Of a stretch of 59,093 bases of DNA, positions 1 to 59,093 are shown piece after piece. The DNA is from Desulfosporosinus sp. (GTDB taxonomy: Bacteria; Bacillota; Desulfitobacteriia; Desulfitobacteriales; Desulfitobacteriaceae). The notes beneath the pieces are model-generated. The model was not told where the DNA came from. It worked only from the letters and a program-made list of their open reading frames with translations, and did no database searches. The stretch covers positions 1-59,093 of the forward strand of contig JAIMKP010000018.1 of NCBI GenBank assembly GCA_020692355.1, read 5' to 3'. The position numbers were made by a program, and so were the translations under genes. The number at the start of each line of letters is the position of its first letter. The first letter of the stretch is position 1.

Positions 1-54
1 GGTAGACTCCCCCACCGAAGTCTCGATGTTCAACTTTAGTTGAACGAATTCACT
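1..54 (+). repeat. Structured repeat, right part (copy C, cut by window edge)
   Basis: Right-hand 54 bp of the three-hairpin repeat seen in full at 47503-47619 and 58937-59054. It keeps the 3' arm of hairpin 2, hairpin 3 (GTTCAAC-TTTA-GTTGAAC) and the end GAATTCACT. It stops 9 bp short of the aspartokinase stop codon on the opposite strand. The left part lies outside the window. Confidence 0.85.
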
Positions 55-63
55 TATATGATC

Positions 64-1446
64 TCAGCTCAAAACCAAATCCTCATTTAAATGTATGATC
101 GCCTTCGTGTACATCTCCCTGTCAATGACAAACTGCATGTTGACTTGGCGCAGGGACTGAGAGACGCAGTTGATGTTGATTCCATGCTTGGCCAAGGTAT
201 TCGATGCCCTGGCTAAAATCTTAGGCATGGCAATATTAGAGCCGATGACACAGACAATAGCCGCCTGTTTAATCCTCACCGTTTGGTACTGGGACTCCAA
301 TTCAGCGATAAGATTCTCGCTTAAGTCGTTTTCCCAAATGACGAGCGAAATGCTATTGGCATTCGTAGCTTTCATGATGTAACTGATGTTATGCCGTTTG
401 AAGGATTGCATAATCTCTAAATCAAAGCCGATTTCTCCGACCATAGAGGTATCATGGATCTCCACCACGACGATTTTATCAGAACCGGCGATGAGCTCAA
501 TCTTGGCCTCCGGGCCGATATAGTCCTTGGATATGACCGTGCCGGGGTGATCCGGTTCAAAGGTATTCTTTACCCGAAGATTTATCCCCGCCATTTCCAA
601 CGGTTTAGAGGCATTAGGATGAATGGCTTCCATGCCGATGTCAGCCAGCTGATCCGCGACATCATAGTTCGTCCAACCGACTGGAATGGCCTTGTCAACA
701 CCTACAATTTTGGGGTCTGCCGAGGAGAGATGATACTCTTTATGAATAATCGCTTCATCGGCTTTAAGGTGTGTAGCAATCTTGGAAAAAGTAATCTCGG
801 AATATCCTCGGTCAAATTGGCGCATGATCCCTTCTTTGCCTTTGGTATAGCCTGTGGCCACAAGGAGCGCTTCGGAGCAAATGACCGCTCGAAAGGTCTT
901 TTCGATCCGTTCACTGATCGATAGTTGTTTGGGATCCCCAAACCCGGTAAGATCCATCAATTTGGCTGAGATGCCATTGTTTTGCAGGATGTGCACTGTA
1001 TTGAATGCGGAATGTGCCTCCCCGAGCGAGGCTAAGAGCTCACGAGCTGCGGAAAAGATGCTCTCCCGCCCCACATACCCGGAAGCTATGATATCCTCCA
1101 TACTATTGAGATAGGCCTTCGTCTGCAGGATGCGTTTCTCCAGGAACTCACGACAGATGTGATAATCCAGCCCAATATCTGTGAAGGACTCGTTGATGCT
1201 AAGAAGCCTGTTTAACAGTTCATCCAGGGAAGTCATATAATCCTCACCCTTGATGAAGTGTTGATAGATGCCAGGAGCTTTCGTTTTCTTGTCTTCTAGG
1301 AGCATGTTGGTGACCCCGGCATAAGCCGAAACCACAAAAACCCTGCCATAACGAAAACGTGGTGAATTGGGAAAGCCAATAATATTGTTCAGTACATCAT
1401 GGAATTGCGACATCGATGTTCCGCCGATTTTCTCAACCGTTAGCAT
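64..1446 (-). CDS. Aspartate kinase, ectoine-cluster (Ask_Ect) type
   Basis: Aspartokinase (EC 2.7.2.4), phosphorylating L-aspartate at the head of the aspartate-family pathway. The N-terminus MLTVEKIGGTSM carries the KxGGTS kinase motif, and the last ~150 residues form two ACT-like regulatory segments. The ATG at 1446 is chosen over one nine codons upstream because GGAGGG lies five bases before it. The opening residues and the YGR-FVVSAYAG-TNMLLE segment resemble, from memory, the aspartokinases linked to ectoine genes rather than ThrA/LysC-type enzymes. No ectABC, lysA or thr gene is nearby; the neighbours are an FlhG-like ATPase and the lysine-fermentation operon. A promoter lies at 1524-1552. 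Function as an aspartokinase is secure; the Ask_Ect sub-type is a recollection-based call. Confidence 0.88.
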   Translation of the reverse strand: MLTVEKIGGTSMSQFHDVLNNIIGFPNSPRFRYGRVFVVSAYAGVTNMLLEDKKTKAPGIYQHFIKGEDYMTSLDELLNRLLSINESFTDIGLDYHICREFLEKRILQTKAYLNSMEDIIASGYVGRESIFSAARELLASLGEAHSAFNTVHILQNNGISAKLMDLTGFGDPKQLSISERIEKTFRAVICSEALLVATGYTKGKEGIMRQFDRGYSEITFSKIATHLKADEAIIHKEYHLSSADPKIVGVDKAIPVGWTNYDVADQLADIGMEAIHPNASKPLEMAGINLRVKNTFEPDHPGTVISKDYIGPEAKIELIAGSDKIVVVEIHDTSMVGEIGFDLEIMQSFKRHNISYIMKATNANSISLVIWENDLSENLIAELESQYQTVRIKQAAIVCVIGSNIAMPKILARASNTLAKHGININCVSQSLRQVNMQFVIDREMYTKAIIHLNEDLVLS

Positions 1447-1523
1447 GATTTCCCTCCGAAACCTTAAATTCAATTCCTTTCAACCCCGGACTTTTTGACA
1501 AAGGATTAAAGTTTCCTAGGACG

Positions 1524-1552
1524 AATATACACGTTTTTTGGCATAATCTCAA
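1524..1552 (-). promoter_or_regulatory. Sigma-70-type promoter for the aspartokinase gene
   Basis: On the minus strand TTGAGA (1547-1552) is separated by exactly 17 bases from TATATT (1524-1529), about 80 bp upstream of the ATG at 1446. Good match in spacing and both boxes; no experimental support. Confidence 0.5.
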
Positions 1553-1629
1553 CACAAAGGATAAAGGGGATCATCCGATCCGTGTCGAAAAGATAAGGGA
1601 ATGCTCGACAGGTGGTGAGGCTTACGGCC

Positions 1630-2709
1630 ATGCAAGCAGGACAAACCCTTCTGTTTACGACGAACTCACAACTCTATCCTGATACTTATCAAACTCAAGT
1701 CCGCGCGGTATTTCCGGATCGGCTTGAGCTTCTCATACCCCTACACCGGGGTTACCTTTTACTTATGCCGGTCGGGACAGAAATTCGCTGGCTCACCCCT
1801 GGCCTAGAGAACCAGATCTCGACCGTCTTATCCCGGCAGCCCAACCAATTTAGTGCAACCATACCTCAACTTCCCTTCCCCATACACCGCACCCAGGTCA
1901 TCGCAGTCGGAAGCGGCAAAGGGGGGGTAGGTAAAACCACCTTTGCCATTAATTTGGGCCTTGCTCTCAGCCAACTCGGACAACGCGTGGTTCTTCTCGA
2001 TGCCGATTTGGGCATGGCGAATATTGACGTTTTGTTGGGCCTTGAAGGTTCTCTAAACCTGGGGCATGTGATTGGCGGAGACTGCTCGCTAACGGATATC
2101 CTGCTGACAGGCCCGGGCGGGATACGCGTCTTGCCAGGATCGAGCGGGATCAGCGCCTTGACCCGTTTGGATCTCATTCAATTTAACCGTCTAACCAGTG
2201 GGTTTCGTGATCTCGAAAAAGACTGCGATACCCTCATCTTAGATACGGGAGCAGGCATTTCTGAGCTTGTCTTAATGTTCTTGAGTGTCGCCGATGAGTT
2301 GATCCTGCTCTCCAATCCGGAACCACACGCCATTATGGATGCCTATTCCCTAATGAAAGCCTTAGCCCAACAGGACCCGAACATCAAACCCAAGATCGTG
2401 ATGAATCGCTGTGAGTCTGAAGCAGAAGCTCGGCAAAATATCCGTACCCTTGTTGAAGCAGCGAAACATTTTCTGAGTCTAGAACCCACCGCTCTGGGGT
2501 GGCTTCCCTATGATCCGTGCGTAACGCGCTCACTCAAAGAACGTTTCCCCCTCATGCTCTCACATCCACAATTGGACTTTTCGCTCCGCCTGCTGGACAT
2601 GGGGAAAGCGCTCATCGGTAAACCAGCGGGAACTGTTCCTGCGGAACCTCATAGTGGAATTCTCTCGTTTTGGGATAAACTAAAAGAACGCTTAGGAAAG
2701 CGTCCTTGA
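1630..2709 (+). CDS. FlhG/MinD-family ATPase with N-terminal YcgR-N-like domain
   Basis: ParA/MinD-type P-loop ATPase of 359 residues. The deviant Walker A GSGKGGVGKTT starts near residue 95; ADLGMANIDVLLG and LDTGAG (switch regions) follow. This arrangement is typical of FlhG/YlxH, which sets flagellar number and position. The first ~90 residues, ahead of the ATPase, look like the beta-rich YcgR N-terminal (flagellar brake) domain, an uncommon fusion. The ATG at 1630 is preferred because GGTGGTGAGG lies nine bases upstream; the longer form would start at a GTG at 1612. No flagellar genes are present here, so the role is inferred from family. Its 3' end overlaps the convergent kce gene by 61 bp. 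Confidence 0.8.
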   Translation: MQAGQTLLFTTNSQLYPDTYQTQVRAVFPDRLELLIPLHRGYLLLMPVGTEIRWLTPGLENQISTVLSRQPNQFSATIPQLPFPIHRTQVIAVGSGKGGVGKTTFAINLGLALSQLGQRVVLLDADLGMANIDVLLGLEGSLNLGHVIGGDCSLTDILLTGPGGIRVLPGSSGISALTRLDLIQFNRLTSGFRDLEKDCDTLILDTGAGISELVLMFLSVADELILLSNPEPHAIMDAYSLMKALAQQDPNIKPKIVMNRCESEAEARQNIRTLVEAAKHFLSLEPTALGWLPYDPCVTRSLKERFPLMLSHPQLDFSLRLLDMGKALIGKPAGTVPAEPHSGILSFWDKLKERLGKRP

Positions 2710-3530
2710 TGGGTATAATGCACTAATCCTAACAATACTCTCGCTTCCGTGGCACTCGCGAGCGGTCGCCCGAGTTCCTGGGCGATGTTTACCAGGCGCT
2801 TGACCAGAGAGGCATTGCCCTCAGCGAGCACCCCTTTGGTATAGTAGATATTATCTTCCAGCCCAGTACGCACATGCCCTCCGAGCAGGATGCCCAGCGT
2901 ATTCATAGGAAGCTGATGCCTACCGATCGCTGAAACGGTCCAGGTTGAACCAGCGGGAATAAGATCGAGGAGGAAGAGAAGATTCTTAGCTGTAGCAGCC
3001 ATTCCCCCAGGAACTCCTAAGACAAAATTAAAATGAAGCGGTTCGGTTAACAGTCCTTCTTTTACCAAGGATAAGGCCGTAGTAACCATCCCGCTGTCGA
3101 ATACCTCGATCTCCGGCTTCACTTGATATTCCCTACAGGCCTTAGCAAACTCGCAAACCATAGGCAAGGGGTTGCTAAACACCTCTGCGCCAAAATTAAC
3201 GCTCCCCGTGCTTAGAGAGGCCATCTCCGGGGAGAGGGTCACGGGCTGTAGGCGTTCTTTAGCGGTCATTCCGACCGCTCCGCCCGTCGAGACTTGGACG
3301 ATGAGATCGGTTTCAGCTTTGATATAGGAAATCGTTTCCGCAAACAAGGCCTTGTTCTGACTGGAATTTCCGGCTTGGTCCCGCATGTGCAGGTGGACAA
3401 TCGCTGCGCCAGCCTCATACACGCATTTCGCTTCGTCCGCAATCTCGCGGGGAGACAACGGCAGGTAGGGCGTATCTTCCCGCGAGACTTCTGCACCCAC
3501 GAGGGCGGCGGTAATCATGAGTTTATCCAT
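2649..3530 (-). CDS. kce: 3-keto-5-aminohexanoate cleavage enzyme
   Basis: BKACE/DUF849-family TIM-barrel enzyme of lysine fermentation. It condenses 3-keto-5-aminohexanoate with acetyl-CoA to give 3-aminobutyryl-CoA and acetoacetate. The Zn-binding motif IVHLHMRD lies near residue 45, with PEIEVFDSGM and GGHVRTGLEDN further on. The start follows AAAGGAG. It is the last gene of kdd-kamB-kamD-kamE-kal-kce. At 293 residues it is longer than the ~275 I expect: after ARVLLGL at residue 269 there are 24 extra residues, encoded antisense to the end of the convergent FlhG-like gene. This suggests loss of the original stop codon. No terminator is obvious after it. Confidence 0.93.
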   Translation of the reverse strand: MDKLMITAALVGAEVSREDTPYLPLSPREIADEAKCVYEAGAAIVHLHMRDQAGNSSQNKALFAETISYIKAETDLIVQVSTGGAVGMTAKERLQPVTLSPEMASLSTGSVNFGAEVFSNPLPMVCEFAKACREYQVKPEIEVFDSGMVTTALSLVKEGLLTEPLHFNFVLGVPGGMAATAKNLLFLLDLIPAGSTWTVSAIGRHQLPMNTLGILLGGHVRTGLEDNIYYTKGVLAEGNASLVKRLVNIAQELGRPLASATEARVLLGLVHYTHQGRFPKRSFSLSQNERIPL

Positions 3531-3559
3531 TAGCGGTTTCTCCTTTCACATCCATCGTC

Positions 3560-3958
3560 CTAGGTTCGCGGCGGCTGGTGCCGCTGTTTTTCTTTGGGTA
3601 CCATGCAGGTTCCACTGGCCCGGCAGACCAATACCGGTTTTTCCAGGATCTCAGCCGCAGAATCGCTTCCTGGAATCGGGGCAATGACTTTCTCCGCTTT
3701 AAAATTCATCTTGCGCGAGGTCTTGCCATAATCGGTAATGACACCTGTCGCTTCGATATAATCCCCCGCATGGACAGGGGCCAGGAATTCGACATTGTCA
3801 TAAGCCACAAAAAGCCCCTCATCTCCGTCGGTGTAAATCAAGAGTTCTGTCGCCACATCCCCAAAAAGTTTGAGCATATGGGCTCCGTCGACAAGACCCC
3901 CGCCGTAATGAGCTTCGCCCGCACTGATACGCAGCCGAACTTTCGCTTCATACATCAT
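3560..3958 (-). CDS. kal: 3-aminobutyryl-CoA ammonia-lyase
   Basis: Small hotdog-fold enzyme that eliminates ammonia from 3-aminobutyryl-CoA to crotonyl-CoA, the step after Kce. The upstream part of the longest ORF is antisense-like low-quality sequence. AAGGAG nine bases before the ATG at 3958 sets the start, giving 132 residues, the normal family length. Motifs: [14 protein letters not shown] in the N-terminal third, then [15 protein letters not shown]. It lies 46 bp downstream of kamE and 29 bp upstream of kce. The tail [11 protein letters not shown] is basic and probably disordered. Assignment rests on fold pattern plus operon context and is strong. Confidence 0.92.
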
Positions 3959-4004
3959 TTCTGTCGTCTCCTTCCGTACTGACAAGCATCTGGCTGCAAG
4001 CAGA

Positions 4005-4751
4005 CTAGATCCTTTGGCGTAAAACCGCTTCCAGCACAAACCCCGCCACATCCTCCGCATAAGTACCAGTTCCAAATCCCGCGTCATACCCCAATTCTTT
4101 CGCGAGTTCATAGCTCAGGCGAGGACCGCCGCAGATTAGGAGAAAACGCTCCCGTAAGCCCTCTAACTCTAGAATCTCTACCATTCGGGTTAAGTTACGC
4201 AGATGGATGTCTTTTTGGGTGACGACCTGAGAGATGAGAATGGCATCTGCCGAAACGCTCACGGCCTTAGCCAACAGGTCCTCGCAAGACACCTGGGCAC
4301 CCAGATTATACGCCTCCACCTCATGGTAACTCTCTAATCCTTTATGCCCGTTGTAGCCTTTCATATTCATGATGGCATCAATGCCCACTGTGTGGGCATC
4401 ACTTTCAATACATGCGCCCACGACGACCAGTTTACGCCTAACTTCCTCCCGAATCCGCAGTTCAATCTGCCTTTTCTCTAAACGAACCTGGGTGAGCTGG
4501 GGAACCTCAATTACGGTAAAATCCACAGTGACCCGTGAACGGGCATAGACGACAAAAAAGCTGAATCCTTCTCCCATGTCCTGGGCATGGGAGATATTTG
4601 GCTCCTGAAAACCGCTCTGCAGCGCCCAACGCTTGGCAGCCTCCTTCGCCTCTTCTCCGAACGGAATGGGCAAGGTAAAGGAAAGTTGAACGATCCCGTC
4701 GTCCAGTGTATCGCCATAGGGGCGGACCGCCTTTAAATTAACCTCAGACAT
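4005..4751 (-). CDS. kamE: D-lysine 5,6-aminomutase, beta subunit
   Basis: Cobalamin-binding subunit of lysine 5,6-aminomutase, which with KamD and adenosylcobalamin plus PLP moves the terminal amino group of lysine (or beta-lysine). [16 protein letters not shown] holds the base-off B12 motif DxHxxG, and [12 protein letters not shown] contains the lysine that forms the PLP Schiff base in this family. The C-terminal half is a Rossmann B12 domain ending [12 protein letters not shown]. Start ATG at 4751 follows GGTGGTGAG; ATGTCTGA overlaps the kamD stop by 8 bp, so translation is coupled. A GTG at 4763 is an alternative start. Confidence 0.95.
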
Positions 4752-6360
4752 CACGCTCACCACCCATTGCGCTCGATTCGAACGCTTCTCGCCCCTCAGT
4801 TTCAGCTCCCAAGAGCCGGATAAACGGATTTAGATAATCTGCCCCCTTGGCAAACACCCCATCTAGCCCTCTTCCCCCCTCTAAACTACGAGAAATATCT
4901 GCGAACATCCCCCTCTCCAGTGCCATAAAGAGCCCTATCTTCTCGATATCCCGTAGCATCCCAACGGCCTTTTCCAGGGTCTCTACCGCCCGCTTTTGAA
5001 TCCGGCCTTCCGCTTTAAAAGTTATCTCCTCCCCCATATGGCGCAAGACCCCAAAGACCAGACGAGCCGCTTCCAAACTCAAAGCCCGATCTTGAATAAG
5101 GGGGGTGTGAATCGCTTCCGTGAGCATCCCCAGCAAGTGGATGCTCTGCCCCGTCAGGACAGAGGCGACATTAAATAAGGCATCCTGGATATGTCCTCGG
5201 AAAATATTACCTGTCATGTGTTTCGTTGGGGGCATGTATTTAATGGGGGAGCGCGGAAACACTTCTCGAACGAGCTGCGCCTGGGCCATTTCATAAAGAA
5301 ATGCGTCCGGCACGTCCGGATTGATCTCCATCGCATGTCCAAGCCCCTGTTGTTCTTCTGGCACTCCGGACAGAAAGGCAAACTCAGCGTTGATAAAATT
5401 GGAAGCAAGTACCGTATGGGCGGCTTCCATCGCATCCGCAGTCGTGAGATAATTGTCCTCACCCGTATTGATAATGATTCCAGCAAACCCGTTGATCATC
5501 CGGGAAAAGTACTGATCCACAAAGGTGCGTTGCATGTTAATATCCCGGAAAATGATCCCATACATGGAGTCATTGAGCATGACATCGAGCCGCTCCAATG
5601 CACCCATCGCCGCAATCTCAGGCATACAGAGCCCTGAGGCGTAGTTAGTGAGGCGAATATAACGTCCCAATTCCTTTCCCACCTCATCGAGGGCCGCGCG
5701 CATGATCCGGAAGTTGGCCTGAGTCGCATACGTGCCGCCAAACCCTTCCGTGGTCGGCCCGTAGGGCACGTAATCGAGCAGGCTCTGTCCCGTGGAACGA
5801 ATAACTGCGATGATATCGGCCCCTTGGCGGGCGGCTGCACGGGCTTGAACCACATCTTCATAAATATCCCCCGTTGCGACAATCACATAAAGATAAGGCT
5901 CAATCCCTTCTCCCTGGGCCAGCATCGCCCTGCGCGCTTGGCGCTGAGCGCGTATCTTTGCAACTGCAGGCAGCGCTAACGCTCTTGCCGTGTTCTCGAT
6001 CACTTCCTCTGGAAAATCCGGAAGTTCTGTCAGGCGAATCGTTCCTTGCTCAATCCCCTCAGCCAAAGACTGAGGGGATTTTCCATAGTGAATGAAAGCC
6101 CTTGTCAGCGTTCGGGCTGACCCCTCTGCGAGCAGTCCCTCTTCCTGGAGATGTTCGACCACAAGATTAGGCAAGGGGATCCCTTCGGAGTTCACTCCAT
6201 CAATTCCTAGTAAACGGAGCACCGCCCGTTCCACACTGACGGTACTGTGTGAGATGATGAACGGTTTAACCTCAGCCACAATCTCTTTGGCTAGGGTACG
6301 GGCCTCATCAATCAGGGCCGGGTTCAGGTTCAGTTTTCGTTCTTGATAAGGATAAGTCAA
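4744..6360 (-). CDS. kamD: D-lysine 5,6-aminomutase, alpha subunit
   Basis: Catalytic TIM-barrel subunit of lysine 5,6-aminomutase, about 538 residues. Recognised by STVSVERAVLRLLGIDGVN near the N-terminus, followed by conserved family segments such as ARAAARQGADIIAVIRSTGQ and YATQANFRIMRAA. The start is uncertain: GGAGGTG is followed by GTG (6363) and TTG (6360), and a further GTG lies at 6375. TTG at 6360 has the best spacing (six bases). Its end overlaps kamE by 8 bp. The 15-16 bp between this start and the kamB stop suggest transcription in one operon. Confidence 0.94.
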   Translation of the reverse strand: MTYPYQERKLNLNPALIDEARTLAKEIVAEVKPFIISHSTVSVERAVLRLLGIDGVNSEGIPLPNLVVEHLQEEGLLAEGSARTLTRAFIHYGKSPQSLAEGIEQGTIRLTELPDFPEEVIENTARALALPAVAKIRAQRQARRAMLAQGEGIEPYLYVIVATGDIYEDVVQARAAARQGADIIAVIRSTGQSLLDYVPYGPTTEGFGGTYATQANFRIMRAALDEVGKELGRYIRLTNYASGLCMPEIAAMGALERLDVMLNDSMYGIIFRDINMQRTFVDQYFSRMINGFAGIIINTGEDNYLTTADAMEAAHTVLASNFINAEFAFLSGVPEEQQGLGHAMEINPDVPDAFLYEMAQAQLVREVFPRSPIKYMPPTKHMTGNIFRGHIQDALFNVASVLTGQSIHLLGMLTEAIHTPLIQDRALSLEAARLVFGVLRHMGEEITFKAEGRIQKRAVETLEKAVGMLRDIEKIGLFMALERGMFADISRSLEGGRGLDGVFAKGADYLNPFIRLLGAETEGREAFESSAMGGERDV

Positions 6361-6374
6361 CACGTTCACCTCCA

Positions 6375-7493
6375 CTATAAACTCCCATGCGGATACCAGA
6401 TTTTTTGTTTAACCAGATCAACTAAAGGCACTGGACTATAGGGGATGAGTGCCTCGGCCAGTTCTTCCGTGGGAATGGGATTTAGCGGATGCCACGGGCT
6501 TAAGCTGAGAAAAACCAGCTTAGGCTTCCGTCTCAGGTACACCTCAATCCCGCGCGCTTTCAACCCTTGCCATACCGTAGTCGTAAGCAGAAGCTGAGCC
6601 GGGTTGTCGAGGTAAAACCGCTGAGGTAGACGTTTCCGTTCGCGCAAAGCAAAATACACCTGATCCGTGAACGCCCCGCTCAAATAAAGTGCTTCAGGCT
6701 TTACGGGCACGACCTTGCACCAATCCCATAACCAAAGTCCTCCCGGAAGCGAATGCCACTCATCCTTCGTGCGGAAAGCATTTCGTCCTTTGTTCCCCTC
6801 CAACCCGACGCCTCTCGATCTGGATTGTTCTCCTGCTCCGCCGGCCTCTTGATTTTGGGGAAAGTTCTCTGCCACAGGCAAACTGAACCACTCTAATACT
6901 TGATTCGTTCGTTCTCTGACTTCAGGCAGGGAACGGCCGACGGTCGCCCCCGTGCTCAGAACGATACCCGCGTCCGTAAGCAACAGGTGAGATAGGCGAT
7001 CCAAGGCCCCATCGATATGCACCCGCTCTGCCCCCCAAATTCTCAGGTGTTGAATCCCCTCTTCAAGCTCTTTCAGACGTGACGGCCCGGCCACGCTGGC
7101 ATCCCTCTCCTCAAGGACTTTCAGAATCAGCCAGGCACCATATTGAGGATGACTACCCCAGCGTTCAAGCACCTGATACGGGACAGGGGCCTGGCTGAGC
7201 GCCGAACTTACTCGGAACCCCTCCGCTGTTAACAACAACTGCCCCGGATATACGCGCACAGGCGGCTTTGGGTGGCCGTAAAGGGCGTCTTTTGCTTCGC
7301 CGTCATAGCCAATGGACGTAATTCCAACGCTTTCCTGTGCAAACCACGCATTCACCCCATTGAGTGCGGTCGTCTTGCCCACATTTTTTGCTAATCCCGC
7401 AAACACCAGGAGGCTCCGCTCTCTGATGCGCTCCTCCAGCCCACTCGCCCAATGGCTTTTAGACTCCCTCAACATAGCGTGAGCCTCAGGCAT
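6375..7493 (-). CDS. kamB: Lysine 5,6-aminomutase reactivase-like P-loop protein
   Basis: 372-residue P-loop protein with Walker A GLAKNVGKTTA near residue 33 and a GYDGEAKDAL segment. In lysine fermenters kamB sits beside kamD/kamE and is thought to help reactivate the cobalamin enzyme together with the MutS-like KamC. No kamC is found in this window. The ATG at 7493 overlaps the kdd stop (ATGCCTGA), a translational-coupling arrangement. A Gly/Gln/Arg-rich stretch around residues 205-235 (EAGGAGEQSRSRG) looks like a flexible insertion. Assignment depends on position in the operon and the P-loop; sequence memory of the family is moderate. Confidence 0.8.
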   Translation of the reverse strand: MPEAHAMLRESKSHWASGLEERIRERSLLVFAGLAKNVGKTTALNGVNAWFAQESVGITSIGYDGEAKDALYGHPKPPVRVYPGQLLLTAEGFRVSSALSQAPVPYQVLERWGSHPQYGAWLILKVLEERDASVAGPSRLKELEEGIQHLRIWGAERVHIDGALDRLSHLLLTDAGIVLSTGATVGRSLPEVRERTNQVLEWFSLPVAENFPQNQEAGGAGEQSRSRGVGLEGNKGRNAFRTKDEWHSLPGGLWLWDWCKVVPVKPEALYLSGAFTDQVYFALRERKRLPQRFYLDNPAQLLLTTTVWQGLKARGIEVYLRRKPKLVFLSLSPWHPLNPIPTEELAEALIPYSPVPLVDLVKQKIWYPHGSL

Positions 7494-8523
7494 AGGTTTC
7501 TTCGTAGAGTGTCCGCAGCGCCGGGTTTTCCCGCATGATTTGCAAGGCTATCTCGGCATGCCCCTCCGTGTACCCGTTACCGACGAGCATAGTAATATCC
7601 TTTCCGATCCCTTCCGCACCAAGAGCGGACGCCGTAAAGGATGTCGCCATACTGAAAAAATACACGATCCCTTTGTCTTTGGTGGCGAGGATACTCCCCA
7701 TTTCGGTCTGGGGAATGTTCACCATATTCAGGGTAATATCCGCCATCTTCCCCTGGGTCAACGCCCCGATTTCCCTGAGCACCCAGAGGGCATCCCGGGC
7801 ATCCCCTTGCAAAGGGATGACCGACAAACCTGAGGCTTTCATCCGTTCCACCCCCGAGGCCGAATGGCTGATCCCGATCACTTTCCCAGTGACCCCGGCC
7901 CTCTTGCATGCTTCATGCAAAGAGAGAAGCCCCGACTTGCCCCCGCCGCCGATCACGACCACCGTATCTCCCGGCTTGACGATCTTTGCAGTCTGGGCTG
8001 GTGCCCCAGCCACATCCAGCACCGCCAAGACCAATTTCTGAGGCATATCATCCGGAATCTTGGCATAAATCCCACTCTCAAATAGTATGGCTTCCCCTTT
8101 GATTTCTACCTGATCAATATCGGTATGGACAGCCCGTATCTCCGAAATATGAAGCGGGGTTAAAGACAATGACACCAGGGTGGCAATCCGATCCCCCATC
8201 TTTAGCTCCCGTCCAGCCAAAGCTGAACCCATCGTTTTCACCGTCCCGATGAGCATTCCCCCTGAACCTGTCACCGGGTTATGCTGTTTGCCTCTCTTGG
8301 TCACGGTGTCTAAAATAATTCGGCCAATTTCATCTTGTTCTCCCCCTGCCTGGGTCTTAATCTGGGTAAAGGAAGCCGAATCGATATTTAAGACTTCCAC
8401 CTCGATGAGGATTTCGTTATCATACAGAACTGTGAAGTCATTATTCACCCGCCAGGCCGGTTGGGGCAAAACCCCTACCGGTTCAATCACCCGGTGGCTG
8501 CCATATGGACATCCCATCGCCAT
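7486..8523 (-). CDS. kdd: L-erythro-3,5-diaminohexanoate dehydrogenase
   Basis: NAD(P)-dependent oxidative deaminase converting 3,5-diaminohexanoate to 3-keto-5-aminohexanoate in lysine fermentation; 345 residues. The N-terminus GCPYGSHRVIEP-GVLPQPA and NIDSASFTQI are characteristic, and the Rossmann motif VVVIGGGGKSGLLS lies near residue 190. First gene of the operon. M1 at 8523 and M3 at 8517 are both possible; TAAGG is seven bases from M3. The leader carries a structured-repeat remnant (8547-8573) antisense to transcription, only ~25 bp ahead of the start. No convincing promoter was found upstream. Confidence 0.93.
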   Translation of the reverse strand: MAMGCPYGSHRVIEPVGVLPQPAWRVNNDFTVLYDNEILIEVEVLNIDSASFTQIKTQAGGEQDEIGRIILDTVTKRGKQHNPVTGSGGMLIGTVKTMGSALAGRELKMGDRIATLVSLSLTPLHISEIRAVHTDIDQVEIKGEAILFESGIYAKIPDDMPQKLVLAVLDVAGAPAQTAKIVKPGDTVVVIGGGGKSGLLSLHEACKRAGVTGKVIGISHSASGVERMKASGLSVIPLQGDARDALWVLREIGALTQGKMADITLNMVNIPQTEMGSILATKDKGIVYFFSMATSFTASALGAEGIGKDITMLVGNGYTEGHAEIALQIMRENPALRTLYEETYA

Positions 8524-8546
8524 GCCTTAACAACTACCTTTCCTTC

Positions 8547-8573
8547 GTTCATCTTTAGTTGAACGAGTTCACT
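8547..8573 (+). repeat. Partial structured repeat (copy D) in the kdd leader
   Basis: Hairpin 3 plus end only: GTTCATC-TTTA-GTTGAAC followed by GAGTTCACT. One stem pair is broken compared with copies A and C. It lies between kdd and the terminator of the next gene, in plus orientation. Confidence 0.75.
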
Positions 8574-8696
8574 CCAAGCCTATTCTCTGTTCGTAAGGGA
8601 TATGTTTTGATTCCAGTCTACAGGGCTAAAAACCTACTGGCGATGGACTCCTTGGACAACTTCCCCCTTGTCGATTTATACAAAGTGGCATAAAGC

Positions 8697-8729
8697 AAAC
8701 AGGGCTCACCCAAAGGGGAAGCCCTGTTT
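8697..8729 (-). terminator. Intrinsic terminator of the activase gene
   Basis: Perfect 10-bp stem AAACAGGGCT/AGCCCTGTTT with a short loop, ending two bases past the stop codon at 8731; on the minus strand a T-containing run (TTTGCTTT) follows. Confidence 0.75.
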
Positions 8730-8730
8730 A

Positions 8731-11700
8731 TTATTGTGCATCCAAATGTTCTTGAGCGACCGCTAACATGAGCTTGATGCGATTGAGCTGATTCACTTCA
8801 CTGGCGCCTGGGTCAAAATCAATCGGGGCGATGTTCGAGTCCGGGTAGGCCCTCCTGAGTTCACGGATCATCCCTTTCCCGGTAATATGATTCGGCAAAC
8901 AGGCAAAAGGCTGTAAACAGACGACATTGTTAACACCGCTATGCATAAGTTCAACCATCTCCCCGGTCAGGAACCAACCCTCTCCCGTCTGATTTGCCAA
9001 GGAAAGATGCGGTTCGGCATAGCGAGCGATCGCTTCAATGGCTTTCGGCGGTTCAAAGCGTTGGCTCTCTGCCAATGCTTTTTTCATGTCCTTGCGAAAT
9101 GCCTCAATGCGGCTAATCGTGAGAAAACCGCCCAACATTCCGGAAAAGCTGCCAGAAAGAAGTTCATATTTTACCTTGCTGTCATAGGCACTGTACAGGA
9201 GAAAATCGATTAAATCCGGGACAACGGCCTCAGCCCCTTCCGACTCAAGCAGCCCGACGATATTGTTGTTCGCTGTGGGGTGGAATTTAACCAGGATTTC
9301 ACCCACAACCCCCACCTTCGGTTTGATTAAGTCTTCATAAATCTCTATATGATCAAAGTCCTGGACAATCCCATAAATATTCTCCTTGAAACCCTTCTTC
9401 CCTCCTGAGCGCAACTGAGCCTGGCATTTTTCCACCCAGTACGCATAGAGCCTATCCGCAGAACCTGGTACTATTTCATAAGGCCGCACTTTGTAGAGAA
9501 CGCGCATAAGGAGGTCGCCATAGACCAAGGCCATCAGCATCTGATTAAACAGCTTCAGAGTGAGTTTAAAGCCAGGATTCTTCTCCAAACCCGCCGTGCT
9601 CAACGAGATGACCGGCACCTGGGCCAGGCCTGCGTCCTTCAAAGCCTTGCGGACAAAGGCAATGTAATTAGTCGCCCGGCAGCCGCCACCCGTCTGAGTA
9701 ATGATGACAGAAGTATTGTCTAAATCATATTTACCCGAACGTAAAGCCTCCATCAACTGACCGACGACGATGATGGCCGGATAACAGGCATCATTGTTCA
9801 CAAAACGCAATCCCTCATCGATCGCAGACTTGTCCACTGAGGGCAAGATTTCAATGCGATACCCTTCCTGTTCAAAAGTCGTCTTAAGGAATTGAAAATG
9901 AATGGGGGACATTTGAGGAGCCAAAATCGTATGCTTAGTTTTCATTTCCTCGGTAAAGAGAACCCGGGCAACGGGTTCAGAAAGGCGATGTGGGACAAAA
10001 TCCTTCTTATCCCGCTCATTGATCGCCGCAATCAACGACCGGATCCGAATTCTCGCCGCACCAAGGTTATTAATCTCATCGATTTTTAAAACAGTATAAA
10101 TCTTTCCATAACGATCTAAGATTTCTTTTACTTGGTCTGACGTCACCGCGTCCAGGCCGCAGCCAAACGAATTAAGCTGAATCACTTCAATATCCTTGTG
10201 TTTGGCCACAAAGGTAGCCGCTGCATAAAGCCTGGAGTGATAGACCCATTGATCCACAACCCGCAGAGGCCTCTCAACGGTATCGAGGTGGCGAATGGCA
10301 TCTTCAGAAAGCACGGCAAATCCGTACGCTTGGATCATCTCAGGAATGCCATGATTGATTTCGGGATCTACGTGATAAGGCCTACCCGCCAAGAGAATCC
10401 CTTTACTCTGGTGCTCCTCGATATAGTGAAGAATTTCCTCTCCCTTTTGCCGGACATCTTCTTTGTACCGGTCCAGTTCCTCATAAGCATGCCGAACAGC
10501 GGTAACGATCTCGCGCCTCGGGATCCCCTCGGCGCGCAGTTCCGTGGCCAACCGCTTGGTCATCCGGGACGGCATGTCCAGCGGCAGAAACGGATGATAG
10601 AACGTGATCTCCTTTCCGCTCAGAATGTCCATATTGGCACGAATCGTCTCCGGGTATGAGGTGACGATCGGGCAATTGTATTTATTATTCGCCTCGGGGT
10701 CTTCCGCAATATTGTTGGGAATACTCGGATAGAAGATTTTCCTAATCCCTTTGCGGACAAGGTCGGTGATATGCCCATGAACAAGTTTTGCCGGATAACA
10801 GGCAGATTCTGAGGGGATCGTCTCCATGCCCAGTTCATAGATGTGTTTGGAAGAACGACTGGAAAGGAGGACACGGTAGCCCAATTCTGTAAAAAAGGTA
10901 AACCAAAATGGGTAATCCTCATACATGTTGAGCACGCGGGGCAAACCGATCACGCCCCGGGGTGCCTCCTTTTCCGGCAGAGGTTTATAACTGAAAAGCC
11001 GGTGATATTTATACTCATAAATATTCGGAACATCCGTCTTGGTCTTTTCCTTGCCTGCCCCACGTTCACAGCGATTTCCGGAATAAAAATCACTCCCATC
11101 TGGGAAATGGTTCACTGTCACAACACAATTGTTGCCACACAGTCCACATCGTTTCAGCGCCGTTTGCGCCTTATATCCTTCCAAACGCTCTATTGGCAAT
11201 AGCGTCGTGACATACTCAGAAACAAACCGTTCCTTAGCGAGTAGGGCGGCTCCGAAGGCTCCCATGATTCCGGCAATATCCGGGCGCACGACCTCGCGAC
11301 CAATGAGTTTTTCCAAGGAGCGCAGAACAACGTCGTTATAAAACGTGCCCCCTTGAACCACGATTTTCTGGCCGAGTTCGTCCGCACTGCGCAGCCGAAT
11401 CACTTTAAAAAGTGCATTCTTAATAACCGACATGGATATGCCCGCAGAAATATCGCTCACATCTGCCCCTTCTTTTTGAGCTTGCTTCACTTTGGAGTTC
11501 ATAAAAACGGTGCAGCGGGTTCCCAAATCCACCGGTTGCTTTGCTTGCAGCCCGACTCGGGCAAAATCCTTGACATCATAATTCAAAGAGTTGGCAAACG
11601 TTTCAATAAAGGAGCCGCACCCGGATGAACAGGCTTCATTCAACATGATGGAATCAATAACCCCATCCTTGACAATCAAGCACTTCATGTCCTGTCCACC

Positions 11701-12957
11701 GATGTCTAAAACAAAGTCAACCCCCGGCAAAAAGAAATCAGCCGCTTTATAATGGGCCACGGTTTCGATCTCGCCAATGTCCACTTTGAGCGCGGCCTTG
11801 ATCAGGTGCTCCCCGTAGCCTGTTACCACTGAGTTAACAATCCGTGTTTTCGAGTTGAGCTTACTATATAAAGTTTTGAGTGCCTCGACCGTCGATTCCA
11901 GCGGCTTCCCCTTGTTACTGTCATAATAGGAATACAATAGGCTGCCTTCTTCATCCACGAGAGCTATTTTTGTCGTTGTGGAGCCAGCATCAATCCCGAG
12001 AAAAGCGTTCCCTTCATACTGCTCTAAGTCCACTTTTTTGACGGCATTACGAGCATGCCGTTGTTTGAATACCTGATATTCTCCATCATCCGCAAACAGT
12101 GGTTCCGTGCGCTCATTGTCTGTGGCCGTCAGCTGATAAATCGCTGGAATCCGCTCATAGAGGCACTCAAAGGAAACAGGTTCTTCTGAGCGGGAAGAGA
12201 GGGCTGCCCCCAAGGCTACAAAATACTGAGAATCCTCGGGAAAAACAATACTGCCATCATCGAGTTTAAGCGTCTCAATAAAACGTTGGCGTAACTCAGA
12301 CATAAAGTGCAAAGGACCGCCTAAAAACGCGACATTCCCATTGATAGGCCTGCCTTGGGCAAGACCGCTAATCGTTTGGTTCACGACGGCTTGAAGCACC
12401 GAGGCCGCAATATCTTCTTTGTCTGCCCCTTCGTTCAGCAAGGGCTGAATATCCGTTTTCGCAAAGACGCCACAGCGCGAGGCAATGGGATATATGTTTC
12501 TATGGCTCCTGGCTAGCTCATTAAGGCCCGCAGCGTCCGTCTGCAAGAGAGCTGCCATCTGGTCGATAAAGGCCCCTGTACCGCCTGCACAGGTTCCATT
12601 CATCCGCTGCTCCATAGCATCGCCAAAATACGTAATCTTGGCATCTTCTCCACCCAACTCAATGGCTGCATCGGTTGCAGGAATCAAGTTTTTAACGGCA
12701 TGGGTACTGGCAATAACTTCTTGAATAAATGCTACATCTAAATTTTTCGAAATATTAAGGCCACCCGAACCGGTAATCATGATGGTTAACGAATTTCTTT
12801 GCAAAACGTTTTTAGCGTCTTCCAGTAATGAGGCTACCGTTTGTTTAATGTTAGAAAAGTGCCTCATGTACTGTTTAAAGATAATCTTTCCCTCTTCAAG
12901 AATAACCATCTTCACCGTTGTGGAACCAACATCGAGCCCGACATTAAGAACTCCCAT
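8731..12957 (-). CDS. Giant acyl-CoA dehydratase activase-like protein (BadF/BadG ATPase x2 + DUF2229 + HgdB-like)
   Basis: 1,408-residue protein. Two ASKHA activase domains are in tandem. The first opens [17 protein letters not shown] and has [11 protein letters not shown] and [10 protein letters not shown] near residues 120-160. The second opens [20 protein letters not shown] near residue 318 and has [21 protein letters not shown] and [10 protein letters not shown]. Their conserved cysteines fit a shared [4Fe-4S] cluster. Next come a Cys cluster (RCGLCGNNC) and 2-hydroxyacyl-CoA dehydratase-like segments ([57 protein letters not shown]). The family is known, but its substrate is not. The ATG at 12957 follows GGAGGG. 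It is transcribed alone, between two terminators. A possible -10 (TATAAT, 13073-13078) lacks a good -35. Confidence 0.85.
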
Positions 12958-13138
12958 GTTTTCCCTCCGTTGAAAATAACTCACTTTACAAAGTTTATAA
13001 AAATAAATCCACTGTTCTTTTTCGCTATTTATGAGCTAAATCCTCTTCGTTCCTGCTCCCTATTTTTCTTTTATTATACTGCAAACGCTAAATATTCGTT
13101 TGGGCTTAAATCACACTATGTATCAAAAGCCGAGAAAA

Positions 13139-13176
13139 GACCAAGCAGGGCCATGAGGAAAAGCCCTACTTGGTCT
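13139..13176 (-). terminator. Intrinsic terminator of the EF-G-like gene
   Basis: Stem AGACCAAGCAGGGC paired with GCCCTACTTGGTCT (one mismatch), loop of ten bases, followed on the minus strand by TTTTCTC. It lies 54 bp after the stop codon of the EF-G-like gene. Confidence 0.75.
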
Positions 13177-13230
13177 AAATCAGCATAGAGACACGGGTTA
13201 GAGCCCCTATGTGAGCGAATTGATATGGAA

Positions 13231-15249
13231 TTAAGCCTGCGAGGCCTTCAGTTGGCTCACTAAGCCATCGCTAATTTTAGCAGGAACTTCTTCGTACTGA
13301 AGGAAGGACATTCTAAACTTGCCTCTCCCTTGCGTGAGCGAGCGAAGATCAATGGCGTAGCGCATCATTTCTGCCTGGGGAACATGGGCTTTGATGATTT
13401 GGTATTTCCCATCAGCGTCCATCCCCAGCACCCGGCCCCGTTTGGAATTGAGATCTCCGATCACATCCCCCATGAATGCTTCCGGAACCCGCACTTCGAC
13501 TTCCACCACTGGTTCCAGCAAGACCGGCTTGGCCTGCTCCGCTCCCTTTTTGAATGCGAGGATGGCCGCAAGCTTAAACGCCATTTCAGAGGAATCCACA
13601 CTATGATAGGAGCCGTCATAAAGACAGACCTTAAACCCAGTAACAGGATACCCAGCCAATACCCCTTCAGACATCGCCTCCCGCACCCCTTTTTCGACAG
13701 CCGGGAAGTATTGTCTGGGCACCGCGCCGCCAAATACCTCTTCCGTAAACTCAAACTGACCCCCGTTAAGCGGCTCCATGCGTAGCCAAACGTGTCCGTA
13801 CTGCCCGTGGCCACCGCTTTGCTTTTTGTGCTTCCCTTCCACTTGAACCGGTTTCTTGATGGTTTCCCGGTAAGGTACCCGAGGAACCCGCATGGTGACC
13901 GCCACCCCGAACTTGCGGGCCAGCTTTTCCTGGAGGATTTCTAAATGCATTTCTCCGAGCCCGGTAAGAATCAATTCCTTGGTTTCCGTATTCTTGCCCA
14001 CCCGAATCGTCGGATCTTCTTCCGCTAAGCGCGCTAAGGCACTCGACAGCTTATCTTCATCTCCCTTACTCTTGGGCTCGATGCAGACCGCTAAATTTGG
14101 CTCCGGAAACTCAATCCCCTCCAGTTCCACAGGCTTTTCCTTTTGACAAAGCGTTTCCCCCGTCCCCACATCCTGCAGCTTGGCTAACACCACGATATCC
14201 CCAGCTCCCACACTTTGGACATTCTCCTGAGTCTTGCCCCGCAAATAAAAAGGCTGCCCCATCTTCTCCTCGATTCCTCGGTTGGCATTGTAAATCAGGG
14301 AGTCTGCCGTGAATTTGCCGCCATACACCCTGAAAAAACTCATCTTGCCAACATAAGGGTCAGCCAAGGTTTTAAAGATCAGTGCAGCTTTCTCTGCCAT
14401 CGGTTGCGGTTGAGGGACATATTGAGTCAAAAAGTCTAATAGGTTGGCAGTTCCAATGTTCTTCGATGCCGAGCCGCACAACACAGGAACCACCAGATTC
14501 TGGGCGAAGGCAGAACGCAAAGCCTTGGACAATTCTTCACTCGTCAGTGACTCCCCTTCTAAATACTTCGTTAGAACATCATCGTCCCCCTCAGCTACCG
14601 ACTCGGCCAAATTATCCCTGAGGACTAGAACTTCATCCGCATATTCTGCGGGGACATCCTTGACACTAAACTTGCCACTTCCGTTGGCTTCATAGTAATA
14701 CGCTTTGTTTTGAATGATGTCCACAATTCCCTGGAAATTCATCTCTTGCCCTATCGGAATCTGCAAAGGGGCAAAACGAACTCCGCTATAGGCTGACCTC
14801 AGTTGATCGAGAACTTTACTGATACTTGAATTTTCCCGGTCCAACTTGTTGATAAACACAACTTTAGGCAGGTTCATCTCTTCCATCATATCCCAGATGA
14901 TTTCTGCCTGAACTTCCAATCCGGATACCCCGCAAAGGGTTAAAAGTCCGCTCTCGACAACGCGCAGACCGCTTTTCACCTCCCCCATAAAGTCTGAATA
15001 CCCCGGAGTGTCAAGCACATTGACCTTTACGCCTTGCCACTCCACCGGGATCAGGCTGGTGCTAATCGAAACTTTGTGCTTGATCTCCTCGGGGAGGTAG
15101 TCCGATACGGTATTCCCATCAGGGACTTTCCCTAAGCGGCTGGTCACTCCGGAACTAAAGAGAAAGGCTTCGGCCAAGGAAGTCTTTCCTGCTCCACCAT
15201 GCCCTAGCAAGCAGACGTTGCGTAGCTTTTCCGTGTCATAGGTCTTCAA
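13231..15249 (-). CDS. EF-G-like translational GTPase (EF-G paralogue)
   Basis: Translation-factor GTPase of 672 residues with G1 GHGGAGKTSL, G3 DTPGYSDF and G4 INKLD in the first 140 residues. EF-G domains II-V follow (GQYGHVWLRMEP in domain IV; the C-terminal GDVIGDLNSKRGRVLGMD signature). This matches the clostridial EF-G-like family that accompanies the main EF-G; role not fixed. The TTG at 15249 is chosen since AAGGAGGAG lies six bases upstream; the ORF itself extends to an ATG at 15270. Monocistronic, with a terminator at 13139-13176. Confidence 0.88.
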   Translation of the reverse strand: MKTYDTEKLRNVCLLGHGGAGKTSLAEAFLFSSGVTSRLGKVPDGNTVSDYLPEEIKHKVSISTSLIPVEWQGVKVNVLDTPGYSDFMGEVKSGLRVVESGLLTLCGVSGLEVQAEIIWDMMEEMNLPKVVFINKLDRENSSISKVLDQLRSAYSGVRFAPLQIPIGQEMNFQGIVDIIQNKAYYYEANGSGKFSVKDVPAEYADEVLVLRDNLAESVAEGDDDVLTKYLEGESLTSEELSKALRSAFAQNLVVPVLCGSASKNIGTANLLDFLTQYVPQPQPMAEKAALIFKTLADPYVGKMSFFRVYGGKFTADSLIYNANRGIEEKMGQPFYLRGKTQENVQSVGAGDIVVLAKLQDVGTGETLCQKEKPVELEGIEFPEPNLAVCIEPKSKGDEDKLSSALARLAEEDPTIRVGKNTETKELILTGLGEMHLEILQEKLARKFGVAVTMRVPRVPYRETIKKPVQVEGKHKKQSGGHGQYGHVWLRMEPLNGGQFEFTEEVFGGAVPRQYFPAVEKGVREAMSEGVLAGYPVTGFKVCLYDGSYHSVDSSEMAFKLAAILAFKKGAEQAKPVLLEPVVEVEVRVPEAFMGDVIGDLNSKRGRVLGMDADGKYQIIKAHVPQAEMMRYAIDLRSLTQGRGKFRMSFLQYEEVPAKISDGLVSQLKASQA

Positions 15250-15348
15250 GACAATCTCCTCCTTGTACATTATTAAGAAAAAGGGCAGGATGCCTTTAAC
15301 TTACCAAAAGAAGTTCTTGCCTGGGATCGAAGTGTACCTATGCTGAGA

Positions 15349-16521
15349 CTATTTGTTGCGAATTGAGCCTTCGTATCTTCCTAGAACCACAGCTTCTTGC
15401 GCACGCACCATTAACTTCCCGCGTGCCCAAACATGATGAACATAAAGTTCTTCATCCAAAGCAACCAGATCGGCATCATAGTCAAGGCGGATGAGGCCTT
15501 TACGGGGCAGATGCAAAACATTGGCCACATTGGCCGTAATCGTCCTCAACCCTACATCCAATGGAAGTCCCTCAAGAACAGCCTCCCGGACGTCACGCCA
15601 AAGCACCTCGACCGAACCAACACCCATTCCAACCAAAACGCCAGCCTTATTGTACTCTGGCATGCTGCCGTTCCCATCGGAGGTAACGGTCACCCTGTCA
15701 TTCAAAACCTTACGTTCAAAGAGCAAGAGCAAAACGGCAGGAACTTGCAAATCCTTCGGAAAATCATCACACCCTGCTGTGAGATCAATATGTCCGCCCG
15801 CCTTGAGAAATTCAATTCCCTGTTCCAAAAGCGGATACGTACGATTAATATGCGTTGGCATAAACTGCGTAATCGGAATCTCCGTCTGATTGAGAATTTG
15901 CCAAACTGGATCTAACCCACGTTTGCCTTCACCCAAATGGAGGTGGACAATCCCGGCTTTTCCCCCGAGCATCCCGCCAACACGGGCCTCTGCGGTCAAA
16001 TGTTCCAATTCGGCGATCTGAGGCTGAGCCGAGCGATGATCCGATATGGCTATTTCTCCCGCTCCCACTACTTTATCCACCAATGCCAAGTCTTGGCGTA
16101 ACGTCGGGAACAAGGTTAGCGGCGGGACTTGATAGGCCCCGCTATAGATATACGTGGTTAACCCCTCATCTTGCAAAGCACGTGCTTTGGTTAAGAGTTG
16201 GGCCATACTCCGTGAAACGGCATCCGTCCCTAAGCAGCCAACCACCGTGGTTGTTCCCGCTTTCGTCAGTTGGGATAGTTGAATTTCAGGTGTCCGCGAT
16301 GCTGGGCCGGCTTCTCCCCCACCGCCACAAATATGAACATGAGCATCCATAAAGCCCGGAACCAAAGTCAACCCTGTGAGATCAAAGACCTCCCCTTTCA
16401 CATAGGGTGGAAGGCTCAAATTATTCCCTATGGCGGCAATCCTCTCTCCCACCATGAGGAGATCCATCTCCTCTATGGGTTCCGGCGTAAAAATCTTGGC
16501 GTGTTTAAGCAATTGCCACAT
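15349..16521 (-). CDS. iadA: Isoaspartyl dipeptidase (beta-aspartyl-peptidase)
   Basis: Amidohydrolase-superfamily Zn enzyme of 390 residues that cleaves beta-aspartyl dipeptides produced by protein damage. Metal-binding motif GFMDAHVHICGGGGE near residue 60, then GKAGIVHLHLGEG, FMPTHINRTYP and the active-site TSDGNGSMPEYN. All expected ligands appear present. The start follows GGGGG with seven bases spacing. It stands alone, 78 bp downstream of the EF-G-like gene's start (same strand) and divergent from spoVB. Confidence 0.92.
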   Translation of the reverse strand: MWQLLKHAKIFTPEPIEEMDLLMVGERIAAIGNNLSLPPYVKGEVFDLTGLTLVPGFMDAHVHICGGGGEAGPASRTPEIQLSQLTKAGTTTVVGCLGTDAVSRSMAQLLTKARALQDEGLTTYIYSGAYQVPPLTLFPTLRQDLALVDKVVGAGEIAISDHRSAQPQIAELEHLTAEARVGGMLGGKAGIVHLHLGEGKRGLDPVWQILNQTEIPITQFMPTHINRTYPLLEQGIEFLKAGGHIDLTAGCDDFPKDLQVPAVLLLLFERKVLNDRVTVTSDGNGSMPEYNKAGVLVGMGVGSVEVLWRDVREAVLEGLPLDVGLRTITANVANVLHLPRKGLIRLDYDADLVALDEELYVHHVWARGKLMVRAQEAVVLGRYEGSIRNK

Positions 16522-16554
16522 TAGAATACCCCCTGTCTGGAGGTATATTACCCC

Positions 16555-16582
16555 TTGACTTGCAAATTATTCCTGATAATAT
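16555..16582 (+). promoter_or_regulatory. Possible promoter upstream of spoVB
   Basis: TTGACT (16555-16560), 16 bases, TAATAT (16577-16582). It lies about 150 bp before the spoVB start. SpoVB is normally under mother-cell control, so this sigma-A-like site may not be the main one. Confidence 0.3.
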
Positions 16583-16729
16583 CCTTAGCGGTTATTTTAA
16601 GAAAAATTCGTCATCGTGTCATCAAAATCCTTTTAACTTGAACCATTAGCAAAAAAAATTCCAAGCATGGGCTTTTCCCGTAGTGCATAAGGTTACTAGA
16701 AGCATTTTAAAATGGGGTGAAAGCTCGGT

Positions 16730-18265
16730 ATGCCCAAACGTACCTTTGTTTACGGAGCGACCATATTGCTCGGAGCCAATCTAATGAACCGCATTTTAGG
16801 CTTCATCTATCAATATTTAATTATGACCCATATTGGCGGAGAAGCCTACGGACTCTTCACCATGGTTTTCCCAATTTACATGATGGCTTTGGTCCTGACG
16901 ACCGCCGGAATACCCCTGGCGGTTTCCAAAATGGTCGCAGAAGAAGTCTCCCTAGGCCAGCCTAAACAGGCAAAAGCCATTTTTCATCTTGCTTTGAAGA
17001 TTCTCACCGGCTCCGGTGTCATCGTGGCGGTTCTGCTCTACACCGTGGCACCGCTCATGGCCAATCGGCTGTTTCCAGACCCCCGTGTACTCAATGTCTT
17101 CCTGATCTGCACCCCTGCCATCTTTATCGTCTCGGTTGCCTCCGCCTTCCGGGGGTATTTTCAGGGCCTGCAAAACATGCTGCCCACAGCCATCAGTCAG
17201 ATCGCCGAACAGCTGGTACGCATCTCCCTCGGGTTTAGTTTAGCCATGCGTCTCCTTCCACAAGGCATAGAATGGGCTGCGGCAGGACTGGCCTTAGGGA
17301 TGCTGGCCGGAGAATTCGTCGGATTGATCGTAATTGTGCTGCAGTATTACGTCGGCATCAGGAGCAAAGAAAATGCTTCTGATGCCATCCATCCGCCGCG
17401 CCAGACGCTGGGGACGCTCTTTCATCTGGCATCCCCGGTGACACTGGGTCGTCTCCTAGCCACTGGGCTTTCCGCAACCGATGCGATGCTCATCCCACAA
17501 AGGCTGCAGGCTGCGGGATATACGGCCCGCGAAGCGACAACCTTGTTTGGTCAGCTCGGCGGTTCAGCCTTCACGCTTTTGAACTTTCCCAGTGTATTTA
17601 CTTTCGCTTTGGCCGCTTCGCTTGTTCCTGCTATTTCCGAAGCTGCAGTCCGCAAGCAATTCCACGTTGTCAGAGCGAGGAGCACCGAAGCCATCCGCCT
17701 CACTGTCATCGTCGGGTTGCCCGCCCTGATCATCCTCTTCATGTACGCTGCTCCGCTCACAACTTTCTTTAAAAGCCCTGCCCTTACTCCCGTCTTACGT
17801 GTACTCGTTTTCGGTGGGATCTTTTCCTATATCCTGCAAACCACGACAGGTATCCTTCAAGGGCTAGGCAAAGTCCAGCTCCCGGTTCTGCATTCAATTG
17901 CAGGAGCCGCTGTGCGCATCCCGCTCATTGTCGTACTGACGGCCAGCCCTCAGTGGGGCCTGTTAGGAAGTGCCTGGGCCTATGTATCAGGTTTCTTTAT
18001 TATAGCTGTCTTAAACCTTTTAGCGATATCCCGTTTGACCGGACTTCCTCTTGATTTGCAGCATTTTTTCCTGCAGCCACTTAGTGCCGGCATTGGCATG
18101 CTGCTGGCACTGCGACTTTTATATGCCGCATTGGGCAGCACGCTCTTAGGCTATATTGTGCAGGTCGTCGTTGGCATGGGGGTTTACGGGGCCGTTCTCT
18201 TCCTCAATGGTGCCGTAAAATATGCAGATCTCCGCAGGCTTCCATGGATTGGAAAGTATCTGTGA
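16730..18265 (+). CDS. spoVB: Stage V sporulation protein B (MOP flippase family)
   Basis: 511-residue polytopic membrane protein of the MATE/MOP flippase superfamily, with about 14 hydrophobic segments. It opens FVYGATILLGANLMNRILGF, and GGEAYGLFTMVFPIY is typical of SpoVB/YtgP proteins. These move lipid-linked peptidoglycan precursors and are needed for spore cortex. The start is preceded by GGGGTG. It is monocistronic and followed by pepT. Distinguishing SpoVB from its paralogues (YtgP, YabM) by eye is not certain. Confidence 0.82.
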   Translation: MPKRTFVYGATILLGANLMNRILGFIYQYLIMTHIGGEAYGLFTMVFPIYMMALVLTTAGIPLAVSKMVAEEVSLGQPKQAKAIFHLALKILTGSGVIVAVLLYTVAPLMANRLFPDPRVLNVFLICTPAIFIVSVASAFRGYFQGLQNMLPTAISQIAEQLVRISLGFSLAMRLLPQGIEWAAAGLALGMLAGEFVGLIVIVLQYYVGIRSKENASDAIHPPRQTLGTLFHLASPVTLGRLLATGLSATDAMLIPQRLQAAGYTAREATTLFGQLGGSAFTLLNFPSVFTFALAASLVPAISEAAVRKQFHVVRARSTEAIRLTVIVGLPALIILFMYAAPLTTFFKSPALTPVLRVLVFGGIFSYILQTTTGILQGLGKVQLPVLHSIAGAAVRIPLIVVLTASPQWGLLGSAWAYVSGFFIIAVLNLLAISRLTGLPLDLQHFFLQPLSAGIGMLLALRLLYAALGSTLLGYIVQVVVGMGVYGAVLFLNGAVKYADLRRLPWIGKYL

Positions 18266-18426
18266 AAGACGCCTGAACGGTTGCACGACATGCACTTGAT
18301 GTAAGAATGATCATTTTTTGCCTAGCGGCTCTTTCTTTTTGAACTTAACCCTTCTATAATGAGGAAAGAATTCCTTACGCCAATCGAAAAGAAAGAGAAC
18401 TGTATCATTGGATTGGAGGTTGCCCC

Positions 18427-19683
18427 ATGCCGAAAGTTTTGGAACGTTTTCTTCAGTATGTGCGTATTGATACCCGATCGAATGAAGACTCAACGACCGT
18501 CCCGAGCACGCCTAACCAGTTGGATTTAGCCAGGGTCCTTCACGATGAGCTAAAAGCACTTGGATTAAACGATGTTTTACTGGATGACAAGGGATATGTA
18601 TATGCCACCCTACCCGCGAATACGGATCAAAAAGTTCCGAGAATTGGTTTTATCGCTCACATGGATACCAGTCCGGACATGTCGGGAAGCAACGTCAAGC
18701 CACAAATTATCGAAAACTATCCGGGTGGAGATATTGTCTTAAACTCAGAACAACATCTTAGCCTCACTGTAGAAGCCTTCCCGGAGCTGCAGCAGTATAT
18801 TGGCAAAACCCTGATTACCACGGATGGGACAACCCTGCTCGGTGCCGATGACAAAGCCGGCATCGCAGAAATCATGACTGCTTTGGAATATCTAGCACAG
18901 CATCCGGAAATGCCTCATGGCAAGATCAGTATTGGGTTCACGCCCGATGAAGAGATTGGTCGGGGTGCTGACTATTTTGATGTAGAAAGCTTCGGTGCTG
19001 ATTTTGCTTACACTGTCGATGGCGGACCCATCGGTGAGTTGGAATACGAAAATTTCAATGCAGCCAAAGCCGTGGTTAAAGTGCATGGCCGTAATGTTCA
19101 CCCCGGTCGATCCAAAGGCAAAATGATTAACTCTACGCTTTTGGCCAGTGAGTTCATCGCTCTCCTCCCTTCCCACGAGACCCCGACTCATACGGAAGGG
19201 TACGAAGGATTCTACCACTTAAATGGAATGCATGGCGATGTTGAAGAAACCATCCTTCACTATATTCTCCGGGATTTTGACAGTGAGGGATTAGAAAAGC
19301 GCAAAAAGACTGTTCAAGATGCCAGCCAACAGCTGAACAAAAAGTATGGTGCAGAAATCTTCACGGTTGAGATCAAAGATCAGTACCGGAACATGCGCGA
19401 AAAGATCGAACCCGTCATACACATCGTTGAAACTGCCAAACAGGCCATGGAAGAGGTTGGTATCCAACCTGATGTAAAACCGATTCGTGGCGGCACGGAT
19501 GGAGCCCGTCTTTCCTTCATGGGCCTGCCGACCCCAAACCTATTCGCTGGAGGTCATAATGCCCATGGGAAATATGAATTCATCCCGACTTTCGCTCTGG
19601 AAAAAGGGGTTGAGTTGATTCTCAAGATCATAGAGATTCACGCTCGGACATCAAGCCGGTCGAGCCACTCGGACCGTTCGTAA
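18427..19683 (+). CDS. pepT: Peptidase T (tripeptidase)
   Basis: M20-family Zn aminotripeptidase of 418 residues, cytoplasmic. Conserved metal and catalytic motifs: IAHMDTSPD near residue 80, TTLLGADDKAGIAE near residue 137, FTPDEEIGRG, AYTVDGGPIGELEYENFNAA and the final FAGGHNAHGKYEF. The start follows GGAGG. A plus-strand terminator lies at 19727-19759. Confidence 0.95.
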   Translation: MPKVLERFLQYVRIDTRSNEDSTTVPSTPNQLDLARVLHDELKALGLNDVLLDDKGYVYATLPANTDQKVPRIGFIAHMDTSPDMSGSNVKPQIIENYPGGDIVLNSEQHLSLTVEAFPELQQYIGKTLITTDGTTLLGADDKAGIAEIMTALEYLAQHPEMPHGKISIGFTPDEEIGRGADYFDVESFGADFAYTVDGGPIGELEYENFNAAKAVVKVHGRNVHPGRSKGKMINSTLLASEFIALLPSHETPTHTEGYEGFYHLNGMHGDVEETILHYILRDFDSEGLEKRKKTVQDASQQLNKKYGAEIFTVEIKDQYRNMREKIEPVIHIVETAKQAMEEVGIQPDVKPIRGGTDGARLSFMGLPTPNLFAGGHNAHGKYEFIPTFALEKGVELILKIIEIHARTSSRSSHSDRS

Positions 19684-19726
19684 GCCTATTTTCACAGACG
19701 ATAACCGTTTCCGGCAACCATGCGTT

Positions 19727-19759
19727 AAAGCCGTTCCTGCTTAAGATGGGAACGGCTTT
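19727..19759 (+). terminator. pepT terminator
   Basis: Stem AAAGCCGTTCC/GGAACGGCTTT with 11-base loop followed by T and AATTT, 44 bp after the pepT stop. Confidence 0.75.
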
Positions 19760-19762
19760 TAA

Positions 19763-19999
19763 TTTGATGTTTGCATACCTGAAGCTTACGAAAGTGATGA
19801 AGAAATCTCCAATATCCTATCACAGCCGGATATTGTGGTTGTCTGCGATCCAAGCAAGCTTAGAAAGACCGGCTACTTTGGAATACCATTAATTATTGTT
19901 GAAATTGCTTCACCTTCCACAGTGAAGTTGACCTCGCGGCTGTTTTTGCCAACCTTTGAGATGCGTTGGGTCGGGGTCGGGTCGAGGTCTGCGCGGTAG
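19763..19999 (+). pseudogene. Uma2-family (DUF820) gene fragment
   Basis: No start codon or full frame exists, but the plus-strand frame from 19763 reads IPEAYESDEEISNIL, then QPDIVVVCDPSKL, GIPLIIVEIASPSTVKL. These are hallmark segments of the PD-(D/E)xK-like Uma2 proteins. After about 19930 the reading loses family resemblance and reaches a stop near 20000. Both ends are missing, so this is a decayed remnant filling the 390-bp gap between pepT and the next gene. Confidence 0.7.
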
Positions 20000-20072
20000 C
20001 TTTCTCCAAAAGATACGTTGCGACTTTAAACATGGCGTCATCTTGATGCCACATTGTGCCCGGAAAGTGAGT

Positions 20073-20324
20073 TCACTTTTTTCGTCCGCGTCCTCCCCAT
20101 TCTAAATACGTGAGATAAAAAGTCACCGCTGCAAATAAAAGAGCTAATAATTTATAAATAAAGTAAACTTTAAGAACCGTTAAAAATGCCATGATTAGCC
20201 CTAATATGGCAGGGATGACAAAAATTATGAGTAATCCTTTGGATTTAAATCGATTTCGTAGCTTGGACGAGGAAAAGATAAAGACGAAGAGTATGAAATA
20301 AAACAAGAATGTCCCAATCAACAT
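20073..20324 (-). CDS. Small membrane protein, unknown
   Basis: 83-residue protein with three hydrophobic segments (residues ~3-18, 30-47, 53-73) and a basic tail GGRGRKK. The ATG at 20324 follows GGAGG at a spacing of eight bases; a longer form from 20354 has no site. It is not a family I recognise. Its stop codon lies in AAAGTGAACTC, which on the plus strand reads GAGTTCACT, the end motif of the structured repeats. Here, however, the motif also belongs to a small perfect palindrome, so the link is uncertain. Confidence 0.6.
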   Translation of the reverse strand: MLIGTFLFYFILFVFIFSSSKLRNRFKSKGLLIIFVIPAILGLIMAFLTVLKVYFIYKLLALLFAAVTFYLTYLEWGGRGRKK

Positions 20325-20443
20325 ATTTACTTCCTCCATTAGATAAAAAGCCATAAGAGCGCCATATTTTCAGCACCATAAAAACTTTCATTCTGTTAAC
20401 ACTAGAAATGTCACGATGACAGATTGAAAGGAGATGCTTTATT

Positions 20444-20671
20444 ATGAGTCGAAATAGCAACCGTAACGCTGGGATTCTGCCTCAATCTGTATTGGATCAA
20501 TTTAAATGGGAAGTAGCAGATGAACTCGGTTTAACCGAGAAAATACAATCTCAGGGTTGGGAGAACATGACGTCGCGTGAATGTGGCCATGTTGGCGGTC
20601 GAATCGGGGGAAGCATGGTTAAAGCCATGATTCGTCGAGCGGAAGAATCACTAAAAGGCGGTTCACTCTAA
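20444..20671 (+). CDS. Alpha/beta-type small acid-soluble spore protein
   Basis: 75-residue DNA-binding spore protein that coats and protects spore DNA. Family markers: DQFKWEVADELGL, containing the expected germination-protease cleavage region, and GHVGGRIGGSMVKAMIRRAEESL. The start follows GAAAGGAG. It is followed by a bidirectional terminator. Likely forespore-expressed by family; no clear sigma-G box was confirmed. Confidence 0.93.
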   Translation: MSRNSNRNAGILPQSVLDQFKWEVADELGLTEKIQSQGWENMTSRECGHVGGRIGGSMVKAMIRRAEESLKGGSL

Positions 20672-20763
20672 TTCACTTTTGTACCGGCTTCACCTGCGGC
20701 TCCTGTAAATCCTCTCCTCAATGGATTCCCCTCCAGCCGGCATTGCGGCCTCTCTAAGGGCAA

Positions 20764-20802
20764 AAAGAGTACAGTCCGTCCTCCCTATGGACTGTACTCT
20801 TT
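20764..20802. terminator. Bidirectional terminator between the SASP gene and surE
   Basis: Perfect 14-bp stem AAAGAGTACAGTCC/GGACTGTACTCTTT with T runs on both sides, lying between two convergent genes. Confidence 0.85.
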
Positions 20803-20804
20803 TT

Positions 20805-21557
20805 TTAGACAAGAGACTTTAAACCCCATTCTTTCAGTTTCGGATAGTCTGTCAAATCGCTGTGCATGGGTGTGATTGAAACTGACCCTTGAGCAATAGC
20901 GGCCAAATCTGTATCCGTTTTTCTTTCAACTGAAAGCGTTCCGCCTTGCCAAAAATAACGTCGACCATGGGGATCGATACGGCTTTCAAAAACATCATTG
21001 TAGACTGCTGTTCCTAGCCGCACGACACGGACTCCTTGCCATGTTTCACGCGGCTGGCCCGGAAAATTGATATTCAGAAGCCCGTCTTGATGCGACCTTC
21101 CTTCTTGTTTAAGGAATTCAGCTAGCCATTTAGCGCTCGGATCAAAGTCTATATATTCAAAACTGGCTAGAGATGCGGCAATTGCAGGAACCCCTGCCAA
21201 AACTCCTTCCATCGCTGCTGAGACTGTGCCAGAATAAAAAACATCTGTCCCTAAATTTGGGCCGAGGTTGATGCCGGAAATCACCCAATCCGGTTTAGGA
21301 ACAAGCTCGGCTTGAATCGCTAATTTAACACAATCAGAGGGCGTCCCGCGAACAGCAAACCCCTTCCCGTTTCCTTCCACCGGGTGTTCTACGACGAAAA
21401 GGGGATCAAACAAGGTAATCGCATGCCCACTAGCTGAACGCTGGCTTTCTGGGGCAACGATAGATACAACATAGCCGGGTTCTTCTAAGAGCTCCCGGTA
21501 AAGGGCTTGCAGCCCTGGCGCAAAAAAACCATCATCATTGGTCAACAAAATATGCAT
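20805..21557 (-). CDS. surE: 5'-nucleotidase SurE
   Basis: Survival protein SurE, a metal-dependent nucleoside 5'-monophosphatase of 250 residues. N-terminus MHILLTNDDGFFAPGL carries the metal-binding NDD; ISGINLGPNLGTDVFYSGTVSAA is the second conserved block (split here by comma: ISGINLGPNLG, YSGTVSAAMEG). The start follows GGGTGAGGG. A repeat remnant and ypmA lie just upstream. Confidence 0.94.
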   Translation of the reverse strand: MHILLTNDDGFFAPGLQALYRELLEEPGYVVSIVAPESQRSASGHAITLFDPLFVVEHPVEGNGKGFAVRGTPSDCVKLAIQAELVPKPDWVISGINLGPNLGTDVFYSGTVSAAMEGVLAGVPAIAASLASFEYIDFDPSAKWLAEFLKQEGRSHQDGLLNINFPGQPRETWQGVRVVRLGTAVYNDVFESRIDPHGRRYFWQGGTLSVERKTDTDLAAIAQGSVSITPMHSDLTDYPKLKEWGLKSLV

Positions 21558-21580
21558 AATACCCTCACCCAGAATCTTAT

Positions 21581-21606
21581 TTCAACTTTAGTTGAACGAG
21601 TTCACT
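21581..21606 (+). repeat. Partial structured repeat (copy E) forming the ypmA stop
   Basis: TTCAAC-TTTA-GTTGAA hairpin then CGAGTTCACT, identical to the end of copy A. On the minus strand it supplies the TGA stop codon (21602-21604) of the ypmA-like gene. Confidence 0.8.
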
Positions 21607-21784
21607 CTACCTCATATACCGAAATCGTCATGCTCTCCTCCTTTTTAGTAAGGCCGAACATCAAGTGGTAGGTTTTCAAGTTTTTATTCAGAAAATCAAT
21701 GACCTTATAGAGTTCGGGATTGGCGCTCACTTTCTTCAGGGCTATAAGTTCGAGCTTGCCGCCCCCTGACTTGTCTGAATCCAT
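21602..21784 (-). CDS. ypmA: YpmA family (DUF4264) protein
   Basis: 60-residue protein. The core NPELYKVIDFLNKNLK and HLMFGLTKKEESMTISVYE match my memory of the YpmA/DUF4264 family of spore-forming Firmicutes, whose function is unknown. The start lies downstream of AGGAAGGG. The final codons GAG-TGA lie inside repeat copy E, so the present C-terminus may be set by that insertion. It has its own strand-mates surE downstream and folE upstream. Confidence 0.75.
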   Translation of the reverse strand: MDSDKSGGGKLELIALKKVSANPELYKVIDFLNKNLKTYHLMFGLTKKEESMTISVYEVE

Positions 21785-21850
21785 CCATCAACAAACCCTT
21801 CCTAAAAAACAATCCTGCACCATCATGCGGTCTTAAAATTGAGCTTCATC

Positions 21851-22423
21851 TTAATAATTGTGTCCATAGATTAAGGTAAAGCCTTCAGCCCGGGTCACCT
21901 CACTATTCTTAAAGATGCCGCGAACGGCCGAAGTTAGAGTTTTCGAACCCGGTTTCTTCACACCGCGCATGGTCATGCACATATGCTCTGCCTCAATGAC
22001 CACTAAAACCCCTCTCGGATCCAGCATTTTCATCACAGAATCCGCAATCTGAGAAGTCAAACGCTCCTGAAGTTGCGGACGTTTGGCATATCCCTCCACA
22101 ACCCGTGCCAGTTTAGATAGTCCTGTAATTTTACCATTGTGCGGAATGTAGGCTACATGTGCTTTACCATAAAAAGGCACAAGATGATGCTCACACATCG
22201 AATAGACCGGAATGTCTTTTACGATAATCATCTCTTCGTGATCCTCAGAAAACTGAACCTTTAAATGTTCACTAGGATCTTCATGCAACCCAGAAAAGAC
22301 CTCGGCATACATCCTCGCTACCCGTTTTGGGGTATCCATAAGTCCTTCCCGTTCCGGATCTTCCCCGATTGCTTCTAACATCATACGCACAGCTTCTTCG
22401 ATTTTGGCCATGTCCATTGCCAC
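21851..22423 (-). CDS. folE: GTP cyclohydrolase I
   Basis: Zn enzyme converting GTP to 7,8-dihydroneopterin triphosphate, first step of folate synthesis; 190 residues. Zn ligands lie in [11 protein letters not shown] and [33 protein letters not shown] is the conserved middle. The GTG at 22423 follows AAGGAGGAG by six bases. The longer ORF begins with a 25-residue stretch unlike the family. No other folate gene adjoins. Confidence 0.95.
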
Positions 22424-22572
22424 TGTGTACTCCTCCTTCGTCCACCATCTATCTATATTCTGCTGAAATTTATGACATTTTCCTTCGTATTTTATCATTT
22501 TTGGTCACAAAAGCAAACGCTGATATTCATTTAGTTGTGCCACCACAAAGATATACTTTCTGACTGGTTCCA

Positions 22573-22601
22573 AAAAGCCTCCCTATATCGGGAGGCTTTT
22601 C
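22573..22601 (-). terminator. Terminator of the TPR gene
   Basis: Stem AAAAGCCTCCC/GGGAGGCTTTT, short loop, with T run on the minus strand; 43 bp after the TPR gene stop. Confidence 0.75.
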
Positions 22602-22643
22602 TTCGAAGAGGAAGTTTTTCTCAGCAGGAAATGGCTTCCTCCG

Positions 22644-23804
22644 TTATGCCAGCTTCAAGGCTCGGTTGAAACAGTCAATAGCCAATTCCGGCTCATTCAG
22701 TTCATCATAAACGTTTCCGAGTAAAGCCCAAGCATCGGAGTGCTCCGGATTTACCTCCAAAAGGTTTTGGATGGCCTCGATAGCATGATCCCATTCTCCT
22801 TTTCCAGCCAAACAGACGCTCATATTATACAGGATGAGGGGATGACTCGGAGCAAGGCTGAGCGCAGCTTGGTAGTATTCCAACGCCCTGCGGGTTCTGC
22901 CCAAGTGCACCAAAGTATAAGCCAAATTGTTGAGGAGGATCGGATCATGAGGATGGATGGCCTGCGCACGTTCGAGCAAATGTAAGGCCTCATTGGAGCG
23001 GTTTTTATTTTGATAGATAGCCGCTAGATTTGAGAGGGAATCATAATGATCAGGTTCATGCTTTAATACCCGTTCGTAATAACGTATCCCTTTCTCAATA
23101 TGATTCAGTTGGACCTGGCAATAGGCTGCCCGAGCCATCGTTTCTGGGTCAGCACTATACCAGAGCGCCCGCGAAAATGCCCGGCTTGCCTCTTCAATTT
23201 GTTCCAACCGTAAATGCATCTCAGCTTTCATTTCCCAATACTGAGGATTCCGGGGTCGGAGCTGGCAAGCACCTGAAAAACAACGCAAGGCTTCCGCATA
23301 TTCCTCATGGTATGCATAAATCATACCGAGGCGAAAAACGGTGTCACCCCGTTTCGGATTGACTTTAAGAGACTTGTCCAAGGTCTCAACAGCAAGCTGC
23401 CACTCTCCTTGTTCGAGTAAGCAATCAGTCAGACGATCCCAATACTCAGCTTTCTCTGGCCCGAACGCGATCGCTTGTTCAAGCAGCTCTTTTGCTTCCT
23501 GGATTAATCCTAGACCAAGATAAGTCTGCGCGAGCCAATACTTGATTTCAGCTCTGCCCTCAACATTTTTCTGATCGTAGATTTCAAGGTACTCTTTCAC
23601 TTCTGCGAATACCTTTGCCTTAATCAGCCTCCGTACAATATCTAGCCGGGGCTTAGGCGAATCTAGCTTTAACAATTCGACCCAAATCCCAATGGCTTCA
23701 TCGTTATGACCTACCAACAGGTGTCCCCAGGCTAGTAGCTGCCGCCAAGAAATCGGCGGTTTGGAAAGTCTGTTACGAGTATTTGAGGCCAAAGGATGAG
23801 ACAT
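22644..23804 (-). CDS. Tetratricopeptide-repeat protein
   Basis: 386-residue protein built of about ten TPR units from residue ~25 to the end, for example AEYWDRLTDCLLEQGEWQLA and PHDPILLNNLAYTLVHLGRT. There is no signal peptide or membrane segment. The first ~20 residues (MSHPLASNTRNRLSKP) are polar and may be disordered. The ATG at 23804 follows GGAGG by five bases. Probably a scaffold for protein-protein contacts; no partner can be named. Confidence 0.85.
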   Translation of the reverse strand: MSHPLASNTRNRLSKPPISWRQLLAWGHLLVGHNDEAIGIWVELLKLDSPKPRLDIVRRLIKAKVFAEVKEYLEIYDQKNVEGRAEIKYWLAQTYLGLGLIQEAKELLEQAIAFGPEKAEYWDRLTDCLLEQGEWQLAVETLDKSLKVNPKRGDTVFRLGMIYAYHEEYAEALRCFSGACQLRPRNPQYWEMKAEMHLRLEQIEEASRAFSRALWYSADPETMARAAYCQVQLNHIEKGIRYYERVLKHEPDHYDSLSNLAAIYQNKNRSNEALHLLERAQAIHPHDPILLNNLAYTLVHLGRTRRALEYYQAALSLAPSHPLILYNMSVCLAGKGEWDHAIEAIQNLLEVNPEHSDAWALLGNVYDELNEPELAIDCFNRALKLA

Positions 23805-23993
23805 GGCTTCCTCCCCCATCTTACATTTTATTCCATGTCCATTTCTTCGCTCTTCCTGTCCTATTCTCCTTCCCCGTTGTGCCGAGAATCGCTCGTCAAA
23901 TCATACACGGAAAACACACAAATCAGCTTCAACAGGACAAATCTTCCTCAAAAATATCTTCTTCAGTGCAATGCTACAAATTCACTAAAAAAT

Positions 23994-24022
23994 AAGGATA
24001 TGCAAACTCCTTGCATATCCTT
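23994..24022 (-). terminator. fur-like gene terminator
   Basis: Perfect 12-bp stem AAGGATATGCAA/TTGCATATCCTT followed by ATTTTTT on the minus strand, ten bases after the stop codon. Confidence 0.85.
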
Positions 24023-24031
24023 GTCTAGCGT

Positions 24032-24496
24032 TCATATCATCTCTGCTTGGCATTTCTCACAATACCCATAAAACTTCAAGACATGATCGACCACTTTGAA
24101 TTTATTGCGCTTTGTGATCATCGTCTCAAGGGATTCCAATAAATCATCATCAAATTCTGAAACACTCCCGCAGTGTAAACAGATTAAGTGGTGGTGATGA
24201 TGGTGTTCATCCTGACGGCTAAATTCATAGCGGCTCCGTCCATCGCCAAAATCATTCTTCTGCAGCACCCCAAGCTCAGCGAAAATATCGAGGGTGCGGT
24301 AAACAGTCGCCATACCAATATCGGGGTACAGCGGTTTCACGAGTTGATAAACATCTTCCGCACTTAAGTGCTGATCCGCATGCTTAAAGAATATTTTTAG
24401 AATTGTTTGCCTCTGGGGGGTCAGTTTATAGGCGCGGTTGCGCATAATGTTGCAAATATCGCTGTACGCATCCATTTGTTCGAACCTTTCAGCCAT
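24032..24496 (-). CDS. Fur-family metal-dependent regulator
   Basis: 154-residue ferric-uptake-regulator family protein. The N-terminal winged helix contains YKLTPQRQTILKIF and ATVYRTLDIFAELGVLQK. The C-terminal dimer domain has two structural-zinc pairs (CLHC, CEKC) and the metal site region DEHHHHHHLICLHCG with six consecutive histidines. RYEF rather than RFDF at the position of the PerR oxidation-linked Asp favours Fur over PerR. An alternative start is M8. It has its own promoter and terminator. Confidence 0.88.
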   Translation of the reverse strand: MAERFEQMDAYSDICNIMRNRAYKLTPQRQTILKIFFKHADQHLSAEDVYQLVKPLYPDIGMATVYRTLDIFAELGVLQKNDFGDGRSRYEFSRQDEHHHHHHLICLHCGSVSEFDDDLLESLETMITKRNKFKVVDHVLKFYGYCEKCQAEMI

Positions 24497-24519
24497 CTGA
24501 TAATACCCCCCTCAGCCCC

Positions 24520-24548
24520 ATTATATGCCATCTGAATCGCTTTAGCAA
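24520..24548 (-). promoter_or_regulatory. Promoter of the fur-like gene
   Basis: Minus strand TTGCTA (24543-24548), 17 bases, TATAAT (24520-24525), 24 bp from the start codon. Confidence 0.6.
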
Positions 24549-24569
24549 AGCTTTGTAGCGAGCTTCTGC

Positions 24570-25844
24570 TTAAGGTCGATCAAATACTTCAAAAATAGCA
24601 AACTTTAGATAGTCCGTTTCACGGCTTCCCAGTAGCACCGGGTGATCCAAACCTGCTCGACGCAACTCAAGTAAACGCAGCACTTTGCGGGCATCCCTAG
24701 CCGCTTCTGCCAACATTTCAAAGAATTGTTCAACAGTCAAATGATAGGAACAGGATGCACTCACTAAAATTCCTCCGGGCTGTACCAACTTCATCCCTTG
24801 AAGATTAATTTCCTTGTACCCTCTCATGGCAGCGGACAAGGCCTGATGGCTCTTGGCAAAGGCAGGTGGATCCAAGATCACAACATCCCAATGCTTTCCT
24901 TCTTTCACCTTCTCCCGCAAGTAGTCGAAGGCATTTCCCTCAACGAATTCCGCCCGGTGCAGAAAACCGTTGGTCAGGGCATTTTCCCGTGCCGTTTTCA
25001 AAGCGGTTTCTGACACATCCACACACGTTACCTTTTTCGCACCATAGGCGCAGGCATGAAGCATGAAACCGCCCGTATGCGAAAAACAATCTAAGACTTC
25101 AGCTCCATCCCAAAATGGATTCTTTATGGCCTTACCGTTAACATCCAGAGGCTGTCCATCTGTTCCCAACCTGATCCCCCGTCGTTTCCCCCAACCCGTC
25201 ATAAATGGTTTCAGGGCGGCGCGATTCTGGCGTTGATCAAAGAAGTATCCGGTCTTCTGCCCTTCAGCGACATCCACTAGGATCTTCAAGCCATTTTCCT
25301 GAATCTCAACCAAGGTGTCAAACTCGGGACCGACAAAACCTGAGCGTTCATCCAGCCCTTCCAGACGCCGAACCGGAACATCATTGCGCTCATATATCCC
25401 ACGAGGCTGAAACACTTCGCGCAGAGCCTGAAAAATCCACTCTCGGCGTTTTTCCATGCCAGCCGCGAGCATCTGAATGACGAGCACATCCTCGTATTTA
25501 TCTACAATGAGCCCTGGCAGAAAATCCGCTTCCCCATAAACGGCCCGGCAGGAACTCACCCCAGGAATCAGCCAAAGCCGTCTGTCCCAGGCCGCTCGAA
25601 TCCGGTTGAGAAACCAGGCTTCGTCAATTGTGGTGTCTTCCCGGTAAGCCAACACCCTAACCGCAATCTGGGATTGCGGGTTGTAAAATCCCTGGGCTAG
25701 AAAATACCCTTCATGGTTATGTACCGAAATGAGGTCCTCTGCGCCGACATCTCCCTCAATTCGTTCAATCTCACTTTGATAGATCCAGGGATGTCCTTGT
25801 TCCAGCCGCTTCTTGCGTTGCTTTTTCAAATATATCTTGAGCAT
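24570..25844 (-). CDS. rlmI: Class I rRNA (cytosine-C5) methyltransferase, RlmI-like
   Basis: SAM-dependent RNA methyltransferase of 424 residues. N-terminal PUA domain (LKIYLKKQRKKRLEQGHPWI), then RlmI signatures YGEADFLPGLIVDKY, EGQKTGYFFDQRQNR, VLDCFSHTGGFMLHA (SAM motif I), ILDPPAFAKS and SASCSYHLT. The ATG at 25844 follows GGAGGAG. Unusual: about 27 residues (roughly 217-243) lie between FFDQRQNR and SAM motif I, where homologues are much shorter. Confidence 0.87.
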   Translation of the reverse strand: MLKIYLKKQRKKRLEQGHPWIYQSEIERIEGDVGAEDLISVHNHEGYFLAQGFYNPQSQIAVRVLAYREDTTIDEAWFLNRIRAAWDRRLWLIPGVSSCRAVYGEADFLPGLIVDKYEDVLVIQMLAAGMEKRREWIFQALREVFQPRGIYERNDVPVRRLEGLDERSGFVGPEFDTLVEIQENGLKILVDVAEGQKTGYFFDQRQNRAALKPFMTGWGKRRGIRLGTDGQPLDVNGKAIKNPFWDGAEVLDCFSHTGGFMLHACAYGAKKVTCVDVSETALKTARENALTNGFLHRAEFVEGNAFDYLREKVKEGKHWDVVILDPPAFAKSHQALSAAMRGYKEINLQGMKLVQPGGILVSASCSYHLTVEQFFEMLAEAARDARKVLRLLELRRAGLDHPVLLGSRETDYLKFAIFEVFDRP

Positions 25845-25952
25845 GCTGCTCCTCCTCGCCAAACCTTTTCAGCGATATATCATAACATATTCGCCGCTGA
25901 AAGGAAATCTGCGGGGCAAAATATGTCCCGCAGCCCTAATCACATAAGATTT

Positions 25953-26111
25953 CTAGTACCAGCGACGATACGAATACGGCCGATAAGGATACGGCGGATA
26001 CGGATAATAGGGGTAGGGAGGATAGGGATACGGAGCAAGCGCTGTGCCATAAAGTGTACCTAAGCCAAAACCAACTAAGCCGGCCCCTAACGGGAGTAAC
26101 CCAAAGCCCAT
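25953..26111 (-). CDS. Small Gly/Pro/Tyr-rich protein (52 aa)
   Basis: Short gene supported by AAAGGAGAGG five bases before its ATG. Residues 1-26 are a Gly-rich hydrophobic segment (MGFGLLPLGAGLVGFGLG). Residues 27-52 are almost wholly Pro and Tyr with Arg near the end (PYPYPPYPYYPYPP, ending YRRWY). The look is that of a membrane-anchored or spore-coat/surface protein. I recognise no named family; the coat idea is inference. The PY run makes other frames look open, which can hide the gene from ORF callers. Confidence 0.7.
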   Translation of the reverse strand: MGFGLLPLGAGLVGFGLGTLYGTALAPYPYPPYPYYPYPPYPYRPYSYRRWY

Positions 26112-26217
26112 GCAAACCTCTCCTTTCAGCTAGAATTCTTTCCACTTCAGCATATGGTATCATTTCCCATTCCGTACCTGGGCATCATGCTAAAAGCCCT
26201 TTGCCATTCCTCCATAA

Positions 26218-26251
26218 AAACCCCACACTATCCGTAGCTAGCATGGGGTTT
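26218..26251 (-). terminator. ykuS-like gene terminator
   Basis: AAACCCCA/TGGGGTTT stem with a 12-18 base loop followed by TTTTTAT on the minus strand, about 50 bp after the stop; the repeat remnant F lies between. Confidence 0.65.
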
Positions 26252-26278
26252 GCAGGCAATTGACATTTTGTTGATGTA

Positions 26279-26304
26279 TTTTGCTTTAGCCTGGCGAGTT
26301 CACT
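26279..26304 (+). repeat. Partial structured repeat (copy F) forming the ykuS stop
   Basis: TTTTGCTTTAGC then CTGG then CGAGTTCACT. It differs from copy G (49756-49782) only in CTGG in place of GAAA, so the stem is broken. On the minus strand it gives the TGA stop of the ykuS-like gene (26300-26302). Confidence 0.65.
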
Positions 26305-26539
26305 CCAGGCGATCCCTGAGAATATCAACAACTTCCTCCGCACTCCGTCCGGCGGCATTCACGACCGGTATTTTAAAGTTTGCTTCCGGAGCCAATAGAT
26401 CCGTTCCATTGCCCTTGACAACCACAGCCTGAACATTGTAAAAGGTTTGGCCTTCCAATGCTGTCGTCTGAAACCCAGCGGCATGCAAGGCCTGCGTGAC
26501 ATTAGTCAACCCATCCTCAACGGCGATTTTTTTGTACAT
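26300..26539 (-). CDS. ykuS: YkuS family (UPF0180) protein
   Basis: 79-residue protein of the UPF0180/YkuS family, function unknown. Recognised by the N-terminal KKIAVEDGLTNVTQALHAAG and the C-terminal VVNAAGRSAEEVVDIL. The start follows GAGGAGGT. The last codons GAG-TGA lie inside repeat copy F. Confidence 0.82.
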   Translation of the reverse strand: MYKKIAVEDGLTNVTQALHAAGFQTTALEGQTFYNVQAVVVKGNGTDLLAPEANFKIPVVNAAGRSAEEVVDILRDRLE

Positions 26540-26623
26540 ATTCTTTACCTCCTCAAAAGTATTTTCCTCTATCCCGATTCACAGTATGCTGGATAGATTT
26601 TCCATAAAAAGTTGTTCACTCGC

Positions 26624-28915
26624 CTAAAATTCTATGATTTTTTGGTAAGAGGCTTGATAGTCTACGGACAAGGCATTTGCTTTTATGCGGTAATTCTGCT
26701 CCGGATCCGGAAAATTCACTTCAACCGTGCACTGGAGGGTGCTCTCTGCTTCCAAGGAAAGCTTAATTTGATTGCGCTGGGGGGGAGTCCGTTCCACGAC
26801 CAGCACATAGTTTCCTTGGTTTTGGCGTTTACCCAGTAATTGCACTTTGTGTGGCAGCTTGTTTGTTGGCAAGAATTCATCAATCCCGCTAATTTTAAAT
26901 GGTCGTGAACTTTCCAGCGTCAGGCGTACAAGGTATGGATCACGGCTGAATTGAAACTGGAGCATCAATTCGAGCGCCCGCGCTGGGACATTTTGCTTTT
27001 CCATCACTTCGGCCTTAACCGACACAGGCGGCGTATCGGATAGACTTGGTAAAATCAAGCTTTTACCCGGCTTGGCCTGCAGCTCACGGATCAGCTGGCT
27101 CGGAAAATTGTCGCGTGAAAACAAATGCAGTTGATTTTGGGCCTCACCCGTCCATTCTTCTCGAACCGTCATCCCTTGCGGATAACGGGAGGTATAGCTG
27201 GGGATAAGACCTAATGCCAGTAGACTTAAGGCGATGACGCCAAGTGCCGGCAGACGGGCCTTTAGCAACCACCGCTGCCAAAAACGAGGCTTAAAACTCG
27301 CCACATGGAGCAGCGCTAAGAGCAGTGGGATAGCCATCAGGGCATAGATGGCGATGAAGAGAAGGTAATAGCGATGGACCACCTCATAATAACTGAGCCA
27401 TTGATTCGATTGAAGCATTTCCCAATGGAACCGGTAAAAGAAATAGGGCCCGATAAGCGCCAGGATGAGATTCGGAAAGGTGCGCTGGATGGCAAAACAG
27501 AAAAGCCAAAACACAAAAGGAAAGGCGAGGTCAATCCGAATGAGCGCACTGAGAAGGCTAGCGCAAAATAGCACGATCACTCCACTTAGCCAATAGATGC
27601 GTGGTTCTTTGGGCAGAGGTAGTTTGGGAAACCAGCTTCCCAGATAAAGCAGGAATCCAGCGACTATCACGATTCGGACCAACACGAAAAGTTCAGGATA
27701 TGCATACCAAATAAACTGGCGCTGCTTAGCCATCTGCCAAAGTATTTCCCCAACACCGCTCAGGGTAATCGCCCCCAGGCAGGTGACAAAAACAACCCCT
27801 GAGAGTGCTAAATACCCTTTCCACGTCCACAAAACCCCTTGTCGAAGTGAGCGTACGACAGCGATCCCAACCAACAAGAACACCAAAAGATAAAGTGCTC
27901 GCAAAGTAGTACCAGGGAGGAAAAACACCTGGGAGCCAAACTGGAATGTCAGGTAAAACTCGTCCCATGTGCGTGGACCAACCTGATCTAGGCGGACGGT
28001 GCCCACGAGTAGGCTGACAAATTCCCCTACTTTCTGTAGCTCTTCTAAGCTAACCCTTTCCAAGCGGTCTTCTGGTCGATGATAAAAACCCGGGGGGCGA
28101 CCAGCAAGTCCGAGACCTACTGCAGGAATGCCTTGATCCAGGAATGAGCTAAAATCGCTGTTTCCCCCTTGTGTTGAATCTCGGCTCATCACCATGGCCT
28201 CACGACTCAAGTGAAACGGAATACCGCTCTTACGCGCAAGGGCCGTTAACCTCTCAGTTAATTCGGGAGGAGCCGACTTTTTGCCTGCTACATCAATCTC
28301 CATCGGAGTTCCTATCATATCCAGATTGAGCATCCAGCTGACAGCTGAGAGATCAGAGTGGGCTGCATAATAGGATGAACCAACCAACCCCTGCTCCTCA
28401 GCACCGAATAAAACCAACTGGTAACTTTCTTCATGGGGATCGGTGGCTAATACACGCGCCAATTCGAGTAAAACCCCCACGCCGGAAGCATTGTCCAGCG
28501 CCCCTGGTGCATTGACATCTGCGGTATCGTAATGGGCCCCAAGAATGATGGTATCTGCCTTTTTACCCGGCAGTTCAGCTATAATATTTTGGCTGTTGAC
28601 AAGCTCTATCTTCTGGTCTCCCAATTGCAGAGGCGAATCATGGACGACCACTTTACTAAATGACTGTTCATGCACCTTCCAACCCGCCCGCTCCAAAGTA
28701 TAATAAATATACTGGGCTGCCTTGAGTTCTGCTTTGCTGCCTGCCGGCCTGGGGCCTACTTTCTGAACGAGGTATTTCACATGCTCATATGCTTTTTCCG
28801 CAGAGAAAAGACTCAATGCACTAGCCGAAACCTGAACGGGGCTGTGAGAAAGAAAGACAACCAGGAGAGCCAAGCATAGAGCAACCAACCCCCGCTTGAG
28901 AAAAAAAAGCCTCAT
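26624..28915 (-). CDS. M28-family metallopeptidase, membrane protein
   Basis: 763-residue exported aminopeptidase-like protein. A signal/anchor segment (FLKRGLVALCLALLVVFL) is followed by an M28 domain to about residue 310. Its Zn ligands appear in GAHYDTADVNAPGALDN, GAEEQGLVGSSYY, NLDMIGTP and GFYHRPEDRLE. About seven or eight membrane spans fill residues ~340-570, then an extracytoplasmic beta-rich tail to the end. This resembles the ER aminopeptidase 1/YfbL-like layout of peptidase plus membrane domain. The ATG at 28915 follows GGGAGAG. It stands alone. Confidence 0.87.
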   Translation of the reverse strand: MRLFFLKRGLVALCLALLVVFLSHSPVQVSASALSLFSAEKAYEHVKYLVQKVGPRPAGSKAELKAAQYIYYTLERAGWKVHEQSFSKVVVHDSPLQLGDQKIELVNSQNIIAELPGKKADTIILGAHYDTADVNAPGALDNASGVGVLLELARVLATDPHEESYQLVLFGAEEQGLVGSSYYAAHSDLSAVSWMLNLDMIGTPMEIDVAGKKSAPPELTERLTALARKSGIPFHLSREAMVMSRDSTQGGNSDFSSFLDQGIPAVGLGLAGRPPGFYHRPEDRLERVSLEELQKVGEFVSLLVGTVRLDQVGPRTWDEFYLTFQFGSQVFFLPGTTLRALYLLVFLLVGIAVVRSLRQGVLWTWKGYLALSGVVFVTCLGAITLSGVGEILWQMAKQRQFIWYAYPELFVLVRIVIVAGFLLYLGSWFPKLPLPKEPRIYWLSGVIVLFCASLLSALIRIDLAFPFVFWLFCFAIQRTFPNLILALIGPYFFYRFHWEMLQSNQWLSYYEVVHRYYLLFIAIYALMAIPLLLALLHVASFKPRFWQRWLLKARLPALGVIALSLLALGLIPSYTSRYPQGMTVREEWTGEAQNQLHLFSRDNFPSQLIRELQAKPGKSLILPSLSDTPPVSVKAEVMEKQNVPARALELMLQFQFSRDPYLVRLTLESSRPFKISGIDEFLPTNKLPHKVQLLGKRQNQGNYVLVVERTPPQRNQIKLSLEAESTLQCTVEVNFPDPEQNYRIKANALSVDYQASYQKIIEF

Positions 28916-29012
28916 AGGCACTCTCCCTTTCGCATCGTCTTAGGACCCTGGAAATTTTTATGTTGAGAAGCGAAAATCTATGCCTTGAGTTTTTTTCAAT
29001 AGGGGTTATTCA

Positions 29013-29021
29013 TGCTATAAT
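29013..29021 (+). promoter_or_regulatory. Extended -10 promoter of the PLD-like gene
   Basis: TGC-TATAAT (29013-29021), about 68 bp ahead of the start codon; the -35 is poor, as usual for extended -10 sites. Confidence 0.45.
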
Positions 29022-29088
29022 AGCAGGGTTAGATTAAATAATGCTAAGCAAATTTTCTGGAAGAAGCTAGCCTGGAAGAGGGATCGTC

Positions 29089-30105
29089 ATGTGGAAAAGA
29101 GTTATTGCCATCGTCGCTATCCTCCTACTGGCCACCGGGTGTTCTCCCCGCTTAACCCAATTATTCAAGAAACCCCCTGCCGTCTCTAACCTTCCTCCTT
29201 CCGCTTTGTTTTCAGACGGCCCCGCCATCCATACCAGGACTCTGAACCTGATCGACTCAGCTCAGAAATCGCTTTATGTTGAACAAGTCCTCTTCGATGA
29301 TTCCGAATTAATGAATCACGTGATTAAGAAATTCCAGGCTGGAGTAGAGGTCAAGATCCTTCTGGATCAATGGCAAAGCCCGAACAAAACTACCCTTGAC
29401 TCACTTAAGAGCCAAGGCATCTCTGTCCAATTCTACCCAGCCCGGAAAGGTCAGTTCCACCGCGTGAAATTTCTCGTGGTCGACCAAACCAAAGCTTTAG
29501 TCTATGGACCTAGCTGGACCTCCTCGAGCTGGCAGGCCAATCATGATCTGGCCGTTGAACTATCAGGGCGTTCTGCTGGGTGGACTGCGGATATCTTCGC
29601 CCAGGACTGGAAATTTACCACGACCTTATCCTTGGATGTATCCAAAAGCTCTGACTTGCCAGACGACTATATTATCCTCGCGCGCAATGCTAACCTGAAG
29701 CAGCAGATTTCTGAACGGATCATGGCGTCCAACCAATCCATTTGGGTCGAAACCGCTGAAGTCAGTGATGAGGACACGATTCAAGCCTTGATCAACGCAG
29801 CCGGAAAAGGACGGGATGTCCGCTTGCTTCTTTCTCAAAAAATGGGGAAAGACAAACCGGACATGATTGCTCGACTCAAAACGGGCGGCGTCAAGATTCG
29901 CTATGCTAATCCGCCGAACAATGAAGCCTTTAACCTACACATCGGTCTTTTTGACGATAAAACCTTTATCTTAACCAGCTCAGATTGGAGTTATTACACC
30001 TTCGTCATCAATCACGAGTTCTCGATTACGGTCCCTTCCCCTACTGCTACTGCCAAACTCAAAAGTGTGTTTGAAGCCGATTGGGCTACGGGAGGGACTG
30101 CATAA
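29089..30105 (+). CDS. Phospholipase D-like lipoprotein
   Basis: 338-residue lipoprotein: signal peptide with lipobox LLATGC (Cys19). Two PLD/HKD-type halves follow. The first active-site motif is intact, HRVKFLVVD (H, K, D spaced as HxKx4D, near residue 124). The second reads HIGLFDDK (near residue 285) with Gly where Lys is expected. Canonical PLD enzymes use both motifs, so activity may be altered or lost. The start follows AGAGGG. It is convergent with a histidine phosphatase gene 25 bp away. Confidence 0.8.
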   Translation: MWKRVIAIVAILLLATGCSPRLTQLFKKPPAVSNLPPSALFSDGPAIHTRTLNLIDSAQKSLYVEQVLFDDSELMNHVIKKFQAGVEVKILLDQWQSPNKTTLDSLKSQGISVQFYPARKGQFHRVKFLVVDQTKALVYGPSWTSSSWQANHDLAVELSGRSAGWTADIFAQDWKFTTTLSLDVSKSSDLPDDYIILARNANLKQQISERIMASNQSIWVETAEVSDEDTIQALINAAGKGRDVRLLLSQKMGKDKPDMIARLKTGGVKIRYANPPNNEAFNLHIGLFDDKTFILTSSDWSYYTFVINHEFSITVPSPTATAKLKSVFEADWATGGTA

Positions 30106-30130
30106 GTGGACTCGTCATGAATTCAAACCA

Positions 30131-30751
30131 TTACTCTAGTCCTTCTAAATGGCTAATATCCGCAATGATTTTGGGAATGAGGATCCCATCTTGCTCTTCA
30201 AATACATTGACCGCAGTATTGAACTGCCACGGCGTTTTGTTCCACTCTTCTACCGCGAAACCCATAGCTCGGGTCACCAAAAGTTTTAAGGTCAACCCGT
30301 GACTCACAAGACACACGGTTTCACCGCGATATTTTTTCCGGATCTCTCCAAGAAACAGCCAAGCCCGTTCGGAGACCGCTTGCATCGTTTCTCCGCCAGG
30401 AACTTGAACACGATGGGGCTCCGTATCCCAGAGACTGAAAACATCCGGATTGGCCGTTCTAAGTTCTGCCCAAACTTTTCCTTCCCATTCCCCAAATGAA
30501 AATTCGCGTAAAAAAGGTGAAATTAAAATGGCATCGAGTTGTAGTTCTGAGCGGATAGCTTCCGCTGTCGCAATCGCCCGGGGTGCATCGCTTGCATAAA
30601 GATGCTGTATTCCTTCTCCCCGTAGACGCCCGGCCAGTCTCTTTGCTTGAGCCATGCCCTTCCCAGAGAGGGCTGAATCCAGGCTTCCTTGCACTCGCTT
30701 TTCTATGTTCCACAACGTTTCCCCGTGTCGTGTCAAAATTATCCTTGTCAT
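30131..30751 (-). CDS. Histidine phosphatase family protein (phosphoglycerate mutase-like)
   Basis: 206-residue branch-2 histidine phosphatase. The catalytic LTRHGETLWN is at the N-terminus, and FSFGEWEGK, PGGETMQAVSERAW and LVSHGLTLKLL complete the active site. Possible roles include phosphoglycerate mutase GpmB-like or alpha-ribazole phosphatase CobC-like activity. Cobalamin enzymes occur in the window but not next to it, so no choice is made. The start follows GGAGTGGAG. Confidence 0.85.
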   Translation of the reverse strand: MTRIILTRHGETLWNIEKRVQGSLDSALSGKGMAQAKRLAGRLRGEGIQHLYASDAPRAIATAEAIRSELQLDAILISPFLREFSFGEWEGKVWAELRTANPDVFSLWDTEPHRVQVPGGETMQAVSERAWLFLGEIRKKYRGETVCLVSHGLTLKLLVTRAMGFAVEEWNKTPWQFNTAVNVFEEQDGILIPKIIADISHLEGLE

Positions 30752-30779
30752 CCCGTTTTCTCCACTCCTAAATACAGAA

Positions 30780-30798
30780 GGTAGGGAAAATCCCTACC
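30780..30798 (-). terminator. Terminator of the 6S-like RNA
   Basis: GGTAGGGA/TCCCTACC stem with three-base loop, then TTCTGTATTT on the minus strand, immediately after the closing stem of the RNA. Confidence 0.6.
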
Positions 30799-30976
30799 TC
30801 TCCCACCTTGCCGTAGGACTCCAGGTTTCTGACCCTGTTCTCGCAGGTGGGCACCTAGGCCATATCTTCCGGCTTCCCTTCGAAAAGGGCTTGTCGTACT
30901 CACATGTTCCATATCAGTTCCCTAAACATCAATAGGATCAAAACCAAGATAAATCCGTACGCACAAGGTAGGTTGT
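30799..30976 (-). ncRNA. ssrS: Probable 6S RNA
   Basis: The gene-free stretch holds a minus-strand RNA of about 175 nt. Its 5' CCTACCTTG pairs with 3' CAAGGTGGG, then CGTACGGA pairs with TCCTACG and GGTTTTGATCCT pairs with AGGGTCAGAAACC. The result is a long interrupted rod around a central open region, with an apical CCCTT-TTCG-AAGGG hairpin. The segments GCCCACCTGCGAGAACAGG and CTACGGCAAGGTGGG parallel the E. coli 6S 3' half. A strong extended -10 sits directly upstream and a terminator downstream. 6S RNA binds sigma-A RNA polymerase; identification is by eye. Confidence 0.75.
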
Positions 30977-30982
30977 ATTTAC

Positions 30983-30991
30983 ATTATACCA
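30983..30991 (-). promoter_or_regulatory. Extended -10 promoter of the 6S-like RNA
   Basis: Minus strand TGG-TATAAT (TATAAT at 30983-30988), placing the start of transcription near 30976, just before the closing stem. The -35 region is weak. Confidence 0.6.
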
Positions 30992-31028
30992 CATCTTTGC
31001 GAAAACTCCCTATTAAACGACTGGGAAT

Positions 31029-31520
31029 TTATTTTTTGTACAATTTGTCCTCCAATTCGGCGATCCGGTCTTGCAGAAGCGCGATCGTCATCTCCTGATG
31101 CCGTACACGGCGCATAAGATGATTGGTTAAATGAACCAGCTCCTGAACATCAAGCTTTAGGTCAGCTAAAGCCTGGACATCATGCCCTTCACCCTCGACG
31201 TGAGCCTGAGTTTCGGGTTTATCGCCTGGTATCATCTGCGTTTGAATGGCTTTAGCAAGCTTTTCGGGCTCTGACGTCTTTACCGGGGGTTGATAGGCCA
31301 GATATCGGAAGCGTCCATAACGCGAATTTCGGCCAAGTTGAATCTTCAACACTCCTTCTTCCACCATCGTCCGAAGTGCTCTTTTTAGAGTACTGTTTGC
31401 CGATCCGGTATCCCGTTGAATCTGTGAATAGGCAACTTCAAATTCGGCACCTTCATACATCCGTGCCATGTTTTCGAAGAACTCTACAAATTTCCGCTGT
31501 GTCTTGTCTCTTAAACCCAA
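31029..31520 (-). CDS. Winged-helix protein with C-terminal coiled coil, unknown
   Basis: 163-residue protein. Residues 1-80 look like a winged helix (FEVAYSQIQRDTGSANSTLK, then ALRTMVEEGVLKIQLG). Residues ~110-163 (VQELVHLTNHLMRRVRHQ to LEDKLYKK) form a predicted coiled coil. TTG start at 31520 with GGGAGG nine bases upstream. The architecture suggests a DNA-binding regulator or chromosome-anchoring protein (RacA-like in layout only). It lies upstream of the 6S-like RNA on the same strand. Confidence 0.7.
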   Translation of the reverse strand: MGLRDKTQRKFVEFFENMARMYEGAEFEVAYSQIQRDTGSANSTLKRALRTMVEEGVLKIQLGRNSRYGRFRYLAYQPPVKTSEPEKLAKAIQTQMIPGDKPETQAHVEGEGHDVQALADLKLDVQELVHLTNHLMRRVRHQEMTIALLQDRIAELEDKLYKK

Positions 31521-31664
31521 ATATCGTCGCCTCCCTTCATGTATAGTTTTCTTTTTTCTGGGCGTACCGTACTATCATATCCCAAAACGACCATTCCTAA
31601 AGAATCCTGTCATACACCCGGATTCTTGCGCATAGGCTGATAGCAATTAAAGGAGGGATTTCCA

Positions 31665-32033
31665 ATGTCCAAATCCTTTCAATTCAGTCTTGCCTTCAAA
31701 GGGATCATTGCGGCCGCTGTACTGGCTCTGTTTCTCGCCTTAGCCTATGGCCTGCTCCTCTCCTTGACCTCACTGCCAGAATCATCACTGGCTATCACGG
31801 TGATCGTCCTGATGAGCATCTTTGTCTCCGCCTTGCTTGTGGCCTACCAAGCGGGCGCAAAGGGCCTTTATTACGGGTTATTCGTCGGCTTTGGTTTCAT
31901 TCTCCTCTTGCTTCTCATTAGCGCCGTCTTCATCGACACCCCGCCTTCCTGGCTCAAAGTGGGGGAAAGGAGCATTCTCTCACTTGTCGCTGGTGGCTGC
32001 GGCGGGATCCTAGGCGTGCTCGTACGGCGGTGA
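31665..32033 (+). CDS. TIGR04086-family membrane protein
   Basis: 122-residue protein with four membrane segments and the glycine-rich end [13 protein letters not shown]. This is the layout of the TIGR04086 (YrzE-like) family found in spore-forming Firmicutes, function unknown. The start follows AAAGGAGGG. Its last 24 bp overlap the end of the convergent mutase small-subunit gene. Confidence 0.75.
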
Positions 32034-32435
32034 ATCCACTCCCAGTCGCTCCTTGATCCAAGCAACAATATCCCCAGTCGGTGTTCCTGGCGTAAATAAA
32101 GCTTCCGCATCACCGGACTGAATCAATACCTCAATATCCTCATCCGGAATCGTTCCTCCCCCGATGAGCAAAATATCCTCCGAATTTTGCTCTTTGAGCA
32201 ATGCCTTGACCCGCGGAAATATCGTCATCTGGGCACCGGACAAGATACTCAAACCGATCACATCGACATCCTCCTGGATAGCTGCTTCTACGATCTGTTC
32301 CGGTGTCTGATGTAGCCCAGAATAGATCACTTCCATTCCGGCATCACGCAAGGCCCGAGCGATGACCTTCGCTCCCCGGTCATGGCCGTCCAGCCCCGGT
32401 TTACCCACAAGTACCCTAATTCGTGGTTGGCTCAC
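32010..32435 (-). CDS. Acyl-CoA mutase small (cobalamin-binding) subunit, IcmB-like
   Basis: 141-residue B12-binding Rossmann protein. [20 protein letters not shown] holds the base-off motif DxHxx[10 protein letters not shown] and LLIGGGTIP are the nucleotide-tail contacts. It partners the large subunit upstream to make a two-subunit isobutyryl- or methylmalonyl-CoA mutase. The GTG at 32435 follows GGGG. A 53-bp gap separates it from the large subunit. Confidence 0.9.
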
Positions 32436-32488
32436 AACACATTCCCCTTTCCAAATTCCGACCTCTGACTTCCCACTTCCGACTTCTA

Positions 32489-34120
32489 TTAAAAGACCGC
32501 CTGCTCCCGATACTCTCCAAAGACTTTTTTAAAGACAGCGACGATCTCCCCTTCCGTCGCATAAGCATGCACAGCATTCATGATTTTAGGCATCAAATTG
32601 TCCGTCCCCAGCGCGGCCTGTTCGAGTTCGGCTAAGGTTCTCTGCACGAGAAGGTTGTCTCGCGTTTGCCGAAGGGCCTGAACGCGCCGCACTTGCCCGC
32701 GTTCAATCTCAGGATCAATTTTTAAGAGGTCGATATCTGGTTTTGCCTCTGTAATGAATTCATTGACCCCAACAATGATCCGCTCTTTCTGTTCGATCTC
32801 CTGTTGGTAACGGTAAGCTGCATCGGCGATCTCCTGCTGGAAGAAATTCTGGCCAATTGCGGACAGAACTCCCCCCAGTTCTTCGATGCGGCGGAAATAC
32901 TCCTCCGCCCCCTCTTCCATCTGGTTCGTCAGAGCTTCGATAAAATACGATCCGGCTAAGGGGTCAATCGTATTGACCACTCCTGTCTCATAGGCCAAAA
33001 TTTGCTGGGTACGCAGGGCAATCTGCACCGCTTTCTCGGTCGGCAAAGCCAAGACTTCATCCATCGAATTGGTATGAAGCGACTGCGTCCCTCCCAACAC
33101 AGCGGCCAAGCCCTCATAAGCAGTCCGCACAATATTATTCTCTGGTTGCTGAGCCGTAAGCGAACAGCCTGCTGTCTGGGTATGGAAACGTAGAAGTAGA
33201 CTTTCTTGCTTTTTCGCCCCGTACTTTTCTTTCATCCGCCGAGCCCAAATCCGACGTGCCGCCCGATACTTGGCAATCTCTTCGAAAATATCCATGTGGG
33301 AATTGAAGAAAAAAGATAGTCTCGGAGCAAAATCATCGACATCAAGACCAGCTTTAATCCCGGCTTCCACATAAGCAAAACCATCAGCCAATGTGAATGC
33401 CAGTTCCTGCAATGCGGTCGCCCCCGCTTCCCGAATGTGGTACCCGCTGATCGATACGGTGTTCCATTTGGGGACTTGTTCACGCGCAAACTTGAATATG
33501 TCGGTGATCAGGCGCATCGAGGGCTCGGGCGGGAAAATCCAGGATTTTTGGGCAATATATTCTTTCAAGATATCATTTTGGATCGTGCCCGTAAGTTTGT
33601 GGGAAGGGATCCCCTTCTTTTCTGCGGCTGCGATATACATCGCCCAGATCACGGCGGCTGGGGCATTGATTGTCATCGATGTACTGACTTGATCTAAAGG
33701 AATATCCTGAAAAAGTACTTCCATATCTGCAAGGGAATCGATCGCAACCCCAACCCGCCCCACTTCACCATAAGCGCGCGGGTGATCCGAATCATACCCC
33801 ATGATCGTCGCCATATCGAAAGCCACGCTCAACCCCGTCTGGCCTTGACTGAGAAGAAATTTATAGCGTTCATTGGATTCCCGAGCTGAGCCAAAGCCCG
33901 CAAACTGACGCATCGTCCAGAGACGTCCTCTATACATGTTTGGCCGAATGCCTCGTGTATAGGGGTACTCTCCCGGATACCCCAAATCTTTCTCATAATC
34001 AAACCCTTTGACACCGTCTGGGGAATAAAGGGGCTCAATGGGCACGCTTGACACGGTCATAAAAGGCCCTTTTCTTTCTCGCAGGGAACGATATGCTTCC
34101 TGCCATGCCGAAAAACTCAT
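32489..34120 (-). CDS. Adenosylcobalamin acyl-CoA mutase large subunit, isobutyryl-CoA mutase type
   Basis: 543-residue TIM-barrel catalytic subunit of the methylmalonyl-CoA mutase family. The two substrate-defining positions read Phe73 (in RQFAGFG) and Gln191 (in KEYIAQKSW), 118 residues apart. In methylmalonyl-CoA mutase these are Tyr89 and Arg207; in isobutyryl-CoA mutase IcmA they are Phe80 and Gln198. The enzyme should therefore isomerise n-butyryl-CoA and isobutyryl-CoA, or a close relative. Its ATG overlaps the meaB stop (TAATG); GGAGG lies nine bases upstream. Automatic annotation would probably call it methylmalonyl-CoA mutase. Confidence 0.88.
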
Positions 34121-35082
34121 TATGTGTTACCTCCTTCACGCTTATGCCCACTCATCTTTTGCCAAACCTTGTCGACCAGTTGATAGGGATCTTTATGCCC
34201 CTCTGTCAACCACTCCGTCGGAAGCGCTGGCCAAAGAGAATCAAACGCTTCTTTCAATCTATCCTCCAGGTGCTGCCACACTTCCCTCTGGAGTTGTTCC
34301 TGACGGCGAATTATCAGCGTCCCGCTTTCGCTAAGGAAAGCCTGCTGGCGTGCAATTTCATCGATCAGTTCGTGGAGTCCCTTGCCCTCCAGCACACTGG
34401 TTAAGATAACCGGAGGCCGCCAAGCCCTCCCTCCATGGCCGTTCATATCGAGCATCATTTCGATATCGTTTTTCATCCGCTCTGCTCCCGGCATATCTGC
34501 TTTATTGATAACAAAGATATCCGCTACTTCCATAATCCCGGCTTTAATCGCTTGAATGCCATCCCCTGTTCCAGGATTGAGTACCACGACCACGGTATCG
34601 GCGAGCCGCATAATCTCTATTTCAGATTGGCCGACGCCCACGGTCTCTAGCAAAAGTCGCGGGTAGCCGCCCGCTTCCAGAATGCGCAGGACATCCGCAG
34701 TTGAACGGGCTACTCCTCCAAGATGCCCACGGGTTCCCATACTGCGGATGAATACATCCCGATCCGTCCCATGCGCCTGCATGCGGATGCGATCCCCAAG
34801 GATGGCTCCGCCACTATAAGGGCTGCTCGGATCGACTGCCACGATCCCTACTCTTTCCTCCGATTGCCGGTAAACCCGTGTCAATGCTTCGACTAAGGAA
34901 CTCTTCCCTACTCCCGGCGGCCCGGTGATGCCGATAACCAAGCTCTGACCACTCTGAGCGCGCACCGTGCGCATGATCTCAGATTGTTCCTGATTGTCTT
35001 CCACCCAGGAAATCAGTCTAGCCACTGCTCGGCGATCATGAAGCAACAACTTTCCCAGCCATTGATTTACGGATAACGTCAA
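34120..35082 (-). CDS. meaB: MeaB-family GTPase (mutase chaperone)
   Basis: 320-residue G3E GTPase that guards and reloads adenosylcobalamin in acyl-CoA mutases. G1 [17 protein letters not shown], then [20 protein letters not shown], the ETVGVGQSE switch and NKADM. It lies between cobO (4-bp overlap) and the mutase large subunit (stop/start overlap), so it is very likely dedicated to this mutase. Confidence 0.93.
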
Positions 35083-35597
35083 AATTCCATCCCTGCCTTT
35101 GCTTGGGCTCCGCGCATATACGCATGCCGCCGTTCGTTCATGACGGTGACCGTATCCGCCAGCTGAATCAGCTTTTCCGGCGCATAGCGTCCTGTGAGTA
35201 CCACATCCGTTTTACTCGGGCGATGTGCGAGAAGATTCTGCACTTCTTCCACGCTCAAGAGGCCATACGCGCAAGCCACTAAAATTTCATCCAGTACGAT
35301 TAAATTGAATGTTGCCTTGTTAAACCACGTTTCAGCAAATTGAAGCCCTGCTTCCGCCAAAGCAATGTCCATCGGATCCGGTGCCGTCGGATTGACGAAC
35401 GAATCCCGCCCACACTGCACTAGTTCGAATCCTGGCAGTCTAGAGGCCATTCGAACTTCCCCATACTCTGAACTTCCTTTCATAAATTGGAGAAAACCAA
35501 CTTTGAGCCCATGTCCAAGAGCCCTCAGGCTGAGGCCCAAAGCCGCGGTGGTTTTTCCTTTGCCATTGCCCGTATAAATGAGGAGTAACCCGGGCAT
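35079..35597 (-). CDS. cobO: Cob(I)alamin adenosyltransferase
   Basis: CobA/CobO/BtuR-type enzyme of 172 residues that adenosylates cob(I)alamin with ATP. P-loop YTGNGKGKTTAALG at the N-terminus; NLIVLDEILVA and RPSKTDVVLTGR are family blocks. First gene of the operon cobO-meaB-mutase, so it would supply the cofactor for the mutase and possibly for KamDE. The start follows GAGGTGAGAAG. A -10-like TATAAT occurs at 35642-35647 with no good -35. Confidence 0.93.
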   Translation of the reverse strand: MPGLLLIYTGNGKGKTTAALGLSLRALGHGLKVGFLQFMKGSSEYGEVRMASRLPGFELVQCGRDSFVNPTAPDPMDIALAEAGLQFAETWFNKATFNLIVLDEILVACAYGLLSVEEVQNLLAHRPSKTDVVLTGRYAPEKLIQLADTVTVMNERRHAYMRGAQAKAGMEF

Positions 35598-35792
35598 CTT
35601 CTCACCTCATCATATCAGAAAATTCTTGATTGCATTTATTCATTATACTTCTTCACAATACTTCTAAATTCCTGCCTTAACCCATACTTGGTGATTATTT
35701 TGGTCGTAACAAAGCATAAAGAAATTCCTTCCCTTTTTAATTCACAAGGCTTAGAATAGTTCTATAAGGAACGCTGACAAGGAGGAATCAAT

Positions 35793-36350
35793 ATGTGCGT
35801 CGAAAAAACACCTTGGGAACAAGTGATTGACTTTCATGGGCACACCTGCCCAGACATAGCGGTTGGTTTTCGGGTCGCGCAAATCGCCCAGAGAGAACTT
35901 GGGATTCGTCCAGCACTGGATGCCGAGCTTATCGTCAGAGCGGAAACTTATTCCTGTGCCCTTGATGCCTTTCAGGTCTTGAACAAGGCCACACTGGGAC
36001 GGGGAACCCTACAGGTTGAGGAAAAAGGTAAACACGTTTATATCTTCCACTACACCGGAACCGAGAATATCCTGCGCATAGCGGTAAAGGGAGAAATTCT
36101 TGGACACATCACTCCCCCGGAAAGCTTTACGAGTCCTCGACAAAAACAAAATTGGTCTTTGGAAAATATCCAATATGTCCTGGGAAGTTCCGAAGCGGAC
36201 TTTTGCACGCTTCAGAAGGGCATCGGATCAACTACTAAGCCGTCCTATCCCAGCCACTGGGCTACCTGCCGCATCTGCGGCGAAGCCGTAAGCCAGAGCT
36301 ATGCCCAAATTGAGGGTGACAACGTTATTTGCTCAACGTGCGTAGGCTAA
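35793..36350 (+). CDS. FmdE family protein with C-terminal zinc finger
   Basis: 185-residue protein of the FmdE/formylmethanofuran dehydrogenase subunit E family: VIDFHGHTCPDIAVGFR and ETYSCALDAFQVLNKATLGRG. In bacteria such proteins stand apart from methanogenesis and their role is not settled; a metal or molybdenum link is assumed. The C-terminus has a four-Cys finger (CRIC at ~159, CSTC at ~181). AAGGAGG precedes the start. The stop is followed directly by CGAGTTCACT (repeat end motif), then a terminator. Confidence 0.8.
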   Translation: MCVEKTPWEQVIDFHGHTCPDIAVGFRVAQIAQRELGIRPALDAELIVRAETYSCALDAFQVLNKATLGRGTLQVEEKGKHVYIFHYTGTENILRIAVKGEILGHITPPESFTSPRQKQNWSLENIQYVLGSSEADFCTLQKGIGSTTKPSYPSHWATCRICGEAVSQSYAQIEGDNVICSTCVG

Positions 36351-36360
36351 CGAGTTCACT
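36351..36360 (+). repeat. Repeat end motif only (copy H)
   Basis: CGAGTTCACT directly abutting the FmdE stop codon. No hairpin is preserved, so membership of the repeat family is plausible but weak. Confidence 0.35.
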
Positions 36361-36408
36361 CTTCGTTCGTTTGCTGTTTTGCATATGCAATATGCCCCCC
36401 ACTTGACA

Positions 36409-36444
36409 ACAGGCTCCGTCGAGGATTCCCTCAGCGGAGCCTGT
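36409..36444 (+). terminator. FmdE gene terminator
   Basis: Perfect ten-bp stem ACAGGCTCCG/CGGAGCCTGT with 16-base loop, then GTTTTTG on the plus strand. Confidence 0.8.
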
Positions 36445-36482
36445 GTTTTTGTGTGCCTCGTTCCTGGTGCTTCGAACCTTAA

Positions 36483-39400
36483 TTATCTAAAGTATTCGAC
36501 GCCCCCTTCGAAGATGGGCTGATATTTATTTCCGGGAATGTTTATAGCCACACAGCTTCCTGTCCTCTCAGAATGTCCCATCTTGCCAAGAATCCGCCCG
36601 TCCGGGCTCGTGATCCCTTCAATGGCTTCAAACGAGCCATTGGGGGTGTGTCCTACCTTCCCGCTCGGCTTGCCATCCAAGTCCACATACTGAGTTGCAA
36701 CCTGGCCATTCTGGATCAGCGTTTGAATCACCTGCTCCGGAGCGACAAAGCGGCCTTCGCCGTGCGACAAGGCGACCGTATGCACCTCCCCCGGTTCCAT
36801 CTTGCTAAACCATGGTGAAAGCACTGAGGAAACCTTCGTCTGAGCCATACAGGAAACATGGCGCCCCAGCGTATTGTACGTTAGGGTTGGGGATTCCTCC
36901 GTCATCTCTCTAATCTCGCCAAAGGGGACAAGCCCTAGCTTGATAAGCGCCTGGAAGCCATTACAAATCCCCAGCATCAGCCCATCACGCGTTTGGAGAA
37001 GCTCCATGACCGCATCTTTAATCCGGGGATTACGCAACATCGTGGCAATAAACTTCCCGGAACCATCGGGTTCATCCCCGGCACTGAACCCCCCAACCAG
37101 CATGACGATTTGGCTCTGGCGCACACGCTTGGCCAGTATTTCGATAGATGCCTCTACATCCACAGGAGTAAGATTACGGATAACCAAGGTATCCACCAAA
37201 GCACCTGCCTTCTCAAAGGCTCGGGCCGAATCATATTCACAGTTGGTTCCTGGAAAGACCGGGATCAGCACTCTAGGCTTAGCGATTTTCAACACTGGGC
37301 GCTGGCTGTTGCGCTTTTGATAACGGATGTCCTGCGGCTCTTTAATCCCTTGCACTTGGGTGGGAAAGACCTTCTCCAGCGGTGCGCTCCAAGCTTTCCA
37401 CGCTTCATCCAGAGAAATTCTCACCCCATTAACCTGGATGGCGGCCTCTGCTTCAGTCCTCCCTAAACGGACATATTCCACATCCGCTAAGGCTGTTGAC
37501 AGTTCAACATCTTCTCTTACTTCCAGGAGCAAGGAACCGTAGGCTGGACCGAACAAGCTTTCAGTGCTCCATGTCCCTTCAAGCAACGCACCGACGCGAT
37601 TGCCAAACGTCATTTTGCTTAATGCCGCCGCCAAGCCACCGACTCGAACCGTATAGGCTGCGTGTACTGAACCCGTACGGATCAAGTGATAGACAGCCGC
37701 AAAGTTTTTCTTCAGTCCAGCAAAATCCGGCATTTCATCCGCATCCCGCTTCATGGGAATGAGGACGATTTGATGATTTGCTGCTTTAAATTCTTGGGAA
37801 ATCACTTCATTGGCCTTAACGGTCGCTACCGCAAAAGCTACTAAGGTTGGAGGCACATGGAGATCCTTAAAGGTTCCCGACATGCTGTCTTTTCCCCCGA
37901 TAGCTGGAATACCCAGTTCTTTCTGAGCATAAAAGGCTCCCAGGAGAGCACTAAACGGCTTGCCCCACTTTTCCGGGTCTTTCCCTAGCTTTTCAAAATA
38001 CTCTTGAAGGGTCAGGCGAATCCTACGGTAGTCCCCGCCTAAGGCTACAACCTTCGCAACCGCCTCCACAACAGCATAAATGGCTCCGTGAAAGGGGCTC
38101 CACATCGCCAGCTGAGGATTATAGCCATACGTCATGAGCGTCGCGGTATTCGTCTCCCCATGGAGGACGGGAAGTTTCGCTGCCATTCCTTCCGCTGGTG
38201 TCGCCTGATGCCTACCGCCGAACGGCATGAGAATGGTTCCCGCTCCGATGCTCGAATCGAAGCGCTCCACCAGCCCTTTCTGGCTACAGACATTTAAGTC
38301 TCCAAGGTTGGCAAGCCAGGCCTGGATGAGTACTTCCCCGTCCAAAACATCAGCCACATGAAGTGATCGTCCTGCCTTCTTAACCTCGATCGGTAGCCCG
38401 TGAAAATAGTCCAGTTCCCGTTGCGGAAGCCTAACCTTCACTTCGGCCCGTTGCTGAATCCCGTTGGTATTGAGAAAATCGCGGCTGATGTCCACAATCG
38501 CCTTATCCCGCCACAACATGCGCAGACGGTTGGTCTCTTTGGCTTCCGCCACCTGGGTTGCCTCCAGGTTTTCTTCCAAAGCGTGCGCGACAAATGCTTC
38601 CACATGTTCTGGAGCGACTACGACCGCCATCCGTTCCTGTGATTCGGAAATCGCCAATTCCGTGCCATCGAGTCCCTCATATTTCTTCGGGACTCGATCA
38701 AGCCAAATATCCAATCCTTCGGTTAATTCCCCAATGGCCACGGAAACACCGCCAGCCCCGAAATCATTGCACCTTTTGATCATCCGGCTGACCTCGGGGT
38801 TGCGAAAAAGGCGCTGGATCTTCCGTTCCGTCGGCGGGTTTCCTTTTTGTACTTCGGCTCCACACGTAAACAAGGATTCTTCAGTATGCTCTTTGGACGA
38901 ACCTGTCGCCCCACCGCAGCCATCCCGGCCAGTCCGTCCCCCCACTAAAAGGACAACATCTCCTGGTTCTGGGCGCTGTCGCCGGACATTTCCCCGCGGT
39001 GCGGCAGCAATGACGGCTCCCACTTCCATGCGTTTGGCAATGAACCCCTCATCATAGACTTCAGCCACCTGCCCGGTAGCCAGCCCGATTTGGTTGCCAT
39101 ATGAACTATACCCTGAAGCCGCCCCAGTGGTGATCTTGCGTTGCGGGAGTTTCCCCGCTAGGGTTTTCTCCAGCGGTACACGCGGATCACCGCTTCCCGT
39201 CACTCGCATCGCCTGATAGACATAAGTGCGTCCAGATAAGGGATCCCGAATCGCTCCTCCTAAACAAGTAGCCGCCCCGCCAAACGGTTCAATCTCGGTG
39301 GGATGATTATGGGTCTCATTTTTAAACATAACGAGCCATTCTTCCGGCCGCTCGTCCACCTCGGCTTCAACCACAATACTGCAGGCATTGATCTCGTCCG

Positions 39401-40301
39401 ATTCATCCAAATCGGCGAGAAGCCCCTGTTGTTTTAACGCTTTCATCCCGAGCGTGGCTAAATCCATCAAGGTAACGGCTCTCTCTTTGACCGGAGCACC
39501 GTAGACGGATTCCCTTGTCGCCAAGTATTCCTCATAAGCTTTATGCATGCTCTCTGAGAAATCCCCAACGTCGATGTTTATCCCTTCAATTTTCGTAAGA
39601 AAGGTCGTATGCCGACAATGATCCGACCAATAGGTGTCGATCACACGAATTTCCGTTAACGTGGGATCACGGTGTTCCGTATCCCGGAAATACGTTTGGC
39701 AAAAGCGCAAGTCTTCCTCGCTCATGGCTAAGCCGTATTCCTCACGGAATGACTCAAGCTGAGCCAATGTCCAGCCCGTAAAGCCCTCCAAAATGGCCAC
39801 ATCTGCCGACGGAATGGTTTCCACATCCAGGCTTTCCGGCTTGTCCAAAAGCGCCTCCCGCGCTTCCACCGGGTTAATGCAATAATCTTTGATGCGTCCA
39901 AACTCGGCGTCACTGATCTCGCCGGCCACAACGATCACTTTGGCCGAGTAAATCTGCGGGCGCTCCTTTTGGGTCAACATCTGAATACATTGGGCTGCGG
40001 AATCCGCCCGTTGATCATATTGTCCAGGCAGATACTCCATAGCAAAAGCGCGGCTACCCTCTGGAATATCGAAGCGTTCATCATACACAAAATCGACCGG
40101 AGGCTCGGAAAAAATAAGGTACTTAGAATCTTTATACTCACCATCCGTAATTCCCTGCACATCATAACGATGAATCAGGCGCAGTCTCTTCAGATTTCTA
40201 AGCCCAAGATTATCACACAAATCATGCAACAACCCTTGAGCTTCAACATCGTAACCCGGCCTTTTTTCGACGAATATCCGTCTGACGTGGTTTAAACTCA
40301 T
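36483..40301 (-). CDS. purL: Phosphoribosylformylglycinamidine synthase, single-chain
   Basis: 1,272-residue FGAM synthase for the fourth step of purine synthesis, with synthetase and glutaminase in one chain. IDTYWSDHCRHTTFLTKI near residue 225 and FKNETHNHPTEIEPFGG are synthetase motifs. DRIPKK... and GGKDSMSGTF mark the second half. The glutaminase end has FPGTNCEYDSARAF, catalytic GICNGFQA and LSHGEGRF. Most Bacilli split this into PurS/PurQ/PurL; the large form is usual in many Clostridia. Start after GGAGG. No other pur genes adjoin, and no purine riboswitch is visible; the promoter region has an inverted repeat. Confidence 0.95.
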   Translation of the reverse strand: MSLNHVRRIFVEKRPGYDVEAQGLLHDLCDNLGLRNLKRLRLIHRYDVQGITDGEYKDSKYLIFSEPPVDFVYDERFDIPEGSRAFAMEYLPGQYDQRADSAAQCIQMLTQKERPQIYSAKVIVVAGEISDAEFGRIKDYCINPVEAREALLDKPESLDVETIPSADVAILEGFTGWTLAQLESFREEYGLAMSEEDLRFCQTYFRDTEHRDPTLTEIRVIDTYWSDHCRHTTFLTKIEGINIDVGDFSESMHKAYEEYLATRESVYGAPVKERAVTLMDLATLGMKALKQQGLLADLDESDEINACSIVVEAEVDERPEEWLVMFKNETHNHPTEIEPFGGAATCLGGAIRDPLSGRTYVYQAMRVTGSGDPRVPLEKTLAGKLPQRKITTGAASGYSSYGNQIGLATGQVAEVYDEGFIAKRMEVGAVIAAAPRGNVRRQRPEPGDVVLLVGGRTGRDGCGGATGSSKEHTEESLFTCGAEVQKGNPPTERKIQRLFRNPEVSRMIKRCNDFGAGGVSVAIGELTEGLDIWLDRVPKKYEGLDGTELAISESQERMAVVVAPEHVEAFVAHALEENLEATQVAEAKETNRLRMLWRDKAIVDISRDFLNTNGIQQRAEVKVRLPQRELDYFHGLPIEVKKAGRSLHVADVLDGEVLIQAWLANLGDLNVCSQKGLVERFDSSIGAGTILMPFGGRHQATPAEGMAAKLPVLHGETNTATLMTYGYNPQLAMWSPFHGAIYAVVEAVAKVVALGGDYRRIRLTLQEYFEKLGKDPEKWGKPFSALLGAFYAQKELGIPAIGGKDSMSGTFKDLHVPPTLVAFAVATVKANEVISQEFKAANHQIVLIPMKRDADEMPDFAGLKKNFAAVYHLIRTGSVHAAYTVRVGGLAAALSKMTFGNRVGALLEGTWSTESLFGPAYGSLLLEVREDVELSTALADVEYVRLGRTEAEAAIQVNGVRISLDEAWKAWSAPLEKVFPTQVQGIKEPQDIRYQKRNSQRPVLKIAKPRVLIPVFPGTNCEYDSARAFEKAGALVDTLVIRNLTPVDVEASIEILAKRVRQSQIVMLVGGFSAGDEPDGSGKFIATMLRNPRIKDAVMELLQTRDGLMLGICNGFQALIKLGLVPFGEIREMTEESPTLTYNTLGRHVSCMAQTKVSSVLSPWFSKMEPGEVHTVALSHGEGRFVAPEQVIQTLIQNGQVATQYVDLDGKPSGKVGHTPNGSFEAIEGITSPDGRILGKMGHSERTGSCVAINIPGNKYQPIFEGGVEYFR

Positions 40302-40310
40302 GGTGTCCTC

Positions 40311-40373
40311 CTGCCGTTACTGGTTTTAGATGATATATGTTTTTATAATAACGGCAGATCCATACATTGTAAA
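40311..40373 (-). promoter_or_regulatory. purL promoter with inverted repeat
   Basis: Minus strand TTTACA (40368-40373), 17 bases, TATTAT (40345-40350). Perfect arms CTGCCGTTA (40349-40357) and TAACGGCAG (40311-40319) flank the start-point. One arm sits in the promoter spacer and the other abuts the ribosome-binding site, suggesting an operator. Not a PurR box I recognise. Confidence 0.5.
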
Positions 40374-40434
40374 GATAATGACATAAATTGTTCGGAAGAG
40401 GCGTTCTTACGTCAAGTTGAATCTCGAATCATTC

Positions 40435-41781
40435 CTAAAGCGTATCAACCTTCAAAAAGTCCATTGCCAGGAAAGTACCGTTCCTCGACGTACCAAGGTA
40501 TATTTTATTAGCAAACTTATTAATGATTCCGAATCCATAACCACAGGAAATTTTCGTGGAAAAACCATTTAAAAAAACCATATTGGGCAGCTTATCCATT
40601 TCCATTCCCGGTCCTTCATCCGCTATGGTGACTCGAATACCCTTGTCAATTTTCCGGATCTGCATGATGCCATAGTTGGCATGCTTAATCACATTCGTTG
40701 CCGCTTCGGAAATGCAAAGCATTGCATGATTAATTTTTTCGGGACTGTACTTTTCTTGTTCAAGCACTTTATGAATTAATTCCCTGGCAGTGTTAACATC
40801 ACCAGGGTGTACAATTTTCACTTCCGTTAGTACGTTTCCTTCACAGGATATTGACTTGGATTTAGATTCATTAAGTAAGTTAAATTTCCCTTGAGTTACG
40901 GAATAAATAACGTCTTTATACACATTAAAGATTTTGTCTCGTTCCATTTTGCTCTTCTCAAGGTCCTCCTCCAGCATCCTCTTCTCATTAAATAACAAGT
41001 CACCGCCTTGGTTCACGATTTCTCCAAAAGCCTTAAATTCATCACCTGTTTTAATGTTTAACTTTTCGGGGTGATTCTGGTTTCCTAACGGTTTAGTAGA
41101 TTTCTTGATCGCCCTATAAGTCATATGAATCATTAATCCCAATCCGAATGCAAAAAGAAACAATGCCCATAATCCTAAACCCATTTCCAGTTTGATAATG
41201 CCTTTGGCTGTCATATTGACACGAACGATACCCACGGTTTGTCCATTGTTATCTTTAATTGGTGCGAAGCCAGAAAGAAAAGTGCCCCACTGATCTGTCT
41301 CAAAGTCATGGCCAGCTACCGGAGCGTTATTTGCATTTTCATTTTTTATTACTTCCTGGTCGATTACAGTATAATTATCACCAATATGGTGATGGTCTTT
41401 GGTATTATCTGCATCTACAACATATTCCCACTTATTTCCCACGTTTAATTTTCGTATAGTATAAATAGACTTAATACGGGAATTATTCTCTTTAAAAACT
41501 TGGAGCAAGCGTTGGATTTTACGGTATTCTACACTATTCTCGTCAGGATGTGTTTGTAATCGGTTATGTACCTGACCATCGATTAACGACGCTGCAGTCG
41601 CCGCCAAATTAGTCACTTCTAGTTGAAACGTTTCGTTAAACTTAAACATGTGGTGAAAGATATAATAATACGAACCTAATATGGAGAGAAGAATTAAACT
41701 GAGGTAAATAGCTACCTTGAAAGTCATTTTCCTTCTAATACTGCCTTGATACCACATTCTTAATTTACTTAAGTTGCCCAT
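40435..41781 (-). CDS. Membrane CACHE-domain sensor with RsbW-like kinase domain
   Basis: 448-residue protein. TM1 (~20-45) and TM2 (~200-222) bracket an extracellular CACHE-like sensor (SIYTIRKLNVGNKWEYVVDA). A HAMP-like/linker region and a long helix (~255-290) follow. The last ~130 residues are a GHKL domain of the SpoIIAB/RsbW/RsbT type: N-box CISEAATNVIKHANYG, G1 IADEGPGMEM, and a late glycine-rich SCGYGFGIINKF. No phospho-acceptor His dimerisation motif is seen, so it probably phosphorylates a STAS protein. Last gene of the riboswitch operon; the STAS protein is encoded just upstream. Confidence 0.85.
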   Translation of the reverse strand: MGNLSKLRMWYQGSIRRKMTFKVAIYLSLILLSILGSYYYIFHHMFKFNETFQLEVTNLAATAASLIDGQVHNRLQTHPDENSVEYRKIQRLLQVFKENNSRIKSIYTIRKLNVGNKWEYVVDADNTKDHHHIGDNYTVIDQEVIKNENANNAPVAGHDFETDQWGTFLSGFAPIKDNNGQTVGIVRVNMTAKGIIKLEMGLGLWALFLFAFGLGLMIHMTYRAIKKSTKPLGNQNHPEKLNIKTGDEFKAFGEIVNQGGDLLFNEKRMLEEDLEKSKMERDKIFNVYKDVIYSVTQGKFNLLNESKSKSISCEGNVLTEVKIVHPGDVNTARELIHKVLEQEKYSPEKINHAMLCISEAATNVIKHANYGIMQIRKIDKGIRVTIADEGPGMEMDKLPNMVFLNGFSTKISCGYGFGIINKFANKIYLGTSRNGTFLAMDFLKVDTL

Positions 41782-41814
41782 CTTACCCGCCTCACAAGTT
41801 GAACAAATCCCAAC

Positions 41815-42138
41815 TTACGCATTCTTGATCTGAAAAACTTTCTCACCAAATATTTCCGGTAAACCAAGGATTTCAAAAACCTCAAACACACCTGGCGGAA
41901 TATTCCTGATAGTCGCAGTTACTCCTTCAGAATTCAGTTTTCTCAGGATTTTACTTATTGTGCCTATACCTGTAGAATCGACAAAAGTAACCTTGTCAAA
42001 ATCCAAGTTCACCTCATGAATATCTATAAGTTTATTCACAGATGTCTGAATTGATTCAACGGTGGAAATATCTAGAACCCCGTCAAAATGGAGCGTAGCC
42101 ACTTCATTGGCGATTTTCGTTTTAACTTTAAGCAGCAT
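41815..42138 (-). CDS. STAS-domain anti-sigma antagonist-like protein
   Basis: 107-residue SpoIIAA/RsbV-like protein with the phosphorylatable Ser in FVDSTGIGTISKIL. GVLDISTVESIQTSVN closely matches GILDISTVEAFKSSVN in the STAS domain of the first HD-GYP protein of the operon. The ATG at 42138 has AGGAGG upstream (longer spacing); the longest ORF starts 14 codons earlier inside fapA. Expected to be phosphorylated by the RsbW-like kinase and dephosphorylated by the PP2C phosphatase. Confidence 0.88.
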   Translation of the reverse strand: MLLKVKTKIANEVATLHFDGVLDISTVESIQTSVNKLIDIHEVNLDFDKVTFVDSTGIGTISKILRKLNSEGVTATIRNIPPGVFEVFEILGLPEIFGEKVFQIKNA

Positions 42139-42157
42139 TTCCCTATGATCCTCCTTC

Positions 42158-44053
42158 TTATTTCTGGGCAATCCCTTCAAGCTTTATGTGACCGCCCTCA
42201 TCCACCCATGCCCGTAAGTAACGGTTATTCTCTTGAATAAGGAGACGTTCGGTACCGTGTTCTAATATTACTCCCGGATGAACAAATTTAGCTTCCAAGC
42301 AGCAATTGTCCAGCAACTGAATGTTAACTCCCGAATCACCAGTCGGTGAACCAAGCTCCCATATTTTTATTTTGTCCCGGGCCATAAGCCGACCACCTCT
42401 AACTTTGCCGTAGGGAATCAAAATACTACCTCCAGCTTCCAGTTCCGAAGCAATACTGCCCGGTCCCGTAACAATGATATCTCCGGTGGTCCTTAGAACA
42501 CTATTTTGTACGTAATTTACTGTAATATTAACTTTAGTAGAAATTAGCCACTCTTCCGTTTCAACTGCCTTCTGTACCTTGGCAATAAGTAGCTCAACTT
42601 CTGTTTGTTCTTTAATACGCAAAGGCCCTAAGTTGCAAAGTTTTTCCTTCAATTCTGTGGCAACTTCCGTAAGCATCGGGTCCAGTGCTTTGTTTACCTT
42701 AGATAAGGCCTGGACAAAAGCCTTTATTATCTTTGGTATATCTTTATACTTGAAATCAATCAACAGCTGAACAAGTTGCCCTTCACCTTTGGCCTTTAGA
42801 TCAGCAGTGGAAAAAGCCGGCTGATTCTTTAGAATCCTTGCGGCGTTGAACATACTTTCAAGACGGTCTTGGAGTACACGGAGCATCTGCAAGATCTGCT
42901 TATAGTTTACTGACAGACCACCCGCTTGAATCCTAGCCGTGATAGCATTATTATGAATTGTGACTTCCCGGTTGGCAAACAGGGTAGCAAGCCTAGCATC
43001 TCCCCATAGTTCAATGCTTCCCCCCGCGTCAACGCTAAAGCTGTCTAACACACTCCCAGTGATAATAATATTTCCTTTAAATCTTATGTTTCCTGTATAA
43101 ATCCCCACATCGCCGTTAACAACATAAACGGGATCAACCGATAGATACTTGCGAACGGAGCCTTCCAAGACCGGTTTACCTGAGATTGCAGCCATAGCCA
43201 CTGTTCCATCATTAATTAAATGTACTCCTCCTTTAATAAGAATGGGTTCGTCTTTAGGTTGGCGTGGAGGAACACTCTCTCCTGTAACATCTATCCCTGG
43301 ATATCCAGTTACCGGAGGTTGTTTTACAGCCAAGACCTCACCGATTGAAACCGATATGACATTTCCACTTTGAAAGTAACTATCTTGGTTAGCAACTCTA
43401 TTTTGGAAAGTATAAACAATTTTGGAATCCTGTACCCCGGTTGGTTTCTGACCCACCGCAGCCACTATGGAGATGTTCTTTCCTTGAAAAGCAACTGCTT
43501 TTTGAATCGCATCTTCCCTAATGCCAAAAATGACCTTGTTCTCGTGTAGTACATCCAGCACTTGCTGGAGCCCGACCTCCGGCCATATCTCCTGTTGGTA
43601 CTTCGCCGAAATACATACCTCCAACGATGGGGGAATATCCTCGATAGAATACCGTTTGCCGGGTTTTTTGCGTAGAGTTAATAATGCTTTCATTTTGTCT
43701 TTTGATATTTCAAGATCGAGCGAAAAAAATGGCTCCGTATTAATAACCGATACCTCAATATGGTCATCTTCATTGACAACAGTAGGGCTGGTTAGTTTTT
43801 CACCGTTGATCAGAACTTCTACATTCGCTCCTCGGCTTATTGTGGGAAATTTACCGAACCCTTTGGGATTAGATACTATGACCTGGCCGTTACTAAGCAT
43901 AACAGAACCGTTCCGGTCTTCCTCATTAGTTCCTTGATCTGCAGACCTGCCAACCAGCCTTATTGAATTTGCTTTATCTTTGTCTTTCAAGTCTTTTACA
44001 AAACTCCCCCCGCGGGTTTGCACTTCTACAGTTGAGACTTTCTCGAAAGCCAT
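42158..44053 (-). CDS. FapA (DUF342) family protein
   Basis: 631-residue DUF342/FapA protein. A beta-rich polymer-like domain lies near the middle (NGDVGIYTGNIRFKGNIII, DAGGSIELWGDARLATLFA), followed by a helical segment (~400-500) and a second beta part (TGPGSIASELEAGGSILIP). The N-terminal ~90 residues carry a KH/Jag-N-like portion. FapA-like proteins are linked to polar or flagellar assembly in Vibrio, and the function in Clostridia is unknown. ATG at 44053 follows GGGGGGTG. Confidence 0.8.
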   Translation of the reverse strand: MAFEKVSTVEVQTRGGSFVKDLKDKDKANSIRLVGRSADQGTNEEDRNGSVMLSNGQVIVSNPKGFGKFPTISRGANVEVLINGEKLTSPTVVNEDDHIEVSVINTEPFFSLDLEISKDKMKALLTLRKKPGKRYSIEDIPPSLEVCISAKYQQEIWPEVGLQQVLDVLHENKVIFGIREDAIQKAVAFQGKNISIVAAVGQKPTGVQDSKIVYTFQNRVANQDSYFQSGNVISVSIGEVLAVKQPPVTGYPGIDVTGESVPPRQPKDEPILIKGGVHLINDGTVAMAAISGKPVLEGSVRKYLSVDPVYVVNGDVGIYTGNIRFKGNIIITGSVLDSFSVDAGGSIELWGDARLATLFANREVTIHNNAITARIQAGGLSVNYKQILQMLRVLQDRLESMFNAARILKNQPAFSTADLKAKGEGQLVQLLIDFKYKDIPKIIKAFVQALSKVNKALDPMLTEVATELKEKLCNLGPLRIKEQTEVELLIAKVQKAVETEEWLISTKVNITVNYVQNSVLRTTGDIIVTGPGSIASELEAGGSILIPYGKVRGGRLMARDKIKIWELGSPTGDSGVNIQLLDNCCLEAKFVHPGVILEHGTERLLIQENNRYLRAWVDEGGHIKLEGIAQK

Positions 44054-44072
44054 GCTTTCACCCCCCAAGGAC

Positions 44073-45287
44073 TCATCCCACTTTTAAACACGCGAAGGTA
44101 ATGTCATCCTCCTGCTGACAATTTCCGATATACTGGCTAACATGAATCGTTAAACTGTCAACGATTTGCTGTGCGCCAAAAAGAGAATTCTTGCTTACGA
44201 CGTCAACAATATTGTTTAACCCGAATTGTTCACCGCTAGAGTTAGTAGCTTCTGTTACGCCGTCGCTATAAAAGAGTACAACATCACCGGCCATCAACTG
44301 CACCCCTATTAATTGGTATTTTTTATTTTCAATGCCCCCAATGTAAGCACCTTTAACTTTCAATAACTCATATTGACCGGTTGCACTATGAAATACAAGT
44401 GGAGGAAGATGTCCGGCATTGGCTAAAAGAAGAATTTTCTTTACAGGCTCATAAAGAGCATAATGTAATGTTACAAAAGTTTCTCGTTCAACCAAGTCAC
44501 GATAAAGGGTATTATTGACTTCTTCAAGCACCACATGGGGTTGGACACCGCTCTTAGCTATTGTACTTAAAGTTACCCTTGTCATAGCCATCCATAAAGC
44601 CGCCGGGATTCCTTTTCCCATGACATCCCCCAACGCAATTCCCACCAACTTGTTTTGAGTTTGAAATATATCCAGATAATCGCCTCCCACTTCATGGGCA
44701 GTTATCGATTGAAAGGCAATAGAGCTACCCTCGGGTTGAAGTGCTTTCTTGGGCAAGAAAGAGGTTTGGATTTGCTTAGCAATCTCCAACTCTTTGCTGA
44801 GACGCTTGTGATTAGAACCGGAGAAATTCCGGTAATTATGTAGCCCTTGAGCCAAGTCGGCGGCGATTAAAGTAACTAAAGAAACAATGTGTTTACCAAT
44901 ATCCCTATTAACAAACCAGAGACAAATAGCCCCAACTACATCCCCATGGCTGGAGAGTTGCGTAGCGAGAGACAATAATCTTTGTTTTTTGATATTTACC
45001 TGTGATTTCTGCCAGTTCAAAGCTCCTTTTCTTTCCATAGCCTGGATGGCTGCCTTAAAATCCAAAGTTGGAAGATCAGGGGGCAAGTTGTCCTCACCTA
45101 CAGAAAAAGCCAGTCGTTGCTGACCGACTCCGCCGTTAGGCCTTGCCAACCAAATGCTGCAGCAAGCCATCTGTAGATTTCTGCACAGTTGCTGCGCAAT
45201 CTGTTCAAATACTTCAGGTTCTTCAGGCGCCTTGAGTAATAAAGAACAGACTTGGTAAAGGAGTTTTTCCTCCTTCACTTCCGACAT
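44073..45287 (-). CDS. SpoIIE-type PP2C phosphatase with GAF-like domain
   Basis: 404-residue protein. The N-terminal ~160 residues look like a GAF sensor domain. After the linker KELEIAKQIQTSFLPKKALQ comes the PP2C domain with AHEVGGDYLDIF, IALGDVMGKGIPAALWMAM, NAGHLPPLVF, LFYSDGVTEATN and QEDDITFACL; the metal-binding Asp residues are present. It should dephosphorylate STAS partners. ATG at 45287 overlaps the preceding stop (TGATG), coupling it to the HD-GYP gene. Confidence 0.9.
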   Translation of the reverse strand: MSEVKEEKLLYQVCSLLLKAPEEPEVFEQIAQQLCRNLQMACCSIWLARPNGGVGQQRLAFSVGEDNLPPDLPTLDFKAAIQAMERKGALNWQKSQVNIKKQRLLSLATQLSSHGDVVGAICLWFVNRDIGKHIVSLVTLIAADLAQGLHNYRNFSGSNHKRLSKELEIAKQIQTSFLPKKALQPEGSSIAFQSITAHEVGGDYLDIFQTQNKLVGIALGDVMGKGIPAALWMAMTRVTLSTIAKSGVQPHVVLEEVNNTLYRDLVERETFVTLHYALYEPVKKILLLANAGHLPPLVFHSATGQYELLKVKGAYIGGIENKKYQLIGVQLMAGDVVLFYSDGVTEATNSSGEQFGLNNIVDVVSKNSLFGAQQIVDSLTIHVSQYIGNCQQEDDITFACLKVG

Positions 45288-46360
45288 CACAGTTCACCTT
45301 CTTCTAATATCCGGATTATGTAGAAGTCCGGATTTGAAGCCAACTCCATCTCATAAGGGGGAATAATTCTGTTCCCCTGCGAGTTCACCAGCAACCTCAC
45401 TTTAGGCCTTGTTGGGTATTCTCTGAAAGTTTCCACAACCACAGCTTTCTCCTGTGTATTTAACATGACCAATGTTCCGACCGGAAAAAGGGCAATGGTA
45501 TATATAAAATGCTCTACGACTTCAGGGGCAAAGAATTTTCCGCTGTTGGCAATGATTAATTCCACAGCTTGCAATGGCGAAAGGCGTGCGCGACCAGCCC
45601 TACCGCAGGTTAATCTGTCATATATATCTGCAACTGTGACAATTCGCGCAAATTCATTAACTTCATCCCCGCGCAACTGTCGTGGATATCCTGTGCCATC
45701 GTAGTGCTCGTGGTGCTGGAGAGCAACATGGGCAACCTGCAAACTAAGACTTTCTATTTTACGCAGGATATGGAATCCGATAGTCGTATGTTCCTCGAAT
45801 AATTCTTCTTCTTCATCAGTTAACGGTGTAGTCTTAATCAGCATATTTTCCGGGACAGCCGTTTTTCCCACATCATGAAATAGCGCTCCAGCTCCCAGTA
45901 TTCTTAATTTATCCTTGCCAAAGCCCATTGTTATGGCGGTAATAAGGGAGAGAATGGCAACATTAACACTATGCCCAAAGGTGTAATCATTCATCGCACG
46001 TATATCAACCAAATTCACAATCAGGTCACGATTGTTCAGCAACTCATTGATGATATCATTAACCGCCTCATTAATTCTGGCAAGATTAAGCGAGGGATTC
46101 AGCCTAATGTTTTCCATAGTTTCTTTAGTACATTTTATTGCTTCTAACCTGGTCTTTTCGGAAACCACGTCATCGACTTGGATATCGCCCACGGACTCGT
46201 CAACTATATACAGAACAACTATGCCTAACTCTTTCAGCCTCTCAATATATCTTGGAGTTAATGCAACTCCCCTAGCCAACAACGTTTCCCCATTCGCCCC
46301 GTAAATGGTTCTGCCTACTTGCATTTGGGATTCAACTTTTTCAATCGGAACAACCCGCAT
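45287..46360 (-). CDS. HD-GYP c-di-GMP phosphodiesterase
   Basis: 357-residue protein. DUF3391-like N-terminal part, then HD-GYP: FGHSVNVAILSL, LFHDVGKTAVPE, EEHTTIGFHIL, HHEHYDGTGYPRQL and TVADIYDRLT. A short beta domain follows (NTQEKAVVVETFREYPTRPK). All catalytic motifs are kept. ATG at 46360 follows GGAAGGTG. Together with the first gene, it means two predicted c-di-GMP hydrolases lie behind one c-di-GMP riboswitch. Confidence 0.9.
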   Translation of the reverse strand: MRVVPIEKVESQMQVGRTIYGANGETLLARGVALTPRYIERLKELGIVVLYIVDESVGDIQVDDVVSEKTRLEAIKCTKETMENIRLNPSLNLARINEAVNDIINELLNNRDLIVNLVDIRAMNDYTFGHSVNVAILSLITAITMGFGKDKLRILGAGALFHDVGKTAVPENMLIKTTPLTDEEEELFEEHTTIGFHILRKIESLSLQVAHVALQHHEHYDGTGYPRQLRGDEVNEFARIVTVADIYDRLTCGRAGRARLSPLQAVELIIANSGKFFAPEVVEHFIYTIALFPVGTLVMLNTQEKAVVVETFREYPTRPKVRLLVNSQGNRIIPPYEMELASNPDFYIIRILEEGEL

Positions 46361-46389
46361 ATCATCACCTTCCATAGTAATTATTAAAT

Positions 46390-47943
46390 TCAATCAGGTG
46401 ACCACTCGAACGTTTCTTTGCCACAAAGGTCGATCACGCCTAATATTGTAAAAAGCTTAAAGATATTTTGGGAGATATTCTTATAGCGGACAAAAATATT
46501 TCGTTCCCTAGATTTCTTGACTGCTTCAATTATCCCAGCTATCCCAGTTGAATCAACACAAGTAATCCCGCTAAAATTTATTTCTAAGCACTCTATTCCC
46601 TCAAAACAATTCACGCTGGACTTAAAAGCCTCCACTGTGGAAATGTCCAAGATCCCGGATAAGTTTAAGCTCCCCTTGTCATCCACAACATTGGCTTCAA
46701 TCTTTAAGACCCCTCCAGTAATAATTTTTCCGAACCTTTGATCTGCCTGATGCTTAGACCTATGAGAACCATTAAAATCAATGGCGTTAATCGATAGGGC
46801 AAGATCCTGACTCAAATCTACAATTTTTTCTTCTTTAAACCGGTTGCCTTGCTGATTATACATAACTCTTACAGTTGGACGAGTGGGCAGTACAGGTGAA
46901 ACTGCGATAACGGTTCCTATTTCCCCTGTGTTCAAAGTTACTGTGGAGTTTTCCGGATAGATATGTAAACAACACCTAAATGCATGCACAACGTCCGGGG
47001 AAAAATTCTGATTTATGCCCGAAAAAATCATTTCCAGGGCGTGATAAGGGGGTAAAGCCCGCCTGTAAGGACGGTCTTCCGTCAGGGCGTCATAAACATC
47101 CGCCAGTGCTACAATTTGGGCGTTTCGGTGAATTTCCTCTCCCTTTAACCCATCAGGGTATCCTTGCCCATCCCACCGTTCATGGTGTTGACGAACTACT
47201 TTGACTACTTCCTCAGGTAATTTACTCCAGCGTAACATTTGTTCACCACAAATTGGATGTTGTTTAATTAACTCAAATTCAGATGACGTTAAACCTGATG
47301 GTTTATTAAGTATTTCACTTGGAACACTTAGCTTGCCCCAATCGTGAAGAAGAGCTCCCAGAGCCAGATTATGAAGCGTTTCTTGGGTATAACCCGTCTG
47401 CATCCCAATCACTATCGCCAGTAACGTCACGTTAATGGAATGAATATAAGTAAGCTTATCGTACGTTTCTAGGGCGTTGAAGTAAACATAAGAGTATGAT
47501 TCATCCAATCGTGAGACTCCCACTTCTACAAGTGGGAGTGGTACCTCGTACTTTGCTTCGGTGGGGGTAGACTCCCCCACTGAAGTCTCGATGTTCAACT
47601 TTAGTTGAACGAGTTCACTTTCCATTTCTATAAGAATCTGGTTTAATATATCTTTCGCCTTAGATAGATAATCCGCACGAACTAAATTTGTTTCATAATA
47701 TAAGGGATTTATTAAATTCAATGCTTTATGATGTTCTCTTGATAGAGGTATATGAGGCCTGTTTGTCCAATTATATGTAACACTACTAACCTCTTGTTTA
47801 CGGATTACCTGCAGAATTTCCGGTGAAACAAGTTTGCCCTTTTCTAAGAGCAATCTACCCTGAGCGTCAAATAAATCTTGTTCTAAAGCTTGTCCTGTCG
47901 ATATTGAAACTTGTAAAGGTGTAATTTGGAAATTCAAGATCAT
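46390..47943 (-). CDS. HD-GYP phosphodiesterase with C-terminal STAS domain, carrying an in-frame repeat
   Basis: 517 residues, first gene of the operon. HD-GYP motifs: YIHSINVTLLAIVIG, LLHDWGKLSVPSEIL, HHERWDGQGYPDGLKG. Then a beta domain (NTGEIGTVIAVSPVLPTRPT) and a STAS domain (~410-517) with phosphosite CVDSTGIAGIIEA. Between the N-terminal region and the HD motif, about 39 residues (SELVQLKLNIETSVGES...VSRLD) are encoded by repeat copy A read antisense, and the frame stays open. ATG at 47943 follows GAGGGGG. The domain joined to STAS suggests direct coupling of c-di-GMP turnover to partner switching. Confidence 0.88.
   Translation of the reverse strand: MILNFQITPLQVSISTGQALEQDLFDAQGRLLLEKGKLVSPEILQVIRKQEVSSVTYNWTNRPHIPLSREHHKALNLINPLYYETNLVRADYLSKAKDILNQILIEMESELVQLKLNIETSVGESTPTEAKYEVPLPLVEVGVSRLDESYSYVYFNALETYDKLTYIHSINVTLLAIVIGMQTGYTQETLHNLALGALLHDWGKLSVPSEILNKPSGLTSSEFELIKQHPICGEQMLRWSKLPEEVVKVVRQHHERWDGQGYPDGLKGEEIHRNAQIVALADVYDALTEDRPYRRALPPYHALEMIFSGINQNFSPDVVHAFRCCLHIYPENSTVTLNTGEIGTVIAVSPVLPTRPTVRVMYNQQGNRFKEEKIVDLSQDLALSINAIDFNGSHRSKHQADQRFGKIITGGVLKIEANVVDDKGSLNLSGILDISTVEAFKSSVNCFEGIECLEINFSGITCVDSTGIAGIIEAVKKSRERNIFVRYKNISQNIFKLFTILGVIDLCGKETFEWSPD
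47503..47619 (+). repeat. Full structured repeat (copy A), inside an HD-GYP gene
   Basis: About 117 bp, plus orientation. Hairpin 1 ACTCCCACTT-CTAC-AAGTGGGAGT; hairpin 2 CTTCGGTGGGGG with CCCCCACTGAAG; hairpin 3 GTTCAAC-TTTA-GTTGAAC; end GAGTTCACTT. 117 is 39 codons, so the host frame survives. Resembles an IS200/IS605-type right end and TnpB guide-RNA scaffold; no transposase gene is attached. Confidence 0.85.
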
Positions 47944-48009
47944 CCACCCCCTCATATAAAGCAAATCATCACCACCTAGCAGGCAGTGACGACACTTACA
48001 AAAGCCTGT

Positions 48010-48095
48010 GTTTGGTAGTCCGGCGATCATCATCCTAAAATGGAAGACCCGTAACTTTGCGTCCCTAACTTTCGTCAAGTTTGCCTTTTTCGCAC
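48010..48095 (-). promoter_or_regulatory. Class I c-di-GMP riboswitch (GEMM-I)
   Basis: Minus-strand leader of the HD-GYP operon. GGCAAAC, then a hairpin CTTGAC-GAAA-GTTAGG with a GNRA tetraloop, then the invariant GGGACGCAAAG, then the P3 side and ATGATCGCCGGACTACC. This is the GEMM-I order and spacing. About 65 bp separate the aptamer from the start codon, and ACAGGC...GCCTGC within it could act as the expression platform. Confidence 0.92.
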
Positions 48096-48119
48096 CCGGT
48101 AAGGATGAAATTTAATTAT

Positions 48120-48148
48120 ATTATAGCATACGATATTCTCATTTTCAA
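48120..48148 (-). promoter_or_regulatory. Promoter of the riboswitch operon
   Basis: Minus strand TTGAAA (48143-48148), 17 bases, TATAAT (48120-48125) preceded by TGC (extended -10). Transcription would begin near 48113, just ahead of the aptamer. Confidence 0.75.
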
Positions 48149-48174
48149 CACGCACGATTTGACAATGGGGTCCA

Positions 48175-48360
48175 CCTTGTTACGTACCTCTGCCACAATG
48201 GGCCTAATACTTCCCCGACCAACTCTGGATCCAAGCGGAAGTCGGTTCATCAAAGAGCATCACTTTCGGCTTCATGGCCAGAGCTCGGGCAATCGCTACC
48301 CGCTGTTTTTGCCCGCCTGATAAATTATCCGGAAATGCTTTCGCCTTGTCCAAAAGCGAT
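48175..48360 (-). pseudogene. ABC transporter ATPase fragment (frameshifted)
   Basis: Minus-strand reading gives [20 protein letters not shown] (signature motif), [19 protein letters not shown] (Walker B), then after a one-base frameshift [10 protein letters not shown]. This is the C-terminal third of a polar amino-acid-type ABC ATPase (GlnQ-like). No N-terminus or start. It occupies the gap between the NRAMP gene and the riboswitch promoter. Confidence 0.8.
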
Positions 48361-48427
48361 CAAGCGCAGTGAACGAAACGCGGATAAATCTCTTGACAAC
48401 CCCAACTGACAACCCCAACTAACTACC

Positions 48428-49675
48428 CTAACTAACTCCCTTAAACAGCCCCGGAAAGAGGGTTGCCGCCAATAATAAAAGGGTTAAAACAATCAAGATC
48501 CCGGTAAAAGTCCAGGCTACCCCATTATAGGTGCGGGAGTTGGCGTAATCTCCCATCAGCTTCTTCTTACTTGCGATCAGCATCATGAACACCAGGATCG
48601 GAGGTAACAAGATCCCATTAATCACCTGAGTCGTCAACATCACCCGATAGAGAGACAACCCCGGCCAGAGCACTAAACCTGCACTAATCCCGATGATGGC
48701 GGTATAGAGTCCGAAAAAAACGGGTGCCTCTTTGTAGGACTTGCTCACGCCATGCTCAAAACCAAACGCTTCGCACACGGCATAGGAAGTGCTCAACGGC
48801 AGGACAAAAGCTGCCAGCATTGAAGCCCCTAATAAGCCAAAACCGAAAAGAAGACTAGCATACTCACCCGCGACCGGGCGCAAGGCAATGGCCACATCCT
48901 TGATGGTTTCGATCGAAATATGATTTACAAAGAGAGTGGTAGCCGTGGAAACAATGATAAAGAACGCAATGAATCCGGTAAAAAATGAGCCCACGAATAC
49001 GTCCCAGCGGGTGTAACGGTACTCCTTGGCAGTAATCCCTTTATCCACCACAGAGGCCTGAACATAGAATTGTCCCCAGGGGGTAATGGTCGTTCCGATG
49101 ACCCCAACCGCCATGAGCAGAAACTCCGGACTCCCGCCAAAGTTCGGAGTAATAGATTGCACGAGAACCTCTTTCCAGGGAGGATGAACAATGAACCCCG
49201 ACAAGACATAACTAAAAAATGATAGGCAGAGGAGTAGGAACACTTTTTCTATCTTTTCGTAATCCGTTTTAATCACGAGCCACCAAATGATGCTGGCCAT
49301 CAGGGGAACAGAAATATACTTGCCGACCCCAAGAATTTCAAAACTCGTGGCAATCCCGGAGAATTCGGAGATAGTAGTCCCTAAGTTCGCCACCATGAGC
49401 ACGCCCATGGCAAAGAACGTCCAACGCACCCCGTAATGCTCCCGGATCAAATCAGAAAGCCCCCTGCCCGTGACCGCACCGGTTCGAGCCGACATCTCTT
49501 GAGCGATAGCCAAAAAAACCGTACTTACGATCATCGTAAAAATAAGGGCATAACCGTACTTGGCCCCCGCCGCCGCATAGGTGGCAATTCCTCCTGCATC
49601 ATTATCAGCAAAGGCGGTCACAATCCCTGGACCCATTACGGACAAAAATAGAAACAGCCGTGCTCTTTGAGACAT
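48428..49675 (-). CDS. NRAMP-family transporter, probable Mg2+ importer (NRMT-like)
   Basis: 415-residue LeuT-fold transporter with about 11 membrane segments. In TM1 the canonical metal motif DPGN reads ADNDAGGIATY. In TM6 the usual MPHN motif is absent, with GVIGTTITPWGQFY instead, so the metal-binding Met is missing. Loss of that methionine marks Mg2+-transporting relatives (NRMT), as I recall from work on a NRAMP-related Mg transporter. An M-box Mg2+ riboswitch directly upstream agrees with this. ATG at 49675 follows GAGGTGAG. Divalent-metal transport is secure; Mg2+ specificity is inference with two independent supports. Confidence 0.85.
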   Translation of the reverse strand: MSQRARLFLFLSVMGPGIVTAFADNDAGGIATYAAAGAKYGYALIFTMIVSTVFLAIAQEMSARTGAVTGRGLSDLIREHYGVRWTFFAMGVLMVANLGTTISEFSGIATSFEILGVGKYISVPLMASIIWWLVIKTDYEKIEKVFLLLCLSFFSYVLSGFIVHPPWKEVLVQSITPNFGGSPEFLLMAVGVIGTTITPWGQFYVQASVVDKGITAKEYRYTRWDVFVGSFFTGFIAFFIIVSTATTLFVNHISIETIKDVAIALRPVAGEYASLLFGFGLLGASMLAAFVLPLSTSYAVCEAFGFEHGVSKSYKEAPVFFGLYTAIIGISAGLVLWPGLSLYRVMLTTQVINGILLPPILVFMMLIASKKKLMGDYANSRTYNGVAWTFTGILIVLTLLLLAATLFPGLFKGVS

Positions 49676-49755
49676 CCCACTCACCTCAATCATAGCTAAC
49701 TATCATAGTATGCCCCGATTCCGTGGAGCGTTCCCAAACCGCATTAGGCAAGCAC

Positions 49756-49782
49756 AGTGAACTCGTTTCGCTAAAGCAAAAC
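49756..49782 (-). repeat. Partial structured repeat (copy G)
   Basis: Minus strand GTTTTGC-TTTA-GCGAAAC then GAGTTCACT. Same loop and end as other copies, but a different, still paired stem (one G-T wobble). It lies between the M-box terminator and the NRAMP gene, and is the only copy in minus orientation. Confidence 0.7.
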
Positions 49783-49816
49783 ATGATAAAAGGAGCCTTC
49801 CCATTGTGAAGGCCCC
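49783..49816 (-). terminator. M-box riboswitch terminator
   Basis: GGGGCCTTC pairs with GAAGGCTCC, followed by TTTTATCATG on the minus strand. It sits between aptamer and NRAMP gene as expected for Mg2+-dependent attenuation. Confidence 0.75.
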
Positions 49817-49837
49817 ACTGAACAAGCGCACGTCGAT

Positions 49838-50006
49838 ACTCTGACCTTCTCTTCTCATCGAGCTTTGGCACTGCACAACGTAGAGCACCGCTCAGCCACA
49901 TTAAGTAAGACCTTAAGCCGGTCATACCTGTTATACCCCTTGGCGTCTCTCGACATTTCCGGGCAGTGGCCTGTGTTCATACAGGAGCCTCACCTAACAG
50001 AGAATG
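49838..50006 (-). promoter_or_regulatory. M-box (ykoK) Mg2+ riboswitch
   Basis: Minus-strand segments GTTAGGTGAGGCTCCTGTA, CCACTGCCCGGAAATGTCG, AGAGACGCCAAGGGG and GTGCAGTGCCAAAGCTC match the M-box consensus in order. CTCTG and CAGAG at the two ends can form the closing stem P1. Controls the NRAMP-family gene. Confidence 0.92.
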
Positions 50007-50022
50007 TTTAATTGTCACCTTA

Positions 50023-50051
50023 ATTATAATGAAACTCATCAGGATATGCAA
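50023..50051 (-). promoter_or_regulatory. Promoter of the M-box transcript
   Basis: Minus strand TTGCAT (50046-50051), 17 bases, TATAAT (50023-50028), just upstream of the aptamer. Confidence 0.7.
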
Positions 50052-50097
50052 CCAAATCTGCCTTAAACAGGGCGCCCCAAAACAGACGAACAGATGA

Positions 50098-50886
50098 TTA
50101 AGTAACTGGGGGTGTCCCTCGTTCCCGCCAAAACCGCCACAAAATGAGGACAAACACCAGGGCCACCGTCGCGATACTGCTCCATTGGGCAGCCGTCCAG
50201 TGGAAAAGGAAGCGAGGGCTGTCCCCACGTAACCCTTCTAAAAAGATGCGGGCTAAGTTATAAAGGCCGGCATAGGTCAGAAAGATTACCCCAGAAGGCC
50301 ATTTACGGAGCTTTAAAATGAGCAAAAACGCAAACAGGATAACATCAAACTGGCCTTCCCAAACTTCGGCCGGCCAAAGGGGCTGATCCCCAAATGTGTC
50401 GCGTGCGAGCGTCCCCAAGGGGTAAAGGATCCCAAAATCGCCACCCGTCGGACCGCCAAAGGCGTCCCCATTCATGAGATTGGCATCGCGTCCGATAGCC
50501 TGTGCCAAAATGAGGCCGGGTGCAGCCAAGTCCGCCAGTTCCCAGAACGGCAATCTTTTTTTCCAAATATAGATTGCCCCAAGGATCAGAGCTCCAACCA
50601 CCCCTCCTTGAATCGACAATCCCCCGTGCCAAATGGCCAAGATCTCGCCTAAGTTGTGACGGTAGTAATTCCAGTCGAAAAAGAAGACCTGCCAAAAACG
50701 TGCTCCGAGCAACCCTCCGATGAGCAAAAGCGGAGCCAGATCGAGCATGACATCCATATATTCCTTTTTGCCTTCGGCTTTGATAATATAAAGAGTTACA
50801 CCGACCCCCAGCAAGAAAGCCAAGGCAAACAAAGTACTGTACGCCCGCACAGGGAAGTTCCCGATAAAAAACCAATACTGATGCAC
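50098..50886 (-). CDS. lgt: Prolipoprotein diacylglyceryl transferase
   Basis: 262-residue integral membrane enzyme that moves diacylglycerol from phosphatidylglycerol to the lipobox Cys. IWHGGLSIQGG has the essential His; AIGRDANLMNGDAFGGPTGG is the Lgt signature, with Asp where Glu is commonest; ARIFLEGLRGDS holds the late Arg. The start lies after GGAGGG. It is 16 bp downstream of a CaiB/BaiF gene, so probably co-transcribed. Confidence 0.9.
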   Translation of the reverse strand: MHQYWFFIGNFPVRAYSTLFALAFLLGVGVTLYIIKAEGKKEYMDVMLDLAPLLLIGGLLGARFWQVFFFDWNYYRHNLGEILAIWHGGLSIQGGVVGALILGAIYIWKKRLPFWELADLAAPGLILAQAIGRDANLMNGDAFGGPTGGDFGILYPLGTLARDTFGDQPLWPAEVWEGQFDVILFAFLLILKLRKWPSGVIFLTYAGLYNLARIFLEGLRGDSPRFLFHWTAAQWSSIATVALVFVLILWRFWRERGTPPVT

Positions 50887-50902
50887 TAAAAGCCCTCCTG
50901 AA

Positions 50903-52111
50903 TTAAATGATACCGTTTTCTTTAAGTCTTGCCAGTTCTGCCTCGGTTAAGCCGAGTTCTCCCAAATAAATGTCCCGATTATGCTCCCCTTTGCTGGGTC
51001 CGGGGAATTTGACGGTTCCCGGTGTCCGGGAGAACTTAGCCACCACATTGGGCATGATCACTTTCCCAAAGTCTTGATCCTCAAGCTCAATTAAGGATTG
51101 GCGATGAATAATCTGAGGATCGCCTAAAAGCTGGTCGATATCATAGACTGGGCCGACCACAGCCCCTGCTGCCAAGAGCGTATCCACAGCATCCTGCATG
51201 TTATGTTCACTAAACCATCCCTGAATAATCGTATCCAACTCGTCCACATGCTGGACACGGGTTGGATTATCCTTAAAGCGGACATCCTCAATCAATTCCG
51301 GTCGGCCAATCGCCCGGAAAACATTTTCCGCAATCGGTTGAGAACTCGCGGATAGGGCCACCCAGCGCCCGTCCTTCGCCTGATAGACATTTCTCGGCGC
51401 AGCAGAGCTAATCCGGTTGCCGACCCGACCTGGAACCGTTCCTAACACACTGTGCTCGACGATAGACGCCTCCATCAAGCGCATAAGGGGTTCATAAAGG
51501 CTCATGTCGATGATCTGCCCTTGGCCGCTTCCCTGCACATCCCGTTCGTACACAGCAATCATGATCGCCATCGCGGCATAAATGCTGGTCACACCATCGG
51601 CCAAAGCAATCGGCGGCAGGGTCGGAGGACTGTCCGGATAGCCATTCATAGACGCAAACCCACTCATACCCTCGGCAATGGTACCAAACCCGCCTCGCTT
51701 GGCATAGGGCCCGTCTTGCCCGAAGCCACTGACACGCAACATGATTAAGCGGGGATTCGCTGCTTGCAGGACATCCCAGCCCAGACCCCATTTTTCCAAG
51801 GTTCCGGGGCGGAAGTTTTCGATCAAGATATCCGCGTCTTTGAGCAAACGCAGAAAGAGTTCTTTTCCTTGTCCTGAATTGAGATTCAAGGTAACGCATC
51901 TCTTGTTGCGGGAAAGCGTTTTCCAGAAGATCCCGACATCATCTTTGACAGCCCCAAAACGGCGGGATTGGTCACCTGTCTTTGGGTGTTCAACCTTGAT
52001 CACATCTGCCCCATAATCGGCCAAATACGTTGCAGCCCAGGGAGCGGCCATCATGGTGGCACAGTCTATCACTTTTAAACCTTCAAGTGGCAGATAATCC
52101 TTCTTTTCCAT
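50903..52111 (-). CDS. CaiB/BaiF-family (class III) CoA-transferase
   Basis: 402-residue formyl-CoA:oxalate-type CoA-transferase. It opens LEGLKVIDCATMMAAPWAA, and GADVIKVEHPKTGDQSR, NLNSGQGKELFLRLL and ENFRPGTLEKWGL are family blocks. The catalytic Asp is in IIDMSLYEPL. Substrate unknown; carnitine, succinyl/benzylsuccinate and oxalate members all look alike. ATG at 52111 lies eight bases after GAGGAG. Confidence 0.9.
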   Translation of the reverse strand: MEKKDYLPLEGLKVIDCATMMAAPWAATYLADYGADVIKVEHPKTGDQSRRFGAVKDDVGIFWKTLSRNKRCVTLNLNSGQGKELFLRLLKDADILIENFRPGTLEKWGLGWDVLQAANPRLIMLRVSGFGQDGPYAKRGGFGTIAEGMSGFASMNGYPDSPPTLPPIALADGVTSIYAAMAIMIAVYERDVQGSGQGQIIDMSLYEPLMRLMEASIVEHSVLGTVPGRVGNRISSAAPRNVYQAKDGRWVALSASSQPIAENVFRAIGRPELIEDVRFKDNPTRVQHVDELDTIIQGWFSEHNMQDAVDTLLAAGAVVGPVYDIDQLLGDPQIIHRQSLIELEDQDFGKVIMPNVVAKFSRTPGTVKFPGPSKGEHNRDIYLGELGLTEAELARLKENGII

Positions 52112-52167
52112 CTTGTCCATCTCCTCTTCAAAGTCTTTTTAAAATAGTGGCCTGACCAGAGCCTAGA

Positions 52168-52203
52168 TGCAGAAAAAGGCCTAATGCCCTGCGCACTAGA
52201 CCT
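52168..52203 (-). terminator. Terminator after the 63-aa gene
   Basis: AAAGGTCTA pairs with TAGGCCTTT (one wobble), followed by TTC on the minus strand, ten bases after the stop. Confidence 0.5.
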
Positions 52204-52212
52204 TTAACTTCC

Positions 52213-52404
52213 TTAAAGGCTATTCAGTTTGTGAAACCATTCATCGTGCTTGATGTCGTTGGGAATGTTCGCTTCACGCGTTTCTTTGCCAACTGGTTTT
52301 TGTACATCCAAGAAATAACGGGAATGTTTGCCTGCCCAATGATCCGAGTAGGCCACAAAAATTAAGGCTAAAATGGCGATGGCACCCACGATTAAATATA
52401 ACAT
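52213..52404 (-). CDS. Small single-span membrane protein, unknown
   Basis: 63 residues: N-terminal transmembrane helix (LYLIVGAIAILALIFVAY), then a polar tail with HWAGKHSRYFLDV and DIKHDEWFHKLNSL. GGAGGTG precedes the ATG. No family recognised. It has its own terminator and does not seem to belong to the CaiB-lgt unit. Confidence 0.65.
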   Translation of the reverse strand: MLYLIVGAIAILALIFVAYSDHWAGKHSRYFLDVQKPVGKETREANIPNDIKHDEWFHKLNSL

Positions 52405-52595
52405 CCATCTACACCTCCATTATCATTCTATGGCCTTATCCAGCTTTGTCAAGTCTTTTTGTTCCCATTGCCAAAACTACCACTCGCACGGTTATTCTAA
52501 CAATTGGGCTCATCTTTCCTGACAAAAGGGGTTGCCCCGGCTATACTAAGTTCAAACACTCCTCTACCCTTTTCCACCCGGGCCTAACGGCCCCA

Positions 52596-52620
52596 TTCCC
52601 CATCCCTGATGGGGATTTTT
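52596..52620 (+). terminator. Plus-oriented terminator-like hairpin
   Basis: CCCCATC/GATGGGG stem followed by ATTTTTTTT on the plus strand. No plus-strand gene precedes it, so the transcript it would end is unknown; on the minus strand it lies just beyond the proline dehydrogenase stop. Confidence 0.45.
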
Positions 52621-52625
52621 TTTGT

Positions 52626-53531
52626 TCACTTCTTAAAGAAGTTCTTCATGATAAACCAGATATTTGCCGGCCGTTCCGCTAAACGGCGCATGAAATAGCC
52701 ATACCAATCCGTCCCATAAGGAACATAAATCCGAACCCGATACCCTTCCTGGGCCAGCTTTTTTTGTATTTCTGTTTTAATGCCATAAAGCATCTGAAAC
52801 TCAAACTTATCTTTGGAGATGTTGTTTTTCTTAACATAATCCTTCGTCCAGGCAATGATCTTGTCATCATGGGAAGCCACCGCCACATACCAGCCATTGT
52901 CCAGTTGATGTTTAATCAAGGTGATCAAGTTTTCATCCACTTTCGCCTTCTCAGGAAAAGCAACGGTTGAGGGTTCTTTATACGCTCCTTTCACCAGACG
53001 TAGGTTGGTTTGCAGATCAAGGACATCGGCTTCTGCGCGAAATAGGTAGGATTGGATCACCAAGCCGGTTAAAGGAAATTCCGTATGCATTTTCTTGAAC
53101 AGGTCCACCGTCGTCTGGCAGCGCGGAAAATCCTCCATATCCATGCGCACAAAAATTCCATGCTGCTTCGCCTTATGTAAAATCCGACGCACATTTGCTT
53201 CACAGACATCCCCGCCCAGATCAAGCCCCAGTTGGGTTAATTTGATGGACAGGTGAGACTTTACTCCGCTGCGGGCTATGCCCTCCACGGTTTCCAAAGC
53301 CCAGCCCGCAGCCCGCTCTGATTCCTCTTTCGTGCTGACAAATTCGCCCAAGCGATCCAAGGTAGCCACGATCCCGTCCCGGTTTAAGCGTTTAATCTGT
53401 TCAAGCGCCTCCGGAAGAGTTTCTCCGGCCACAAAGCGTTTAGCCCCAAAACGGAGTCCGTATTTGGTTGCTAAACTTCTTGCCGCTTGATTTTTGGCCA
53501 TCGCTAAAAAGAAAGTTCTTGTTGCTTCCAC
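52626..53531 (-). CDS. Proline dehydrogenase
   Basis: 301-residue monofunctional FAD proline dehydrogenase, oxidising proline to pyrroline-5-carboxylate. SIKLTQLGLDLG, IFVRMDMEDFP, RLVKGAYKEP, ASHDDKII, EFQMLYG and RIYVPYGTDWYGYFMRRLAE make up the barrel active site. GTG start at 53531 with GGAGGGG seven bases upstream. A -24/-12 promoter lies 54 bp ahead. The gene is divergent from a sigma-54 activator. Confidence 0.94.
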   Translation of the reverse strand: MEATRTFFLAMAKNQAARSLATKYGLRFGAKRFVAGETLPEALEQIKRLNRDGIVATLDRLGEFVSTKEESERAAGWALETVEGIARSGVKSHLSIKLTQLGLDLGGDVCEANVRRILHKAKQHGIFVRMDMEDFPRCQTTVDLFKKMHTEFPLTGLVIQSYLFRAEADVLDLQTNLRLVKGAYKEPSTVAFPEKAKVDENLITLIKHQLDNGWYVAVASHDDKIIAWTKDYVKKNNISKDKFEFQMLYGIKTEIQKKLAQEGYRVRIYVPYGTDWYGYFMRRLAERPANIWFIMKNFFKK

Positions 53532-53584
53532 GTCTAGTCCCCTCCTCTGTCTCTTTGCTTCACTACTGTTACCTTATTAATCTA

Positions 53585-53601
53585 AGCAAACGCCATGCCA
53601 A
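53585..53601 (-). promoter_or_regulatory. Sigma-54 (-24/-12) promoter of the proline dehydrogenase gene
   Basis: Minus strand TTGGCATGGCGTTTGCT: GG and GC doublets exactly 12 bases apart, matching TGGCAY-N5-TTGCW. Its position next to a sigma-54-dependent activator gene makes it convincing. Confidence 0.8.
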
Positions 53602-53713
53602 CCTCGGACACAACCTTTCCCTGCTGACCACAGGCATCTTAAGAGTGGTAAGCGTACTTTAATCTTCCTTCTTGAATGCTCTCGTGGGCAAATCCCGTGT
53701 TTCTTTGTATTCA

Positions 53714-53774
53714 CTGTCTAGACATATGTATAAAAACGTCTAGACAGTTCAGACCCTTCATGCTACTCTAGACA
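53714..53774. promoter_or_regulatory. Upstream activator sites (TCTAGA inverted repeats)
   Basis: CTGTCTAGAC (53714-53723) and GTCTAGACAG (53738-53747) are perfect inverted arms; a third TCTAGACA is at 53767-53774. They lie about 130-190 bp upstream of the -24/-12 promoter and just before the activator gene, the position of enhancer sites for a sigma-54 activator that may also control itself. Confidence 0.65.
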
Positions 53775-53801
53775 TGGCAGGCTAAACAAGGAGGCATAAA
53801 C

Positions 53802-55190
53802 ATGGCTGACCTCACCCCAATTTTCAAGGCCCTGCTCGACATTGTCCCTGTAGCCATTACAGGAGTCGATATTAACGGCATTGTCACCTATTGGAATTCA
53901 GGAGCCACCGAACTTTACGGGATTCCCGAACCCGAGATCATCGGGCATCCTTTGCGAGACTTTTTTCAACGGCAAGACCTCGTTGTACTCAATGTCTTGG
54001 AAAGCAAACAGCCTGTTTATCGCGCCTACCATCGCCCACGTGGGGATCGCCATGTCCTGATCAATGCCCAACCCGTTTACCAAAACGGTCAGCTCATCGG
54101 CGCACTCGCCAGCGAACAGGATATCACCCAATTGGTCAATCTTTACAATGACTTGGCCACAGCCAACTTCAACCTCGAACGCTTGGAAAAAGCCGTTAAC
54201 AGCACCTCCAATGGAGCCTTTGATCGGATTCACGGGAAGAGTACTGCCATTCAAACCGCCATCCGTATGGCGCAAAAGGTCGCCCTAACGGACGCTACCA
54301 TCCTCATCACCGGAGAGAGCGGGGTCGGCAAAGAACTCTTTGCCCGTGCCATCCATAACGCCTCCCCCCGCAACCAAGGCCCGTTTGTGGCCATCAACTG
54401 TGGGGCCATTCCAGCGGCACTCTTTGAGAGCGAACTCTTCGGCTACGAACGCGGGGCCTTCACCGGAGCTGAACCCAAAGGCAGTCCGGGTAAGATGACT
54501 TTAGCCAAAGGAGGAACCCTGTTTTTAGATGAGATCGGCGATCTCCCCTTGGATCTACAAGTTAAACTCCTGCGCGTCCTCCAGGAACAGTCCTATTATC
54601 GGCTGGGAGGGTCCGCGCCTTTGCGCCTGGAAGCGCGCATCCTCGCAGCAACAAACCGTTCCCTTGAAAACATGATCAAAGAAGGGACTTTTCGTCGAGA
54701 TCTATATTTCCGCCTCAATGTCATTAGTCTAGACATTCCACCCTTGCGCAAGCGGATTGAAGACATTCCTGACCTCACAGAGTACTTGGTACAGCAATTC
54801 GCCTTACAGTATGGTAAACTGGCACCTAGGCTCTCACCAGGAACACTGAGCGCCCTCATGGACTACGACTGGCCCGGTAATTTAAGAGAGCTGCGCAACG
54901 TCATGGAACGAGCGGTCATCTTGACGGAAGGCGACACGATCATGCCTCAAGATCTCCGCCTGACGATTCCCCTCCCTCCTTTGGTCGGGGCCAACCAGCA
55001 AGCATTTCAGCACTTGACTTCTTCCACAAAACCTGCTGTCCCCAGTGCTTCGGAACGGGAAGCTCTGCTGAAAGCCTTAAGCGCCGCCAACGGTAACAAA
55101 TCCAAAGCCGCCAAAATCTTAGGGGTGACCCGGGCTACGCTTTACAATCGCCTGCAGCGCTATTTCCCCGGAGGGAATGTCAGCAATTAG
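53802..55190 (+). CDS. Sigma-54-dependent transcriptional activator (PAS-AAA+-Fis)
   Basis: 462-residue enhancer-binding protein. PAS domain at ~5-115 ([19 protein letters not shown]), then AAA+ with Walker [18 protein letters not shown], the sigma-54 contact loop GAFTGA and Walker [17 protein letters not shown]-terminal Fis-type HTH follows ([20 protein letters not shown]). Layout is RocR/PrdR-like, so regulation of proline catabolism fits. AAGGAGG precedes the start. Its target is likely the divergent proline dehydrogenase gene through the TCTAGA sites. Confidence 0.92.
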
Positions 55191-55229
55191 CAATTCCTAT
55201 AGACGTATGCGTAAAGATTATAGATTGGA

Positions 55230-55387
55230 TTGTACAGATTTGTGCTAGGAGGAATTTTCACGCTCAAACCGATTCCCTTTTGAACCTGGCTGGAATTAAA
55301 GCTCGTTCCCTGGACTTTGGTATGGGGATGGACAATTTCGAAAAAGGCTGGAGCACTCTGGGCAAAGATTATCCGATTGAAAAATAG
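55230..55387 (+). pseudogene. Orphan coding remnant, unidentified
   Basis: Open frame without a start codon, ending at TAG at 55385-55387: the last ~50 residues read RNFHAQTDSLLNLAGIKARS, then LDFGMGMDNFEKGWSTLGKD, YPIEK. It looks like the C-terminus of a lost enzyme gene. I do not recognise the family. A terminator follows, as expected after a former gene. Confidence 0.4.
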
Positions 55388-55402
55388 TTCCTCCTCCTTT
55401 TT

Positions 55403-55430
55403 AAAGAGATGGCGATGGCCATCTCTTTTT
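55403..55430 (+). terminator. Terminator downstream of the activator gene
   Basis: AAAGAGATGG/CCATCTCTTT stem followed by a T run on the plus strand. Confidence 0.75.
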
Positions 55431-55500
55431 TACGCTCCTTTTCTTGCACTTCGCAATAAATTTAGGCAAACAAATTACTTATAGTTATTTCACAAAGCAT

Positions 55501-55529
55501 TTGAATCGCCAAAATGAAAGTGCTACAAT
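55501..55529 (+). promoter_or_regulatory. Promoter of the TauE-DUF1634 operon
   Basis: TTGAAT (55501-55506), 17 bases, TACAAT (55524-55529) with TGC before it; 21 bp ahead of the start codon. Confidence 0.65.
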
Positions 55530-55550
55530 GCCAATAGAGGAGGGATTGTT

Positions 55551-56390
55551 TTGTTCTTAAGTACAAGTATTTTCATTTTTTTGTCTTCCCTTGTCGCTGG
55601 CCTCATTGGAGCACTACTCGGCCTTGGCGGTGGAATTGTCATCATTCCGGTACTGACCCTTATCCTCGGGATTCCTATTCATGAGGCGATCGGCGCAAGC
55701 ATTGTTTCCGTCATCGCCACGTCCAGCGGCTCCGCCATTGCCTATGTCCGTGACAAAATAACAAACATCCGCATTGGGATGTTCCTGGAAACCGCAACAA
55801 CGGTCGGAGCGATCACGGGGGCCTTCATTGCCAGCCATATTAGTGTCAAGGCATTATTCATCACCTTTGCCCTGCTTATGTTTTACTCCGCAGCTACGAT
55901 GACACGAAAAAGAAATGCCAGATATATCGAGGGGCAAGTTCAAGAGGATCCTCTAGCCAAACGCTTAAGCATGAGCGGCCAGTATTTTGACAAAGCCCTA
56001 CACAAGGAAATCCACTACCGAGTGGCGCACGTCATTCCCGGTTGGCTTGTCAATTATACCGCTGGAATTCTCTCAGGGCTCTTAGGAATTGGAGGAGGCG
56101 CCTTTAAAGTCCTAGGCATGGACGTCTTCATGCGCCTCCCTATGAAAGTCTCTACTGCAACCAGCAACTTCATGATCGGGGTCACAGCGGCTGCCAGTGC
56201 AGGCGTGTACTTTACTCGGGGTGACATCAACCCTGTCGTGGCCGGACCCGTAGCCATTGGGGTTTTAATTGGAGCGCTGGCAGGCACCCGGATTATGGTG
56301 CGTTTAAAAAGTAAAACACTTCGGCTTTTGTTTGTACCTATCCTGCTCTTTGTCGCGATTCAAATGCTCTGGAAAGCGTGGTCGATGTAA
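55551..56390 (+). CDS. TauE/SafE-family membrane transporter
   Basis: 279-residue anion exporter-like protein with about eight membrane spans. Family marker GALLGLGGGIVIIPVLTLILG at the N-terminus is repeated as GILSGLLGIGGGAFKVLG in the second half (internal duplication; each block under 21 residues in part). TTG start at 55551 after GAGGAGGG. Proposed substrates include sulfite and sulfoacetate, none proven here. Stop codon touches the DUF1634 start. Confidence 0.88.
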   Translation: MFLSTSIFIFLSSLVAGLIGALLGLGGGIVIIPVLTLILGIPIHEAIGASIVSVIATSSGSAIAYVRDKITNIRIGMFLETATTVGAITGAFIASHISVKALFITFALLMFYSAATMTRKRNARYIEGQVQEDPLAKRLSMSGQYFDKALHKEIHYRVAHVIPGWLVNYTAGILSGLLGIGGGAFKVLGMDVFMRLPMKVSTATSNFMIGVTAAASAGVYFTRGDINPVVAGPVAIGVLIGALAGTRIMVRLKSKTLRLLFVPILLFVAIQMLWKAWSM

Positions 56391-56750
56391 ATGAACGATA
56401 ACAAAATGTTTAATGCCGAAGTATTTATCTCTTTGAGCCTGCGCATTGGCGTATTTCTATCCGCCGCAGTGGTCGCGATAGGACTTATCGTGTATTTCTT
56501 TAGCGGCACGACGGGCTATCCCGCAGGAGTGTTCCCGACCTCGGTCGCCGGCGTTTTCAGCGGCCTCCTTCAACTCAAACCGGCAGCTATAATCAGTCTC
56601 GGCCTCTTGCTCCTGATCGCTACCCCTGTTTTTCGCGTCGGTGCCTCCGTCATTATCTTCATTATCGAGCGTGATCACCTATATACGGTGATCACTTTGC
56701 TGGTCTTCAGTATTCTACTCTTTAGCCTCGTCTTCGGGAAAGCGCTTTAG
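56391..56750 (+). CDS. DUF1634 membrane protein
   Basis: 119 residues with three membrane segments; RIGVFLSAAVVAIGLIVYF and LLLIATPVFRVGASVIIF are typical of DUF1634, which almost always follows a TauE-like gene. Start codon begins right after the TauE stop, so the two are co-translated and probably form one complex. Function unknown. Confidence 0.88.
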   Translation: MNDNKMFNAEVFISLSLRIGVFLSAAVVAIGLIVYFFSGTTGYPAGVFPTSVAGVFSGLLQLKPAAIISLGLLLLIATPVFRVGASVIIFIIERDHLYTVITLLVFSILLFSLVFGKAL

Positions 56751-56755
56751 GTGGA

Positions 56756-58852
56756 TTACGTCCAACCGACTTCAATGCGATCGCCCGGATAAAGCACAGT
56801 GGTAAACTCCGCCTCCTGGCCATTCACGCTGAGGGATAACTTTGAGCCGGAAGGGACATCTTCAGGCAAAACAACATAAGGCAGTAACTCGGAAAGTATT
56901 GGCATCATGATTTCCAGCCTTAGATCCATTCCTTCTTCAAGGAGGCTACTAGGCCTGAGCCGTTCGCTGCGGTAAAACACCGCAATGTTCTCCGGAGTGT
57001 GACGGATTTCCTTCCCGTTCACATAAAAGCTTGACGGTTCTGCCTGAAGGGCCAAGGCCTTGAGGGGAATATTTTCTTCGATGACATCGATTCGTTGCCC
57101 CTCTTTGATCTGGCAATTATCCGCCACTAAGTTCCCATCCACTTTGACTTGAATGCTACACTCGATCGAATGAGCCTGCCCGTTTACTCGGACTGATATA
57201 CGCCGTTTTTTTCCTAGGCCATACCCCTTTTGTTCGAGTAGGTCTTCCAAGTCCGAATTAGCCAGGTAGGTGACTTTGGCCCCGTCAAAGATCCTCGCTT
57301 CAGGCCCGGCTTCTTGCCCGTCAAAGAATGCCTTCGGGGCAAACCGTTCCAATGCACCATTCCAGTATATCGTTTTAGCAGGCGGCCAAGCAACCACATC
57401 TTGAAGCTCGGCTTCGGCATCCTTGCCTGAAATCCCTGGCGTAAAGCGCACCGAATCCCCGGCTTGCAGTGTCTGTTCTAACCGCCCTGGCTGCCCATTA
57501 ATCAGCAGTTGTGCCGGTTGTCCAAGTTCTCCTTTAACCACCTGCATTTCACCGTTCAACTCGTATGTAAGTGCCGCACCCGGTCGACCCAAAAACGCCC
57601 TCGGCTGGATTCCGGCTGCTAATAGGGCTTCTGCTGCCGTCGCAAGCTGGAGTTCAAAGATGGGTACTGGGTGATCGTTGACCAAAACAGAATAATAATG
57701 AAGACCTTTTTCTTCTAAGGCCGCAATTCCAATTCCTATCGGAGTAATACCATCCGGGCCTTTAAGGCTCTTTTCCCCCTCCACCTGAGTTAGGCGCTCC
57801 CTAACCTGAATACCTACTCTGGCCTCAGGAAGCCCAATCACCTGCGCCAATTTTTCCGAAAGGAGCGGTGTCAGGCTACCTCCGCCGATAAGAATCACCG
57901 CCTGTGGCTGGCCCTGGTTTAATTGAAGCACATGGGAGGCAATGGCTTCCGCCAGACGCCCGACAACGGGTTCAATGATCGTTAAGGCTTCCTCTTTGGG
58001 AAGTTTTATTTTTTTGCCGAAGAAATCCAAAAATGAAACTGTTTTTTTCGTATTTAAAGCTCGTTTAATTTTCTCGCCCATTTGAAAATCCAACAGATAC
58101 TCGGAACAAATCGCTTCCGTTACTTCATCCCCAGCCATTGGCACCATGTCATAGGCAAAAAAGGAGCCCTCGCGAGTCAAGGCAATATCAGCCGTCCCGG
58201 CCCCGATATCCACCAGCGCCAAGTTCATCCGCCTCATGTTCGGTGGGATGGCTGCCTGACCTGCCGCAATCGGTTCGAGTGTCAAGCTCTGCATTTCGAG
58301 CCCAACTCTCCCCAAAACAGCGACCAAGCCATCTACAACCGTACGCGGCAAAAAGGTAGCGATGATCGAAACCTTGGCCGAGCGCCCGCGTTGCCCGATG
58401 AGGCTGCCAATCTCCTCCCCTTCCAGCCAATGAGCGATCGTGTCATAACCGACACAATGATACGTCACCCAACTCTCCCCATCGACCGATCCAATCTGGC
58501 GCAGAGCCTGTTGCACCGCTTCCATCTCCAAAGCGAGTACATCTTCCTTTTCCCAACGAATCGGGAGCATCTCCCGGCGTTCAGCAGAGGCAATCTCTGT
58601 TCTTAAAGCCCGCCCCGCCGCCGCGACAGCCACATGCTGCAGGCGTTTTCCGGTCTTCTCCTCCAGTTCTTCCTTCACCCGTAGCACCGCTCGGGCCACT
58701 TCATCCACATCATGAACCTGCCCATCATACATTGCTCGCTGCCGGTGTTCCGTCTGGGAACTGGCCAATATCTCATATTCTTGTCCCGTTTTGGTCATGA
58801 TCAGCCCCATCACAACCCGAGTTCCAATATCCAAGGCAAAGATAGGTTCCAC
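56756..58852 (-). CDS. FtsA-like ASKHA protein with long C-terminal extension
   Basis: 698-residue actin-fold protein. The N-terminal ~330 residues resemble FtsA/PilM: FALDIGTRVVMGLIM, an SHS2-like subdomain (~95-200), LALVDIGAGTADIALTREG, DMVPMAGDEVTEAI and VILIGGGSLTPLLSEKLA. The last ~360 residues are beta-rich, with several ubiquitin/SLBB-like repeats around SVRVNGQAHSIECSIQVKV and LSLSVNGQEAEFTTVLYPG. Usual FtsA is ~420 residues and ends in an amphipathic helix, absent here. Hence probably a distinct paralogue rather than the division FtsA. GTG start at 58852 follows GAGGTGAG. Confidence 0.75.
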   Translation of the reverse strand: MEPIFALDIGTRVVMGLIMTKTGQEYEILASSQTEHRQRAMYDGQVHDVDEVARAVLRVKEELEEKTGKRLQHVAVAAAGRALRTEIASAERREMLPIRWEKEDVLALEMEAVQQALRQIGSVDGESWVTYHCVGYDTIAHWLEGEEIGSLIGQRGRSAKVSIIATFLPRTVVDGLVAVLGRVGLEMQSLTLEPIAAGQAAIPPNMRRMNLALVDIGAGTADIALTREGSFFAYDMVPMAGDEVTEAICSEYLLDFQMGEKIKRALNTKKTVSFLDFFGKKIKLPKEEALTIIEPVVGRLAEAIASHVLQLNQGQPQAVILIGGGSLTPLLSEKLAQVIGLPEARVGIQVRERLTQVEGEKSLKGPDGITPIGIGIAALEEKGLHYYSVLVNDHPVPIFELQLATAAEALLAAGIQPRAFLGRPGAALTYELNGEMQVVKGELGQPAQLLINGQPGRLEQTLQAGDSVRFTPGISGKDAEAELQDVVAWPPAKTIYWNGALERFAPKAFFDGQEAGPEARIFDGAKVTYLANSDLEDLLEQKGYGLGKKRRISVRVNGQAHSIECSIQVKVDGNLVADNCQIKEGQRIDVIEENIPLKALALQAEPSSFYVNGKEIRHTPENIAVFYRSERLRPSSLLEEGMDLRLEIMMPILSELLPYVVLPEDVPSGSKLSLSVNGQEAEFTTVLYPGDRIEVGWT

Positions 58853-58936
58853 CGTTCTCACCTCAATACGGGAATTCGACCCACAAGGACATAAATCCTC
58901 TTTATGCTTGGATGTTTCTTAGTAAACTCTCTCTTT

Positions 58937-59054
58937 ATCCAATCGTAAGACTCCCACTTCTACAAGTGGGAGTGGGTCCCCCGTACTCTGCTTCGGTGGG
59001 GGCAGACTCCCCCACCGAAGTCTCGATGTTCAGCTTGAGCTGAACGAGTTCACT
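58937..59054 (+). repeat. Full structured repeat (copy B)
   Basis: About 118 bp, plus orientation, 84 bp upstream of the FtsA-like start. Same three hairpins as copy A, with hairpin 3 changed to GTTCAGC-TTGA-GCTGAAC: an A-to-G change in one arm is matched by T-to-C in the other. End GAGTTCACT. Confidence 0.85.
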
Positions 59055-59093
59055 TAGCCAAACCAATGCGAATATTGCGGGTCAAATTTTGGG

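Follow-up and report, generated by a model that had tools for sequence, protein, structure and literature searches.

A c-di-GMP riboswitch-led operon of Desulfosporosinus that may join a partner switch to c-di-GMP breakdown

Partner switches that control c-di-GMP synthesis are known in Proteobacteria (PMC8457831). In the SiaABCD system of Pseudomonas aeruginosa, phosphorylation of an antagonist sets the activity of a c-di-GMP enzyme, the target being a diguanylate cyclase (PMC8457831). HsbA/HsbD of P. aeruginosa and BgrV/BgrR of Sinorhizobium meliloti, as they are cited in the same paper, control a c-di-GMP enzyme through phosphorylation of a STAS-domain protein. At the level of RNA, Clostridioides difficile uses its class I c-di-GMP riboswitches as OFF switches that act via transcription termination; the genes behind c-di-GMP riboswitches usually serve motility, adhesion or virulence and not c-di-GMP metabolism (PMC11477304).

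The locus described here lies in a 59,093-nucleotide stretch of Desulfosporosinus DNA (the window) and consists of a leader followed by six minus-strand genes, which encode HD-GYP1-STAS, HD-GYP2, a PP2C phosphatase, FapA, a STAS protein and a membrane kinase. It seems to be a genuine control circuit, and one that has apparently not been described. Searches of a library of papers available without subscription found no description of the riboswitch-FapA-HD-GYP-partner-switch combination. The first-pass annotation, too, knew of no described system that joins these parts. The link between partner switching and c-di-GMP is by itself not new, being known from SiaABCD, HsbA/HsbD and Bgr, which act on diguanylate cyclases (PMC8457831).

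Leader RNA and operon layout

First comes a sigma-A type promoter, TTGAAA-17-TATAAT (48120..48148, minus strand), which matches the consensus at 11 of 12 positions, has a TG before the -10 element and was the top-scoring promoter of the region in a consensus scan; it is a sequence match rather than a mapped start. The c-di-GMP-I aptamer follows (48011..48095, minus strand). It scored 70.9 bits against RF01051 in a search of the genome (gathering score 35), and a cmscan of the whole window matched c-di-GMP-I-GGC (RF03167) at 48094-48010 on the minus strand with 67.7 bits (threshold 59, E 6.7e-14). Both matches agree with the first reading of the DNA, which had proposed a GEMM-I aptamer with its own promoter. 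A custom covariance model, R1, gave the aptamer 90.8 bits, the window itself being among the R1 training sequences. The ligand-contact bases, read from the sequence and from alignments, are the canonical G20, A47 and C92, in what we take to be Vc2 numbering, and the leader RNA is predicted to bind c-di-GMP. A GGC-variant riboswitch with another ligand was considered and dropped, because every aptamer read at position 47, that of the window included, has A there.

The expression platform contains a candidate antiterminator, CAGGC ... GCCUG (47980..48008, minus strand), proposed from RNA folding, and a candidate intrinsic terminator with a U-rich tail (47955..47993, minus strand), whose 13-pair hairpin (47993-47965) has a dG of -17.7, matched by 1 of 40 shuffles. 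In the window the antiterminator shares 1 nt with the 3' strand of P1, and the 5' arm of the terminator does not overlap that strand. Terminators lie downstream of the aptamers, and in relatives folding again found the overlap of candidate antiterminator and P1; this comparison covered a handful of leaders, collected with an aptamer regular expression that missed many aptamers of the family. The layout of aptamer and terminator predicts an OFF switch, by which low c-di-GMP would favour the operon. This sign is assigned weakly because the overlap in the window is a single nucleotide.

An ON riboswitch, through which high c-di-GMP would raise the phosphodiesterase and negative feedback would hold the messenger at a set point, seems rather unlikely. 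For an enzyme that degrades the messenger no logic is simpler than negative feedback, and the one-nucleotide overlap and the closeness of the folding energies favour such a reading. However, its simple version needs the 5' arm of the terminator to overlap the 3' strand of P1; it is the candidate antiterminator that does so, in the window and in relatives alike, and the C. difficile switches of the same class are OFF switches (PMC11477304).

The intergenic gaps measure, in order, 29, -1, 19, 19 and 33 nt, each of the six genes has a plausible ribosome-binding site before it, and 133 nt separate the kinase gene from purL. Pfam domains and tight spacing agree with the six same-strand genes behind a riboswitch that had been proposed at the outset.

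HD-GYP proteins and the partner switch

The first gene (HD-GYP1-STAS; 46390..47943, minus strand) encodes an HD-GYP domain (Pfam HD_5 E 1.7e-32; about 47466-47014) followed by a STAS domain (E 1.2e-8; about 46701-46426). It starts at the ATG at 47943, downstream of the aptamer, which corrects the earlier reading. HD-GYP1 is canonical, its HD, HH and GYP motifs and their metal ligands all being intact. An in-frame palindromic repeat inside the gene (47498..47613, minus strand), with 41 matches in the genome, accounts for an insert of about 39 residues missing from orthologues. The same genome carries a second riboswitch-led HD-GYP1 paralogue, which the earlier reading did not mention, any more than it did the expression platform with its probable sign or the broader family linked to FapA.

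HD-GYP2 (45287..46360, minus strand; Pfam HD_5 E 3.4e-29) is divergent by motif comparison: it keeps HD, GYP and ADIYD and lacks the canonical RPYR motif. Its relatives have lost Lys and Asp positions, and those of the Thermincola type are degenerate. HD-GYP2 is more likely a regulatory protein than a strong hydrolase. Of the two c-di-GMP hydrolases first proposed, HD-GYP1 fits by its canonical motifs, whereas the proposal is less well supported for HD-GYP2, which is divergent and has relatives that lose catalytic residues. Pfam found no GGDEF domain within the operon.

The PP2C/SpoIIE-type phosphatase (44073..45287, minus strand; Pfam SpoIIE E 3.1e-46) has a PP2C catalytic domain with the metal-binding Asp motifs and a GAF-like N-terminal part, whose Pfam GAF match falls under the cut-off. 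The FapA family protein (42158..44053, minus strand) comprises FapA_N and FapA beta-solenoid domains. It is followed by the stand-alone STAS antagonist (41815..42138, minus strand; Pfam STAS E 7.5e-17). This protein and the STAS domain fused to HD-GYP1 both carry a phosphorylatable DSTG motif.

The membrane kinase (40435..41781, minus strand) combines an extracytoplasmic CACHE/PAS-like sensor with an RsbW-type ATPase domain (HATPase_c_2 E 3.9e-13). In an AlphaFold2 model with a pLDDT of 71.6, residues 315-445 match RsbW (Z 14.5, 103 residues, rmsd 1.4), SpoIIAB (Z 13.9) and SiaB (6kko, Z 10.8). Residues from about 25 to 217, between two membrane helices, resemble extracytoplasmic sensors of the CitA/DctB/KinD/Tlp3 type (Z about 11-12). 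The model thus favours the CACHE-RsbW-like kinase of the first-pass annotation in both of its folds, the CACHE part having no Pfam match.

The complete set of kinase, phosphatase and antagonist is present, as had been claimed, in a cluster that has no sigma gene. The folds and motifs of the kinase, STAS and PP2C proteins are of the RsbW/RsbV/RsbU type, which would fit a conventional partner switch acting on a sigma factor encoded elsewhere, with the HD-GYP genes as passengers. Such a switch is improbable: besides the missing sigma gene, a genome-wide search found only two sigma genes above the SigBFG cut-off, as many as the sporulation factors sigma F and G would account for, and fusions of HD-GYP to STAS and HATPase domains point to a different output.

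Distribution in Bacillota

A search of related genomes for the same gene order returned related, rearranged orders. The module occurs in Paradesulfitobacterium, in two Desulfosporosinus and in several other Bacillota families; in these relatives the riboswitch again leads, and the HD-GYP adjoins a STAS gene or is fused to the kinase. Riboswitch-led sets occur in Paradesulfitobacterium, among whose strains P. ferrireducens PLL0 has the module behind its riboswitch, in Desulfosporosinus and at loci L123, L125, L226, L254, L256, L280/L255, L269, L292 and L295. An HD-GYP gene stands beside a STAS gene in Desulfosporosinus (L034, L035) and in G402/G180 (L254, L255), and Pfam places HD-GYP in fusion with HATPase at L123, L125, L226 and L037. 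Only in the window was HD-GYP1 seen joined to a STAS domain. The Paradesulfitobacterium module encodes one free STAS and an HD-GYP1 that bears none, and its kinase lacks the extracytoplasmic domain.

Because the set is conserved across genera and families, a chance arrangement, in which a riboswitch-controlled HD-GYP gene happened to precede an unrelated partner-switch operon, is disfavoured. Many riboswitch-led HD-GYP1 genes of Desulfosporosinus are indeed solitary and have no partner switch, but the genes here are tightly spaced, and the set recurs in several families with differing orders and fusions. Such loose clustering is very improbable.

FapA is encoded with partner-switch genes in every module found, and within about 7 kb of a PP2C homologue in 15 of 18 genomes. 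After some dozen and a half matches, a FapA scan of named genomes returned mostly spirochaete FapA, so the wider survey drew on a phylum-level genome sample instead. At FapA loci picked blind to RNA, c-di-GMP-I aptamers were about 12-fold enriched. In this RNA-blind set an aptamer was present at 3 of 4 FapA loci with a partner switch and at 6 of 32 without one, a weak difference (P 0.04). No aptamer was found at the FapA partner-switch loci L124, L128, L130, L154, L222, L234, L235 and L237.

The target of the switch could be FapA, or another flagellar or polar protein, instead of HD-GYP1; the HD-GYPs would then be merely co-regulated, and rising c-di-GMP would act through the riboswitch to lower a motility or polarity module centred on FapA. 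No gene accompanies those of PP2C, STAS and kinase more constantly than FapA, even at loci with no adjacent HD-GYP (L222, L234, L235, L295), and aptamers lie directly upstream of lone FapA genes (L236, L238, L264, L271). Other FapA genes, by our own reading of the neighbouring sequences, presumably sit among flagellar or chemotaxis genes. A FapA target would not account, however, for HD-GYP being fused or paired time and again with STAS or the kinase, and is on the whole rather unlikely.

Proposed circuit and its relation to known switches

The reading preferred here, which stands at about an even chance, is a self-contained circuit in which a ligand-sensing partner switch sets the phosphodiesterase activity of HD-GYP1 through its STAS domain, under an OFF riboswitch. 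In this way the operon would make c-di-GMP breakdown depend on an external signal. The extracytoplasmic domain of the kinase would sense the ligand, the kinase would phosphorylate the DSTG serine of both STAS domains, and the PP2C protein would take the phosphate off. The phosphorylation state of the fused STAS, together with competition from the free STAS for the kinase, would then determine HD-GYP1 activity, and FapA might serve as a scaffold or a second target. With c-di-GMP bound, the leader RNA would terminate transcription; at low c-di-GMP the operon would be made and would keep c-di-GMP low, a positive feedback by which the low state could sustain itself.

More tentatively, the operon may represent a widespread, undescribed Bacillota signalling family in which a c-di-GMP-I riboswitch stands over a partner switch of HATPase kinase, PP2C and STAS, centred on FapA, that toggles HD-GYP phosphodiesterases, repression by c-di-GMP at the RNA level and control of its breakdown at the protein level forming a bistable switch. 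If true, a degradative partner switch under direct riboswitch control would be a new wiring of the motile/sessile decision in Bacillota, and FapA, very widespread and with little assigned function, could be given a role in signalling that is open to experiment.

Among described systems, SpoIIAB/SpoIIAA/SpoIIE and RsbW/RsbV/RsbU share with the operon the kinase fold, the STAS motif and the SpoIIE-type phosphatase. The operon differs from them in having no sigma gene, a membrane sensor on its kinase and one STAS fused to HD-GYP. Its leader belongs to the same RNA family as the class I riboswitches of C. difficile and, in contrast to the usual c-di-GMP riboswitch, heads a phosphodiesterase and a partner switch. 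SiaABCD resembles it in that a phosphatase, a kinase (the SiaB fold being the one matched above) and a STAS-like antagonist go together with an enzyme of c-di-GMP. That enzyme, the target, is a diguanylate cyclase in the Sia system, whose SiaC is a DUF1987 protein, whereas the candidate target here is an HD-GYP phosphodiesterase with its own STAS, and the operon adds an extracytoplasmic kinase sensor, FapA and a leading riboswitch. The HsbA/HsbD and BgrV/BgrR systems act on cyclases (PMC8457831), whereas the enzyme of the operon is an HD-GYP. Neither system is known to us to include a riboswitch, FapA or an HD-GYP. The operon may work like the Sia, Hsb and Bgr switches, but with an HD-GYP as its enzyme and no GGDEF it is not a member of that group; on the best reading, in which we infer the control of HD-GYP1, it would be the degradative counterpart of these cyclase-acting switches.

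A six-gene operon behind a c-di-GMP aptamer

The minus strand carries a c-di-GMP-I-type aptamer, which an Rfam scan of the entire window places at 48094-48010 (RF03167; score 67.7 bits, E 6.7e-14). The RF01051 check proposed in the first-pass annotation was run as a genome search; the hit here (48095-48011, minus) scores 70.9 bits, with the gathering score at 35, and is one of three in a genome of 3.36 Mb. The region's best promoter-like site, TTGAAA-17-TATAAT (48148-48120, minus), adjoins it upstream, in agreement with a riboswitch that has its own candidate promoter. An ABC-transporter ATPase-like remnant (~48220-48340, minus), possibly a trace of past rearrangement, lies between this promoter and an Nramp-family transporter gene (48428-49693, minus). 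The latter follows an M-box magnesium riboswitch (49843-50008, minus, 147 bits), which suggests that it encodes an Nramp-related magnesium importer. The window also holds a 6S RNA (30796-30977, minus, 70.3 bits).

As had been proposed, six same-strand genes follow the aptamer, identified by Pfam as HD-GYP1-STAS (46390-47943), HD-GYP2 (45287-46360), a SpoIIE-type PP2C (44073-45287), FapA (42158-44053), STAS (41815-42138) and a HATPase protein, the putative kinase (40435-41781), all on the minus strand. They are separated by gaps of 29, -1, 19, 19 and 33 nt, each has a plausible ribosome-binding site, and purL starts 133 nt past the last. The operon encodes no sigma factor, as first noted; genome-wide only two sigma genes pass the SigBFG cut-off, the number expected for sporulation F and G.

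The DSTG phosphorylation motif is present in both STAS domains, and GGDY, GDVMGKG, YSDGVTE and DDIT are intact in the PP2C. The description of the last product as a CACHE-RsbW-like membrane kinase was right in substance: in its structure model (mean pLDDT 71.6), residues 315-445 match RsbW (Z 14.5) and SpoIIAB (Z 13.9), and residues ~25-217, a sensor half with no Pfam match, resemble the sensor domains of CitA, DctB and KinD (Z ~11-12). SiaB, the Sia-switch kinase, also matches the model (Z 10.8).

The proposal of two c-di-GMP hydrolases holds in part. HD-GYP1 has the complete motif set (LLHDWGK, QHHERWDGQGYP, ADVYDALTEDRPYR), with c-di-GMP only its putative substrate because its closest solved structures are 5z7c, a 3',3'-cGAMP phosphodiesterase, and 4mcw. 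HD-GYP2, however, keeps HDVGK, GYP and ADIYD but lacks RPYR; its Lys is substituted in Paradesulfitobacterium, and in the Thermincola-type family the Lys is substituted together with the metal-binding Asp position, so a second hydrolase is unsafe to assume. The HD-GYP1 gene also contains a palindromic repeat (GTTCAACTAAAGTTGAAC ... CCCACTTGTAGAAGTGGG; 47498-47613, minus) as an in-frame insertion of ~39 residues absent from orthologues. This repeat has 41 matches in the genome, and a second copy lies at the window end (58934-59030, minus).

The expression platform

Downstream of the aptamer, a hairpin of 13 pairs is followed by a U-rich tail (dG -17.7, equalled in 1 of 40 shuffles); all ten other leaders tested have an equivalent terminator (equalled in 0-2 of 40). 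CAGGC adjoining the 3' strand of P1 could base-pair with GCCUG, part of the 5' arm of the terminator, and Paradesulfitobacterium-type leaders place CAGGGAG opposite CUCC(U)G. Binding of c-di-GMP would stabilize P1, block the antiterminator and terminate transcription, as is reported for the class I OFF switches of C. difficile (PMC11477304). Confidence in this OFF assignment is moderate at best, because P1 and the antiterminator overlap by only 1 nt in the window.

Gene set and riboswitch in relatives

The suggested search of related genomes recovered the gene set. Paradesulfitobacterium ferrireducens PLL0 (L036/L143) has HD-GYP1, HD-GYP2, PP2C, FapA, STAS and kinase in that order, and a related MAG (L113/L142) shows the first four genes up to the end of its contig. 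The set is rearranged in Desulfosporosinus sp. I2 (L034/L153: HD-GYP1, STAS, kinase, FapA, HD-GYP2, PP2C, STAS) and UBA8487 (L035/L145: HD-GYP1, STAS, kinase, second PP2C, FapA, HD-GYP2, PP2C, STAS). By percent identity, not a tree, the window's HD-GYP1 and kinase are closest to Desulfosporosinus, and its HD-GYP2, PP2C and FapA to Paradesulfitobacterium; the operon looks like a mosaic of the two. The kinase and operon-type FapA are missing from most Desulfosporosinus and Desulfitobacterium genomes. A family related to the window only at phylum level (Thermincola MAGs, HGW-Firmicutes-14 and others) encodes, in this order, a Pfam-confirmed HD-GYP-HATPase fusion, HD-GYP2, PP2C, FapA, STAS and kinase. 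Among 398 genomes drawn across the phylum, 18 have a PP2C homologue (E <= 1e-40), with FapA within ~7 kb in 15.

Aptamers precede the set in L036, L113 and both Desulfosporosinus loci, which have two apiece; L114, from the window's genus, reads riboswitch, HD-GYP1, FapA. Beyond the family, an aptamer heads the set in L123, L125, L226, L254 (HD, STAS, DUF5317, HD-HATPase fusion, PP2C, FapA) and L256, and a covariance model trained on 17 aptamers added L280/L255, L269, L292 (HD, kinase, PP2C, FapA) and L295 (kinase, STAS, PP2C, STAS, FapA). The riboswitch-led HD-GYP protein of L254 (813-1577) has a Spo0E-like C-terminal domain (Pfam E 6e-6), which may connect c-di-GMP with the control of sporulation. 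In L272 (5336-5989) and L283 (9987-10646), two genomes of one family, a uracil-DNA glycosylase gene separates the riboswitch-led HD gene from FapA.

As a bias check, 39 loci picked by FapA similarity alone (0.61 Mb) held 11 aptamers against ~0.9 expected from ~376 aptamers (summed from table) in 101 phylum genomes of ~2.6 Mb each (Poisson P ~3e-9, phylogeny ignored). Under a strict rule, 24 of 27 aptamers across all FapA loci surveyed lie upstream on the FapA strand. Some directly precede a lone FapA with no partner-switch genes near, in several Bacillota families (L236 11162-11243, L238 8689-8774, L264 2355-2488, L271 10382-10465), and FapA itself therefore seems to come under c-di-GMP-I riboswitch control repeatedly.

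The window's genome has its second c-di-GMP-I riboswitch (L038 5377-5461, G000:C90) before an HD-GYP1 paralogue (5535-6638; 58% identical over the HD domain), which a CheX-like gene follows; the contig also bears motA/motB-like genes. The third (L039 291-374, G000:C26) precedes a methyl-accepting chemotaxis protein.

A putative switch acting on c-di-GMP breakdown

In the proposed mechanism, an external ligand sensed by the kinase would lead to STAS phosphorylation, which PP2C would reverse, and the STAS domain of HD-GYP1 would make c-di-GMP breakdown the output. This output is favored because HD-GYP is repeatedly linked physically with the partner switch, through STAS fusion (window), STAS adjacency (Desulfosporosinus, L254, L255) or HATPase fusion (L123, L125, L226, L037). 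FapA, the most constant partner in the gene set, may be a scaffold; it may also, as the main rival reading holds, be the real target of the switch instead of HD-GYP1. With HD-GYP1 as output, an OFF riboswitch would create a self-reinforcing loop, low c-di-GMP permitting expression and the phosphodiesterase holding c-di-GMP low.

A literature search that left most subscription journals uncovered found no description of riboswitch, partner switch, HD-GYP and FapA combined. Partner switching is tied to c-di-GMP through cyclase control in SiaABCD, HsbA/HsbD and Bgr (PMC8457831). The window system may share their working principle, although its enzyme is an HD-GYP rather than a cyclase, and FapA, the kinase sensor and the riboswitch set it apart.

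What the first reader, a model, noticed from the sequence alone, without database searches (positions are those of the whole stretch)
47503..47619. A non-coding repeat domesticated in frame inside an HD-GYP gene
Copy A lies antisense within the first gene of the c-di-GMP operon. Its likely length of 117 bp is exactly 39 codons, it carries no stop in that frame, and the HD-GYP and STAS motifs downstream are intact. The protein thus gains a ~39-residue segment rich in charged and Glu/Val residues next to the HD domain.
Basis: partly seen in the sequence, partly recalled or inferred. Interest (0 to 1): 0.75.

Follow-up and report, generated by a model that had tools for sequence, protein, structure and literature searches.

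The report
Mobile DNA repeat written into proteins
A short hairpin-rich mobile DNA repeat of sulfate-reducing soil bacteria has landed inside a signalling gene and can be read through as extra protein, and the same repeat has done this in other genes of the group, including one for a protein that cells normally cannot do without.

Summary
Window 47500-47619 is one copy of a 120-bp repeat (39 near-full copies in this genome; present in 20 of 41 genomes searched). It lies antisense and in frame in an HD-GYP/STAS gene; 22 of 22 aligned homologues lack the segment. Corrections: 120 bp, not 117; the net gain is 114 bp (38 codons), because the repeat inserts at TTNAT^T and TTNAT and T were already there.

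It is not a single case. The repeat is read in the same frame inside other genes: IspH-S1 (25 of 25 orthologues lack it), TcdA (27 of 27), AddA, MutY and others. Eleven of 150 distinct elements sit inside genes by an ORF test, and all 11 are in frame; the sample is partly chosen for open frames.

'Domesticated' is not shown: the window copy is young, and copies outside genes show no codon-position bias. Best reading: a non-autonomous element with IS200/IS605-like insertion, tolerated where the frame stays open. It works like Rickettsia palindromic elements but is unrelated by the test made, and lives in Desulfosporosinus-type Bacillota. The mobilising enzyme is not identified.

The parts
47500..47619 (+). 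Repeat copy, full footprint TTNATCC...GTTCACT, 120 bp
   Evidence: copies with sharp ends and random flanks
47500..47504 (+). TTCAT: left part of the target site, inferred to pre-date the insertion
   Evidence: TTNAT^T exact in 117 of 150 elements; empty sites in IspH-S1 and TcdA orthologues
47505..47618 (+). Inserted core, 114 bp = 38 codons
   Evidence: Net gain against IspH-S1 and TcdA orthologues is the element minus 6 bp; inferred for the window copy
47516..47539 (+). Left subterminal hairpin (ACTCCCACTTCTACAAGTGGGAGT)
   Evidence: DNA fold
47556..47585 (+). Central hairpin (CTTCGGTGGGGG..CCCCCACTGAAG); holds the one change from the sister copies, which turns a G-C pair into G-T and leaves Ser as Ser
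47593..47610 (+). Right subterminal hairpin (GTTCAACTTTAGTTGAAC)
   Evidence: DNA fold
46390..48078 (-). Host gene: HD-GYP + STAS protein carrying the insert at residues 154-193 of the 562-aa ORF (likely start ATG 47943)
48010..48094 (-). c-di-GMP-I-GGC riboswitch aptamer in the presumed 5' leader of the host gene
   Evidence: Rfam RF03167, 67.7 bits, gathering score 59
45287..46393 (-). Second HD-GYP gene of the operon, without the repeat
44073..45290 (-). Third gene of the operon; PP2C/SpoIIE-type phosphatase by eye (recalled)
   Evidence: ORF; family not tested
58934..59055 (+). Second full copy in the window, 91% identical, no open frame through it
1..55 (+). Right part of another copy; the contig begins inside it

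Best explanation
The feature is a young insertion of a non-autonomous, hairpin-ended mobile repeat into an HD-GYP gene. Shown: members of the family insert between TTNAT and T, add 114 bp in the commonest form and leave no target duplication; in the orientation and phase that reads AAT NAA as codons (Asn-Glu/Gln/Lys) the gene stays open and gains 38 residues. Shown: the same family is read in the same frame inside other genes of Desulfosporosinus relatives. Inferred: the reaction is single-stranded (Y1/HUH, IS200/IS605-like) and is done in trans by a TnpA or RAYT-type enzyme. Inferred: insertions that break genes are purged, so in-frame ones remain; the segment is a tolerated linker just before the HD domain with no demonstrated new function, and the phosphodiesterase probably still works.
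For: Sharp ends. Target TTNAT^T in 117 of 150 and no flanking repeat above chance. Insert absent in 25 of 25 IspH-S1 and 27 of 27 TcdA orthologues, with the IspH codons read out. Clean gap in 22 of 22 HD-GYP homologues. Intact HD and STAS. Eleven in-gene elements of 150, all in frame, core lengths 114, 120 or 180 bp; the six other spanning ORFs cross copies that lie between longer neighbouring ORFs. Only 636 of 2,932 potential TTNATT sites in ORFs (22%) are in the tolerated phase, so 5 of 5 among the DNA-ascertained in-gene copies points to a filter. Neutral pattern outside genes. Subterminal hairpins, and insertion of ISDra2 3' of TTGAT (PMC2806898, passages), fit IS200/IS605 chemistry.
Against: No intact Y1 or TnpB gene examined is bounded by these ends (30 loci of the 49 Y1 matches, all 4, all 8 TnpB-domain matches; scan). 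The exceptions are a diverged copy beside one RAYT-like gene and a copy beside a TnpB-domain fragment (L215). Translation and enzyme activity are untested. No DNA-level orthologue of this exact gene without the insert was found. The in-gene sample is partly chosen for open frames.
Confidence: 0.82

Rival explanations
1. True domestication: the inserted segment has been kept because it helps the HD-GYP protein, for example by lengthening the linker between the N-terminal and HD domains.
For: Frame kept; the segment lies at a domain boundary. Elsewhere, diverged but open copies sit in IspH-S1 and a MptE-like protein.
Against: One synonymous change in the window copy; no codon-position bias in the family outside genes. 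An in-frame survivor is expected without any benefit.
Confidence: 0.1
2. The element family is under selection to be translatable: a protein-invading selfish element that keeps one frame open.
For: Core lengths 114, 120 and 180 bp inside genes are all multiples of three and use the same frame. Stops in the frame are somewhat fewer than random outside genes (8 seen; about 16 if the random share of 17 in 351 is applied to the 328 changed codons, my arithmetic).
Against: Substitutions outside genes are spread evenly over codon positions and look neutral; many copies in relatives carry stops in this frame.
Confidence: 0.12
3. Assembly artefact: two contigs wrongly joined at a repeat.
For: The assembly has 101 contigs and several end in this repeat.
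Against: Both flanks match the same homologous protein family in register, and the same pattern is seen in other genomes and genes.
Confidence: 0.03
4. The insertion inactivated the protein and the gene is on the way to decay.
For: A 38-residue gain next to a catalytic domain, recent.
Against: ORF, HD domain, GYP motif and STAS intact; riboswitch leader intact. A young insert would not yet show decay, so this is weak evidence.
Confidence: 0.15

Closest known systems
Rickettsia palindromic elements (RPE)
   Same: Short repeat with many copies, inserted in frame in unrelated genes, giving a conserved peptide (PMC10969869, passages)
   Different: Peptides hit 0 NCBIfam models; Bacillota, not Rickettsiales; a defined target site TTNAT^T; most copies outside genes
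IS200/IS605 elements such as ISDra2, and non-autonomous derivatives
   Same: Subterminal hairpins, no target duplication, insertion 3' of a fixed short target; ISDra2 uses TTGAT (PMC2806898, passages)
   Different: No transposase inside; no intact Y1/TnpB gene bounded by these ends was found
REP/REPIN with RAYT (TnpA-REP)
   Same: High copy number, hairpins; the RAYT-like gene of this genome has a diverged copy 13 bp after its stop codon
   Different: No GTAG 5' of the outer hairpins, a motif crucial for the E. coli enzyme (PMC8266576, passages)
Enterobacterial RU repeats and Coxiella QMITE1/2 with ORFs
   Same: Small mobile repeats that can add coding sequence (PMC2759123, abstract start in listing; PMC5896051, passages)
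   Different: QMITE insertions in functional annotated genes are at their 3' ends; here insertions are internal, in conserved enzymes

Membership tests
Rickettsia palindromic elements | In-frame insertion in unrelated protein-coding genes | tested here: met
   11 of 11 in-gene elements in frame among 150; orthologues lack the insert
Rickettsia palindromic elements | Sequence relationship to RPE families | tested here: not met
   0 NCBIfam models at E<=10 for the 40-aa and 62-aa peptides; that NCBIfam holds RPE models is recalled. Hence 'works like', not 'is a member'
Rickettsia palindromic elements | Found in Rickettsiales | tested here: not met
   All 45 stretches of the pattern scan are Desulfosporosinus, Acididesulfobacillus, Peptococcaceae bacterium CEB3 or Bacillota MAGs
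IS200/IS605-derived non-autonomous element | Insertion at a fixed short target without duplication | tested here: met
   TTNAT^T in 117 of 150, no direct repeats above chance; empty sites
IS200/IS605-derived non-autonomous element | Subterminal hairpins at both ends | tested here: met
IS200/IS605-derived non-autonomous element | An autonomous partner with the same ends | tested here: inconclusive
   Not found in the Y1 and TnpB loci scanned; only 30 of 49 Y1 matches in the relatives were scanned, and this assembly breaks at repeats
REP/RAYT | GTAG tag 5' of the palindrome | tested here: not met
   By eye on the 120-bp sequence: GTAG occurs only in the loop of the central hairpin
Classical MITE | Terminal inverted repeats and target duplication | tested here: not met
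   No target duplication; ends TTNATCC and GTTCACT are not inverted copies (by eye)
HD-GYP phosphodiesterase (host protein) | HD domain with HHExxDGxGYP signature | tested here: met
   HD_5 E=2e-32; HHERWDGQGYP in the ORF (the signature is recalled)

The most novel reading that the evidence does not exclude
A family of hairpin-ended mobile elements in Desulfosporosinus-type Bacillota routinely writes 38-60-residue segments into proteins, including IspH-S1, AddA, MutY and TcdA. Its target site, read in the tolerated phase, is an Asn-(Glu/Gln/Lys) codon pair, so insertions tend to fall in polar loops. It would be an independent, mechanistically readable counterpart of the Rickettsia palindromic elements and a source of new protein segments outside intracellular bacteria.
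Probability: 0.6. Interest if true: 0.75.

Novelty: new variant of a known kind. Interest (0 to 1): 0.62.

Why it matters
In-frame invasion of proteins by palindromic elements is known at high frequency from Rickettsia; a 2024 review calls it only 'conceivable' that a similar mechanism occurred in other prokaryotes (PMC10969869, passages). Here is an unrelated family in Bacillota with a defined target site, empty sites in orthologues and inserts in conserved enzymes. That makes the question testable in cultivable Desulfosporosinus strains: are the segments translated, tolerated or useful, and which enzyme moves the element?

Tried and rejected
Rfam on the element and on ten loci with long forms or neighbours: no family for the repeat. 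Y1 transposase and TnpB loci as source of the ends: none bounded by them. Two neighbours were seen: a diverged copy beside the RAYT-like gene of this genome (L180), and a copy about 50 bp from a TnpB-domain fragment (L215). A profile scan of 11 Y1 loci found a significant copy only in L180; the ten others, eight of them with RAYT-like ORFs of relatives, had none. The adjacency may be chance, given about one right-end motif per 24 kb (my arithmetic). Phage and plasmid collections: no match.

FabH copy (L004): in frame at the expected place, but the gene is a fragment that ends soon after, so it was not counted as a working host gene. Copies in L003 (MurE), L297, L293 and L299 lie at or before likely start codons, and those in L294, L295, L296 and L301 near N-termini; none of these was counted as internal. 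The six out-of-frame spanning ORFs are intergenic. The finder missed in-frame copies seen (L282, L286, L289), so 11 is not a full count. The idea that the target site strongly favours the tolerated phase was only mildly true: 22% against 17%.

Full report
What was checked. The segment at 47503-47619 is part of a 120-bp repeat at 47500-47619. In the window's own genome (3.36 Mb, 101 contigs) the repeat has 39 near-full copies among 42 matches (only 40 of 206 first-look candidates were scored, so this is a lower bound), and 138 copies of its right-end motif (reversed-pattern control 0). Twenty of 41 genomes searched (own plus 40 relatives) hold it. A pattern scan of named genomes gave 45 stretches, all in Desulfosporosinus, Acididesulfobacillus, Peptococcaceae bacterium CEB3 or Bacillota MAGs. 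The ends are sharp: over 124 copies the consensus runs TTNATCC...GTTCACT and flanks are random.

The host gene. ORF 46390-48078 (-) is an HD-GYP protein with a C-terminal STAS domain. The repeat lies antisense in it and in frame, as residues 154-193 of the 562-aa reading. MAFFT of the query with 22 homologues (the best 22 of 39 hits) shows the segment missing in all 22, with both flanks aligned. A c-di-GMP-I-GGC riboswitch aptamer lies upstream. The copy is near identical to sister copies: one difference, in the central hairpin, which leaves the codon Ser.

How it inserts. In IspH-S1 of one Desulfosporosinus genome the insert is absent from 25 of 25 aligned orthologues of the genus; in TcdA of another it is absent from 27 of 27, three of which are also shorter around the site and one of which stops at it. 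The net gain is the element minus two codons. Codons around the IspH site, printed for 23 of the 25 orthologues, show an original AAT GAA-type pair, that is TTCATT on the other strand. For TcdA my pattern printed no orthologue codons, so that site rests on the protein alignment. The element therefore goes between TTNAT and T. This hexamer is exact in 117 of 150 distinct elements, and no direct repeats exceed chance. The strand folds into subterminal hairpins (z -6.7). Fixed short target, no duplication and subterminal hairpins are marks of IS200/IS605 transposition; ISDra2 inserts 3' of TTGAT (PMC2806898, passages). The enzyme is not identified. No intact Y1 or TnpB gene scanned is bounded by these ends; one RAYT-like gene has a diverged copy 13 bp after its stop codon, and a TnpB-domain fragment has a copy about 50 bp away.

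It recurs in other genes. The 120-bp footprint has essentially one open frame: in 129 distinct copies (111 of the alignment rows were dropped as short, near an end or duplicate-free partial) the frame used in the window is open in 71, and all other five together in 29. Searching with the 40-aa peptide and fetching 20 regions chosen for open frames gave further in-frame cases. With the element removed in a script, 17 of 150 distinct elements lie in an ORF of at least 150 aa with 40 residues on each side; 11 are in frame and 6 not. The six copies lie between longer neighbouring ORFs and are taken as intergenic. The 11 hosts are the HD-GYP protein, IspH-S1, TcdA, an ABC ATPase (element between its two ATPase halves), AddA, MutY, a GvpL/F-type protein, an Eco57I-type methylase, a MptE-like/methyltransferase protein, a YqeC-like protein (name recalled) and an unnamed membrane protein. 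A PrpR-type regulator, a glycosyltransferase-like protein (by eye) and one more ORF were seen but missed by the finder. A PDB alignment places the AddA insert between two matched stretches; the MutY and TcdA PDB alignments end before the insert. Of the 150 elements, 135 were kept from loci found by DNA similarity or pattern. Five of the 11 in-gene cases belong to such loci (window, L107, L110, L114, L141; the L110 copy was kept under L330 in the de-duplicated list). As 22% of possible sites in ORFs are in the tolerated phase, five of five would be expected with probability about 0.0005 without a filter (my arithmetic).

Selection. In 46 copies of the 114-bp class outside genes (those with 3-35 differences, of 65) the changes are 136, 134 and 143 at codon positions 1, 2 and 3, and 90 synonymous to 230 non-synonymous, against 92 to 242 for random changes. 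Nine of 65 copies outside genes have a stop in this frame. The peptide is therefore not maintained as such. Only one in-gene copy fell in the divergence range, so selection inside genes was not tested. 'Tolerated in frame' is supported; 'domesticated' is open. IspH is essential in most bacteria that use its pathway (recalled), so its diverged, open insert is the best case for long-term tolerance.

Comparison. The closest working parallel is the Rickettsia palindromic elements (PMC10969869 and PMC5896051, passages; the original Ogata papers seen only as reference entries). No sequence link was found. REP/RAYT lacks support because the GTAG tag is absent beside the outer hairpins. Three searches pairing Desulfosporosinus with repeat terms listed no paper that holds that genus name (the listings show the best 12-20 only), and searches for RPE-like insertions listed Rickettsia, Coxiella, enterobacterial and Mollicutes cases. 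The library lacks most subscription journals, so an earlier description of this repeat cannot be excluded.

Noticed in passing
window 48010-48094 (-): c-di-GMP-I-GGC riboswitch aptamer upstream of the HD-GYP operon; the operon also holds a second HD-GYP gene.
   Followed up: partly
window 49843-50008 (-): M-box (Mg2+) riboswitch upstream of a metal-transporter-like ORF (48428-49693; NRAMP-like by eye).
   Followed up: no
window 8547-8573 and 21581-21606: Solo right ends (CTTTAGTTGAACGAGTTCACT) without the rest of the element, the first preceded by TTCAT; one-ended or minimal forms.
   Followed up: partly
L153 109-173 (G000:C10): Head-to-tail array of a 24-bp unit GATCTTTAGCTGAACGAGTTCACT, about three units.
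   Followed up: no
L180 2261-2502 (G000:C75): Diverged full element 13 bp after the stop codon of the one RAYT-like gene found in the genome.
   Followed up: partly
L215 about 1199-1450 (G000:C29): Element copy about 50 bp from a TnpB-domain (PF07282) fragment; could be a relic of an autonomous partner.
   Followed up: no
L148, L149, L161, L169, L172, L174: Longer forms (cores up to about 370 bp) with the same ends and extra hairpins; no Rfam match.
   Followed up: partly
L004 1372-1908 (G000:C19): fabH fragment with the repeat in frame at VDTN/WIISRTG; the gene ends early for another reason.
   Followed up: partly
L008 around 1501-1620 (G000:C90): Element between two near-identical units of about 22 bp (GATGTGCTCACCTCTATTCGTT).
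   Followed up: no
L291 and L292 (G050): The same methylase gene with the same in-frame insert on two contigs of one assembly: duplicate gene or assembly overlap.
   Followed up: no

Follow-up and report, generated by a model that had tools for sequence, protein, structure and literature searches.

An NRAMP-related transporter gene of Desulfosporosinus sp. lies behind what an earlier note on the same DNA had read as a Mg2+-sensing M-box, and the question raised by the locus is which metal its product imports and under what control. We analyzed this gene, nrmT, within the window (the whole stretch of 59,093 nucleotides, contig JAIMKP010000018.1) and alongside related loci from other genomes. 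M-box-controlled NRMTs are already published: NrmT was named by Shin et al. in 2014 from just such an M-box association (PMC4072509), and Ramanadane et al. in 2022 reported the structure of EleNRMT together with the NRMT signature, DxxG in TM1 and TxxA/T in TM6 (PMC8806188). The window nrmT adds one member to these.

The transporter and its family

On the minus strand of the window the longer open reading frame of nrmT spans 48428-49693 and is intact over 421 codons. Translation probably starts at the ATG at 49673-49675 (first base 49675) rather than at 49693, because residue 7 of the long-frame protein is where homologues start and a Shine-Dalgarno (SD) sequence read from the letters, GAGGTG (49682-49687, minus strand), stands 6 nt ahead of this ATG. 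The gene so delimited, 48428-49675, is predicted to encode an NRAMP-related Mg2+ transporter from its frame, Pfam and structure matches, homologue starts, motifs and tree. The protein matches the Pfam family Nramp (PF01566) with 330.9 bits, and the one NCBIfam model that it matches above cut-off is the general 'Nramp family divalent metal transporter' (61.8 against 50). Identity as a canonical MntH was considered and rejected: NrmT scores 151 bits where the cut-off of NF001923 is 430, and the DPGN and MPH motifs are absent. Its best match among solved structures is EleNRMT of Eggerthella lenta (PDB 7qia; 378.5 bits, aligned over 2-410), the next NRAMP scoring 95.8.

The earlier note had claimed ADNDAGG in TM1 and absence of the TM6 methionine motif; the alignment confirms the former, and TM6 reads GTTITPW, with neither a methionine nor an MPH motif. 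The corresponding segments are AGNDAGG and GTTIAPW in EleNRMT, and AYIDPGN and GATVMPH in the MntH of the same genome. With DAGG and TTIT, NrmT fits the signature as given in PMC8806188 and belongs to the same signature class as EleNRMT, with which its TM3 glutamate (SEF) and TM10 glutamine also align. It differs from EleNRMT in having threonine in TM6 where the latter has alanine, and Asp, not Gly, two residues ahead of the metal-site Asp. The TM6b histidines of proton-coupled NRAMPs, whose roles we take from PMC8806188, are replaced by W and V in NrmT and by W and N in EleNRMT, so that the two proteins differ at the second of these positions. Measured against the LeuT-fold metal site of NRAMPs, NrmT would have exchanged the soft methionine for threonine, the TM1 asparagine for glycine and the TM6 alanine for threonine, and with these replacements it would be expected to take largely hydrated Mg2+, without proton coupling.

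The phylogeny that the earlier note had suggested as a check was computed on 60 rows (row L033 was left out) and places NrmT with EleNRMT, apart from the Mn2+ transporters. The 48 NRMT rows, EleNRMT and the window NrmT included, form one group with support 97/74, a fork with only 74% SH-aLRT in a tree that has long branches, and seven MntH rows form a separate group (100/100). NrmT falls in a clade of 26 rows (100/99) together with genomes of its own family and Desulfosporosinus, its nearest relative in the tree being that of genome G007 (83% identity). One sequence that is an NRMT by motif, L283, falls outside the NRMT group on a very long branch. The genome itself holds two NRAMPs, NrmT and the canonical MntH with DPGN/ATVMPH; a domain search found no MgtE membrane domain in it, and it has one CorA relative, an inventory that leaves room for a dedicated Mg2+ importer.

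A probable M-box switch ahead of nrmT

The leader of nrmT carries a complete M-box aptamer at 49843-50008 (minus strand), which matches RF00380 in an Rfam search with 147.1 bits (E 1.9e-33; gathering score 44 bits) over model positions 1-169 of 169; this score and the full length rule out an unrelated or chance match. A search of the whole Desulfosporosinus genome found no other M-box. Behind the aptamer a terminator scan and folding locate an intrinsic terminator at 49792-49816 (minus strand) with a 9-bp stem, such scanning of the leader having found one where 0.4 were expected; its T-tract, TTTTATC, is short, which counts against the reading. The 3' strand of aptamer helix P1, GAAGGUC (49843-49849, minus strand), has an alternative partner in the 5' arm of the terminator (49808-49814), giving an antiterminator, and by computed energies only this duplex amounts to -11.5 kcal/mol against -7.6 for P1. 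Terminator and antiterminator are mutually exclusive, a classical arrangement for an expression platform. As in the ykoK/mgtE M-box of Bacillus subtilis (RF00380), a complete aptamer is combined with a terminator switch, but the gene controlled here is nrmT and not mgtE.

Upstream of the aptamer, a perfect -10 element TATAAT (50023-50028, minus strand) is separated by 17 nt from a possible -35 element TTGCAT (50046-50051, minus strand), both read from the sequence. The -35 element is weak, and a consensus scanner that requires at least 4 of 6 matches per hexamer did not report the pair, so this promoter is plausible only. Of the three leader elements asserted in the earlier note, the M-box, for which it had proposed the RF00380 search, and the terminator are thus borne out, and the promoter is plausible, with a -35 element that is weak.

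These elements suggest how the switch would operate. At high cytoplasmic Mg2+ the aptamer would fold and retain the 3' strand of P1, the terminator would form and transcription would end ahead of nrmT; at low Mg2+ GAAGGUC would instead pair with the 5' arm of the terminator, leading to readthrough and production of the transporter. With high probability the locus is a transcription unit that is repressed by Mg2+, encodes an NRMT-type Mg2+ importer and is controlled by this M-box switch, and the RF00380 match, the NRMT signature and the grouping with EleNRMT support the Mg2+-importer reading with which the earlier note had begun. Our results give directly the sequence elements, the placement of the protein in its family and the two pairings that exclude each other; Mg2+ as ligand of the riboswitch and as transport substrate is what we infer from described families.

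Linkage of the M-box to NRMT genes and the choice of metal

A search of named genomes gave 33 loci, of which 28 code for an NRMT and extend far enough upstream to be scored (L017, L030 and L032 are cut off upstream, and L037 and L038 are partial, distant matches). An M-box lies upstream in 27 of these 28, the exception being L031 from a Coriobacteriales genome, and the scores at related nrmT loci, 143.8-163.8 bits, are close to that of the window aptamer. By the same gathering score no M-box was found within the flanks, which reach about 1.5 kb at most on either side, of the seven MntH-type loci (L001, L057-L062) or of the four loci of the DTDAGS group (L055, L065-L067). One of the MntH-type genes, that of L061, has a cobalamin riboswitch (90.8 bits; 1250-1436, minus strand, the coding strand) just downstream of it.

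This linkage bears on the unlikely alternative that NrmT is chiefly an importer of Mn2+ or a broad range of divalent metals, with its expression merely tied to the supply of Mg2+. The NrmT of A. capsulatum, which has no M-box, fully restored Mn2+ uptake (PMC4072509), and EleNRMT carries Mn2+ with a Km of about 120 µM (PMC8806188), so that the signature alone is no proof of selectivity. The statement of the earlier note that regulation and binding site are independent pointers to Mg2+ is therefore slightly overstated. Against transport chiefly of Mn2+ stand the nearly constant M-box control among the testable relatives, the separate canonical MntH of the same genome, and the M-box-linked NrmTs assayed in PMC4072509, which transported Mg2+. 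We retain Mg2+ as the probable substrate.

Loss of the MgtE_N-CBS partner

All 29 testable relatives carry, immediately ahead of nrmT and as a rule overlapping it, an MgtE_N-CBS gene of some 430 codons, which in L033 is divided between two frames. The window has no MgtE_N-type gene beside nrmT, and its M-box lies directly before nrmT. In the NRMT operons described in 2014 an MgtE_N-type gene near nrmT is common, not defining (PMC4072509). The window unit is like that of the Clostridium acetobutylicum NrmTs (Ca_c0685 and Ca_c3329), which belong to the same clade by description, in placing an NRAMP relative behind an M-box and a transcription terminator, and differs from most described members in having no MgtE_N-type neighbour, a gene that for Ca_c0685 is divided in two (PMC4072509). 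Among the 61 M-boxes of a class sample of 82 genomes, 34 precede mgtE_N and nrmT, three precede nrmT directly (the window, G003 and G011), and the other 24 are followed by something different or by unfinished sequence.

The sole MgtE_N protein of the genome, with MgtE_N, CBS and PRC domains, is encoded on another contig, C47, ahead of a gene that by eye we take to be a phosphofructokinase. Its counterparts in G003 and G011 (82.5% identity) stand behind an M-box (L161, L165), whereas the C47 gene has none; a degenerate M-box was sought there as well, and even a permissive Rfam search of L005 1-1000 returned nothing. G007, whose nrmT is the nearest, has an M-box 85% identical to that of the window and an mgtE_N divided between two overlapping frames. 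Because of these comparisons with G003, G011, C47 and G007, it appears that the M-box and nrmT stayed paired while the mgtE_N between them was lost. Two features of its relatives would have gone from the unit together, the MgtE_N-CBS gene in first position and a short acidic leader ORF.

Such a history might also signify that the unit, having lost mgtE_N and moved beside a gene that we presumptively name lgt, is decaying and is no longer an effective Mg2+ system. The absence of a gene present in every testable relative is in keeping with this, as is the separation of nrmT (704.9 kb) from lgt (1288 kb) in G007, where the two are not adjacent as they now are in the window. The intact nrmT frame, the retained signature residues, an aptamer that scores near those of the relatives and the direct M-box-nrmT units of G003 and G011 all speak against decay, which we regard as very improbable. 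As an operon without its usual partner, the nrmT locus is of modest interest.

Several other features were observed in the window. A repeat of 120 bp, folding into three hairpins, occurs at 47500-47620 and 58934-59055; the genome has dozens of copies, up to 99% identical, it is also present in family members, and the gene at 46390-48078 has one copy within its frame. A c-di-GMP-I-GGC riboswitch at 48010-48094 (minus strand, 67.7 bits) precedes a gene which by eye we take to encode an HD-GYP protein. Between this riboswitch and nrmT, at about 48200-48330 (minus strand), lies a putative remnant of an ABC-transporter ATPase, presumed from a signature and Walker B motif seen by eye and apparently frameshifted. 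A 6S RNA is found at 30796-30977 (minus strand, 70.3 bits).

Acidic leader ORFs behind M-boxes

In relatives, a short ORF with a strong SD and a start of the form M-D-S/A-G-P lies between the M-box terminator and mgtE_N. Acidic and proline-containing starts of this sort behind M-box terminators include MDSGP, MDGDP and MDPDP, and loci with such ORFs include L006 (1583-1700), L020 (1589-1700), L284 and L204. Its occurrence was surveyed with an ORF caller blind to the peptide, which uses an SD motif, a start and a length of 5-60 codons before the first gene, in 181 M-box leaders: the 61 of the class, and 120 from a phylum sample of 398 genomes in which 146 places were listed by hand count, 11 being already included and 15 omitted as contig ends, near-duplicates of one genus or the weakest matches. 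An SD-led ORF is present in 112 of the 181 leaders and absent from 69; codon 2 is Asp or Glu in 76 of the 112, and 61 of these 76 also have Pro within residues 2-8. The SD-led long genes of the same loci have an acidic codon 2 in 17 of 136 cases and the combination with Pro in 0 of 136. Dinucleotide-shuffled leaders yield an ORF in 645 of 3620, with an acidic codon 2 in 8.4% of those. Leaders of SAM and TPP riboswitches (30 high-scoring loci each, picked by the search tool from class genomes only) yield an ORF in 4/30 and 4/30, with an acidic codon 2 in 0/8 combined.

As the leaders are related, Fisher values overstate the difference, and the fairer figure is that by taxonomic family: an acidic codon 2 is the majority state in 20 of the 34 families with an ORF (binomial 2e-10 against background). 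Outside the class only 20 of 48 families show an acidic leader ORF. The pattern recurs before unrelated transport genes, namely mgtE/mgtE_N, corA and P-type ATPases, the first two classes assigned by BLAST with seeds from this genome (mgtE_N, corA) and the last by reading the sequence. A T-run precedes the ORF in all 85 leaders having one. In the MD(S/A)GP starts the third codon positions vary (GGC 17, GGA 7, GGT 5, GGG 1; GAT 25, GAC 5), and the tail of the ORF is variable while its start is kept; this variation points to the start of the peptide as the conserved element. In almost every one of 26 leaders, codons 2-5 can pair with the stretch immediately upstream of the mgtE_N SD. Covariation fails as proof of this helix, its 5' side being fixed by the codons, and the T-A to C-G changes in three leaders are suggestive only.

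Within the class the ORF occurs in 32 of the 34 M-box-mgtE_N-nrmT leaders, if the MGSGP starts without an acidic residue (L152 and L160) are counted, and in none of the three direct M-box-nrmT leaders. The window nrmT leader is one of these three: when all its ORFs were listed, none combined an SD with an acidic start, and the one at +59 (MFCFSETS...) has no SD. The mgtE_N on C47, which lacks an M-box, is preceded by a leader ORF with the same SD, MDSSPERR... (L005, about 840-950). Across the 181 leaders the caller found no ORF with an acidic codon 2 in the five before nrmT directly or in the 17 before an ABC permease. These 17 M-boxes (L127, L130, L235 and 14 more) precede a double-permease ABC transporter gene, PF00528 matching two stretches in L235, possibly another type of importer under Mg2+ control.

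The enterobacterial leader peptide MgtL has acidic and proline codons near its start, which destabilise the ribosome at low Mg2+ and raise mgtA expression (PMC11552253, PMC11282234). MgtQ, which has Asp2 and Glu5, targets an RNA switch at the ribosome site of mgtB (PMC8092293). The leader ORFs of the relatives resemble both in their acidic and proline residues within the first codons and in their position ahead of Mg2+ transport genes (PMC11552253, PMC8092293, PMC11282234). They differ in sitting behind an M-box terminator, in a sample of the window's phylum; the window's own nrmT leader lacks such an ORF. In mycobacteria a conserved ORF with a conserved proline lies behind an M-box, its role not being assigned in the paper (PMC12810186). 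A literature search brought up no paper joining M-boxes with acidic leader ORFs, which is no proof of absence.

It is conceivable, and we offer it tentatively, at slightly less than even confidence, that in many relatives and across the phylum the M-box is the first of two Mg2+ sensors on one leader. The acidic, proline-containing ORF behind the terminator may work like MgtL and MgtQ, early ribosome drop-off at low Mg2+ leading to more translation or transcription of the downstream Mg2+ gene. Against this idea speak the 69 leaders without an SD-led ORF, the lack of acidic-codon-2 ORFs before the ABC permease and directly before nrmT, the figure of only 20 of 48 families outside the class, and the MGSGP starts of L152 and L160. 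The window genome would then offer a natural dissection, in which nrmT is driven by the M-box without the leader ORF, and mgtE_N on C47 is preceded by the leader ORF without an M-box. We consider these ORFs the most novel part of the present results and more worth following than the nrmT locus.

Implications

For annotation, the label otherwise given to the nrmT gene would be Mn/Fe transporter, which the M-box together with the signature corrects. For evolution, an M-box-nrmT unit without the MgtE_N-CBS gene provides a ready test of the role of that gene. If the acidic ORFs are indeed Mg2+ sensors based on ribosome drop-off, riboswitch and leader-peptide sensing, which are known separately, would be stacked on one mRNA, and the conserved ORF behind the mycobacterial M-box (PMC12810186) may be of the same kind.
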